A stretch of 41,134 nt of DNA from an uncultured Lachnospiraceae bacterium (GTDB taxonomy: Bacteria > Bacillota > Clostridia > Lachnospirales > Lachnospiraceae). The translations under genes and the position numbers were made by a program. The stretch spans positions 1 to 41,134 of the forward strand of contig CANQHZ010000028.1 in the NCBI GenBank assembly GCA_947623805.1, written 5' to 3'. Shown one piece after another: positions 1 through 41,134 of this stretch (its first letter is position 1; each line of letters begins with the position of its first letter). The notes beneath the pieces are model-generated. The model saw nothing but the letters and a program-made list of their open reading frames with translations, was not told where the DNA came from and made no database searches.

Positions 1-72
<72 letters not shown>

Positions 73-105
73 TTTTGAGATTGAGCTTGCCTTATCTCAT
101 ATATG

Positions 106-179
106 GTGGGTATAGCGCAGCTGGTTAGCGCGTCAGATTGTGGCTCTGAAGGCCCAGGGTTCGAATCCCTGTACCCACC
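106..179 (+). tRNA. tRNA-His (anticodon GTG)
   Basis: Acceptor strands GTGGGTA (106-112) and TACCCAC (172-178) pair fully. The anticodon loop contains GTG and the T-loop is TTCGAAT. The discriminator is C179. A G at 105 can supply the G-1 base that histidyl-tRNA synthetase needs. The 3' CCA is not encoded. Confidence 0.96.
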
Positions 180-183
180 CTCT

Positions 184-255
184 TGGGCTATCGCCAAGCG
201 GTAAGGCACAGGGTTTTGATCCCTGCATTCGCTGGTTCGAATCCAGCTAGCCCAG
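184..255 (+). tRNA. tRNA-Gln (anticodon TTG)
   Basis: Acceptor TGGGCTA (184-190) pairs with TAGCCCA (248-254), discriminator G255. The anticodon loop TTTTGAT carries TTG. The D-arm with AAGCGGTAAGG is typical of bacterial tRNA-Gln. It begins only four bases after tRNA-His, so the two are surely processed from one precursor. No encoded CCA. Confidence 0.96.
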
Positions 256-278
256 TTTCTCTGTCTTAAAATAAATAT

Positions 279-351
279 GGGACACTAGCTCAGTCGGTAG
301 AGCACTTGACTTTTAATCAAGTTGTCGCGGGTTCGATTCCCGCGTGTCTCA
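279..351 (+). tRNA. tRNA-Lys (anticodon TTT)
   Basis: Acceptor GGGACAC (279-285) pairs with GTGTCTC (344-350) with one G-T pair; discriminator A351. The anticodon loop CTTTTAA gives TTT. The T-arm is CGCGGGTTCGATTCCCGCG. It is the last gene of the tRNA array and is followed directly by a terminator hairpin. No encoded CCA. Confidence 0.96.
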
Positions 352-356
352 CTGAT

Positions 357-397
357 AAAACCGCTTGAAATCCATTAATGGTTTTCAAGCGGTTTTT
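357..397 (+). terminator. Rho-independent terminator after the tRNA cluster, probably bidirectional
   Basis: AACCGCTTGAAA (359-370) is perfectly complementary to TTTCAAGCGGTT (383-394), giving a 12-bp stem with a 12-nt loop, followed by T-rich sequence. A-rich sequence on the left side lets the same hairpin end the minus-strand chemoreceptor gene, whose stop codon is at 420. Confidence 0.9.
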
Positions 398-419
398 GGT
401 TTGGCCTTTATTAATTGTA

Positions 420-2399
420 TTAAATCTTATCCGTTTCAGCGTTTGCGACCTTGAAACCTTTGACAAGCTGTTCGAGATTTTTGGACTGGTTGGACAAGGA
501 TTCTGTTGCGGCGGCTGTCTGTTGTGCTGTCGCGGTATTTTCCAATACTACATCTGAAATATTGGAAATTTCGTTGCGAATAATCTTCATGGTATTCGCC
601 TGTTTTGATGTGTCTTGTGTTATAGCCTGGAATGCCTCTGAAATTTCGGCAGAATCATTTACTATGCTGTGGAGGCAGACGGCAGTCTTATCTGCGTACT
701 CTCTGCTTTTGCTAATGTTGCTAAGGCATCCGTCAATCAATTCCGCTGTCTTCTTGGACTCAGCACCGCATTTTATTGCAAGATTTCTTACGGCATCTGC
801 CACAACCGCAAAGCCTTTTCCGTTTTCGCCGGCCCTTGCCGCCTCTACAGAAGCGTTAAGCGCAAGAAGGTTTGTCTGCAGCGCGATAGATTCGATTGCG
901 CCGACAACCTTTCTGATATCGGCGGACATGCTCTCTATTTCTTCGATAACATGGAAAAGCTCCACCATTTCGTCATTTCCATTGCCGATAAGAGTATTGA
1001 GGCTTGCGAGCTTGTTGTTTACGGTCATGCAATGCTCGGAATTGCTGTCGATGCGCTGCGTGATTCCGTTTACTTCAGATTCAAGCTTTTGTATTGAATC
1101 CGACTGCGTCTGCGTGCCTTTTGAAAGCTTGTCGGCGGCTTCCATGAGCTGACATGAACCGTTTAATACGCCGGAAGTAGACTCCTGCACTGCAAGAAGT
1201 AAGTAATTCAAGGTATTGCGTATAGAATTTACGGATTTTGAAAGCTTATTAAATTCCCCGGGATACTGCTTCATATCAGGTTTCGTAAGGTCGCCTTTTA
1301 CGATACTTCCGAGAATATTGTTTGCATCGTTTATGATGTTTGTAAGCGTATCTACAAGCTCTGCACTTGCTGTCTGCAATACTCCTATTTCATTTTTCTT
1401 TTTCTGTTTGTTCCTGCTTATATCGATCGCGAAGTTGCCTTCCGAAATATGTACGACTGCTTTCTGGATTTCAGAAACCGGCTTCAACATAGCGTTTACC
1501 CTGAAAGATAAAAGCAGTGTAAATACAATCATTAAAATAATATTTCCGATGAATGTGACCTGCAGAGCGTCGACTACCTGCATGCGGATTACGGACTGGT
1601 CTTTTGTTATGCCGATTTTCCACTGGGTAGCGTCTATGGTGCTGACCGCCGCGTATTTTTCTTTGCCGTCGTAATCGGTAAATTCGGTCGCCTCAGATGA
1701 TGATAAATTCAAATCGACATATTCTGTAAGTATCGTGTTTCCCTCTTCTTTTGGCAGGAAAGCCTTGTTTTCGTGTGTTATAACGCTGCCGTCAGCAGCC
1801 AGCATAAATGCCTGAACGCTTGAATCTACGCTTATTTCATTGACAATATCAACCAGTCTGTCAATAGTGATATCAGCCAGCACGACAGCTTGTTTGCCTG
1901 CAATCTTGCAGGGCGTTGCGATACTTATAATCATCTGTCCGGTCGCAAAGTCTACATAAGGCGCCGTATATGCTATGCCGCCGGCTTCCATTGCAGCCGT
2001 CCACCATATTCTTGTAGTGGGGTCCAAATCAAGTGTTGAATGGTCTGCGGGAAGTACGCTCTTGTTGTATTCAAAGCAGGCGTAGTACATCAGGGCGTCT
2101 TCGTTTTGCGGCAGGTTAAGTTCCAGATAATCCATAATTCTTTCGGGATTAATATCATTTTGGTAAACCAGAGCATCTTTTATGGTATTGAGGATGCTTG
2201 CCTGCTTTTCCAGCCAACCGTTGATTATTTCAGCATTTTCCGTCGCCTCAGACATTAACTCCGATTTGTTGTTGTCGTTTAAAATTCCATTTACGATAAC
2301 GCTGACGGAAATCTGAGAAACGATTATGATAATCATAATGCAGGCAGCGACGAAAATAGATACGCTTCCCTTTACTGTCCGTGTTTTCTTGTGAGCCAT
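420..2399 (-). CDS. Methyl-accepting chemotaxis protein with dCache sensor domain
   Basis: A 659-residue transmembrane chemoreceptor. The N-terminus is MAHKKTRTVKG followed by a membrane helix (about 13-36). The extracellular part (about 40-280) has dCache_1 features: R-x-W-W near residue 130, then TAPYVDFATGQMIISIA, then VVLADI. These resemble the amino-acid-binding dCache subgroup, which is an inference, and the second aromatic is W rather than the usual Y. A second membrane helix (about 283-302) leads to HAMP (about 303-355) and a cytoplasmic signalling domain with the hairpin-tip sequence ALQTNLLALNASVEAARAGE. The start is supported by AGGAGG nine bases upstream (2409-2414). It should bind CheW/CheA and be methylated by CheR; the CheR/CheB/CheW genes at 9369-12280 are possible partners but are not linked in an operon. 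Confidence 0.95.
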   Translation of the reverse strand: MAHKKTRTVKGSVSIFVAACIMIIIIVSQISVSVIVNGILNDNNKSELMSEATENAEIINGWLEKQASILNTIKDALVYQNDINPERIMDYLELNLPQNEDALMYYACFEYNKSVLPADHSTLDLDPTTRIWWTAAMEAGGIAYTAPYVDFATGQMIISIATPCKIAGKQAVVLADITIDRLVDIVNEISVDSSVQAFMLAADGSVITHENKAFLPKEEGNTILTEYVDLNLSSSEATEFTDYDGKEKYAAVSTIDATQWKIGITKDQSVIRMQVVDALQVTFIGNIILMIVFTLLLSFRVNAMLKPVSEIQKAVVHISEGNFAIDISRNKQKKKNEIGVLQTASAELVDTLTNIINDANNILGSIVKGDLTKPDMKQYPGEFNKLSKSVNSIRNTLNYLLLAVQESTSGVLNGSCQLMEAADKLSKGTQTQSDSIQKLESEVNGITQRIDSNSEHCMTVNNKLASLNTLIGNGNDEMVELFHVIEEIESMSADIRKVVGAIESIALQTNLLALNASVEAARAGENGKGFAVVADAVRNLAIKCGAESKKTAELIDGCLSNISKSREYADKTAVCLHSIVNDSAEISEAFQAITQDTSKQANTMKIIRNEISNISDVVLENTATAQQTAAATESLSNQSKNLEQLVKGFKVANAETDKI

Positions 2400-2449
2400 A
2401 TAGCTTTTCCTCCTGTTATTCTAAATAAAAATAGCAATAGCTACCATAC

Positions 2450-2478
2450 ATTATAACACAATATTTTCGGAAAAACAG
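2450..2478 (-). promoter_or_regulatory. Candidate sigma-A promoter for the chemoreceptor gene
   Basis: Read on the minus strand there is a perfect TATAAT (2450-2455) preceded by TG plus one base (extended -10). A weak -35 (CTGTTT, 2473-2478) lies 17 bases upstream. The predicted start near 2443 leaves a leader of about 44 nt before the ATG. Confidence 0.6.
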
Positions 2479-2511
2479 TATATAAAAAAATAACCTTAAA
2501 ATTAAAACGTG

Positions 2512-2541
2512 AAAAGTGCAATAAATGTGTTGCACTTTTTT
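2512..2541. other. Perfect 10-bp inverted repeat between divergent genes
   Basis: AAAAGTGCAA (2512-2521) and TTGCACTTTT (2530-2539) form a 10-bp stem with an 8-nt loop, followed by further Ts. It lies between divergent genes rather than behind one, and its right arm contains the -35 element of the next plus-strand promoter. An operator is therefore as likely as a terminator. The regulator is unknown. Confidence 0.5.
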
Positions 2542-2558
2542 GTGCGTTATGATAATAT
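2530..2558 (+). promoter_or_regulatory. Candidate sigma-A promoter for the PheB-like/hom/lysC operon
   Basis: TTGCAC (2530-2535), a 17-base spacer and TAATAT (2553-2558). The -35 sits inside the inverted repeat at 2512-2539. The leader of about 115 nt to the first start codon shows only a weak 6-bp hairpin (TTGACG 2584-2589 with CGTCAA 2602-2607). No T-box or lysine riboswitch is recognisable. Confidence 0.5.
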
Positions 2559-2678
2559 GTATCACAGTGACGCACAAATGTCCTTGACGGAAAAACAAGC
2601 GCGTCAAAACAGCATGCGGATTTGGCGAGGCGTTTTTTATCGCTGCGTGCGAGGGACGCTCCGGAATGGAGATTTATA

Positions 2679-3122
2679 ATGAAAGAAACAACAGATTACT
2701 ATGTTGTAAAAAAAAGGGCGCTTCCAGAGGTTTTGCTCAAAGTCGTGGAGGTGAACCGGCTGCTTGAGACAAAGAAAGCCGCATCAGTTCAGGAGGCAGC
2801 CGACATGACAGGGATAAGCAGGAGTTCCTACTATAAATATAAAGACGATATTTTTCCTTTTCATGATTCGGCTCAGGGGACTACGCTTTCGCTCGCCTGC
2901 CAGATGGACGATGAGCCGGGGCTGTTGTCTGATGTTTTGAGGGTGGTCGCTGAGTTTCGGGCGAACATTCTTACTATACACCAGACCATTCCGATTAATG
3001 GTATAGCATCGCTCTCGCTCAGCGTGCAGATACTTGACACTACGGGCGATGTGTCGGAAATGGTGTCGGGCATGGAGCAGATAAGCGGAGTGCGTAATGT
3101 GAAGATTTTGGGACGTCAATAA
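2679..3122 (+). CDS. ACT-domain protein, PheB-like (UPF0735 family)
   Basis: 147 residues, with start ATG 2679 chosen because GGAG (2668-2671) lies seven bases upstream; an in-frame ATG at 2622 has no ribosome binding site. The N-terminal half has a helix-turn-helix-like stretch (VQEAADMTGISRSSYYKYKD). The C-terminal half is an ACT domain (DDEPGLLSDVLRVVAEFRAN and INGIASLSLSVQI). This architecture matches the PheB/UPF0735 family, commonly found just upstream of homoserine dehydrogenase in Firmicutes. The role is presumed regulatory, sensing an amino acid; a chorismate mutase activity suggested by the name PheB is not visible. It is the first gene of an operon with hom, 50 nt away. Confidence 0.85.
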   Translation: MKETTDYYVVKKRALPEVLLKVVEVNRLLETKKAASVQEAADMTGISRSSYYKYKDDIFPFHDSAQGTTLSLACQMDDEPGLLSDVLRVVAEFRANILTIHQTIPINGIASLSLSVQILDTTGDVSEMVSGMEQISGVRNVKILGRQ

Positions 3123-3172
3123 ATAATGGAAAAAGAATGTCGCGCAGTGGAGCGGCGGAATGAGAGGTAGAG

Positions 3173-4378
3173 ATGATTAAGGTAGCGATTTTGGGATACG
3201 GTACGGTCGGCAGCGGAGTGTTTGAAGTAATCAGGAAAAATAAAGATGTGATTAAGAATAAGTTCGCTGAGGGGCTTGAGGTTAAGTATGTGCTTGACTT
3301 AAGGGATTTTGAGGACGACCCTGTAAGCGAGGTGCTGGTGCATGATGTGGATATTATTTTGAATGATTCGGAAGTGGCGATTGTATGTGAGACTATGGGC
3401 GGTGTCAAGCCGGCGTATGATTTCACAAGGCGCGCGCTTGAAAAAGGCAAAAGTGTATGCACTTCAAATAAGGAGCTTGTCGAGAAATACGGGCCCGAGC
3501 TGCTGCAGGTGGCAAAAGAGCACAACTGCAGCTATCTGTTTGAGGCGAGCGTGGGCGGTGGCATACCTATTATAAGGCCGCTTCGGACTTCGCTTGCGCA
3601 GGAGGATATACTTTCAATCACGGGTATATTGAACGGTACGACTAATTATATTCTGACAAAAATGGAGACGGAGGGGCTTGCGTTTGATGATGTCTTAAAA
3701 CGGGCGCAGGAAAAAGGCTATGCCGAAAAAAATCCCGACGCCGACGTGCTTGGCTTTGACGCCTGCCGCAAGATAGCAATCCTTACCTCGCTTGCATATG
3801 GTAAGAATGTGAGCTTTTCGGATATCACGACGGAGGGCATCACCAATATAAAAGACGTTGATTTTGCCTATGCTAAAAAGCTTGGCGCGACGATTAAGCT
3901 TTTTGCCAAGAGCATGAAGAAGAACGACAAATATTACGCGATAGTGGCGCCGTTTATCGTAAGCCCTGAAAATCCGCTGTTTGCCGTAAACGGAGTGTTT
4001 AACGCGATTCTTGTAAACGGCAATATGGGCGGCGAGACAATGTACTACGGCAAGGGTGCGGGCAAGCTTGCGACAGCGAGCGCGGTAGTGTCTGACGTGC
4101 TTGACTGCGCAAGGCATATCGGCAAGCATTTGGAGGTCAAGTGGGACAGCGAAAAGCTTGAAATATCTCCGCTTGACGGTGCCGTGAGAAGATTTTTTGT
4201 GCGCGTTTCCGATACGGACGAGGCGAGGATCAAGAGCGTATTTGGCGATGAGACAGATGTGCTTTCAGGCGTTGTCGACGGCGAGTGCGGCTTTGTCACG
4301 CCTGAGATGACCGAGAAAGAGTATAAAGAAAAGGCCGCTCAGTACGGGAATGTTATAAGCATGATACGCGTGGATTAA
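3173..4378 (+). CDS. hom: Homoserine dehydrogenase
   Basis: 401 residues. Reduces aspartate semialdehyde to homoserine, the branch toward threonine and methionine. The N-terminal Rossmann motif is GYGTVGSG (8-15), with nucleotide-contacting TSNKELV (K100). The catalytic domain shows EASVGGGIPII (124-134), GILNGTTNYIL (151-161) and GFDACRK, with the family Asp/Lys pair D196/K200. The C-terminal 80 residues form an ACT domain, so feedback inhibition, usually by threonine, is expected. The start is supported by GAGG just upstream. It lies between the PheB-like gene and lysC, on the same strand with short gaps. Confidence 0.97.
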   Translation: MIKVAILGYGTVGSGVFEVIRKNKDVIKNKFAEGLEVKYVLDLRDFEDDPVSEVLVHDVDIILNDSEVAIVCETMGGVKPAYDFTRRALEKGKSVCTSNKELVEKYGPELLQVAKEHNCSYLFEASVGGGIPIIRPLRTSLAQEDILSITGILNGTTNYILTKMETEGLAFDDVLKRAQEKGYAEKNPDADVLGFDACRKIAILTSLAYGKNVSFSDITTEGITNIKDVDFAYAKKLGATIKLFAKSMKKNDKYYAIVAPFIVSPENPLFAVNGVFNAILVNGNMGGETMYYGKGAGKLATASAVVSDVLDCARHIGKHLEVKWDSEKLEISPLDGAVRRFFVRVSDTDEARIKSVFGDETDVLSGVVDGECGFVTPEMTEKEYKEKAAQYGNVISMIRVD

Positions 4379-4415
4379 ATTATCTATGTTGAATTAGTGT
4401 GGAGGGAAATATATT

Positions 4416-5735
4416 ATGAAAAAAGTGGTAAAATTCGGCGGCAGCTCACTTGCGAGCGCCGAGCAGTTTATGAAGGTGGGCAATATAATCCGCTCGGACG
4501 AGGAGAGAAGATTTGTTGTCCCGTCAGCGCCGGGAAAACGTTTTGACGGCGATACGAAGGTTACGGATATGCTTTATGCGTGCTATGCGCTTGCGGAAAA
4601 AGACCACAATTTTATGACAGAGATGTCAAAAATCGAGGAGAGGTACAATGAGATTATCGCGGGCTTAAAGCTTGACCTCGATCTTACAAATGAATTTGAC
4701 AGGATAATCGACAATTTCAAGAAAAAGAAGGGAAAGGACTACGCGGCAAGCCGCGGAGAGTATCTGAACGGCATTATCATGGCAAATTACCTTGGCTTTG
4801 AATTTGTCGATCCCGCGGACTCAATCCGCTTTAACGAGGCTGGCGTTTTTGATGCCGAGCTTACAAACAAGCTCCTTTCAAAGCAGCTTGCGGATATGGA
4901 AAGCGCGGTAATCCCGGGCTTTTACGGCGCTATGGCAGACGGCACTGTAAAGACCTTTTCACGCGGCGGCTCTGACATTACAGGCTCTATCGTGGCAAAG
5001 GCAGTCCAGGCGGACGTGTACGAAAACTGGACAGATGTCTCAGGCTTTCTGATTGCGGACCCGCGCATTATCGACAAGCCGCAGGGCATTGACATAATCA
5101 CATACGCCGAGCTCAGGGAGCTTTCTTATATGGGCGCGACAGTCCTTCATGAGGACGCGATTTTCCCTGTCAGAAAAGAGGGTATTCCCATCAATATTAA
5201 AAATACAAACGCTCCCGAGGACGAGGGCACATGGATTGTGGGAAATACGTGCCAGAAGTCGAAGTACGTTATCACGGGCATTGCGGGCAAAAAGGGTTTT
5301 GCTTCGATTAATATAGAGAAAGACATGATGAATTCGGAGGTAGGCTTTGGCAGAAAGGTGCTGCAGGTATTTGAGGAGTACAATATTTCGTTTGAGCACA
5401 TGCCGTCGGGCATTGACACGCTGAGCGTAATGGTTCATCAGTCCGAGTTTGTCGACAAAGAGCAGAATATCCTTTCAGGTATAAACAAGGCGGTAAACCC
5501 CGACAGCATTGATATACAGTCGGATTTGGCTCTTATCGCCGTCGTAGGGCGCGGAATGAGGGCGCAGCGCGGTACGGCGGGCAGGATTTTCTCGGCGCTT
5601 GCGCACGCGAATGTCAATGTAAGAATGATAGACCAAGGCTCAAGTGAGCTGAACATTATAATCGGCGTATCAAACGATGATTTTGAGGCGGCAATCAAGG
5701 CGATATATTCTATCTTTGTAATCACGCGCCTTTAA
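4416..5735 (+). CDS. lysC: Aspartate kinase (lysine-sensitive type likely)
   Basis: 439 residues. Phosphorylates aspartate, the first step toward lysine, threonine and methionine. The N-terminal signature is KFGGSSLAS (6-14), and RGGSDITGSI (183-192) is the amino-acid-kinase nucleotide/substrate loop. The C-terminal region from about 300 holds paired ACT domains (VGFGRKVLQVFEEYNISFEH and RGTAGRIFSALAHANVNVRM) that normally give allosteric control. GGAGG precedes the ATG. It follows hom by 37 nt, so the two enzymes are probably co-transcribed. Which end product inhibits it cannot be read from the sequence. Confidence 0.96.
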   Translation: MKKVVKFGGSSLASAEQFMKVGNIIRSDEERRFVVPSAPGKRFDGDTKVTDMLYACYALAEKDHNFMTEMSKIEERYNEIIAGLKLDLDLTNEFDRIIDNFKKKKGKDYAASRGEYLNGIIMANYLGFEFVDPADSIRFNEAGVFDAELTNKLLSKQLADMESAVIPGFYGAMADGTVKTFSRGGSDITGSIVAKAVQADVYENWTDVSGFLIADPRIIDKPQGIDIITYAELRELSYMGATVLHEDAIFPVRKEGIPINIKNTNAPEDEGTWIVGNTCQKSKYVITGIAGKKGFASINIEKDMMNSEVGFGRKVLQVFEEYNISFEHMPSGIDTLSVMVHQSEFVDKEQNILSGINKAVNPDSIDIQSDLALIAVVGRGMRAQRGTAGRIFSALAHANVNVRMIDQGSSELNIIIGVSNDDFEAAIKAIYSIFVITRL

Positions 5736-5792
5736 TGTAGGGGTTAATACGAATTTTAATGCGAATTTTATTACAGAATGGAGTTGTTACAT

Positions 5793-7181
5793 ATGAGTAA
5801 AGAAACGCAAAACGCGGCAGTCAGCGAGAATAAAATGGGCGTTATGCCCGTAAACAAGCTTATTTTAAATATGTCGTTCCCTATGATGGTGTCTATGCTT
5901 GTGCAGGCGATGTACAATATTGTGGACAGTATTTTCGTGGCGCGCGTAAGCGAGGACGCGCTTACAGCGGTATCGCTTGCGTTCCCAGTTCAGACTCTTT
6001 TGGTGGCAGTCGGAGCGGGCACCAATGTCGGCGTGAACGCGCTTTTGTCAAAGTCGCTTGGCGAGAAGGACTTCAACAGGGCGAACAAGACGGCTATGAA
6101 TGGTATTTTCCTGGCGGTTTTAGGCTTTATAGCGTTTGTGCTCGTAGGGCTTTTGGCGGTAAAGCCGTTTTACTTAAGCCAGGTAAAGACTACGGATTCG
6201 GATATATACACGATGGGCATTTCCTATCTGTCAATAGTCTGCATATGCTCGTTCGGAGTGTTTGCGCAGTTTATTTTTGAAAAGCTTTTGCAGTCTACTG
6301 GTATGACGTTTTACAGCATGATTTCTCAGCTTTCGGGCGCTGTGACAAATATTGTGCTTGACCCGATTTTGATTTTCGGTCTTTTGGGCTTTCCTGCGAT
6401 GGGAGTTGCGGGCGCGGCGATAGCTACGGTTATGGGACAGTGCGTAGGCGCGACGCTTGCGTTTATATTCAACATAAAGAAAAACCACGAGATACAGCTT
6501 TCGGTAAAAGGCTTTAAGCCTGACGGGCAGATTATCGGCAAAATTTACAAGGTCGGCGTACCCTCTATAATAATGCAGGCAATCGGTTCTGTGATGACTT
6601 ATGGAATGAATTTAATCCTCATACAGTTTACATCGACGGCGACAGCGGTATTCGGCGTGTATTTCAAGCTCCAGAGCTTTTTCTTCATGCCTGTTATCGG
6701 ACTGAACAACGGCATGGTGCCGATTATCGCCTACAATTTCGGCGCGGGCAAGCGCAGCCGCATGGTGAGCACTATCAAGTATTCGATGGTGTACGCGTTC
6801 TGTCTGCTGTTCCTTGGATTTTTGGCGTTTGAGTTTATTCCGTCAACTCTTTTGGGGCTGTTTGACGCATCTGAGGAGATGCTCCAGATTGGTTCAAAGG
6901 CGCTGAGAATAATCGGAGTACATTTCCTCGTGGCGTGGTTCTGCATTATCGCGGGCTCGGTATTTCAGGCGGTCGGCAACGGCGTGTACAGCCTTGTCGT
7001 ATCTGTGGCAAGGCAGCTTGTAATCCTGCTTCCTGCGGCGTATATCCTTGCAAAAATCGGCGGGCTTGACCTTGTATGGTGGGCATTCCCCATAGCGGAA
7101 ACAATGTCGCTCACCGTGTCAAGCATTTTCCTTGTGCTCACGTGGAAAAAGGTGATAAGCAAGGTACCTGACAATGTGTGA
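5793..7181 (+). CDS. MATE family multidrug/Na+ antiporter
   Basis: 462 residues from ATG 5793, chosen because GGAG (5780-5783) is nine bases upstream; an in-frame ATG at 5778 overlaps that site. About 12 hydrophobic helices are visible. MATE features include NMSFPMMVSMLVQAMYNIVD near the N-terminus, a tandem two-half arrangement, and QFIFEKLLQSTGM and PVIGLNNGMVPIIAYNFGAG in the loops. It exports cationic compounds in exchange for Na+ or H+ across the cytoplasmic membrane. The substrate is unknown. It lies 57 nt after lysC, so read-through is possible, but no shared function is implied. Confidence 0.93.
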   Translation: MSKETQNAAVSENKMGVMPVNKLILNMSFPMMVSMLVQAMYNIVDSIFVARVSEDALTAVSLAFPVQTLLVAVGAGTNVGVNALLSKSLGEKDFNRANKTAMNGIFLAVLGFIAFVLVGLLAVKPFYLSQVKTTDSDIYTMGISYLSIVCICSFGVFAQFIFEKLLQSTGMTFYSMISQLSGAVTNIVLDPILIFGLLGFPAMGVAGAAIATVMGQCVGATLAFIFNIKKNHEIQLSVKGFKPDGQIIGKIYKVGVPSIIMQAIGSVMTYGMNLILIQFTSTATAVFGVYFKLQSFFFMPVIGLNNGMVPIIAYNFGAGKRSRMVSTIKYSMVYAFCLLFLGFLAFEFIPSTLLGLFDASEEMLQIGSKALRIIGVHFLVAWFCIIAGSVFQAVGNGVYSLVVSVARQLVILLPAAYILAKIGGLDLVWWAFPIAETMSLTVSSIFLVLTWKKVISKVPDNV

Positions 7182-7198
7182 GACCGTGTAGTTTGCGC

Positions 7199-7227
7199 TT
7201 GACATTTATTTGGTGATTTGATATATT
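7199..7227 (+). promoter_or_regulatory. Sigma-A promoter of tRNA-Leu
   Basis: TTGACA (7199-7204), exactly 17 bases, then TATATT (7222-7227). Transcription should begin about 7233-7235, leaving a 5' leader of about 20 nt that RNase P would remove. Confidence 0.85.
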
Positions 7228-7235
7228 AAGTTCTA

Positions 7236-7249
7236 GCGTACCGGTACGC
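7236..7249. repeat. 14-bp perfect palindrome in the tRNA-Leu leader
   Basis: GCGTACCGGTACGC is a perfect palindrome placed between the promoter -10 and the first base of tRNA-Leu (7254), at about +1 to +14 of the transcript. It may be an operator, or a small RNA hairpin with a CCGG loop that affects processing. The function is unknown. Confidence 0.7.
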
Positions 7250-7253
7250 GCAC

Positions 7254-7333
7254 GCGGATATGGCGGAAGTGGCAGACGCGCCAGATTTAGGTTCTGGTGG
7301 GAGACCGTGCAGGTTCAAGTCCTGTTATCCGCA
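7254..7333 (+). tRNA. tRNA-Leu (anticodon TAG)
   Basis: 80 nt with the long variable arm of class II tRNAs (TGGGAGACCGTG). Acceptor GCGGATA (7254-7260) pairs with TATCCGC (7326-7332); discriminator A7333. Anticodon loop TTTAGGT gives TAG. The 3' CCA is not encoded. It is a single-gene transcription unit with its own promoter and terminator. Confidence 0.97.
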
Positions 7334-7337
7334 TTGC

Positions 7338-7379
7338 AAAAAAGCTTAATTTCTAAGATTGTTAGAGATTAAGCTTTTT
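7338..7379 (+). terminator. Rho-independent terminator of tRNA-Leu
   Basis: AAAAAGCTTAAT and ATTAAGCTTTTT arms form a stem of at least 12 bp, extended by inner pairs between TTCTAA and TTAGAG, with a T run on the 3' arm. Confidence 0.85.
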
Positions 7380-7440
7380 CTGTGAAAATTAGGTATTCGG
7401 GCTTGAAAGACGCATCGGGAATAGGAGTATAGAGGGTTTT

Positions 7441-8022
7441 ATGGCAAAGTTATATTATTACTATGGGGCGATGAACAGTTCAAAGACGGCAAATGCGCTT
7501 ATGACGCATTTTAATTATGAGGAGGTCGGGCAGCGCGCGCTTTTGTGCAAGACCGAGGCGGACACGCGCGACGGCGCGAGAAAAATCCGCTCACGCATAG
7601 GTCTTGAAATGGATTGTATATTGCTGAGCGAGCTGCAGGAAATGAGCGAGGAGGAAATAAAAAGCTACGACTGCGTCATAGTCGATGAGGTGCAGTTTGC
7701 GACAAAAGAGCAGATAGATTTCCTATCGGATATAGTGGACTTTATGGACGTGCCCGTGGTCTGCTATGGGCTCAGGGCCGATTTCCAAAACAATCTTTTT
7801 TCGGGCAGCGAGCGTCTGATAGCGATAGCCGATACTATACACGAGATAAAGACGGTCTGCTGGTGCGGCAAAAAGGCAACCTGCAACGCCCGCTACAATG
7901 CTGATGGCATTGTAAGGGACGGAGAGCAGGTAATGCTGGGCGCAAACGACAGCTATGTCGCGCTTTGCCGCAAACACTTTAAACTCGGTATGCTTAATGC
8001 GGACAGCGCCAAAACTATATAG
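7441..8022 (+). CDS. tdk: Thymidine kinase
   Basis: 193 residues, the normal length for the type II family. It phosphorylates thymidine to dTMP in nucleoside salvage in the cytoplasm. The N-terminal P-loop is GAMNSSKT (9-16). VIVDEVQF (79-86) is Walker B with the catalytic acid. The lasso region carries zinc-binding cysteines CWCGKKATC with a further CRKHF near the C-terminus. NARYNADG matches the thymidine-binding loop. GAGGG lies five bases before the ATG. It stands alone between the tRNA-Leu terminator and the convergent CYTH gene. Confidence 0.96.
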   Translation: MAKLYYYYGAMNSSKTANALMTHFNYEEVGQRALLCKTEADTRDGARKIRSRIGLEMDCILLSELQEMSEEEIKSYDCVIVDEVQFATKEQIDFLSDIVDFMDVPVVCYGLRADFQNNLFSGSERLIAIADTIHEIKTVCWCGKKATCNARYNADGIVRDGEQVMLGANDSYVALCRKHFKLGMLNADSAKTI

Positions 8023-8079
8023 GCTGTGACAATATAGGCTGCGACAGCCTTATATCAAAGGCTTGTGAGATGATGTCGC
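8021..8079. other. Two alternative hairpins between convergent genes
   Basis: AGGCTGT (8021-8027) pairs with ACAGCCT (8044-8050), and GCGACA (8041-8046) pairs with TGTCGC (8074-8079). The arms overlap, so the hairpins are mutually exclusive. A short near-direct repeat, TATAGGCTGyGACA, is also present. There is no T run on either strand, so they are poor terminators, but they lie exactly where two convergent genes end. Confidence 0.35.
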
Positions 8080-8080
8080 G

Positions 8081-8602
8081 CTAAAAAGATATTTCGTCAG
8101 GGCGCATTTTGCTCATGACTGAATTGTGGTATTTTGTGTCGAGCGTCACATCTTTGTCAAACCATTCAGGAGGAATAAACGCGTTTGCCATTTCGGTATC
8201 GGGAAATTCGACCTCAGCCATAATAAGCGGCGCAAACGGTGGTTCAAAGATGTCGAGCTCTATCACAAGCTCAGGCTTTTTCAAAGGAACATAAGTATTG
8301 TCAAAACATGGGTCTTCAAGCGGGATGATATAGCGCTTTTTGGAGATAATGTTTCCGTCTGCCTTTGCGAGCAGATGCTCATATGAGCTTTTGTCAAGCG
8401 GAAGATTATACTCCTTTCGTGCCATAAGTCCACTCCCCTTGTAAGTCATATAATATCTGTCGCCTGATTTTCGCACCCTCACCACGGGCGAAGTGCACAA
8501 ATATGCCTGCTGGATTTCCTTGCACTGATATTTGTCAAGCTTATCAGGCAGGCGTTTCAGCGTATATTTTTTTTCGATTTCCATATTTTTTTCATTTTCC
8601 AT
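8081..8602 (-). CDS. CYTH domain protein (triphosphate tunnel metalloenzyme family)
   Basis: 173 residues from the ATG at 8602, which has GGAG 11 bases upstream. An in-frame ATG at 8611 is only 2 bases from the same site, and one at 8641 lies upstream of the predicted transcription start. The N-terminal MEIEKKYTLK is the acidic/basic CYTH signature (ExExK type), followed by alternating basic and acidic strands (VVRVRKSGDRYYMTYKG, LVIELDIF, MAEVEFPD) that would line the tunnel. Relatives hydrolyse triphosphates such as thiamine triphosphate or inorganic triphosphate, or make cAMP. The substrate here cannot be told. No neighbouring gene gives a clue. Confidence 0.88.
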   Translation of the reverse strand: MENEKNMEIEKKYTLKRLPDKLDKYQCKEIQQAYLCTSPVVRVRKSGDRYYMTYKGSGLMARKEYNLPLDKSSYEHLLAKADGNIISKKRYIIPLEDPCFDNTYVPLKKPELVIELDIFEPPFAPLIMAEVEFPDTEMANAFIPPEWFDKDVTLDTKYHNSVMSKMRPDEISF

Positions 8603-8636
8603 AAAAATCATCACTCCGTTTCCTGTATTTACGCCA

Positions 8637-8665
8637 AACATATCATACCAATTTTATTATGTCAA
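8637..8665 (-). promoter_or_regulatory. Candidate sigma-A promoter for the CYTH gene
   Basis: On the minus strand: TTGACA (8660-8665), 17 bases, TATGTT (8637-8642). The predicted start near 8630 supports a translation start downstream of 8641. Confidence 0.65.
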
Positions 8666-8712
8666 CATTTAACCTATATTTTTCACCCGCCAAATAAACA
8701 CTCATTAACTTG

Positions 8713-8741
8713 TTGCAATCCACTCGCAATAATGTTAAAAT
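8713..8741 (+). promoter_or_regulatory. Candidate sigma-A promoter for the DJ-1 gene and possibly the Che cluster
   Basis: TTGCAA (8713-8718), 17 bases, TAAAAT (8736-8741). It lies 38 nt upstream of the DJ-1 start codon and is divergent from the CYTH promoter. No other good promoter is seen before cheR, so it may drive the signalling cluster too. Confidence 0.65.
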
Positions 8742-8779
8742 ACAAAATATAAACCCAAACCGCAACGGAGGAAACGAAA

Positions 8780-9331
8780 ATGAAAAAAGCAGGCATCTTT
8801 TTTGCAGACGGATTTGAAGAAATAGAGGCGCTTACTGTAGTAGACTTGTTAAGGCGCGCAGGTATAGAGGCGGTATGCGTTTCAGTCGCAAACAAACCGG
8901 ACGTGACAGGCAGCCATAATATAAAAGTCGCAATGGACGCTACAATCGACGAGCTTGACTTTGACAGCCTTGACGTAATCGTATGTCCGGGCGGGATGCC
9001 GGGTACGAAAAATCTTGAAAAATGTGAGAAACTCACTCAAAAAATAAAAGAATTTTACGACAACAAAAAACTCATAGCCGCCATATGTGCAGCCCCTATG
9101 ATATTCGGACATATGGGCTTGTTAAAGGATAAGGAGGCTTGCATATACCCTGATATGGAGAACGAGCTGATTGGAGCAAAAGTAGTGTACGATAAGGTGG
9201 TCAAGACGGATAATATCATCACAAGCCGCGGAATGGGCACGGCCATACCTTTCGGACTTGAAATAATCGCATCGCTTGCTGGCAAAAGCGCGGCTGAAAG
9301 CTTAGCCAAGAAAATCGTTTACACGGATTGA
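8780..9331 (+). CDS. DJ-1/PfpI (ThiJ/YajL) family protein
   Basis: 183 residues, typical for the family. It shows the DJ-1 fold markers: acidic E15 in ADGFEEIEAL, VCPGGMPG (68-75) forming the oxyanion region, and nucleophile elbow AAICAAP with C103. Members are associated with oxidative-stress defence and have been described as glyoxalases or protein deglycases, although those activities are debated. GGAGG (8767-8771) is eight bases before the ATG. It precedes cheR by 37 nt on the same strand, so it may be co-transcribed with the chemotaxis-like genes. Confidence 0.93.
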   Translation: MKKAGIFFADGFEEIEALTVVDLLRRAGIEAVCVSVANKPDVTGSHNIKVAMDATIDELDFDSLDVIVCPGGMPGTKNLEKCEKLTQKIKEFYDNKKLIAAICAAPMIFGHMGLLKDKEACIYPDMENELIGAKVVYDKVVKTDNIITSRGMGTAIPFGLEIIASLAGKSAAESLAKKIVYTD

Positions 9332-9368
9332 GCTTTTTGACAAAACCAACTCACTGTGGAGTTTTATT

Positions 9369-10172
9369 ATGATTACAGAGCAGGAATTTGACCGCATAGT
9401 GCGCTATGTAAAACGCAAGGCGGGAATAAACCTTGTGGAAAAGCATGTGCTTGTACAAGGGCGGCTTGAAAATTACATACAGCGCAACGGCTATGCGTCA
9501 TATAACGAGTTTATGGATTTGGTGGAGCGTTTCCCCACGGGGACGGAGGCAAAGGACCTTATGAACATGCTTACCACCAATCATACATATTTCTGGCGCG
9601 AACACGAACAGTTTTTGTATCTCAAGCAGGAGGTATTTCCGTACCTACGCAAAAAGACTGAGAACACAAAGGACTGGCGCATATGGTGTGCGGCATCGTC
9701 GTCGGGAGAGGAGCCGTACACGCTGGCAATGCTGTGTATGGATTTTTTGGGATTAGAGCACCCGAGATGGGACACAAAGGTGCTTGCCACGGATATAGAC
9801 ACAAACGTGCTTGAACAGGCGATAAAAGGCATATACACAAAGGATTCAGTAGAGCAGCTCCCACATCAATATGTACGCCGTTTTTTCAGAAGAATTAATG
9901 ATATAGAGTATAAGGTGACGGACGAACTGAAAAAAGAAGTAATCTTCAGGCAGTTCAATCTGATGCACCAGCTCCCTTTCAAGAAACCGCTCCATGTAGT
10001 GTTTTTGAGAAATGTCATGATATATTTTGACGAGCCGACCAAGGAAAAGCTGCTGCATAATATATACGAAAAGATGGAGCCCGGCGGATACCTTTTTATA
10101 GGCTCTACCGAGTCGATTAGCCAGAACAACACGGAATTTCAATATGTCAAACCGGCTATATATCGTAAATAG
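9369..10172 (+). CDS. cheR: CheR protein-glutamate O-methyltransferase
   Basis: 267 residues. Uses S-adenosylmethionine to methylate glutamates on chemoreceptors. The N-terminal helical domain (ITEQEFDRIVRYVKRKAGI) leads to TNHTYFWREHEQF (70-82), typical of CheR. SAM motif WCAASSSGEEPYTLAM (106-121) and LATDIDTNVL follow. The C-terminal VVFLRNVMIYFD matches the family motif. There is no C-terminal receptor-tethering tail or TPR extension. GGAG precedes the ATG. It heads the group cheR-cheB-cheY-cheW-kinase-HD-GYP on one strand. Confidence 0.96.
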   Translation: MITEQEFDRIVRYVKRKAGINLVEKHVLVQGRLENYIQRNGYASYNEFMDLVERFPTGTEAKDLMNMLTTNHTYFWREHEQFLYLKQEVFPYLRKKTENTKDWRIWCAASSSGEEPYTLAMLCMDFLGLEHPRWDTKVLATDIDTNVLEQAIKGIYTKDSVEQLPHQYVRRFFRRINDIEYKVTDELKKEVIFRQFNLMHQLPFKKPLHVVFLRNVMIYFDEPTKEKLLHNIYEKMEPGGYLFIGSTESISQNNTEFQYVKPAIYRK

Positions 10173-10255
10173 TGCGAAAAGCATTATTCGGCGAAACAGG
10201 CAGACAAATTTAAGATAATTATAGATGACGGGGAATTTTATATAGGAGGCAGGTC

Positions 10256-11281
10256 ATGAGGGGATTGAGGCTATTGATTGTGACGGCGAGCCTTGAGCTT
10301 GGGCGTGTTCTCAAACAGATTGTCGGCAAGGATAACCAGCTTGTGATTGCCGCCGAGGCGAATAATGCCTATATTGCAAGAGACAAGATAATTGAGTGTC
10401 AGCCGGACGTAATGCTTATCACAAACGATTTGCCGAGGATGTCCGGTATCACATTTCTTAGCAGGCTTATGCCGCAGTATCCGGTTCCTACAGTGATGAT
10501 TGCGTCGCCGGCTCTTGAGGGCAAGGCGTATGAGGCAGGAGTGGCGGATTTTATCCCTTTTGACGAAAGTCGTGAAAATATAAAAAACGCGGCGGGAGAG
10601 CTAAGCAGCCAGTCGATATGCGACAGGTTGAAAAAAGCGGTTTATCCCGAGTGGGATAAGCTTGCCGTAAACAGCAAGGGAATGGCAAAGCTGAATACCA
10701 ATTCAAAGATAAGGTCAGTCATAGCGATGGGAGCCTCGACAGGCGGTACCGAGGCGCTTGCTACAGTCTTGAGCGGATTGCGAAAAGACATACCGGGAAT
10801 TGTAATAGTGCAGCATATGCCGGAGGGCTTTACGCAGATGTACGCCCAAAGGCTCAATAACGAATGTGAGATTACCGTCAAGGAGGCAAAGACAGGGGAT
10901 ACTGTCAGAAAAGGGCAGGCGCTTTTGGCGCCGGGCGATAAGCATCTTAGGCTTATAAAGGTAAATGGAGTGTACCAGGTGGAGTGCAGCGCCGGACCGA
11001 AGGTAAGCGGGCATTGTCCGTCGGTCGATGTGTTGTTTAAATCAGTGGCGAAGACGGCAGGCAGCGATGCAGTGGGAATACTTCTTACAGGAATGGGACG
11101 CGACGGGGCACAGGGACTTCTTGAAATGAGAAAAGCGGGCGCGCTTACGATAGGACAGGACGAAAAGACATGTATAGTTTACGGCATGCCAAAGGCAGCG
11201 TATGACTTAGGCGCAGTGACTTGGCAGGTGCCGCTTGAAAATATATCTCAAAAGCTTTATTATGTATTAGATAAAAAATAA
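10256..11281 (+). CDS. cheB: CheB methylesterase/amidase with degenerate receiver domain
   Basis: 341 residues. The C-terminal methylesterase domain (about 150-341) is intact: S161 in GASTGG, H187 in VQHMPEG and D283 in GMGRDGAQG form the catalytic triad. It would demethylate or deamidate receptor glutamates, opposing CheR. The N-terminal domain (1-115) aligns with a receiver but lacks its chemistry. Canonical VDD is VTA (10-11). The phosphorylated Asp of the canonical TLDVEMPRMDG motif is replaced by T56 (LITNDLPRMSG). The conserved Lys of the DFVTKP motif is F102 (DFIPFDE). Phosphorylation by a CheA-like kinase is therefore not expected. Only 16 nt separate it from the intact one-domain receiver gene downstream, which could act in trans (inference). 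Confidence 0.94.
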   Translation: MRGLRLLIVTASLELGRVLKQIVGKDNQLVIAAEANNAYIARDKIIECQPDVMLITNDLPRMSGITFLSRLMPQYPVPTVMIASPALEGKAYEAGVADFIPFDESRENIKNAAGELSSQSICDRLKKAVYPEWDKLAVNSKGMAKLNTNSKIRSVIAMGASTGGTEALATVLSGLRKDIPGIVIVQHMPEGFTQMYAQRLNNECEITVKEAKTGDTVRKGQALLAPGDKHLRLIKVNGVYQVECSAGPKVSGHCPSVDVLFKSVAKTAGSDAVGILLTGMGRDGAQGLLEMRKAGALTIGQDEKTCIVYGMPKAAYDLGAVTWQVPLENISQKLYYVLDKK

Positions 11282-11297
11282 GAGGGAGAGAAAAATT

Positions 11298-11690
11298 ATG
11301 AGAATATTGATTGCTGAGGACGATTTCGCGAGCAGAAAGGTAATCTTAAAGTTCCTTTCAGCCTATGGCGATTGTGATGTGACCGTTGACGGCATGGAGG
11401 CGATAGACGCTTTTATGATGGCTCTTGAGGAGGGCAATCCGTATGACCTTATATGCCTTGACGTCATGATGCCTATAATGGACGGTTATCAGGCGCTTAA
11501 AAACATAAGGGACATTGAGAAGGAGCAGAATGTTCCGGAGGACAAGGCGGTCAAAGTCATTATGACTACCGCGCTGAATGAGGAGAAGAATGTCAAAAAG
11601 GCATTTGAGCTTGGCTGTACCGTGTATTGCGGCAAGCCTATCGATATGGAAAAGCTGAAAAGTACACTGGAGACAATAGGACTTATTTAG
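11298..11690 (+). CDS. Single-domain response regulator (CheY-like)
   Basis: 130 residues forming one receiver domain with every active-site element: E7/D8/D9 (IAEDDF), phosphoacceptor D55 (CLDVMMPIMDG), Thr in IMTTALN and Lys in YCGKPID. There is no output domain, so it signals by protein contact. It is 16 nt after the cheB gene whose own receiver is inactive, and 59 nt before cheW. Candidate phosphodonors are the PAS kinase at 12334-13800 or a CheA encoded elsewhere. The GGGAG ribosome binding site is present. Flagellar-motor CheY is possible but not required by the sequence. Confidence 0.93.
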   Translation: MRILIAEDDFASRKVILKFLSAYGDCDVTVDGMEAIDAFMMALEEGNPYDLICLDVMMPIMDGYQALKNIRDIEKEQNVPEDKAVKVIMTTALNEEKNVKKAFELGCTVYCGKPIDMEKLKSTLETIGLI

Positions 11691-11749
11691 TGAATATAAA
11701 GCTTGCTTGAGATATAACGCCGCAAAGCGCGGCAGAATGAGAGGAAACT

Positions 11750-12280
11750 ATGGAAGAAAATATTCAGGAGTTAGAGCATGAGCTTGAACTTGAAATGCAG
11801 GGAGATGTCAGGCGGGGCAAATATATGACCTTTCCCATCGGTTCGGACGTATTCGGAGTGGAGCTCAAATATGTAAATGAAATTATACAGATGCAGCCAA
11901 TCGCGCCATTTCCGGAGGTTGAGGAATTTATCAAGGGACTTATAAACCTGAGAGGAAAGATAATACCTGTTATTGACGTGGCGGAGCGCTTTGGAAAGGA
12001 AAAGTTTGAATACAATGACCGTACCTGCATTATTGTCATCGAGGTTCAGGGCGTGGAGGTAGGGCTTATCATACCGAGTATAGCGGAGGTCGTATCAATA
12101 GACGAGGAGAATATACTTCCGCCGCCAAACATTTCACATGCGCCGTCAACCAACAAATTTATTCATGGCATTGGCAAAGTAGGCGACAGCGTAAAGCTTT
12201 TGCTCGACCCCGTAAAGATTTTGAGTGATGAATCTCTTGATTTCACAAATGAGCAGGAAAATGAGGAAGACGAGGCGTAA
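11750..12280 (+). CDS. cheW: CheW-like coupling protein
   Basis: 176 residues. A single CheW domain (about 24-165) with FPIGSDVFGVELKYVNEII, GLINLRGKIIPVIDV (the receptor/kinase contact strand, residues about 64-78), IIVIEVQGVEVGLI and VGDSVKLLLDPVKIL. It would link chemoreceptors to a histidine kinase. The N-terminus (about 1-23) and the C-terminus (DFTNEQENEEDEA) are unusually acidic extensions beyond the core fold. GAGG precedes the ATG. No cheA lies nearby; the next gene is a non-CheA histidine kinase. Confidence 0.94.
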   Translation: MEENIQELEHELELEMQGDVRRGKYMTFPIGSDVFGVELKYVNEIIQMQPIAPFPEVEEFIKGLINLRGKIIPVIDVAERFGKEKFEYNDRTCIIVIEVQGVEVGLIIPSIAEVVSIDEENILPPPNISHAPSTNKFIHGIGKVGDSVKLLLDPVKILSDESLDFTNEQENEEDEA

Positions 12281-12333
12281 TAAAGGCGGAGATTTTGTGG
12301 TTATCAGGTTATAGATGTGGCATGGGGGATTAA

Positions 12334-13800
12334 ATGTTAAAAAATCGTGAAGAACTTTTGTATTATGCTTTGAACAACAGTCAAGAATGTATTATAAGGT
12401 ATGACGGAAACGGGTGCATAGGCTTTTGTAATGAGCGACTTCTCGGGCTGACGGGATATACGCCGAGCGAGCTTGTGGGCGCTTATGTGGGAGAGCTTTT
12501 TCAGGATACGTTTGAAATCGTTGACGGTCACGTGCAGATTGCAAAGGCATATTCCCATATGGAAATCATAGAGACTGATATATATAGAAAAAACAAGACC
12601 TGTTTCCCCGTAGAGATGAGAATACTCGCTGAGGAGTATGATGGGAGAGAGGTTTTTATATGTACGGCGGTAGACATGACGCGCTACAAGGAAAGTCTGC
12701 GCAAGGTGGAGGAGACTACCATGCAGATGCAGGATTCCATGAAGGCAAGGGATGCGTTTGTCGCAAATGTGACGCACGAGCTGCGCACGCCGGTAAACGG
12801 CATAAAGGGACATACGGAGCTTTTGATGGAGCAGGAGACGGACTTTCAAAAAAGCAATTATCTCAAGATGATACTTGACTGCTGCAGCACGATGGAGGGC
12901 ATAATAAACAATATCCTTGACTTTTCAAAGCTTGAGGCAGGCAAATTCCAGCTTGACGAAAAGCCGTTTTCATTTTATGACTTTATGTCAAAAATGGAAA
13001 AAATGTTTAGCATGCTTACTATGCGCAAGGGACTTAGATTTATGCTGAACGTCGAGCAGGGTATTCCCGACAGACTGGTGGGCGACGAGCTGCGCCTTAC
13101 GCAGATTTTGAACAATCTCGTGTCAAACGCGGTAAAATTTACCGAGCAGGGTTATGTCGGAGTGGAGGTAAACCTGAATACTAGGATAAACGACGAAGTA
13201 GAGTTGTTTTTTATGATAGTGGATACGGGCATAGGACTTTCCACTGAGGACAAGGATAAGCTGTTTAAGAGCTTCTCGCAGGTGGACGCTTCCGTCACAC
13301 GTAAGTATGGCGGCACGGGACTGGGACTTTCCATCACCAAGGACCTCGTCAACATGATGCACGGCAAAGTCTGGGCGGATGGTGAGAAGGGCAAGGGTTC
13401 AAGCTTTTCTTTTACAGTCAGGCTCAAGCAGGAGACTTCCGCGGACGAAGCGGCAGAGCCGGCACCTGTACGCATCTGGAAACCAGCCAGCCAGATAAAC
13501 AATATTGCGGCTGAGCAGGATTTGATGTATGAGTTTGGCAGCGAGCAGAACATCAGGGCGCTTAAAAAATATTTTGAAAAATTGAATATAAGCATGGATA
13601 TGGACAATTGGCAGAAGGCGGAGAGCTTTTCTTCTATTATAAAGCAGCTTTTGGCAGGCGGTTCAAAGGAGCTGCAGCGGGCGGTATTCCGTATGGAAAT
13701 GTCAATCAGGAAATCGGATTGTGAAAAGGCGAGGGAATGCGCCCAAAAAGTAAAAGAGATGCTTGCTCAGGAGATGGAAGGGCAGGTGGATTGGCGTTGA
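12334..13800 (+). CDS. PAS-domain sensor histidine kinase (soluble)
   Basis: 488 residues with no membrane helix. PAS domain about 1-125 (YALNNSQECIIRYDGNG, NERLLGLTGYTPSELVG). HisKA follows with H148 in VTHELRTPVNGIKGH. ATPase domain N-box is ILNNLVSNAVKF (258-269), G1 is DTGIGLS (297-303) and G2 is GGTGLGLSITKDL (326-338). A tail of about 75 residues (405-478) is helical, has no conserved His and is not a normal Hpt domain, but resembles the tail of the PocR kinase at 32356-35046. It has no receiver of its own. The next gene (receiver-HD-GYP) starts inside its stop codon region, so that regulator is the most likely phosphorylation partner. The CheY-like protein is another. Confidence 0.93.
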   Translation: MLKNREELLYYALNNSQECIIRYDGNGCIGFCNERLLGLTGYTPSELVGAYVGELFQDTFEIVDGHVQIAKAYSHMEIIETDIYRKNKTCFPVEMRILAEEYDGREVFICTAVDMTRYKESLRKVEETTMQMQDSMKARDAFVANVTHELRTPVNGIKGHTELLMEQETDFQKSNYLKMILDCCSTMEGIINNILDFSKLEAGKFQLDEKPFSFYDFMSKMEKMFSMLTMRKGLRFMLNVEQGIPDRLVGDELRLTQILNNLVSNAVKFTEQGYVGVEVNLNTRINDEVELFFMIVDTGIGLSTEDKDKLFKSFSQVDASVTRKYGGTGLGLSITKDLVNMMHGKVWADGEKGKGSSFSFTVRLKQETSADEAAEPAPVRIWKPASQINNIAAEQDLMYEFGSEQNIRALKKYFEKLNISMDMDNWQKAESFSSIIKQLLAGGSKELQRAVFRMEMSIRKSDCEKARECAQKVKEMLAQEMEGQVDWR

Positions 13801-14885
13801 GCAGACTTAATTCAAACGAGAATGTAAAGATACTTGTAGTTGATGACGTTGAAGTAAATCTCATCATTCTTGAGGAAATAATAAAAAATATGGGTTATCA
13901 GCCGCTTCTTGCGCAGAATGTCAAGGAGGCGCTTAAACTTATACAGGACAGCGACGAGCTTCCGAGAGTCATTTTGTCGGATATATCGATGCCGGAGATA
14001 GACGGTTTTACTTTTTGCTCAATGCTGAAAAAAGACCCGTACACGAGGGATATTCCAGTGATTTTCATATCCGCGATGGATTCTGCGATTGATTTGAGCC
14101 AGGGATTTGCGCTGGGCGCGGTCGATTACGTGCCTAAACCGTTTGACAAGACAGAGGTCGAGATGCGTATTTCCACGCATTTAAAGCTTTACACGATGCA
14201 GAAAGACCTGGAGGAGAACAACAAACATCTCAGTGTTGTCGTGGCGCGTCAGATGGATAAGCTGCGAATAGAGCAGAAGAACATCATGACGGCGCTTGCA
14301 CGGCTTATCGAGAGCAAAGAAAACATCGGCAGCGCACACTATGAAAATATACTGTACAACAGCCGTGTGCTTGCGGAGGGCATGCAGCTTTCGCCCATGT
14401 TTGAGGATGTAATAACGGACGATTTTATAGATACGATAGAGTCAAGCGCAGGTCTTCACGATATAGGCAAAATAATGATACCCGACGAGATTTTGCTAAA
14501 AAGAGAGCCGATTTCGCCGGAGGAACGCGCTGTTATAAAGACTCACGCGGAAATCGGAGCGAAGACGCTGATTGACATATATGACGGAATCGAAAAAAAC
14601 GATTTTATAAATATGGCAATCGATATCGCGTGGGGGCATCATGAGAATTGGGACGGCACGGGATATCCGAGAGGCTTGAAGGGAGAGGAGATACCGCTTT
14701 CGGCGCGCATAGTGAAGCTTGTAGATGTGTTTGACGCTATGATTAGCAGGCGCAGATACAAGGAGCCAATACCGCTTGAACAGGTGCTTGAATACATAAG
14801 CAGCAATGCGGGGAAAGTGTTTGACCCTGATATAGTGAGAGTTTTTCTTAAGATTTACCGCAATTTCAGTGGCGTGAAAAATTGA
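13797..14885 (+). CDS. Response regulator with HD-GYP c-di-GMP phosphodiesterase output
   Basis: 362 residues from a TTG at 13797 that overlaps the kinase stop codon (TTGA). AGGTGG (13784-13789) is seven bases upstream, favouring this start over an in-frame ATG at 13737 that lies well inside the kinase gene. Receiver: D16/D17, phosphoacceptor D62 (SDISMPEIDG) and Lys in VPKPFD. A coiled-coil linker (about 130-165) leads to the HD-GYP domain: HD at 221-222 (LHDIGK), H250, HHENWDGTGYP (281-291) with the GYP triad, and VDVFDAM. HD-GYP enzymes hydrolyse c-di-GMP to pGpG or GMP. Translational coupling to the kinase suggests a cognate pair that controls c-di-GMP. Confidence 0.93.
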   Translation: MSRLNSNENVKILVVDDVEVNLIILEEIIKNMGYQPLLAQNVKEALKLIQDSDELPRVILSDISMPEIDGFTFCSMLKKDPYTRDIPVIFISAMDSAIDLSQGFALGAVDYVPKPFDKTEVEMRISTHLKLYTMQKDLEENNKHLSVVVARQMDKLRIEQKNIMTALARLIESKENIGSAHYENILYNSRVLAEGMQLSPMFEDVITDDFIDTIESSAGLHDIGKIMIPDEILLKREPISPEERAVIKTHAEIGAKTLIDIYDGIEKNDFINMAIDIAWGHHENWDGTGYPRGLKGEEIPLSARIVKLVDVFDAMISRRRYKEPIPLEQVLEYISSNAGKVFDPDIVRVFLKIYRNFSGVKN

Positions 14886-15023
14886 CAGAAAAATGGTTAT
14901 TTTATAGCAAAATATACCACTCATAAAAGAATCATCATCGTAAATAATAGGATTAAGATAAGCGGTAAAACGTTTGTCTTTGAAGATAGATATCAAAAAA
15001 TATTATTTACGGAGGTGAGACTA

Positions 15024-15227
15024 ATGGCATCGCAGAACAGATCAAACAGAGTAGAGGTTCCTGAGGCTAAGGCGGCAATGGATCGTTTTAAGACTGAGGT
15101 TGCGTCAGAGCTTGGCGTAAACTTAAAGGAAGGCTACAACGGCGACCTGACATCTAAAGAAGCCGGAAGCATCGGCGGCGAGATGGTAAGGCGTATGGTT
15201 AAGAGCTATGAGGAGTCTATTAAATAA
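15024..15227 (+). CDS. Small acid-soluble spore protein, alpha/beta type
   Basis: 67 residues. Coats and protects DNA in dormant endospores. The alpha/beta SASP signatures are present: a central germination-protease-type region FKTEVASELGVNL and the C-terminal GSIGGEMVRRMVKSYEESI. The ATG at 15024 has GGAGG (15011-15015) eight bases upstream; a GTG at 15015 overlaps that site and is rejected. Transcription by the forespore factor sigma-G is expected from the family. A CATCGTA (14936-14942) fits the CATnnTA -10, but no convincing -35 is visible. It shows that the organism can sporulate or descends from spore formers. Confidence 0.95.
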   Translation: MASQNRSNRVEVPEAKAAMDRFKTEVASELGVNLKEGYNGDLTSKEAGSIGGEMVRRMVKSYEESIK

Positions 15228-15255
15228 GTGATGGACTTCTGAAAAAGAATAAAAT

Positions 15256-15306
15256 AAAAAAGAAGCTGCGGACAATACATTATAATTGGCTGCGGCTTCT
15301 TTTTTA
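15256..15306 (+). terminator. Rho-independent terminator of the spore protein gene
   Basis: AAGAAGCTGCGGACAAT and ATTGGCTGCGGCTTCTT arms form a 17-bp stem with two G-T pairs and one mismatch, followed by TTTTTT. Confidence 0.9.
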
Positions 15307-15359
15307 ATAAAAATATTATTATTTTCAGGGAAAATAGTCTTTTTTTTTTGTGTCTGTTA

Positions 15360-15368
15360 TGTTATAAT
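15360..15368 (+). promoter_or_regulatory. Extended -10 promoter for tig-clpP-clpX
   Basis: TG-T-TATAAT at 15360-15368, a perfect -10 with the TGn extension. The region 17 bases upstream is only a T run, so recognition would depend on the extended -10. The leader to tig is about 85 nt. No CtsR heptad repeat is recognised nearby. Confidence 0.6.
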
Positions 15369-15460
15369 ATCAAAATGACTGTATACAAAAGTGATACATA
15401 GGTTTTATTTTTGTGTCAAGAATTTTCAGGTGTATCGGGAATGAGGAATGGAGGATAAAA

Positions 15461-16747
15461 ATGAGTTTACAGGTAGAAAAACTTGAAGGAAATATGGCTA
15501 AGCTTACAATAGAGGTGGCTATAGAGGATTTTGAAAAGGCGGTAGACGAGGCTTTTCAGAGAAACAAGAATAAGCTGAGCGTACCGGGCTTTAGAAAGGG
15601 AAAAGTGCCGCGCAAGATGCTTGAGCAGATGTACGGCAAGGAGATTTTTTATGAAGATGCGGCAAATATAGCCATTCCGTCAGCGTATGCCAAGGCTGTT
15701 GACGAGTGCAGCGAGGATATAGTATCGCAGCCTGAGATTGATGTGGTACAGATTGAGGCGGGCAAGCCTTTTGTGTTTACCGCGCTGGTTGCCATAAAGC
15801 CGGAGGTGGAGCTTGGCAAGTATAAGGGCGTAGAGGTTGAAAAGGCTGATTTGACTGTCAGCGATGATGAGGTTGATAAGGCCATAGAAAGAGAAAGAGA
15901 GAACAACGCAAGAACCATATCGGTAGAAGACAGGGCTGTAAAGTCAGGCGATATGGTGACGCTTGATTTTGAAGGCTTTGTAGATGGTGTTGCGTTTGAC
16001 GGCGGCAAGGGAGAGAATTACCCGCTTACTATAGGTTCCAATACATTTATTCCCGGTTTTGAGGATCAGCTTATCGGCGCTGAGATTGACAAGGAGACAG
16101 ATGTAAATGTTACATTTCCGGAAGACTATCAGGCAGAGGAGCTTGCAGGCAAGCCTGCTGTATTCAAGTGCACGGTAAGGGAAATCAAGGAGAAGGAGCT
16201 GCCTGAGCTTGACGACGAGTTTGCAAGCGAGGTATCGGAGTTTGAGACGCTTGCGGAGTATAAGGAAGATGTAAAGAAGAATCTTGCCGAGAGAAAAGCT
16301 GAGGAAGCTAAGTATGAAAAAGAGGAAAAGGTCATTGACGCTATAATCGCGGAAGCGAAGATGGATATTCCGGAGCCTATGATAACTACGCAGCAGCGTC
16401 AGATGCTTGATGACTTCGCGCGTAGGATTCAGTCTCAGGGCATTTCGATTGACCAGTATTATCAGTTTACGGGCACTACCAAGGAGGCTATGCTCGAGCA
16501 GATAAAGCCGCAGGCTGAAAAGCGTATTAAATCAAGACTTGTACTTGAAGCAGTTGCCAAGGCAGAAGGCATAGAGGCAAGCGAGGATGAATACAATGAA
16601 GAACTGAACCAGATGGCTGAAAGCTCACGAATGAAGCTTGAAGACCTTAAGGACATGATGGGCGCTTATGAGGAGAAGGCTGTCAAGGAGGATATCCGCA
16701 TAAGAAAGGCAATGGAATTTGCCGTTGAGCAGGCAGTAGAGAAATAA
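15461..16747 (+). CDS. tig: Trigger factor
   Basis: 428 residues, the usual length. A ribosome-bound chaperone and peptidyl-prolyl isomerase that meets nascent chains. The N-terminal domain carries the ribosome-docking signature GFRKGKVPR (43-51). The FKBP-type domain (about 150-245) includes [14 protein letters not shown] and [15 protein letters not shown]. The C-terminal helical chaperone domain follows ([20 protein letters not shown] onward). Start ATG 15461 has GGAGG close upstream; an in-frame extension to 15413 has none. It is followed after 32 nt by clpP, as in many Firmicutes. Confidence 0.97.
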
Positions 16748-16779
16748 CAGATAGTTTAGATAAGGATGGAGGAAAAAAT

Positions 16780-17382
16780 ATGAGTTTAGTACCATATGTC
16801 ATTGAACAGACAAGTCGCGGAGAGCGTTCTTATGACATTTATTCAAGGCTTTTAAAAGAACGTATTATTTTCCTTGGTGAAGAAGTCAATGAGGTAACGG
16901 CAAGCTTGGTGGTAGCGCAGCTTTTGTTTTTGGAGGCGGAGGACCCTGATAAGGATATTCAGCTTTATATAAACAGCCCGGGCGGTTCTGTTACGGCGGG
17001 TATGGCTATTTATGACACGATGCGGTATATTAAGTGCGATGTGTCTACCATCTGTATAGGCATGGCGGCAAGCATGGGCGCGTTTTTGCTTGCGGGCGGT
17101 ACTAAGGGCAAGCGCCTTGCGCTTCCCAATGCCGAGATTATGATACATCAGCCGCTTGGAGGAGCCCAGGGTCAGGCTACGGAGATTGAGATTGCGGCTA
17201 AGCATATTTTACAGACAAAGGAAAAGCTCAACAAAATTCTTGCGGAGAATTGCGGTCAGCCGTATGATGTAGTGGCGGCGGATACAGAGCGCGACAACTG
17301 GAAGACGGCTCAGGAGGCTTGCGAGTATGGACTGATAGACAGAGTTATTTCCGAGAGAGCAGAGCAGAAAGAAAGCAAATAA
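16780..17382 (+). CDS. clpP: ATP-dependent Clp protease proteolytic subunit
   Basis: 200 residues. A serine peptidase that forms the double-ring chamber served by ClpX and ClpC-type ATPases. The catalytic triad is S98 (GMAASMGAF), H123 (MIHQPLGG) and D172 (TERDNW). SPGGSVTAG (66-74) forms the oxyanion region. The N-terminus [19 protein letters not shown] is the standard form after the short propeptide. GGAGG precedes the ATG. It lies in the operon tig-clpP-clpX. Confidence 0.98.
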
Positions 17383-17415
17383 AAAGATGTTAAGTATTGA
17401 TAAAAAGGGAGAAGA

Positions 17416-18687
17416 ATGATGGCTGGAAAAAGCACTGATGGAAAGGTTAGGTGTTCCTTCTGCAATAAGACCCAGGACCAGGTAAGGAAGCTTATTGCAG
17501 GACCCGCGGGCGTTTATATTTGTGACGAATGCGTGGATATTTGTGCTGATATTATTGATGAAGAATATGAAGATGAGCAGATTGACGGCGATATTGACAT
17601 AAATCTGCTTAAGCCTGCCGAGATAAAGGAATTTCTTGACGATTATGTTATCGGTCAGGAGGAGGCAAAGAAAGTCCTGTCTGTAGCAGTGTATAATCAT
17701 TATAAGCGTGTCATGGCGGATAAGGATTTGGACGTAGAGCTCCAAAAGAGCAACATCATTATGATAGGACCTACAGGTTCGGGCAAAACTTATCTGGCGC
17801 AGACGCTCGCCAAGATTATCAATGTGCCGTTTGCGATAGCCGATGCTACTACTCTTACTGAGGCCGGTTATGTGGGCGAGGATGTTGAAAATATACTCTT
17901 GAAGCTTATACAGGCGGCGGATTACGACATTGAACGTGCGCAGTACGGCATTATTTATATTGATGAGATTGACAAGATTACAAAGAAAAGCGATAATGTT
18001 TCAATTACAAGAGACGTATCGGGCGAGGGTGTACAGCAGGCGCTTTTGAAGATTATCGAAGGCACGGTTGCAAGCGTGCCGCCCCAGGGGGGCAGGAAGC
18101 ACCCTCATCAGGAGCTTATACAGATAGACACTACCAATATCCTGTTTATATGCGGCGGAGCGTTTGACGGGCTTGACAAGATTGTAGAGGCGAGACTTGA
18201 CCGCAAATCAATAGGCTTTAACAAGGATATTGCGGAAAAGACGCAGAGGGATATAGGCGCCGTATTCAAGGAAGTAACGCCGCAGGATTTGACAAAGTAT
18301 GGGTTAATTCCTGAGTTTGTGGGCAGGGTGCCTATCAATGTTTCACTTGAAGGTCTTGACAAGGAGGCGTTGATACGTATACTCAAAGAGCCCAAGAGTG
18401 CGCTCGTCAAGCAGTATCAAAAGCTGTTTGAATTTGACAATGTCAAGTTAAGCTTTGAGCCTGATGCCATAGAAGCTATCGCAGAGAAAGCGCTTGAACG
18501 CAAGACAGGTGCAAGGGGCTTACGCTCTATTTTGGAAAAAATAATGATGGACGTAATGTATGAAATTCCTTCTGATGAGACTATCGAGAGCTGCGTTATC
18601 ACAAAAGAAGCAGTAGAAGGAACAAGTCAGCCTTTCGTAGTGCATCGCGAGGCAGTACGCACTGAGCGCGAGAAAAAGGCGAGATGA
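17416..18687 (+). CDS. clpX: ATP-dependent Clp protease ATP-binding subunit ClpX
   Basis: 423 residues from the first of two adjacent ATGs. The second (17419) is better spaced from GGGAG (seven bases) and gives MAGKS as the N-terminus. The zinc-binding domain has C13, C16, C36 and C39. The AAA+ module has Walker A GPTGSGKT, the pore loop GYVGED, Walker B IIYIDEID and the arginine-finger region VGRVPINV. The IGF-type loop that docks on ClpP appears as IGFNKD. It unfolds tagged proteins and feeds them to ClpP, encoded 33 nt upstream. A terminator closes the unit. Confidence 0.98.
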
Positions 18688-18700
18688 CAGATTTTAAAGT

Positions 18701-18732
18701 AAAAACGCCGCCTTTTATGGGCGGCGTTTTTT
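18701..18732 (+). terminator. Rho-independent terminator after clpX
   Basis: AAAACGCCGCC (18702-18712) and GGCGGCGTTTT pair around a short loop (TTTTATG), followed by TT. The GC-rich stem makes it strong. lon starts 45 nt later without an obvious promoter, so partial read-through may feed it. Confidence 0.92.
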
Positions 18733-18776
18733 GAAACTGATTGCTGGCGGCCGCATGGGCGGCATGGAGGAGTTGG

Positions 18777-21146
18777 ATGAACGAGTTTGAATTACCGATG
18801 GTAGCACTTAGGGGTTTGACAGTGCTCCCACATATGATTATACATTTTGACCTAAGCCGTGATATATCTAAAAAAGCAGTGCAGCGCGCGCTAAACTTAA
18901 ACGGTGAGATTTTTCTCGTGGTACAAAAAAATCAGGAAGCTGAGGTACCTGAAAAAGACGGACTTTACAGTATGGGTACTGTTGCCGCCGTAAAGCAGGT
19001 GACTTCAATTCCCAATAACATTGACCGGGTAATGGTTGAGGGCATTTCGCGTGCAAGGCTTTTGGAAGTAAAGGATAATGACGGCGAATATTTTAGCGCG
19101 GAGATAGAAAACGCCGATTTGGACGAGAGCGCATTGGAGCCTGACGAGGAGGAGGCGCTCAGACGTTCTCTGCAGGATGTGTTTACGACGTATGTGCGTT
19201 TTTATCCAAAGATTGGAAAGAGCATCAACAAATATTTTAATGACGACAGCAGCCTTTCGGTTTTAATAAATCAGATACTTATCAATACGCCGTTTTTATA
19301 TGAGCAGAAGCAGCAGGTGTTTGAGATAGAGGATATAAAGACGCAGTGCGAGGAGCTTGTCGCGCTTATTATGAATGAGGCGCAGATAGCGGCGATACGC
19401 ACGCAGCTTGCGGTAAAGCTCAAGGAAAAGATAGATAAAAATCAGCGGGATTATATTCTGCGTGAGCAGCTTGAATATATACGCGATGAGCTTGGCGGTG
19501 AGGACCAGTATTCGGATGTAGAGCATTTTGAAAAGGCGCTTGAAAAGCTGAAAGCGGACAGTGAAGTCAAGCAGAAGATAAAAAAAGAGATTGCGCGTTT
19601 TAAGACTGTGATGGGCGCAAGCTCGGAGAGCGCTGTTGAGCGCCTTTATATAGAAACGCTTTTGGAGATGCCGTGGAACAAGGTTTCCAAGGATTTAAAC
19701 GATATTGGCAGAGCCGAGAAAATTTTGGAGCGCGACCATTACGGGCTTGAAAAGGTAAAGGAGAGAATTATAGAGTACCTCGCTGTCAGGAGCCTTACAA
19801 GCAAGGGCGAAGCGCCTATATTATGCCTTGTGGGACCGCCCGGCACGGGCAAGACGTCCATAGCGAAGTCAATCGCGGAGGCGCTCAATAAAAAATATGT
19901 GCGCATATGCCTTGGCGGAGTGAGGGACGAGGCAGAGATACGCGGGCATAGAAAAACATACGTCGGAGCCATGCCGGGGCGCATTGCGGCGGGACTGAGG
20001 CAGGCGGGCGTGAGCAATCCGCTTATGCTGCTCGATGAGATAGACAAGGTAAGCAGCGATTATAAAGGCGATACTTCGGCGGCATTGCTGGAGGTGCTCG
20101 ACCCTGAGCAGAACTGTCGCTTTAGGGACCATTATGTGGAGATACCGATTGACCTGTCGAGGGTACTGTTTATCGCTACGGCAAATGACGCGGGGAAGAT
20201 ACCGCGCCCACTGCTTGACCGTATGGACATTATAGAGGTGGGCAGCTATACCGCCAATGAAAAGTTTCATATCGCCAAGCGCCATTTGCTCGGCAAGCAG
20301 CTTGAAAAAAACGGCCTGACACGTGAGCAGCTTGTGATAAGCGATAACGCGATTAAAGAGATTATAGCTAATTACACGAGAGAGGCAGGCGTGCGAAATC
20401 TTGAAAGGCGCCTCGGCGCCGTATGCCGCAAGGCAGCGCTGGAAATACTTAGGGATAAGGACAAGGCAGGCGCCGCAAAGGCTGAAAAGCCTGCAAAGCG
20501 CATAAGGGTAACGGGACAGAATATTGAAAAGTATCTTGGCAAGCCACGCTACAAAGTGGATATGGCGAATGAAACGGATGATGTGGGTATTGTCAGAGGC
20601 CTGGCGTGGACCAGCGTAGGTGGCGATACGCTGCAGATAGAGGTAAATATTATGCCAGGCAAGGGCGAGATTGAGCTTACGGGTCAGATGGGTGACGTCA
20701 TGAAAGAGTCCGCCAAGACCGGCATAAGCTACATCCGTTCGATAGCATCCGATTACGGGATAAAGCCGAAGTTTTTCAAGGAAAATGATTTCCATATACA
20801 TATTCCGGAGGGAGCAGTGCCAAAGGATGGACCATCCGCGGGCATAACGATGGCCACGGCGCTTTTGTCGGCTATTACCAATACGCCCGTGAAAGCAAAG
20901 GTAGCGATGACGGGCGAGATTACGCTCAGGGGCAGGGTGCTGCCGATAGGCGGCCTAAAGGAGAAGCTGATTGCCGCAAAGACGGCGGGCATCCTTACTG
21001 TGCTCGTGCCAAAGGAAAACGAGAAAGACGTGGCGGAGATTTCAGGCGAGATAAAATCCGGGCTTGAGATATGTTTTGTGGAAAGCATGGACGAGGTGAC
21101 AAAGCTGGCATTCAGCCGCGAACCGCAGACCGCCAAAAAAGAATAG
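18777..21146 (+). CDS. lon: ATP-dependent Lon protease
   Basis: 789 residues from ATG 18777, with GGAGG (18766-18770) six bases upstream. The in-frame extension to 18741 has no such site and adds a low-complexity Ala/Trp leader. N-terminal substrate domain (LPMVALRGLTVLPHMIIHF), coiled central region, AAA+ domain with Walker A GPPGTGKTS and Walker B LMLLDEIDKV, and C-terminal serine-lysine protease domain with catalytic Ser in PKDGPSAGITMA and Lys in GLKEKLIAA. A soluble, LonA-type protein degrading misfolded and regulatory proteins. It lies between clpX and engB, an order conserved in Firmicutes. Confidence 0.97.
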   Translation: MNEFELPMVALRGLTVLPHMIIHFDLSRDISKKAVQRALNLNGEIFLVVQKNQEAEVPEKDGLYSMGTVAAVKQVTSIPNNIDRVMVEGISRARLLEVKDNDGEYFSAEIENADLDESALEPDEEEALRRSLQDVFTTYVRFYPKIGKSINKYFNDDSSLSVLINQILINTPFLYEQKQQVFEIEDIKTQCEELVALIMNEAQIAAIRTQLAVKLKEKIDKNQRDYILREQLEYIRDELGGEDQYSDVEHFEKALEKLKADSEVKQKIKKEIARFKTVMGASSESAVERLYIETLLEMPWNKVSKDLNDIGRAEKILERDHYGLEKVKERIIEYLAVRSLTSKGEAPILCLVGPPGTGKTSIAKSIAEALNKKYVRICLGGVRDEAEIRGHRKTYVGAMPGRIAAGLRQAGVSNPLMLLDEIDKVSSDYKGDTSAALLEVLDPEQNCRFRDHYVEIPIDLSRVLFIATANDAGKIPRPLLDRMDIIEVGSYTANEKFHIAKRHLLGKQLEKNGLTREQLVISDNAIKEIIANYTREAGVRNLERRLGAVCRKAALEILRDKDKAGAAKAEKPAKRIRVTGQNIEKYLGKPRYKVDMANETDDVGIVRGLAWTSVGGDTLQIEVNIMPGKGEIELTGQMGDVMKESAKTGISYIRSIASDYGIKPKFFKENDFHIHIPEGAVPKDGPSAGITMATALLSAITNTPVKAKVAMTGEITLRGRVLPIGGLKEKLIAAKTAGILTVLVPKENEKDVAEISGEIKSGLEICFVESMDEVTKLAFSREPQTAKKE

Positions 21147-21185
21147 ACGCGGCTAACTAGTGAACAGTGCGGAAATGAGGAAAAT

Positions 21186-21785
21186 ATGGTAATAAAAAAC
21201 GTAAATCTTGAGACGGTCATCGGAGTGACGAGCAAAATCCCGCAAAACAAGCTGCCGGAGGTGGCTTTTGCGGGAAAGAGCAATGTCGGCAAGTCATCCC
21301 TGATAAACGCGCTCATGAACAGAAAATCGCTCGCGCGGACAAGCGCGCAGCCCGGAAAGACGCAGACGATTAATTTTTACAATATAAACAATGAACTTTA
21401 TTTCGTGGATTTGCCGGGATACGGTTATGCGAAAGCCGGCAAGGAGGAGAAATTAAAGTGGGGTAAGATGGTAGAAAAATACCTGCACCAGTCAAAGGTA
21501 TTAAGCGCTGTATTTCTTCTTGTGGATATAAGGCATGAGCCGGCGGAAAATGACAGGATGATGTACGAGTGGATAAAGGCAAACGGCTATACGCCTATAG
21601 TGATTGCGACAAAGGCGGACAAAATCAAGAAAAGCCAGATGTCAAAGCACATAAGCATGCTGCGCCTTGGACTTGGTATACCTGCTGACGGCGTGCTCAT
21701 TCCTTTTTCGTCAATGACAAAGCAGGGGCGCGAGGAGATTTACGGGCTGATAGAGGGAGTTATAAAGCAGCATGAAGAAAGGTAA
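21186..21785 (+). CDS. engB: Ribosome biogenesis GTPase EngB (YsxC/YihA)
   Basis: 199 residues. A small GTPase needed for late assembly of the large ribosomal subunit. G1 is GKSNVGKSS (30-38), the G2 region is SAQPGKTQTINFY, G3 is DLPGYGYAKAG and G4 is ATKADK. All match the EngB subgroup of TrmE-Era GTPases. Its position directly downstream of lon is the classic arrangement. The 3' end overlaps the start of the next gene by 14 nt, so the two are probably translationally coupled. Confidence 0.97.
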   Translation: MVIKNVNLETVIGVTSKIPQNKLPEVAFAGKSNVGKSSLINALMNRKSLARTSAQPGKTQTINFYNINNELYFVDLPGYGYAKAGKEEKLKWGKMVEKYLHQSKVLSAVFLLVDIRHEPAENDRMMYEWIKANGYTPIVIATKADKIKKSQMSKHISMLRLGLGIPADGVLIPFSSMTKQGREEIYGLIEGVIKQHEER

Positions 21786-22950
21786 TAACAACATTAAGCT
21801 GATAGTGAATTTGATGATTTCACTTATTATACTGCTATTTGTGATATTTGTGGTTCCTAGGATTATTATCTTTTTTATGCCATTTATAATAGGATGGCTG
21901 ATTTCGTGTGTCGCCAATCCGATTGTGGTATTTTTGGAGCATAAGATAAAGATTAGGCGTAAAATCGGGACCGTGCTTGTAATAGTCGGCAGCATTGCGG
22001 CAGTTATCGGAGTGGGTTATTCTGTGCTTGTGATACTTGTCAGGCAGATTTATGGTTTTGTCATGGATATGCCGCAGATGTGGAGTGCTTTGCTTGTCGA
22101 TTTGGAACATTTTGCCAATTCGGCTAATCAGTATGTCGGAAATGTGTCGCCGAAATTTACGCAGATGCTCGCCAATCTGGAAAATATCATAGGCGATATG
22201 ATAAGCGAACTGCCGGGAAGCGTTGATTTTGGCGAAATGGGCTCAATGGTCGGCAGCATTGCCAATGTAGTCATTGCAATTATCATGTGCGTGCTGTCGG
22301 CATATTTTTTCATTGCGGACAGAGAGTGGTGTGGCAGGTTTTTTGACCGCTATATACCGCATGCGCTCAGAAAAAAATATGATGTGTTTTATACAAGCAT
22401 TAAGCAGGCTGTGGGAGGATATTTCAAGGCGCAGCTTAGAATTGAGATATGGATTTATATTCTGCTGTTGTTTGGTCTTACTGTGTTGAAGGTAAGGTAT
22501 TCGTTTGTCATAGCGCTGCTTATAGCTGTCCTGGACTTTCTGCCTGTGTTTGGCAGCGGCGCTGTGCTTGCGCCGTGGGCTGTGATATCATTGCTTGGCG
22601 GCAATTATATAAGAGCGGCGGGAATGGTGGTAATATGGGGCATAAGCCAGCTTGTGCGTCAGCTTATACAGCCAAAGATAATGGGCGATTCTATTGGCAT
22701 GGAGCCAGTGCCCACGCTATTTTTGCTTTTTATCGGCTATAAATTTGCGGGAGTGGGCGGTATGCTTGTCGCTGTGCCGATAGGCATTATCATAGTGAAT
22801 ATGAATGAGGCGGGATTTTTTGATACGCCTAAGTACAGTCTGAAAATACTTATCGCAAATATCAATAGTTTCAGGCGGCTTAATGAAGATGATATGCGTG
22901 CGATTAATGAAGAAAACGAAAATGACTATGACGGGGAAAAAAAGGCATAG
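21772..22950 (+). CDS. AI-2E family (PerM/YtvI-like) membrane protein
   Basis: 392 residues with about seven to eight hydrophobic helices: several in the first 90 residues, then a soluble loop (QMWSALLVDLEHFANSANQY), then a second cluster. Family features include PQMWSALL, VALLIAVLDFLPVFGSGAVLAPWA and RQLIQPKIMGDSIGMEPVPTLF. The family includes sporulation protein YtvI, the putative AI-2 exporter TqsA and Na+/H+ antiporter-like members; the transported substrate here is unknown. The charged C-terminus (NEDDMRAINEENENDYDGEK) is cytoplasmic. The start lies inside engB (14-nt overlap). Confidence 0.9.
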   Translation: MKKGNNNIKLIVNLMISLIILLFVIFVVPRIIIFFMPFIIGWLISCVANPIVVFLEHKIKIRRKIGTVLVIVGSIAAVIGVGYSVLVILVRQIYGFVMDMPQMWSALLVDLEHFANSANQYVGNVSPKFTQMLANLENIIGDMISELPGSVDFGEMGSMVGSIANVVIAIIMCVLSAYFFIADREWCGRFFDRYIPHALRKKYDVFYTSIKQAVGGYFKAQLRIEIWIYILLLFGLTVLKVRYSFVIALLIAVLDFLPVFGSGAVLAPWAVISLLGGNYIRAAGMVVIWGISQLVRQLIQPKIMGDSIGMEPVPTLFLLFIGYKFAGVGGMLVAVPIGIIIVNMNEAGFFDTPKYSLKILIANINSFRRLNEDDMRAINEENENDYDGEKKA

Positions 22951-22968
22951 GCGGCATGGGAGATTAAT

Positions 22969-23709
22969 ATGCGCAATTTTAAAATAATTCTTCAGTATGA
23001 AGGGACGCGGTATCAGGGCTGGCAGCGGCAGGACAGTACGGAGAATACCATACAGGGAAAACTAGAGCGTCTGCTTGGCAAAATGACAGGGAAGGACTAT
23101 GTGCAGGTAGACGGTTCAGGGCGTACGGACGCAGGCGTGCATGCGCGCGGGCAGGTCGCAAATTTTAAGCTTGATACGGATATGTCTGCCGAGGAGATTA
23201 TGAATTATATTAATCAATATCTGCCGGAGGACATAGGCGTTATATCGATAGAGGAAGTCTGTGAGCGTTTTCATAGCAGACTGAATGCCAAGGGCAAAAC
23301 TTATGTGTACCGTATCTGGAATTCATCGATTCCATGTGTATTTGAGCGGCGGTATGTATATGAGATTGTCTTGCCGCTTGATGTGGAGAGGATGAGGACG
23401 GCTGCGCAGTATTTTGTTGGTAAGCATGATTTCAAGGCGTTTACGTCAATGAAGAAAAGCAAAAAGTCAACATTTAGGACGATTGATGCCATTGATATAG
23501 AGCGCAGCGGGCAGGAGGTAGTGATTACTTACAGCGGTGACGGCTTTTTGTACCATATGGTGCGGATTATGACTGGAACGCTTATTGAGGTCGGACTGGG
23601 CGAAAGGGAAGCGGAGAATATCGTGAAGCTGCTTGAAAACGGCGTGCGCGAGGATGCAGGCACGCTTGTGCCGGCAAAGGGGCTTTGCCTTATGGAAGTG
23701 AGATACTGA
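22969..23709 (+). CDS. truA: tRNA pseudouridine(38-40) synthase
   Basis: 246 residues, normal length. Converts uridines 38-40 in the anticodon stem-loop of many tRNAs. N-terminal ILQYEGTRYQGWQRQ and catalytic motif GSGRTDAGVHARGQVANF with D54. The C-terminal half has KTYVYRIWN, GKHDFKAFT and YSGDGFLYHMVRIMTGTLIE, all TruA hallmarks. It starts 18 nt after the membrane-protein gene and probably ends the lon-engB-truA run. Confidence 0.97.
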   Translation: MRNFKIILQYEGTRYQGWQRQDSTENTIQGKLERLLGKMTGKDYVQVDGSGRTDAGVHARGQVANFKLDTDMSAEEIMNYINQYLPEDIGVISIEEVCERFHSRLNAKGKTYVYRIWNSSIPCVFERRYVYEIVLPLDVERMRTAAQYFVGKHDFKAFTSMKKSKKSTFRTIDAIDIERSGQEVVITYSGDGFLYHMVRIMTGTLIEVGLGEREAENIVKLLENGVREDAGTLVPAKGLCLMEVRY

Positions 23710-23763
23710 TTTTGTGATAGCGTTTTGCAAACGTCTAAATTGCAAGGAGGATAAAGGAAAATT

Positions 23764-25866
23764 ATGAAATGTAAGTATTGTGGGAAAAATATCGAAGATG
23801 GGGCGCCGTTTTGTGCTTACTGCGGAAATATGCAAAATCCGCAAGTCCCCGTCCAGAACGAGGGAACACCTAACAAAAATAAAGGCGCAAATATAGCACT
23901 TGGAATTGTGGTAGTAATTTTGGCTTTGGCAGTCTGCGCGGGAGCGGTTACGGCAGCGGTTGCATATCGAAAAACCAAGAATTTTAGAGGATATGTGGCA
24001 TCTTATGAAGAAAAGCAAAATGAGTTTTGGTCTCTTGCGGGGCATGATGATGAGTATGCGGAGTATCTCGACGAGGCTAATAGTCTTGCGGATAAGTACA
24101 AATTTTGGGCATATGAGGAGCAGCGCGAAAAGATGGAAGCGCTGTGTGATGAGATTTCTGACTTAAATGATTCTATAGCCGAATACAGAGAAGCATATGA
24201 TAAGACTATAGAAGAAATGGAAAGCGACGGCAAGTATTACTTTGGAGACTATGCTGATGACTATGAGGAGGCAAAAGAGGAATGCCTTGATGCGATGAAG
24301 GACTTTGACGAGCGCAAAAGTAAAAAGAATACCGAGGCGCTGGAGGAGCTCGCAGAAGAAATCAAGGATTATAATGTCAGCGAAGGAGAGAAGATGCAGG
24401 ATGAGGCAAATTCTGCAACTAGCGCATACGATTTCCTTTCGTGCGAGAGATATTTGATTAATGATGCTAAAAATAAGATTACTGAGGCATATGAGGCTGG
24501 CAATTATGCGGATGAGAGAGCGCAGTATGAAAATTTTTGCGAACAGGTTTCGCATTTTACCGAATCTGCGAGCCGTGTCATAAGTGCGTATTCTCAGGTA
24601 GATGTTTCCGACAACAATTTGGTGCGGGTATACTTTAATTATGATGATGACGAAAATTGGAACACTGATGATTTTGTGGTGTATGAGCTGAAAGAGGGAA
24701 CCGATTTTTGGCAGGCGTGCCAGCTGTCCAATATTGAGCAGATTAAAGGGCATATGACTATGGATATTGTGGCGGATATAAGCGACAGTATGGAATATCA
24801 GTTTGATGATATGAAAAACAGTGTAGTCAGCTTTACGAACAGTACGACTTCCGATACATATTTGGGACTATCGACAATAGGTTCGGTATACACACGTGAG
24901 CAGGAATTTACTCAGGACAAAAATATTATAAGAAATTCAGTAAATTCGCTTGAGTGCTATGGGCTTACAAGTCTTTATCAGTCATTGTATTCATCGGTCT
25001 TATATACAGCCACGGCATCAGGTTCAAGGTGTGTGGTCGCGTTTACCGATGGTATGAATGTGCCGTACGGTACTGGTTATGATTATGACATTGAGGATGT
25101 TATAGATGTCTCGCTGACATATCAAATTCCCATTTACGTTATCGGTGTCGGGAATAGTATCGACAGTAACGCATTGAGAGAGATTGCCGACAGGACAGGG
25201 GGCTTTTACAGATATGTTTCATGGGCATCTGATTTAGACAGTATTTATCAGGAGATATATGCGCGTCAGCAGAAGACATACCAGTTGACGTATACGAGCA
25301 GTCTGCCAAACAATGCCAATCGCCAGATTTATGTATATGGCGACAATATAAACGGAAATGTACAGGTTAGGCTAGAGCAGGATGTCGAAGCGGAAATACT
25401 TTCAAATGCGTATTCGGATTCGGCGGAGAGGAATTTGGCGGCAAATGACCTTGCGGAGTATTATACAGACGAGCTTTATCTGTCGCAGCTTGACTTGCAT
25501 AAAATTACTGATGTAAAGGAAATACAGAAGATTATCAATATTTATTTTGCCAAAAACGGGCTTGAATTTGGCAATGAAGATGTCTTAAATGAGATGATTA
25601 GCTTGGGCGTTATTTCGCAAAACGGTACACGTAGTGCTGACGAAGCGCTCAAAAGTATAATGAGTAATCCGACGCTTTACAGAAATTATATGGCGCTTTA
25701 CAATTATCGCTATGAGTTATTTTACAATATGGGATATGATGTGTATTTTAATGAGGGAATTAAGGACAAGGACAGCTTTGTAAATAGGATATGCGCGATA
25801 ATAAATGAGACGAATACAAGCAGATTTATGGATATCAGGAAAGTTTATTCTGCATTGGTTCGTTAA
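23764..25866 (+). CDS. Membrane-anchored zinc-ribbon/VWA-domain protein with YARHG-like C-terminus
   Basis: 700 residues of a type not assigned to a named family here. A cytoplasmic zinc ribbon (C3, C6, C17, C20) and a linker precede one membrane helix (about 43-68). Outside comes an acidic, coiled-coil-rich region (about 70-275), then a von Willebrand A domain (about 332-510) with a complete MIDAS: D338-x-S340-x-S342, T402 and D429 (FTDGMN). Residues about 571-620, with INIYFAKNGLEF, resemble a YARHG domain (usual core RNEIYARHG). VWA domains bind ligands through a metal ion, so it probably binds a wall or surface partner. The N-terminal ribbon suggests cytosolic signalling. It lies 30 nt upstream of a cell-wall amidase; a role in envelope remodelling is inferred. 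Confidence 0.85.
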   Translation: MKCKYCGKNIEDGAPFCAYCGNMQNPQVPVQNEGTPNKNKGANIALGIVVVILALAVCAGAVTAAVAYRKTKNFRGYVASYEEKQNEFWSLAGHDDEYAEYLDEANSLADKYKFWAYEEQREKMEALCDEISDLNDSIAEYREAYDKTIEEMESDGKYYFGDYADDYEEAKEECLDAMKDFDERKSKKNTEALEELAEEIKDYNVSEGEKMQDEANSATSAYDFLSCERYLINDAKNKITEAYEAGNYADERAQYENFCEQVSHFTESASRVISAYSQVDVSDNNLVRVYFNYDDDENWNTDDFVVYELKEGTDFWQACQLSNIEQIKGHMTMDIVADISDSMEYQFDDMKNSVVSFTNSTTSDTYLGLSTIGSVYTREQEFTQDKNIIRNSVNSLECYGLTSLYQSLYSSVLYTATASGSRCVVAFTDGMNVPYGTGYDYDIEDVIDVSLTYQIPIYVIGVGNSIDSNALREIADRTGGFYRYVSWASDLDSIYQEIYARQQKTYQLTYTSSLPNNANRQIYVYGDNINGNVQVRLEQDVEAEILSNAYSDSAERNLAANDLAEYYTDELYLSQLDLHKITDVKEIQKIINIYFAKNGLEFGNEDVLNEMISLGVISQNGTRSADEALKSIMSNPTLYRNYMALYNYRYELFYNMGYDVYFNEGIKDKDSFVNRICAIINETNTSRFMDIRKVYSALVR

Positions 25867-25896
25867 GAGAGATTAAGCGGTTAGAGGATTATAGAA

Positions 25897-26787
25897 ATGA
25901 AAAAAAGATATGTGATTTTATGTATATCGGCAGCGCTTTTTGTGATTTGTGCGATTGCGGCGTTTTTATCGTATATGAAAGATAAGAACAGAGAAATGGC
26001 CGTTGCATCGAGAATTGAGTTTGCGGATTATGATGACGAGGGAGTTATAAAGAAACTTATCGATGAGGGAAAAGCCGATGCATCCGCGCTCATTGAGACG
26101 CAGGCAGCAGAGAGTGAGACAGTCAATGCAGAGAGCGATTATGCAGAAGAAAAGAAGCTGCTTGTAGTGATTGACGCAGGTCATCAAAGCAAGGCGGACA
26201 GCGATAAAGAGCCAATAGGTCCCGGCGCGACAGAGATGAAAGATAAGGTAAGCGGAGGAACAAAGGGCGATGCAAGTGGTCTGGCTGAGTTTGAATTAAA
26301 TCTGATGGTAGCTTTAAAGCTACAGACAGAATTGGAGCAGAGAGGCTATGATGTAATCATGGTGCGCACTGAAAATGATGTTAGCATAAGCAACAGCGAA
26401 AGAGCGGCAATCGCAAATGAAGCGGGTGCGGACGCATTTATCAGGATTCACGCGAACGGTTCGACCAATTCATCCGCTAACGGTGCAATGACGATATGTC
26501 AGACTTCTTCAAATCCGTATAACGCAAGTCTGTATGACAAAAGCTATGCGCTTTCGTCGGCCGTTTTAGATGCGCTTGTCGATGCTACGGGCTGTAGGAA
26601 AGAATATGTCTGGGAGACAGATACCATGAGCGGAATCAACTGGTGCCAGACACCGGTAACAATCGTGGAGATGGGTTATATGACGAATCCTGATGAGGAT
26701 ATGCTTATGGCGACTGACGAATATCAATGGAAAATCGTCGAGGGAATAGCAAACGGAATAGACACGTATTTTTCCGAATTGACTTAA
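25897..26787 (+). CDS. N-acetylmuramoyl-L-alanine amidase (Amidase_3), membrane-anchored
   Basis: 296 residues. Cleaves the bond between N-acetylmuramic acid and the stem peptide of peptidoglycan. An uncleaved signal anchor (about 4-26, [20 protein letters not shown]) is followed by an acidic linker and the catalytic domain (about 88-296). Zinc ligands are H96 (IDAGHQ), E131 (AEFELNL) and H185 (IRIHANGS); catalytic E258 is in [26 protein letters not shown] is the usual loop after the first ligand. There are no SH3 or LysM domains, so targeting may come from a partner. The VWA protein encoded 30 nt upstream is the obvious candidate. Confidence 0.95.
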
Positions 26788-26807
26788 AATGGCATGAGCG
26801 TTATAAT
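26779..26807 (+). promoter_or_regulatory. Sigma-A promoter for the flavodoxin gene
   Basis: TTGACT (26779-26784), 17 bases, TATAAT (26802-26807). The -35 lies inside the last codons of the amidase gene, and the flavodoxin ATG is 60 nt downstream of the -10. Confidence 0.78.
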
Positions 26808-26867
26808 AAATTTTAACGAGGGGTTTGTATGGTGGTGCCGTAGGAATTTAAAGGAGGTAATGTTGTT

Positions 26868-27347
26868 ATGGCAAAGACGTTGGTGGCGTATTTTTCCGCG
26901 AGCGGAGTGACAGCCAAGCTTGCGGGGGAGCTGGTTAAGACAATTAAGGCTGATTTGTATGAGATTACTCCCGCCCAGAAATATACGAGAGAGGATTTGG
27001 ATTGGAATAACAAAAACAGCCGAAGTTCAGTGGAGATGACAAATCCTGATTCAAGACCTGAGCTTGGCGGAGAGCCGATTGATATATCGCAGTATGATGC
27101 TATATACTTGGGATTTCCGATATGGTGGGGTGTAGCTCCGCATATTGTGAATACATTTCTTGAAAAATATGATTTCAGCGGCAAGACAATTATTCCTTTT
27201 GCGACATCAGGCGGGAGCGGCATAGGCGATGCGGCAGAGCATTTGAAGCCGTCAGCGCCCGGCGCCAAGATAAGAGAGGGCAAACGTCTTGGCGGTATGG
27301 AAGACATGGAAGCGCTCAAGGTCTGGACAGACGGAATAGAGATTTAG
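26868..27347 (+). CDS. Flavodoxin family protein
   Basis: 159 residues. FMN-binding electron carrier or small flavin reductase. The phosphate-binding loop is YFSASGVTAKLA (about 8-19, with SASGVTA taking the place of the classic T-x-T-G-x-T). YLGFPIWWGVAPHIVNTF and IPFATSGGSGIGDA form the isoalloxazine-binding loops, with the tryptophans typical of flavodoxin_4-type proteins common in gut Firmicutes. GGAGG (26853-26857) is ten bases upstream. It is a single-gene unit with its own promoter and terminator. The redox partner is unknown. Confidence 0.93.
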   Translation: MAKTLVAYFSASGVTAKLAGELVKTIKADLYEITPAQKYTREDLDWNNKNSRSSVEMTNPDSRPELGGEPIDISQYDAIYLGFPIWWGVAPHIVNTFLEKYDFSGKTIIPFATSGGSGIGDAAEHLKPSAPGAKIREGKRLGGMEDMEALKVWTDGIEI

Positions 27348-27354
27348 AGGATAG

Positions 27355-27397
27355 CTCCTGCAGTTTTATTTTATGTAAAGCTGCGGGAGTTTTTTTT
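27355..27397 (+). terminator. Rho-independent terminator of the flavodoxin gene
   Basis: CTCCTGCAG (27355-27363) pairs with CTGCGGGAG (27381-27389) through nine pairs, one of them G-T, followed by eight Ts. Confidence 0.93.
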
Positions 27398-27517
27398 GTT
27401 AAAAGCCGCATATTTTATAAAAGAAAGTATAAAAAACGTGCGGTGGCGCAAAATATTTGCATATGGACGAATGATTTTTGCTATGATATTCGGGTGTTTT
27501 GAAAAAATTTAAAAAAA

Positions 27518-27544
27518 TTAGCACTCAACACTTGACAGTGCTAA
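27518..27544. promoter_or_regulatory. CIRCE operator (HrcA binding site)
   Basis: TTAGCACTC, nine bases, CAGTGCTAA. This matches the CIRCE consensus (TTAGCACTC-N9-GAGTGCTAA) at 17 of 18 positions. The right half overlaps the -35 of the hsp20 promoter, so bound HrcA would block RNA polymerase. The nearest gene is hsp20; no hrcA, groE or dnaK gene is in the window. Confidence 0.95.
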
Positions 27545-27560
27545 CAATAAGTGTTATATT
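27532..27560 (+). promoter_or_regulatory. Sigma-A promoter of the hsp20 gene
   Basis: TTGACA (27532-27537), 17 bases, TATATT (27555-27560). The -35 lies across the CIRCE spacer and right arm. The leader to the ATG is about 70 nt. Confidence 0.88.
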
Positions 27561-27637
27561 ACAACTAGAACAAATAAAACAGGACAGACAAAAAAGAAAG
27601 CCTGTCCACCTTATATCAATGAAAGGAGTAATGACTT

Positions 27638-28090
27638 ATGTTAAGACCTAGTATTTTTGGAGAGGATTTATTTGATGAGATGATGAATTTCCCGTTTGAC
27701 AATGACTTTTTTGGCAGACGCGGGGGGATGTTCGGTAAGAATGTTGACAATATAATGAAAACCGACATACGGGAAACGGATAACAGCTATGAGCTGGATA
27801 TAGACCTGCCGGGCTATAATAAGGAGGATATAAACGCACAATTAAAGAACGGCTACCTCACAATTTCAGCCTCAAGAAACGTGAACAACGACGAGAAAGA
27901 CGACAAGACAGGGAAATATATCCGCCGCGAGAGATATGTCGGCAGCATGAGCAGAAGCTTTTATGTAGGCGAGGGCGTTACGCAGGAGGACATACATGCT
28001 AAGTTTGAGAGCGGTATATTGAAGCTCACTGTTCCCAAGAAAGACGCCAAGGCAATTGAACAGAGCAACTATATAGCAATTGAGGGATAA
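27638..28090 (+). CDS. Small heat-shock protein, Hsp20/alpha-crystallin family
   Basis: 150 residues. An ATP-independent holdase chaperone that binds unfolding proteins. The short N-terminal arm (LRPSIFGEDLFDEMMNFPF) leads to the alpha-crystallin domain (about 42-135): KTDIRETDNSYELDIDLPGY, NGYLTISASRN, ERYVGSMSRSFYV, and the closing GILKLTVPK. The C-terminal tail SNYIAIEG supplies an IAI-type anchoring motif for oligomers. The ATG at 27638 has GGAG (27625-27628) nine bases upstream; the ATG at 27631 runs into a stop. Expression is heat-inducible through HrcA/CIRCE, judged from the overlapping operator. Confidence 0.96.
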   Translation: MLRPSIFGEDLFDEMMNFPFDNDFFGRRGGMFGKNVDNIMKTDIRETDNSYELDIDLPGYNKEDINAQLKNGYLTISASRNVNNDEKDDKTGKYIRRERYVGSMSRSFYVGEGVTQEDIHAKFESGILKLTVPKKDAKAIEQSNYIAIEG

Positions 28091-28106
28091 CGACTGAATA
28101 AAAACC

Positions 28107-28141
28107 AAAAACCCGACGGCAGCGATAACCGTCGGGTTTTT
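28107..28141 (+). terminator. Rho-independent terminator of hsp20
   Basis: AAAACCCGACGG and CCGTCGGGTTTT form a perfect 12-bp stem around CAGCGATAA, ending in a T run. Confidence 0.94.
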
Positions 28142-28145
28142 AAGC

Positions 28146-28174
28146 TTGTAAAAGCTTTATGCGTATGCTATAAT
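28146..28174 (+). promoter_or_regulatory. Sigma-A promoter, extended -10, for the DUF2156-GNAT gene
   Basis: TTGTAA (28146-28151), 17 bases, TGc-TATAAT (28166-28174). It starts right after the hsp20 terminator and gives a leader of about 100 nt. Nothing recognisable is seen in that leader. Confidence 0.7.
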
Positions 28175-28282
28175 AAATGCGATTTCAGACAAAAACGCAC
28201 ACAATAAAATTTTGCACAATATAAATATAAATACACTCGCACGAAAAATGTAATGGCAGTGTCTTGATATGGGAGAATTGAA

Positions 28283-30073
28283 ATGGAGAAAGAGGAGCTT
28301 GTGTTTCACAAAATTTCACTGGCGGACAAGGACTGGATTGATGAAAAATTAAAGGATGACGACTATGCCGCCTGCGAATACACTTTTGCGAATAATTTCA
28401 TATGGCGCAAGGTTTATCAGGCGGAGGTCGGGCAGGCGTACGGGTGCGGAGTTTTCAGATACCAGAACAACGGCAGACGCCAATATTCATATCCGTTTGG
28501 CAGCGGCGATAAAAAAGCAGTCATAAAGCTGCTTATGCAAAAATGCGCAGACGAGGGTGTTCTGCTTAGTCTATATCCGATTATGGAAAAAGGGCGTGAT
28601 GAGCTGCTGAAAAATTTCCCGGGTGAATTTCTGGTGGACACAAACCGGGACAACTGGGACTATGTTTATACCGTGGAAAAGCTGACAAGCCTAAAAGGGC
28701 ATAAGCTGCACGGCAAGCGCAATCATATAGCGCGGTTTATGGATGACAATGATTGGAGTTATGATAAGCTTACCGCAGATGACATAGACGAGTGCCGCAA
28801 AATGGCGCAGGAATGGATAGGGCACCGTGAGGAAAAGTGGAATTCCGCGATGGATAAGGAAATCGCCGTGCTGGGCGAGGCACTCAAAAATTTTGATGCG
28901 TTGGGACTTATAGGAGGAGTGCTGCGCAAAAAGGGTGAGATAGTGGCATTTACTGTGGGCGAGCGATTAAACAGCGATACGTTGGTGGTGCATTTTGAGA
29001 AAGCTTTCCCGGAGCTGCAGGGTGCGTATCCTATGATAAACCAGCAGTTTGTAATAAACGAGGGCAGGCAGTACACATATGTAAATCGTGAGGACGATAC
29101 AGGCGATTTGGGGCTTAGAAAGGCAAAGCTTTCATATGTTCCCGATATTTTGCTGAAGAAGTATGACGCTGTGCAGAGCCGTGTCGTCTATGCAAATAAA
29201 GCGGATTTTGATAGCATACGCGAAATGTGGCAGACCTGCTTTGGCGACAGCAGAGAGTATATTGACAATTATCTGCGGAAACGCTTTACCGATGAAAATA
29301 TGCTTGTGATTTATGCCGACAAAAAGCCTGTGGCTATGGCGAGCTTTCTGCCTATATTGCTTACTGTAAAGGGTGAAAAGAAAAAGGCGAGGTATCTATA
29401 TGCCGTGGCGACACTTCCGGAGTATAGAAGAAAGGGCCTTGTGACAAGCATCATAAGGTTTGGCGCGGAGAAATACGGCGTGCCGCTTGTGCTGTGTCCC
29501 GAGAGTGAAGAACTGAAGAAATATTATAGTGAAATCGGTTTTAGGGAGGCGTTTATAAAATCCGACTGTTGCAAAAATATGACACATGTGTCGGAAAATA
29601 TAGAGAACAAAGAGATACAGGCACGGGAGAAAAATCCGAGTGCGGAGGGCGCACAAGATGAGCGACTAGGAGAGTGGCAGGTAAGCGAGCCGTCCGCCGA
29701 AACCTACAAAAAGCTCCGCGACAGCTATTTTGAGCAGGAGTGCTATGTCGAGTGGGATGCGGAGGCGGTCGGCTACGCTATTGATGAGAACCGCATATGC
29801 TGTGGCAGGACACTTATGCTTTCTTCCGAAAGGGCAGATGAAGTTATGCCGGAACAGAGACTTTTGATGTACAGGCGAGTGGCAGAGCGGAAAGAGCTTT
29901 GCATTGTCGAGACGACGCTTGAAACAAAACAGCTTGACGGGATTATTCCTGAGTTGTTGAAAAAGACAAATTGTGACAGATGTGTCATAAATCACATGGA
30001 CAGCATGATACTGCTTCCGCAGGGGGAGGAATGGAGCTGTGAGAGCGGGTATCTGGGGCTGACGCTGGGATAG
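28283..30073 (+). CDS. DUF2156 (phosphatidylglycerol lysyltransferase C-terminal-like) and GNAT acetyltransferase fusion
   Basis: 596 residues without membrane helices. Residues about 1-300 match the DUF2156 group, related to the catalytic domain of MprF-type aminoacyl-lipid synthases, with the characteristic LKGHKLHGKRNHIARF and VHFEKAFPELQGAYPMINQQF. Residues about 305-430 form a GNAT domain with VATLPEYRRKGLVTSIIRFG as the acetyl-CoA loop. The remaining 160 residues (after an Asn/Glu/Lys-rich linker) look like the C-terminal sterol-carrier-like part of Eis-type GNATs, a tentative reading. MprF-type flippase helices are absent, so lipid aminoacylation would need another membrane partner, or the acceptor is soluble. 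Substrates are unknown. Confidence 0.82.
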   Translation: MEKEELVFHKISLADKDWIDEKLKDDDYAACEYTFANNFIWRKVYQAEVGQAYGCGVFRYQNNGRRQYSYPFGSGDKKAVIKLLMQKCADEGVLLSLYPIMEKGRDELLKNFPGEFLVDTNRDNWDYVYTVEKLTSLKGHKLHGKRNHIARFMDDNDWSYDKLTADDIDECRKMAQEWIGHREEKWNSAMDKEIAVLGEALKNFDALGLIGGVLRKKGEIVAFTVGERLNSDTLVVHFEKAFPELQGAYPMINQQFVINEGRQYTYVNREDDTGDLGLRKAKLSYVPDILLKKYDAVQSRVVYANKADFDSIREMWQTCFGDSREYIDNYLRKRFTDENMLVIYADKKPVAMASFLPILLTVKGEKKKARYLYAVATLPEYRRKGLVTSIIRFGAEKYGVPLVLCPESEELKKYYSEIGFREAFIKSDCCKNMTHVSENIENKEIQAREKNPSAEGAQDERLGEWQVSEPSAETYKKLRDSYFEQECYVEWDAEAVGYAIDENRICCGRTLMLSSERADEVMPEQRLLMYRRVAERKELCIVETTLETKQLDGIIPELLKKTNCDRCVINHMDSMILLPQGEEWSCESGYLGLTLG

Positions 30074-30090
30074 CGCGCGTAAAATTCTCG

Positions 30091-30119
30091 TTGCCAATAA
30101 CTGGCATGTATGCTATACT
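30091..30119 (+). promoter_or_regulatory. Sigma-A promoter, extended -10, for the DHH gene
   Basis: TTGCCA (30091-30096), 17 bases, TGc-TATACT (30111-30119). Starts 18 nt after the preceding stop codon and gives a leader of about 55 nt. Confidence 0.72.
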
Positions 30120-30180
30120 ATAGATGTTAGGTGTATTTACCGATTGGGTCAAATAGAGATGGTGATAGGAGGGTATACAA

Positions 30181-31101
30181 GTGAGATTAGTTACACGTTC
30201 GGATTTTGACGGTTTGGCGTGCGGAGCGCTTTTGCTTGAGGCTGGTATTATTGACAGCTGGAAGTTTGCGCATCCAAAGGACCTTCAGGATGGCTTGGTT
30301 GAGATAAATGAGAATGACTGTCTGGCAAACGTGCCGTTTGTTGAGGGGTGCGGATTATGGTTTGACCATCATTCAAGCGAGTTTGAGAGAAATCAGCTTG
30401 AGGGCAAATACAAGGGCGAGAGCCGCATTACTCCGTCGTGCGCGCGAATTATTTATGAGTATTATGGCGGGCGTGAGCGTTTCCCTCAATTTGATGATAT
30501 GATGGAGGCGGTAGACAAGGTAGATTCAGGCAATCTTACAATAGATGAAGTTATGAATCCGCAGGGCTGGATTTTGGTTGGCTTTTTGATGGACCCAAGG
30601 ACGGGGCTAGGGCGCTGGAGGCAGTTTTCTATTTCCAATTATCAGCTTATGGAAAAACTTATGCATTGCTGCCGCACTATGAGCACGTCGGAGATTTTGG
30701 AGCTGCCGGACGTCAAGGAACGTATAGAAGTATACAATGAGCAGACAGAGAAGTTTAAAAAGATGGTGACAGAGCACACGAGAGTTGAGGGAAATGTCAT
30801 TATCAGCGATTTGAGAGGGGTAGACCCTATATATACAGGCAATCGCTTTATGATTTACAGCATGTACCCGGAGCAGAATATCTCCGCATGGATAGTGAGC
30901 GGGCGCGGTGGCATGGGGTGTTCCGCGGCAGTCGGTTACAGCATTTTAAATAAGACGTCCGATGTAAATGTCGGAAGTCTGATGCTTAAATACCACGGAG
31001 GCGGACACAAAAAGGTCGGTACGTGCCAGTTTAACGACGAACAGATGCCTACAGAACTGCCAAAGATGCTTGCCGAGCTTTGCGAGCTGGCGAATAAATA
31101 A
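30181..31101 (+). CDS. DHH-family phosphoesterase
   Basis: 306 residues with GTG start (GGAGG seven to eight bases upstream; no ATG is suitable). Motif I is TRSDFDGLACGALL (5-18) and the signature DHH is in LWFDHHSSEFE. A further acidic residue lies in MEAVDKVDSG, and the C-terminal DHHA1 part ends with YHGGGHKKVGTCQF, the usual GGGH substrate loop. Relatives cleave phosphodiester or phosphoanhydride bonds (oligoribonucleotides, pAp, polyphosphate, cyclic dinucleotide products). The exact substrate is unknown. Because an HD-GYP enzyme in the window can yield pGpG, a nanoRNase-like role is conceivable but unproven. It is a monocistronic unit. Confidence 0.87.
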   Translation: MRLVTRSDFDGLACGALLLEAGIIDSWKFAHPKDLQDGLVEINENDCLANVPFVEGCGLWFDHHSSEFERNQLEGKYKGESRITPSCARIIYEYYGGRERFPQFDDMMEAVDKVDSGNLTIDEVMNPQGWILVGFLMDPRTGLGRWRQFSISNYQLMEKLMHCCRTMSTSEILELPDVKERIEVYNEQTEKFKKMVTEHTRVEGNVIISDLRGVDPIYTGNRFMIYSMYPEQNISAWIVSGRGGMGCSAAVGYSILNKTSDVNVGSLMLKYHGGGHKKVGTCQFNDEQMPTELPKMLAELCELANK

Positions 31102-31124
31102 AACAGGCAAAAATTTTTACATAT

Positions 31125-31156
31125 AAAAAGCACGGTGGATTTTATCGTGCTTTTTT
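31125..31156 (+). terminator. Rho-independent terminator of the DHH gene
   Basis: AAAAAGCACG (31125-31134) and CGTGCTTTTT (31146-31155) form a 10-bp stem followed by T. A second, much weaker hairpin (AAGTGC 31221-31226 with GCACTT 31236-31241) lies further on. Confidence 0.88.
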
Positions 31157-31247
31157 ACTTGTAGGTATGATGAGGAAGTGCGTCGTGGTGTGATGTGCAG
31201 TTTGGGGCGAAATCGCTTGCAAGTGCTTACAAGAGGCACTTTTTGCA

Positions 31248-31276
31248 TTGAAAATGTAAATATATTATGGTAAAAT
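31248..31276 (+). promoter_or_regulatory. Sigma-A promoter for the receiver/PocR-kinase pair
   Basis: TTGAAA (31248-31253), 17 bases, TGg-TAAAAT (31268-31276). The leader to the start codon is about 80 nt. It is the only good promoter seen before the kinase gene at 32356. Confidence 0.65.
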
Positions 31277-31361
31277 TAAGAAAATAATTAAAAAGGCTTG
31301 TGCGTAGGCTGGCAGGGATGTATGCAGCCTTATGCAAAAGGGGCGTAGAAATGAGGTAGTT

Positions 31362-32249
31362 ATGAAATATAAGCTTTTACTGACAGGAAAAAATAATACG
31401 ATTATGGATGATTTTTTTTCGCATCTGAATGACGGTTTTGATTCCGTTTCGACATCGCTTAGGTGGGAGGACATTATGAACCACGTAAGACTGATGAAAC
31501 CGGATGCCTTTTGCTACTGTGTCGGGAATGAGGTAAAGGAGAACGCGGAACGCACGACAAATATAAAGGCGAAGCTTGAGCCATATAATATTCCCTTTAT
31601 CGTAATGGGTACGGAAACTAACTGCAGCGCATTTTTTAAGATGGCTGCCTGCTCGGTAGACTTTACATTGCGATATCCTATGAAGGTGTCTGATGTAAGG
31701 GATAAGCTTACCAAGTTCCTTGACGACTGGTACAAGGAGGAGCGTGAGCGGCGTGAGGCTGAGGCGGCGGAGAGAGCTAAGGCGGCGGAAAAGACGATTG
31801 AAGATGCAAAGGCGCTGGACCTTGAGATAGAGCAGGCGCTTTTGGGCATTGATAATATAAAGAGCGGTGCCGAGCCCGCAGCGTCAAGGCGTAAGCATGT
31901 TATGATAGTGGATGACGATTCGGCAATGCTTAAAACAATCAAGGAGCAGCTGCATGATAAATATGATGTGGCTACGGCGCTTAGCGGCAAGATTGCGCTT
32001 AAATTTTTGGAGAAGAAAACTACAGACCTTATTCTGCTTGACTACGAGATGCCGGCGGAAAAAGGTCCCGAGATTTTGGAGAAACTGAGGGCTAATCCCG
32101 CGACAAAGGATATACCTGTTATTTTCCTTACGGGTGTTACCGAGAGGGAGAAGATAACGCAGGTGTTAAGCATGCGCCCGCAGGGGTATCTGGTTAAGCC
32201 TGTCGAGCATGATAAGCTTATGGCGATTATAGAAAAGACTTTGGCATAA
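31362..32249 (+). CDS. Response regulator: N-terminal pseudo-receiver plus C-terminal receiver
   Basis: 295 residues from ATG 31362, which has GAGG five bases upstream; the in-frame ATG at 31332 has no such site. Residues 1-120 look like a receiver fold that lacks phosphorylation residues (start KYKLLLTGKN without acidic pair; PDAFCYCVGN without Asp). A charged Glu/Arg/Ala-rich helix (about 121-165) follows, then a complete receiver (178-295): D184-D186, phosphoacceptor D227 (LILLDYEMP), T257 (FLTG) and K279 (YLVKP). There is no DNA-binding or enzymatic output. It sits 106 nt before the PocR hybrid kinase, its likely phosphodonor. Confidence 0.88.
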   Translation: MKYKLLLTGKNNTIMDDFFSHLNDGFDSVSTSLRWEDIMNHVRLMKPDAFCYCVGNEVKENAERTTNIKAKLEPYNIPFIVMGTETNCSAFFKMAACSVDFTLRYPMKVSDVRDKLTKFLDDWYKEERERREAEAAERAKAAEKTIEDAKALDLEIEQALLGIDNIKSGAEPAASRRKHVMIVDDDSAMLKTIKEQLHDKYDVATALSGKIALKFLEKKTTDLILLDYEMPAEKGPEILEKLRANPATKDIPVIFLTGVTEREKITQVLSMRPQGYLVKPVEHDKLMAIIEKTLA

Positions 32250-32355
32250 AACATTTTTCGCGAATGATTTAGGTGCATGCTGAAATAAAAAATGGGATTT
32301 AGCCAAGTGCGGGCATTTTCCGTTGGAATAAACATGACATTGTGGGGGCATGGGT

Positions 32356-35046
32356 ATGGATTTCGATAGGGGACTTACTCTTGTTGATTTTATTAGTCAG
32401 GAGAGGTTGGAGATTTTTGAGGAGGCGGTTGCCGAGTTTACGGGCATGGCGACGATTATAACCGATGCCGACGGCAAGCCTGTCACTAAGGGCTCAAATT
32501 TTACGGACTTTTGCATGAAATATACGCGTAAGACTGAGATCGGGGGAAAGCGTTGCGAGTGGTGTGACAAATTCGGAGCGGAGCAGACGCGGGAAAATAA
32601 CTACGCGACCACGTATATATGCCATGCAGGGCTTACTGATTTTGCGGCACCGATACTTGTAAACGATAACCATGTCGGCTGCATCATAGGCGGGCAGGTG
32701 CTTACAAAGGAGCCTGACTACGACAGAATTAGGAAAGTGGCTATGGAGATAGGCGTCGATCCTGACGAGTATGTCGAGGCTGTAAAAAAGGTCAAGATTC
32801 TGCCGAGGCGTATAATAGTAAAGGCGTCGGAGTTTCTGTTTAAGATGTCATATATACTTTCGGATATGGCATACGGAAATTACCAGATGATGATTGCAAA
32901 CGAGGAGATTGAGAAAGCGAGCAAGACAAAGTCGGATTTCCTTGCGAATATGAGCCATGAGATACGCACGCCCATGAACGCTGTGATTGGCATGGCGGAA
33001 ATGGCGCTGAGGGAGGATTTGCCGCCCGCGGCGCGCGACTACATACATCAGATTAAGTCGTCAGGGCGCGAGCTTCTGACTATTATAAATGACATTCTCG
33101 ACTTTTCAAAGATAGAGTCCGGCAAGATGGACATTATTCCCGTGGAATATGAGTCCATGTCCATTATAAATGATGTGGTGAATATCATTATGACGCGTCT
33201 TAGGAAAAAAGACGTTGAGCTTATTCTGGATTTGGAGCCGTCTATCCCCAAGACGCTGTATGGCGATAATATTCGTATTAAGCAGGTGCTGATAAATATC
33301 GCGAATAATGCCGCTAAATTCACAAACGAGGGCAAGATTACCATACGTTTTGGATATGAGATAAAATCTGATGATGAGATAATGATGAACATATCGGTAG
33401 CCGATACAGGCATCGGCATTAAGCCGCAGGATTTGGATAAGCTTTTCAAGTCATTCCAGCAAGTGGACAGCAAGAGAAACCGCAATGTCGAGGGCACGGG
33501 CTTAGGGCTTGCGATTTCAAAAAATCTGCTGTCGCTTATGGGCGGCGATATAAAGGTGGAAAGCGTGTACGGAGAGGGAAGCACGTTTTCATTTTCATTC
33601 CCGCAGAAGGTGGTAGACGCGGCGCCCAGCATTGAGGTTGCTGACGCGGATAAAAAGCATGTCGCGGCAATCTTTGAAAACGAGTTTATGCGCGCCCAGC
33701 TTGCCGCTGACTGCGAAAAGCTTGGAGTAACATACACTGAATCAATGACTCCTGACGAATTTTTGGAGAGTGAGGCAGGATGCATTGAGAAGGAGCATTT
33801 TATTCTTATTGAAAAGCGCCTGTTTAACGCTGACTGGGAAAATTTCGTGAGGGGCAATAAAAATGTCAAGGCAGTGGTTGTGGAGGACTTTTTTGACACT
33901 GACAAGTATGACATACCAAACCTCATGGTTATGAAAAAGCCGATTTATGCGCTCAATCTTGCCATACTTCTGAAGGGGAAGGATTTTCACTATAGCCAGG
34001 ACGAAGATTCGGAGAAGGATTTTGACTTTATTGCGCCCGACGCTGATGTGCTTATCGTGGACGATAATGCGGTCAACCTGACTATTGCCGAGGGGCTTTT
34101 AAAACCGCTGCAGATGAAGGTGCAGACGGCGCTCAGCGGCAAGGAAGCGATAGAAAAGATAGAAACATATCATTTTGATTTGATTTTCATGGATCACATG
34201 ATGCCAGAGATGGATGGTGTGGAAACCACGCGTGTTATCAGGCGTTTCCATACCAACTATAATGAAGTGCCCATTATCGCGCTTACGGCGAATGCCGTCG
34301 GCGGCACAAAGGATATGTTTCTGAGCGAGGGCATGAATGATTTCGTGTCAAAGCCTATAGAGCTGCGCACGATTATCGCTAAGGTAAAGCAGTGGCTGCC
34401 CGTGGAAAAAATCAAGCGCGTCGAGGGCAGCGTGATAAATGCTGAGGAGGCTGACGAGGATATTGTAATAGGCGATTTGGACACAAAGCTTGCCATATCA
34501 ATGCTTGGCAGCAAGGAGCTGTTTTGGTCTATATTGGAAACTTATTATAAGGCTATTGAAAAGAGGGCGTCGCTTATAAAGGAGCTTTTGGAAAAGGAGG
34601 ACTGGGCAAGGTACACCATCGAGGTACATTCGCTCAAAAGCTTTTCAAAGCAGGTGGGCGCAATGGAGCTTGCGGAGGCGGCGGCAAAGCTTGAACAGGC
34701 GGGAAACGCGCGCGATACCGTGACAATGCGCGGTGATACCGACGCTATGCTGGCGTATTACAAGGGATATATTTCGATATTGGAGCCGTTCTTTAAGAAA
34801 GATGACGAGGAGGCGGCGGATAAGCCTGAGATAACGAACGACCTTTTGAATGATTTCTTTGTGCGCATGAGCGAGGCTGTGGACAATCTCGATATGGACA
34901 GCATGGAGGAGATTGCAAAGGAGATGAGGCAGTACCGCTATGAGGGCATGAACAAAGAAATGTTTGACAAGCTTATCGAGGCGATAGATGGAATGGACAC
35001 TGACGCGTGCGAGGAGCTGATTGTGGAGTGGGGGAGTATGCTGTAA
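32356..35046 (+). CDS. PocR-domain hybrid histidine kinase with pseudo-receiver, receiver and Hpt
   Basis: 896 residues from ATG 32356. That start is chosen over 32350 because GGGGG (32344-32348) is seven bases upstream of it. PocR ligand-binding domain (about 8-175) with the cysteine pattern FC, CEWC and YICHAGLTDFAAPI, then GCIIGGQV. HisKA has H201 (MSHEIRTPMNAVIGM). ATPase domain has NIANNAAKF, DTGIGI (350-355) and GTGLGLAIS (380-388). A receiver-like segment (about 433-540) has no Asp machinery. A complete receiver follows (565-680, D613 in FMDHMMPEMDG, Lys in VSKPIE). Hpt domain has H758 (HSLKSFSKQVGA). A helical tail (829-895) resembles that of the PAS kinase at 12334. There are no membrane helices. 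This is a full phosphorelay; PocR domains sense small metabolites or redox cues in relatives. Confidence 0.92.
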   Translation: MDFDRGLTLVDFISQERLEIFEEAVAEFTGMATIITDADGKPVTKGSNFTDFCMKYTRKTEIGGKRCEWCDKFGAEQTRENNYATTYICHAGLTDFAAPILVNDNHVGCIIGGQVLTKEPDYDRIRKVAMEIGVDPDEYVEAVKKVKILPRRIIVKASEFLFKMSYILSDMAYGNYQMMIANEEIEKASKTKSDFLANMSHEIRTPMNAVIGMAEMALREDLPPAARDYIHQIKSSGRELLTIINDILDFSKIESGKMDIIPVEYESMSIINDVVNIIMTRLRKKDVELILDLEPSIPKTLYGDNIRIKQVLINIANNAAKFTNEGKITIRFGYEIKSDDEIMMNISVADTGIGIKPQDLDKLFKSFQQVDSKRNRNVEGTGLGLAISKNLLSLMGGDIKVESVYGEGSTFSFSFPQKVVDAAPSIEVADADKKHVAAIFENEFMRAQLAADCEKLGVTYTESMTPDEFLESEAGCIEKEHFILIEKRLFNADWENFVRGNKNVKAVVVEDFFDTDKYDIPNLMVMKKPIYALNLAILLKGKDFHYSQDEDSEKDFDFIAPDADVLIVDDNAVNLTIAEGLLKPLQMKVQTALSGKEAIEKIETYHFDLIFMDHMMPEMDGVETTRVIRRFHTNYNEVPIIALTANAVGGTKDMFLSEGMNDFVSKPIELRTIIAKVKQWLPVEKIKRVEGSVINAEEADEDIVIGDLDTKLAISMLGSKELFWSILETYYKAIEKRASLIKELLEKEDWARYTIEVHSLKSFSKQVGAMELAEAAAKLEQAGNARDTVTMRGDTDAMLAYYKGYISILEPFFKKDDEEAADKPEITNDLLNDFFVRMSEAVDNLDMDSMEEIAKEMRQYRYEGMNKEMFDKLIEAIDGMDTDACEELIVEWGSML

Positions 35047-35120
35047 GGGGACTTTCGATACGTGAAAGACATTAGTTGCTGTAAATCGCCATATGGGGGG
35101 CGGTAGGACGGAGGATTAAG

Positions 35121-35774
35121 ATGAAGAAAAGAATTTACAAAATGATAGCGGTAATGATGGCAATAGTTTCGCTTTGCTCGATTACGGTATGCGCAAAGGG
35201 AAATCCAGAGGCAGACATTCTCAATGCGGCGATAATCACGCCGACGGATGCGCCGTCTGGGTCGCAGCCTATGAATGAGATGATAAATTATTTGCTGTCG
35301 CAGATAACCACCCCTGAAATGACTACATATGACAAGGCAAAAGCGTGTTATGATTGGCTGATAATGTATATGCAGTACGGATTGCCCGAAGTTGATATCG
35401 TATATAGTCTGAGCGCTAATATTTCGGCATTTGCGAATTTAAACGATTGTATCGGATATGCATCGCTTATGACCGCAACAGGGACATGCAGTGAGTATTC
35501 CCTGATATATTCATATATGTTAAAGGCAATCGGATTGGACAGCTATCTTGCACAAGGAATGACGCATAAAGCCGATGGCGGATATACAGGTCATGTCTGG
35601 GTTATGGCAAATATCGGCGGCGTGGAATATGTTTTTGACCCGCAGGTGGAAGACAACATAGCTAAGGGCGGCGCGATAGGCGACTACCGTTTTTGCAAGA
35701 CATACGCGCAATTGCCTGACAAGTACATAATATATGATGAGCAGACGGGAACATTTTATCCCGCCAATTCTTGA
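35121..35774 (+). CDS. Secreted transglutaminase-like (cysteine protease fold) protein
   Basis: 217 residues. Signal peptide about 1-25 (MKKRIYKMIAVMMAIVSLCS, then VCA cleavage region). The mature part has the transglutaminase core triad in order: Cys in GTCSEYSLIYSYML, His in GHVWVMANI and Asp in YVFDPQVED. AKACYDWLIMYMQYG is the helix usually found ahead of it. Such bacterial domains act as peptidases, amidases or crosslinkers on wall or secreted substrates. The real substrate is unknown. GGAGG (35110-35114) precedes the ATG. It follows the PocR kinase by 74 nt, so it could be co-transcribed. Confidence 0.88.
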   Translation: MKKRIYKMIAVMMAIVSLCSITVCAKGNPEADILNAAIITPTDAPSGSQPMNEMINYLLSQITTPEMTTYDKAKACYDWLIMYMQYGLPEVDIVYSLSANISAFANLNDCIGYASLMTATGTCSEYSLIYSYMLKAIGLDSYLAQGMTHKADGGYTGHVWVMANIGGVEYVFDPQVEDNIAKGGAIGDYRFCKTYAQLPDKYIIYDEQTGTFYPANS

Positions 35775-35818
35775 AAGCTGCGTTTGGAAGATATAATAGT
35801 TTCATAGAATAGTTTATT

Positions 35819-35847
35819 AAAAGGTGTTCATTTTGGACGCCTTTTAT
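35819..35847 (+). terminator. Rho-independent terminator after the transglutaminase-like gene
   Basis: AAAAGGTGTTC (35819-35829) and GGACGCCTTTT (35835-35845) form an 11-bp stem with two G-T pairs and a 5-nt loop. Confidence 0.75.
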
Positions 35848-35855
35848 GCTATCAT
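35827..35855 (+). promoter_or_regulatory. Possible extended -10 promoter for the first AAA/nuclease gene
   Basis: TGc-TATCAT (35847-35855) with TTCATT 17 bases upstream (35827-35832). The -35 overlaps the terminator hairpin, an awkward arrangement, so confidence is limited. It shares TATGCTAT with the promoters at 28146 and 30091. Confidence 0.45.
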
Positions 35856-35884
35856 AGAAAAAAGCAGGCAAAGGGGGCAAGAAT

Positions 35885-37600
35885 GTGGCAAGGACTGTAG
35901 GCATAGGCATTCAGGATTTTGAGACAATCATAACAAATGATTATTTTTATATAGATAAGACGCACTTTATAAAGGAGTGGTGGGAGAGCGGCGACAGTGT
36001 AACGCTTATCACGCGTCCGCGCCGTTTCGGGAAGACGCTCACGATAAGCATGCTTGAAAAGTTTTTTTCTGTGAAATATGCGGGCAGGGGTGATTTGTTT
36101 GAGAAACTGTCTGTGTGGCAGGAGGAGAAGTACCGCAAGTTGCAGGGGACGTATCCTGTGATAAGTTTGAGTTTTGCGAATATAAAGGAGACGGATTACA
36201 AGGCGACGAGGGAAAAGATATGCCTGCTTTTGTCAAAGCTCTATTCGCAGTATGAGTTTCTGACGGAGGGGGACACGCTTACAGAGGGAGAAAAGAAATA
36301 TTTTAAAAGCGTATCGCCTGATATGGACAATACTATAGCGACTATGGCGATTTACCAGCTTTCGGATTTTTTGCATAGGTATTATGGCAAAAAAGTAATT
36401 GTGTTGCTTGATGAGTATGATACGCCTATGCAGGAGGCGTATGTCAGGGGATACTGGGACGAGATGGCGGCGTTTACGAGGAGTCTGTTTAACTCAGCAT
36501 TTAAGACAAATCCGTGGCTGGAGCGTGGCTTAATGACAGGTATAACGCGGGTTAGCAAAGAGTCAATTTTTTCGGATTTGAACAATTTGGAAGTAGTGAC
36601 TACGACTACAAATAAGTATGAGGCAGTTTTCGGCTTTACCGAGGCGGAGGTATTTGCCGCTATGGACGAATACGGCATAACGAATAAGGACAAGGTAAAG
36701 GCGTGGTATGACGGTTTTAATTTTGGAAGTGTGACAGATATATATAATCCGTGGTCAATCTTGAAATTTTTAAGCCATGGCAAATTTGAGGCGTACTGGG
36801 CAAACACAAGCTCAAACAGCCTTATCAACAAGCTTATCCGCGAGGGCGGCTCGGATGTCAAGAAAAAATTTGAAGGTCTTCTGAATGGGGAGCCTGTCGT
36901 GAGCAATATTGATGAACAGATTGTGTACAATCAGCTTGACGTAAGACCGAACGCGATATGGAGTCTGCTGCTGGCGAGCGGATATTTAAAGGTACAGCGG
37001 CTAAAGACATATGACGACATAGACTGGCTGGGCGGGGCAAAGCCCGAGTATGAGCTTGTGCTGACGAATTTTGAAGTGCGCCTTATGTTTGAAACAATGA
37101 TTTTGGACTGGTTTGGCGTAGTTGAGTCGGATTACAATGATTTCGTCAAAGCGCTACTGTCAGGCGATATAAAAGCAATGAACGAATATATGAACCGCGT
37201 ATCGAGCGAGGTTTTCAGCTATTTTGACACAGGAAGGAGAAAGTCCGGTAAGGCTGAGCCCGAGCGTTTTTACCATGGCTTTGTGTTGGGTTTGCTGGTA
37301 GAGCTGAGGGGAAGATACCGCCTTACTTCAAACAGGGAGAGCGGTTTCGGCAGGTATGACGTAATGCTTGAACCTCTTAACAAAGACGACAACGCGATTA
37401 TTCTGGAGTTTAAAGTGCGTGACGCTGACGACGAACAGACGCTTGCCGATACGGTAAATGAGGCATTAAAGCAGATAGATGAGAGGCAGTATTCGCAGAC
37501 GTTGATTGATAATGGCATAAGTATAGGGAAAATCAAAAAGTATGGTTTTGCATTTGAGGGAAAAAAAGTACTAATCGGCGGAAGTGCGAAGCGGGATTGA
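35885..37600 (+). CDS. AAA-ATPase-like/PD-(D/E)XK nuclease family protein, copy 1
   Basis: 571 residues, GTG start; the overlapping ATG one frame away stops after five codons. The N-terminal P-loop ATPase of the AAA-ATPase_like family has FYIDKTHFIKEWW, Walker A-type RPRRFGKTLTISML (44-57, GKT 49-51) and Walker B VIVLLDEYDTP (171-181). The C-terminal PDDEXK_9-type nuclease has HGFVLGLL, D492 (GRYDVML) and E508-F-K510 (ILEFKV), the D-ExK catalytic set. These two-domain genes are abundant and multi-copy in anaerobic Firmicutes and Bacteroidetes; their biological role is not established. Next to it is a near-identical copy with mosaic divergence. Confidence 0.92.
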   Translation: MARTVGIGIQDFETIITNDYFYIDKTHFIKEWWESGDSVTLITRPRRFGKTLTISMLEKFFSVKYAGRGDLFEKLSVWQEEKYRKLQGTYPVISLSFANIKETDYKATREKICLLLSKLYSQYEFLTEGDTLTEGEKKYFKSVSPDMDNTIATMAIYQLSDFLHRYYGKKVIVLLDEYDTPMQEAYVRGYWDEMAAFTRSLFNSAFKTNPWLERGLMTGITRVSKESIFSDLNNLEVVTTTTNKYEAVFGFTEAEVFAAMDEYGITNKDKVKAWYDGFNFGSVTDIYNPWSILKFLSHGKFEAYWANTSSNSLINKLIREGGSDVKKKFEGLLNGEPVVSNIDEQIVYNQLDVRPNAIWSLLLASGYLKVQRLKTYDDIDWLGGAKPEYELVLTNFEVRLMFETMILDWFGVVESDYNDFVKALLSGDIKAMNEYMNRVSSEVFSYFDTGRRKSGKAEPERFYHGFVLGLLVELRGRYRLTSNRESGFGRYDVMLEPLNKDDNAIILEFKVRDADDEQTLADTVNEALKQIDERQYSQTLIDNGISIGKIKKYGFAFEGKKVLIGGSAKRD

Positions 37601-37691
37601 TATGTTTTTAATCAATGGAAAATCTTTAAGTCGGGTGGTTAAAAAGAAAATAACCAAGTAGTAGAAAAAAGCGCACAAGGGGGACAGAAAT

Positions 37692-39410
37692 GTGGCAAGG
37701 ACTGTAGGCATAGGGATTCAGGATTTTGAGACAATCATAACAAATAACTACTTTTATATAGACAAGACGCACTTCATAAAGGAGTGGTGGGAGAGCGGCG
37801 ACAGCGTGACGCTTATCACGCGTCCGCGCCGTTTCGGGAAGACGCTCACGATAAGCATGCTTGAAAAGTTTTTTTCAGTGAAGTATGCGGGCAGGGGGGA
37901 TTTGTTTGAGAAGCTGTCTGTGTGGCAGGAGGAAAAATACCGTAATCTGCAGGGGATGTATCCTGTGATAAGCCTGAGCTTTGCGAACATAAAGGAGACG
38001 GAGTACAAAATAGCGAGGGAAAAAATTTTTTATGCTTTGATAGATTTATACACGCAGAATGAATATCTGCGTGACAGTGATGTGCTTACGGAGAATGACA
38101 GGAAATATTTTGACAGTATAACAATAGACATGAGTGACAGCATAGCCACGCTTGCGCTCAATAAGCTTTCGGATTTTCTGCATAGGTATTATGGCAAAAA
38201 AGTAATCGTGCTGCTTGATGAGTATGACACGCCTATGCAGGAGGCATATGTTAGGGGATATTGGGACGAGATGGCGGCTTTTACGAGGAGTCTGTTTAAC
38301 TCAGCATTTAAGACAAATCCGTGGCTGGAGCGCGGCTTGATGACAGGCATAACGCGGGTTAGTAAAGAATCAATTTTTTCGGATTTGAACAATTTGAAGG
38401 TAGTCACGACGACTTCAAATGAATATGCGTCTTCATTTGGATTTACGCAGTCCGAGGTGTTTTCTGCTATGGACGAGTTTGGATATGGCAGTAAGGATAA
38501 GGTGAAGGCATGGTATGACGGGTTTAACTTCGGCAAAATCAGTGACATTTATAATCCGTGGTCAATAATAAATTTTCTTGATACGGGCAAGGTGTCTGTA
38601 TATTGGGCAAACACAAGCTCAAACAGCCTTATCAACAAGCTTATCCGCGAGGGCGGCTCAGATGTCAAGAAAAAATTTGAAGGTCTTCTGAATGGAGAGC
38701 CTGTCGTGAGCAATATTGATGAGCAGATTGTGTACAATCAGCTTGACGTAAGACCGAACGCGATATGGAGCCTGCTGCTTGCAAGCGGGTATTTAAAGGT
38801 ACAGCGGCTAAAGACATATGACGACATAGACTGGCTGGGCGGGGCAAAGCCAGAGTATGAGCTTGTGCTGACGAATTTTGAAGTGCGCCTTATGTTTGAA
38901 ACAATGATTTTGGACTGGTTTGGCGTAGTTGAGTCGGATTACAACGATTTCGTCAAAGCGCTACTGTCAGGCGATATAAAAGCAATGAACGAATACATGA
39001 ACCGTGTGTCGAGCGAGGTTTTCAGCTATTTTGATACAGGCAGGAGAAAGTCTGGTAAGGCAGAGCCCGAGCGTTTTTACCATGGCTTTGTTTTGGGATT
39101 GTTGGTAGAGCTGAGGGGAAGATACCGCCTTACTTCAAACAGGGAGAGCGGCTTCGGTAGGTATGACGTAATGCTTGAACCTCTTAACAAAGACGACGAC
39201 GCGATTATTCTGGAGTTTAAAGTGCGTGACGCTGACGACGAGCAGACGCTTGGCGATACGGTAAATGATGCATTAAAGCAGATAGATGAGAGGCAGTATT
39301 CGCAGACGTTGATTGATAATGGCATAAGCATGGAAAAAATCAAGAAGTATGGTTTTGCGTTTGAGGGAAAAAAGGTACTAATCGGCGGGCGTGCAAATAA
39401 GATGGATTGA
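37692..39410 (+). CDS. AAA-ATPase-like/PD-(D/E)XK nuclease family protein, copy 2
   Basis: 572 residues, GTG start in the same sequence context as copy 1 (start-to-start distance 1807 nt). The same ATPase motifs and D492, E508 and K510 are conserved. Residues 1-102 and 159-235 are almost identical to copy 1. Residues 104-158 and 236-302 differ at many positions. Residues 303-546 differ at only about three positions (503, 521, 526). The variable parts lie between the ATPase motifs, where partner or substrate recognition might reside (inference). Both reading frames are intact. No separate promoter is evident in the 91-nt gap; a GGTTA/TAACC hairpin lies there. Confidence 0.92.
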   Translation: MARTVGIGIQDFETIITNNYFYIDKTHFIKEWWESGDSVTLITRPRRFGKTLTISMLEKFFSVKYAGRGDLFEKLSVWQEEKYRNLQGMYPVISLSFANIKETEYKIAREKIFYALIDLYTQNEYLRDSDVLTENDRKYFDSITIDMSDSIATLALNKLSDFLHRYYGKKVIVLLDEYDTPMQEAYVRGYWDEMAAFTRSLFNSAFKTNPWLERGLMTGITRVSKESIFSDLNNLKVVTTTSNEYASSFGFTQSEVFSAMDEFGYGSKDKVKAWYDGFNFGKISDIYNPWSIINFLDTGKVSVYWANTSSNSLINKLIREGGSDVKKKFEGLLNGEPVVSNIDEQIVYNQLDVRPNAIWSLLLASGYLKVQRLKTYDDIDWLGGAKPEYELVLTNFEVRLMFETMILDWFGVVESDYNDFVKALLSGDIKAMNEYMNRVSSEVFSYFDTGRRKSGKAEPERFYHGFVLGLLVELRGRYRLTSNRESGFGRYDVMLEPLNKDDDAIILEFKVRDADDEQTLGDTVNDALKQIDERQYSQTLIDNGISMEKIKKYGFAFEGKKVLIGGRANKMD

Positions 39411-39483
39411 TATGTTTTTTGCTAAAGGTGAAAAATCTTAATCGGCGGGTAAAAATTTATGATAAGTTTTATGCAAATAATAG

Positions 39484-39512
39484 TTGACAATATTCTAGTG
39501 TAGGAATATAAT
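39484..39512 (+). promoter_or_regulatory. Consensus sigma-A promoter of cysK
   Basis: TTGACA (39484-39489), exactly 17 bases, TATAAT (39507-39512). This is a perfect consensus promoter, the strongest in the window. Such strength implies that a repressor holds it down. The leader to the ATG is about 80 nt. Confidence 0.93.
39491..39508. promoter_or_regulatory. Inverted repeat in the cysK promoter spacer, candidate repressor site
   Basis: TATTC (39491-39495), eight bases, GAATA (39504-39508), with TAGTGTAG between. It fills the spacer and overlaps the -10. Rrf2-family regulators such as CymR control cysK in Firmicutes and bind AT-rich GGAAT-containing dyads, so a CymR-like repressor is a reasonable guess. 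A further TAGGAAATAGGAAC lies downstream in the leader. Confidence 0.45.
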
Positions 39513-39599
39513 CAAAACATACAAAACCTACTTAAATAATAGGAAATAGGAACAATAATAAAAATATTTGGCTGTCAAAGCGGCAAGGAGGAATTAAAA

Positions 39600-40538
39600 A
39601 TGGGCAAAATTAAGGAGAGCGCGCTTGAATTAATCGGAGGCACGCCGATGTTAAGGCTTAACGGATACTCAAAGAAAGCGGGAATCACAAATGCTGCAAT
39701 ACTTGCAAAGCTTGAATATCTTAATCCTGCGGGTTCTGTAAAGGACAGAATCGCGCTGGCGATGATTGAAGACGCAGAGCAGAAAGGCTTGCTTAAGCCG
39801 GGGGCTACGATTATAGAGCCGACTTCTGGCAATACGGGAATCGGGCTTGCGTCTGTGGCGGCAGCAAAAGGATATAAAGCAATTCTCACGCTTCCCGACA
39901 CCATGAGCGTAGAGCGCAGAAATCTCTTGAAAGCGTATGGTGCAGAGCTTGTGCTTACTGAGGGCGCAAAAGGCATGAAGGGCGCGATTGCAAAGGCGGA
40001 GGAGCTTAATAAGGAGATAGAGGGCTCTGTTATTCTGGGGCAGTTTGTAAACCCTGCCAATCCCAAAATACATAAGGAAACGACAGGACCTGAGATTTGG
40101 GAGCAGACAGACGGAAAGGTCGATATTTTTGTCGCAGGCGTAGGTACTGGCGGCACGCTTACAGGCGTGGGCGAGTATTTGAAGGAGAAAAACCCTGACA
40201 TTAAGATAGTGGCAGTCGAGCCCGCCTCAAGCCCCGTATTGTCAAAGGGAACGGCAGGAGCCCACAAAATACAGGGAATCGGTGCAGGCTTTGTGCCTGA
40301 TGTGCTCAACACAAAGATTTATGACGAAATTATTCCAATTGAAAATGATGATGCATTTACGGAAGGCAGGGCGTTTGCGGTAAGCGAAGGAATACTGGTA
40401 GGCATTTCATCAGGGGCAGCGCTTAAGGCAGCGTCAATCCTCGCACAAAGACCTGAAAATGCTGGAAAGACGATAGTGGTATTATTGCCTGACTCTGGCG
40501 ACAGATACCTGTCTACGCCGCTTTTTTCGGGGAATTAA
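39600..40538 (+). CDS. cysK: Cysteine synthase (O-acetylserine sulfhydrylase)
   Basis: 312 residues. PLP enzyme that makes cysteine from O-acetylserine and sulfide. PLP lysine K48 is in [12 protein letters not shown], the substrate loop is [11 protein letters not shown], the phosphate-binding loop is [14 protein letters not shown] and the C-terminal serine contact is [11 protein letters not shown]. The length fits CysK rather than cystathionine synthase. GGAGG lies 10 bases before the ATG (39585-39589). A consensus promoter and likely operator precede it and a strong terminator follows, so it is an independent regulated unit. Confidence 0.97.
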
Positions 40539-40564
40539 TATTTAATAGTTTATAGCTGATAATG

Positions 40565-40614
40565 AGCTGCTGCTTTGCAAATGATTAATAATTTGCAGGC
40601 AGCAGCTTGTTTTT
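40565..40614. terminator. Shared terminator between cysK and the convergent HTH gene
   Basis: AGCTGCTGC-TTTGCAAAT (40565-40582) pairs with ATTTGCA-GGCAGCAGCT (40591-40607) to make a long interrupted stem, followed on the plus strand by TTGTTTTT. The HTH gene on the minus strand ends at 40618, so it can use the same hairpin. Confidence 0.85.
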
Positions 40615-40617
40615 GAA

Positions 40618-41118
40618 CTATTGCGAAAACCTAGCTCCAAAGATTGCCGCAATCAAAGCAAATGGCGCCACTCTAACGAATAGCCACTCAAATGCGTGAA
40701 ATAATACTCCCGCAACTGCCGTTTCGGGTTCATTATAATCCCAGTTCAAGTAAGGACTGTTTAGCATTATTAAAGCTGCAGATACAACCGTTATACTCAC
40801 ACCAAATGAAATAAAAAGCCAACGAATTACTTTTCGCCTCGTTGCTTCCCGATGTGCAATTTGCAGATTTATGACCTCAAGTTTTTCGGAAATTGCCTTT
40901 AATTCATCAGCCTTTGGCTCTGCAACAGTTTCTCCAAGCAATGTGCTTACGGATGTTTCAAATACCTCTGATATGGAAATCAACATAGTGGCATCTGGAA
41001 CAGATAAGCCTTGCTCCCATTTTGATATTGTTTGCCTTACCACATTCAGCTTGATTGCAAGTTCTTCTTGCGAAAGTCCTTTAGATTTTCTGATTGCTTT
41101 GATGTTTTCACTTAGCAT
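40618..41118 (-). CDS. XRE-family HTH regulator with C-terminal membrane helices
   Basis: 166 residues. Helix-turn-helix domain (about 3-58): IKAIRKSKGLSQEELAIKL, VVRQTISKWEQGLSVPD. A short helical linker (about 70-92) leads to two hydrophobic segments (about 97-118 and 143-162), so the DNA-binding domain would be held at the inner face of the membrane. AGGAGG lies eight to nine bases upstream of the ATG on the minus strand, at the window edge. Such membrane-linked XRE proteins are common in Firmicutes; their targets and signals are mostly unknown. It is convergent with cysK and its promoter is outside the window. Confidence 0.9.
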   Translation of the reverse strand: MLSENIKAIRKSKGLSQEELAIKLNVVRQTISKWEQGLSVPDATMLISISEVFETSVSTLLGETVAEPKADELKAISEKLEVINLQIAHREATRRKVIRWLFISFGVSITVVSAALIMLNSPYLNWDYNEPETAVAGVLFHAFEWLFVRVAPFALIAAIFGARFSQ

Positions 41119-41134
41119 AAGTGATACCTCCTTT

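Follow-up and report, generated by a model that had tools for sequence, protein, structure and literature searches.

CheB methylesterases are described both with a receiver domain and without one; Campylobacter jejuni CheB and Myxococcus FrzG lack any receiver. A separate literature describes bacterial pseudo-receivers, or aspartate-less receivers, which keep the receiver fold without the acidic pair, the Asp, the Ser/Thr, and the Lys (PMC12632262, PMC4395418). By the own analysis of a 2025 review they make up ~6% of bacterial receivers, and their switching is called a mystery there (PMC12632262). In Escherichia coli, the laboratory mutants CheB D56E and CheBc have an esterase that is uncoupled from CheA phosphorylation, and the role of the CheB phosphorylation feedback is described as a long-standing open question (PMC5809149).

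The CheB considered here, designated CheB*, is encoded in a 41,134-nucleotide stretch of DNA from an uncultured Lachnospiraceae bacterium (contig CANQHZ010000028.1; hereafter the window). It shares with canonical CheB, as known from Salmonella (1a2o) and Pectobacterium (6ymz), the two-domain layout, the catalytic triad, and 38% identity (Foldseek alignment) but differs in that all five active-site positions of the receiver have been replaced, so that phospho-activation of CheB* is impossible by known chemistry. Like the receiver-less CheBs, CheB* is without phospho-control through a receiver; unlike them, it has kept the domain. It differs from described pseudo-receivers in its output domain, a CheB methylesterase, and from the E. 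coli laboratory mutants in being natural, clade-wide, and furnished with an N-terminal domain that is still under constraint. Pseudo-receivers as such are already known. Among the titles and abstract beginnings searched for a CheB whose receiver is altered or missing, none concerned a CheB with a pseudo-receiver; the texts of PMC12632262 and PMC4395418, supplements aside, contain neither "CheB" nor "methylesterase", and such a protein could appear among the output domains tabulated in the supplement of PMC4395418.

Receiver and esterase residues of CheB*

CheB* matched Pfam CheB_methylest with 215.7 bits and Response_reg weakly, with 33.7 bits against a cut-off of 30.2. In an alignment with Salmonella CheB (1a2o), T10/A11 occupy the positions of the acidic pair, T56 that of the phosphorylated Asp, and F102 that of the Lys, confirming what the initial annotation had read from the sequence; the Ser/Thr position, absent from that annotation, is also lost (A83). 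CheB* consequently lacks every residue class by which a phospho-activated CheB is recognized (acidic pair, phospho-Asp, Ser/Thr, and Lys), and its N-terminal domain, recognizable by profile and fold with the key catalytic residues gone, classes as a pseudo-receiver (PsR). The alignment placed no Asp at the true phosphosite. D58 was considered as a shifted phosphosite and ruled out, being homologous to the Glu of the "DVELP" motif. The methylesterase triad S161/H187/D283, which had likewise been proposed beforehand, is complete and lies within the CheB_methylest domain, as it does in 26/26 members of the clade described below, placing CheB* among the CheB methylesterases. Features of the cluster are given in Table 1.

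TABLE 1 Coordinates of the chemosensory cluster in the window and of the parts of CheB*
Feature	Positions	Strand	Basis
cheR, receptor methyltransferase	9369..10172	+	Pfam CheR, 205 bits
cheB*, CheB with pseudo-receiver, 341 aa	10256..11281	+	ORF, Pfam, 1a2o alignment, clade comparison
Pseudo-receiver domain, aa 1-120	10256..10615	+	1a2o alignment, (beta-alpha)5 fold in model, clade comparison
Pseudo-receiver site codons	T10/A11 10283-10288, T56 10421-10423, A83 10502-10504, F102 10559-10561	+	
Clade-specific conserved patch, aa 34-48, end of beta2 and alpha2	10355..10399	+	Permutation, model
Methylesterase domain, aa 154-335	10715..11260	+	Pfam CheB_methylest 156-334; 1chd match
Triad codons	S161 10736-10738, H187 10814-10816, D283 11102-11104	+	
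rec, stand-alone receiver, 130 aa	11298..11690	+	Pfam, alignment, genus search
cheW	11750..12280	+	Pfam CheW, 118 bits
PAS-HisKA-HATPase histidine kinase (HK)	12334..13800	+	Pfam
Response regulator with HD-GYP-type output (HDGYP), predicted c-di-GMP phosphodiesterase, start uncertain	13737..14885	+	Pfam Response_reg and HD_5

An AlphaFold model gave the pseudo-receiver a (beta-alpha)5 fold with high pLDDT over residues 1 to 100 and a helix at 38 to 48. Against the Thermotoga maritima CheB receiver (3t8y), TMt was 0.79 to 0.80 for CheB* and 0.87 to 0.88 for an intact control, and the esterase domain matched 1chd with an rmsd of 1.1 Å. The predicted domain arrangement was dropped as evidence, its pTM of 0.61 (rmsd to 1a2o, 17 Å) being accompanied by a pTM of 0.60 (15 Å) in the intact control; with the control equally uncertain, the models are silent on whether CheB* is open or closed.

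Other features of the window include ~1.5 kb between two genes without an ORF of at least 180 aa (26788-28282) and a tandem pair of very similar ATPase-like genes of 571 and 572 aa (35885-37600 and 37692-39410). A 305-aa protein at 31332-32249, adjoining a hybrid kinase at 32350, resembles by eye a degenerate receiver in its N-terminal half and a complete one in its C-terminal half and is possibly a second pseudo-receiver.

The loss defines one clade

CheBs were drawn from a CheB search of 60 genomes, a receiver search of 38 genomes of the genus, and loci L093 and L231. Of the 38 genus genomes, 27 encode a degenerate CheB and 9 an intact one; the other 2 (G011 and G024) looked like losses of cheB and rec, a reading dropped because their contigs stop within the cluster. 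All but one of the 27 degenerate CheBs are full length, that of G061 being cut at a contig end. In a single alignment, Asp56, Lys102, and Ser/Thr83 were found in 0/26 full-length clade members and in 66/66 other Lachnospiraceae-type CheBs; the same split held for Asp or Glu at position 10, and Asp11 occurred in one clade member (L005) versus all 66 others. All 92 proteins have the full triad. The comparison set of 66 holds each distinct CheB from Lachnospiraceae-type loci L026-L033, L101-L133, L139, L140, and L181-L210. L034, L156, and L157, which contain X letters, were excluded together with more distant CheBs, and every readable non-clade row among those excluded has Asp56 and Lys102 (L156 has X at 56). 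In other genera of the family, Asp56 and Lys102 are present at 49 of the 49 readable loci out of 50, a set that partly overlaps the 66; L224 is unreadable without its N terminus.

Because the distant CheBs are intact, the loss looks derived and single. In a tree from the esterase columns (85 rows, 26 of them degenerate), the degenerate CheBs require one change, with an SH-aLRT of 94, which for this quick method with flagged long branches is just below the support mark. The receiver thus looks to have turned into a pseudo-receiver a single time, on the branch leading to a clade within one genus of the Lachnospiraceae. Intact close homologs, which might have marked the change as recent, were sought, and no intact ortholog was found within the clade; a recent mutation or sequencing error is ruled out by the presence of degenerate CheBs in 26 genomes forming one clade. 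The CheB of locus L006 (genome G029) has E56 at the phosphosite and a Tyr at 102, a possible phosphomimic.

Break-up and probable replacement of the cluster

In other genera, cheB, rec, and cheA are neighbors at 33 of 50 loci, flanked in many cases by HK-HDGYP-cheR in front and cheW-MCP behind; the remaining 17 have other layouts. The order in the degenerate clade is cheR-cheB*-rec-cheW-HK-HDGYP, with cheR upstream of cheB in the loci read and neither cheA nor a receptor gene. This cluster lies between PfpI and tig-clpP-clpX in the window and in L040 and L048, and the same holds for L049 up to the end of its stretch. Loss of the receiver's phosphorylation residues goes with the break-up of the cheB-rec-cheA cluster, the genes for CheA and the receptor now lying at other loci. 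The HK of the window has matches in 37/38 genus genomes, which are of two kinds.

A loss of CheA from the clade is ruled out by an orthologous CheA (CheA*) at another locus, found in 23/27 degenerate genomes and in G011 but in 0/9 intact genomes, and matching the operon CheA at 57 to 61% over its full length. CheA* was not found in degenerate genomes G008, G014, G032, and G033, and the CheA matches of the nine intact genomes are of the operon and flagellar types. A gain of CheV to replace CheB feedback is ruled out, CheV being genus-wide (35/38); among the 23 degenerate genomes that have CheA*, 14 carry CheV at a distance of 4 to 7 kb from it. At L083:9059-16309, as judged by eye, the genes after the relocated cheA* encode a small HPt-like protein that stands alone and an OmpR-type regulator with a kinase, CheV being 4 kb off.

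A receptor matching the operon MCP to its C-terminal end (MCP*) was detected, with at most 40 candidates scored per genome, in 25/27 degenerate genomes, at 47 to 54% and with the match reaching the last residue. Within the same limit, G061 gave a shorter match (48%), G028 none, and the nine intact genomes none, their non-operon matches being at most 44%. MCP* ends in DFGKY in 19/19 sequences read (18 degenerate genomes and G011), which fits the CheR/CheB tether motif xZxxZ (PMC7698151), as do the tails of 55/65 distinct complete MCPs of che loci with at least 45% to the operon MCP. With cheR adjacent and MCP*, a candidate receptor, ending in a CheR/CheB-type tail, CheB* would have the partners of a CheB methylesterase. 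The number of receptor matches per genome ranged from 11 to 38, with at most 68 candidates scored, and the genome of the window also encodes an intact flagellar-type CheB (L037); CheB* may therefore act on other receptors or be backed up.

In a tree built from the trigger factors of 29 genomes (13 with degenerate and 8 with intact CheB, G011, G024, and 6 from other genera), the members with intact CheB nest inside the genus as two groups, group A (G004, G006, G010, G012, and G031, with G024) and group B (G009, G018, and G025), so that the distribution of degenerate and intact CheBs needs two changes in this single-gene tree with several open inner forks. A trigger-factor match was not found for G027. 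In the CheB tree, the CheBs of both groups fall among those of other Lachnospiraceae. Compared with window positions 8780-15457, the old site holds an HK-HDGYP remnant in one sub-lineage (group B: PfpI-HK-HDGYP-tig in L291 and L292, L293 ending after HDGYP) and is empty in the other (group A and G024: PfpI-tig in L296-L299, L301, and L302, with G027 left out). We infer from these arrangements that the dispersed set was swapped for an intact one-operon set in two lineages of the genus, probably twice. Such a swap of sets would imply that cheR-cheB*-rec-cheW, CheA*, and MCP* act as one pathway; for CheA* and MCP* this membership rests on about two replacement events, so that the counts carry no simple P value, and many assemblies are fragmented. 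G011 retains CheA* and MCP* while cheB and rec are absent from its assembly, its cluster contig ending after cheW.

Fixed differences between the two cluster types, based on 16 degenerate rows (14 for CheA), numbered 7/267 positions in cheR, 2/176 in cheW, 5/488 in HK, 3/382 in HDGYP, 11/722 in cheA, 2/122 in the CheB receiver, and 0/189 in the CheB esterase. For rec they numbered 2/130 (16 versus 57 rows).

Selection on the pseudo-receiver and the possible role of rec

Within the clade, the receiver differs in amino acids 1.87 times as much as the esterase (median of 300 pairs of 25 sequences), compared with 1.02 times among intact CheBs (171 pairs of 19 sequences). In 18 degenerate pairs, omega was 0.039 to 0.134 for the receiver and 0.009 to 0.063 for the esterase, and the receiver was higher in 18/18; in 9 intact pairs, it was higher in 5 (pairs were chosen at a dS of 0.1 to 1.5 and are nonindependent). 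The pseudo-receiver is relaxed yet far from neutral and is under purifying selection, which suggests a kept function. Between residues 4 and 108, 12 positions are at least 90% conserved in the clade with a residue that differs from the intact majority, and 7 of these (E34, N36, N37, A38, K44, E47, and C48) lie within residues 34 to 48 (permutation P of 0.006 for any 15-residue stretch, uncorrected for shared ancestry). The alpha1-beta2-alpha2 surface, newly important here, is also among the regions newly important in pseudo-receivers according to covariation networks, and position 34, which by our numbering corresponds to D-22 there, is half of the strongest covariation pair, in true receivers too (PMC12632262).

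The product of rec matched Pfam Response_reg with 66 bits. The complete one-domain receiver announced 16 nt downstream of cheB* was borne out by its ORF and by an active site that is complete and conserved in the alignment (D8/D9, D55, T90/T91, and K113), and as a single receiver of this kind in a che cluster it classes with the CheY-type stand-alone receivers. It occurs in 36/38 genus genomes and adjoins cheB in all 36 (27 degenerate and 9 intact). The initial annotation had taken rec as the natural heir of the lost signal, a view that the same pair beside intact CheBs in nine genomes does not favor: adjacency is no evidence of a take-over and must have preceded, or be independent of, the loss. 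Given this and the cheB-rec-cheA neighborhoods of other genera, rec looks like the CheY-type output of the pathway.

It is nonetheless conceivable that phosphorylated rec binds the pseudo-receiver and opens CheB*, the lost signal arriving in trans. The constant adjacency, the conserved active site of rec, and the constrained new surface of the pseudo-receiver would suit such a contact, for which PleD and proposed PsR-receiver heterodimers offer precedents (PMC12632262). We nevertheless judge it improbable, since the adjacency is identical beside intact CheBs, rec hardly differs between the two cluster types, and the intact-operon lineages lost rec and cheB* as a block with cheR and cheW. That the receiver is decaying under relaxed constraint, a leftover hinge or lid without input on a plainly constitutive enzyme, is an idea to which we give slightly more credence while still holding it unlikely: the excess divergence of the receiver agrees with it, as do the lost positions, which include most of the alpha4-beta5 region conserved in intact CheBs, but omega stays low, stops are absent within 25 CheB matches, the fold is predicted with high pLDDT, and the new residues are conserved in a patch.

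Cysteines raise a further reading, in which some clade members exchanged the phospho-switch for a thiol switch at 56 and 102, the positions of the phospho-Asp and the Lys. Of the 26 clade CheBs, 14 carry both C56 and C102 and 2 more combine S56 with C102, and neither cysteine is found in the 66 intact CheBs; C48 (24/26) and C122 (22/26) are each present in 1/66 of the latter. Redox-controlled pseudo-receivers do exist (PMC12632262). The window protein, however, has C48 and C122 but T56/F102, only some clade members have the C56/C102 pair, and Cys may be a filler for a buried pocket, and we regard this switch as very improbable. Somewhat more credible than any of these, although also unlikely, is that the CheA-CheB feedback was cut and the receiver rebuilt as a sensor of another input through beta2-alpha2, perhaps including the C56/C102 thiol pair in part of the clade, with two sub-lineages regaining feedback by the operon swap.

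Proposed mechanism and implications

The explanation that we favor is that CheB* probably works unphosphorylated in a working CheA*-CheW-MCP*-rec pathway, its pseudo-receiver being kept as a docking or control module. It starts from what is observed: the loss in the sequence, the clade, the constraint, and the gene order. The pathway would consist of the receptor MCP*, CheW, the kinase CheA* encoded elsewhere, CheR, CheB*, and rec as the output of CheA, with the HK/HD-GYP pair putatively attached; this wiring, like the replacement history, constitutive activity, and docking, goes beyond those observations. CheB* would demethylate the receptor without being phosphorylated, and adaptation would rest on the activity-dependent susceptibility of the receptor to CheR and CheB, the additional feedback loop from CheA to CheB being cut. 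The pseudo-receiver may dock the receptor tail at alpha5 and the linker and a partner at beta2-alpha2. In E. coli CheB, the tether is bound at the alpha5-linker junction, and much more strongly by the activated open form than by the closed one (PMC8609364); whether CheB* is open or closed is therefore the central question. E. coli cells whose CheB carries D56E or is reduced to its catalytic domain adapt precisely, and their kinase activity is bimodal between cells (PMC5809149). By analogy, cells relying on CheB* would be expected to adapt although the feedback is missing and to vary more from one to the next.

Because loss of feedback in E. coli leads to bimodal kinase activity, the rebuilt-sensor reading, unlikely as it is, would further allow the clade to use the cut loop for splitting its populations, the chemosensory output concerned being tied to the turnover of c-di-GMP. 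The clade represents a natural knockout of the CheB phosphorylation feedback in an enzyme that is easily assayed, and controls are at hand in the intact relatives within the same genus and in the apparent replacement events. The effect of a constrained pseudo-receiver on a known enzyme can be tested here, as can whether a cut loop raises cell-to-cell variability. As a sensor-resetting enzyme that is apparently not switchable by phosphate, CheB* is a natural case in which the purpose of that switch can be tested.
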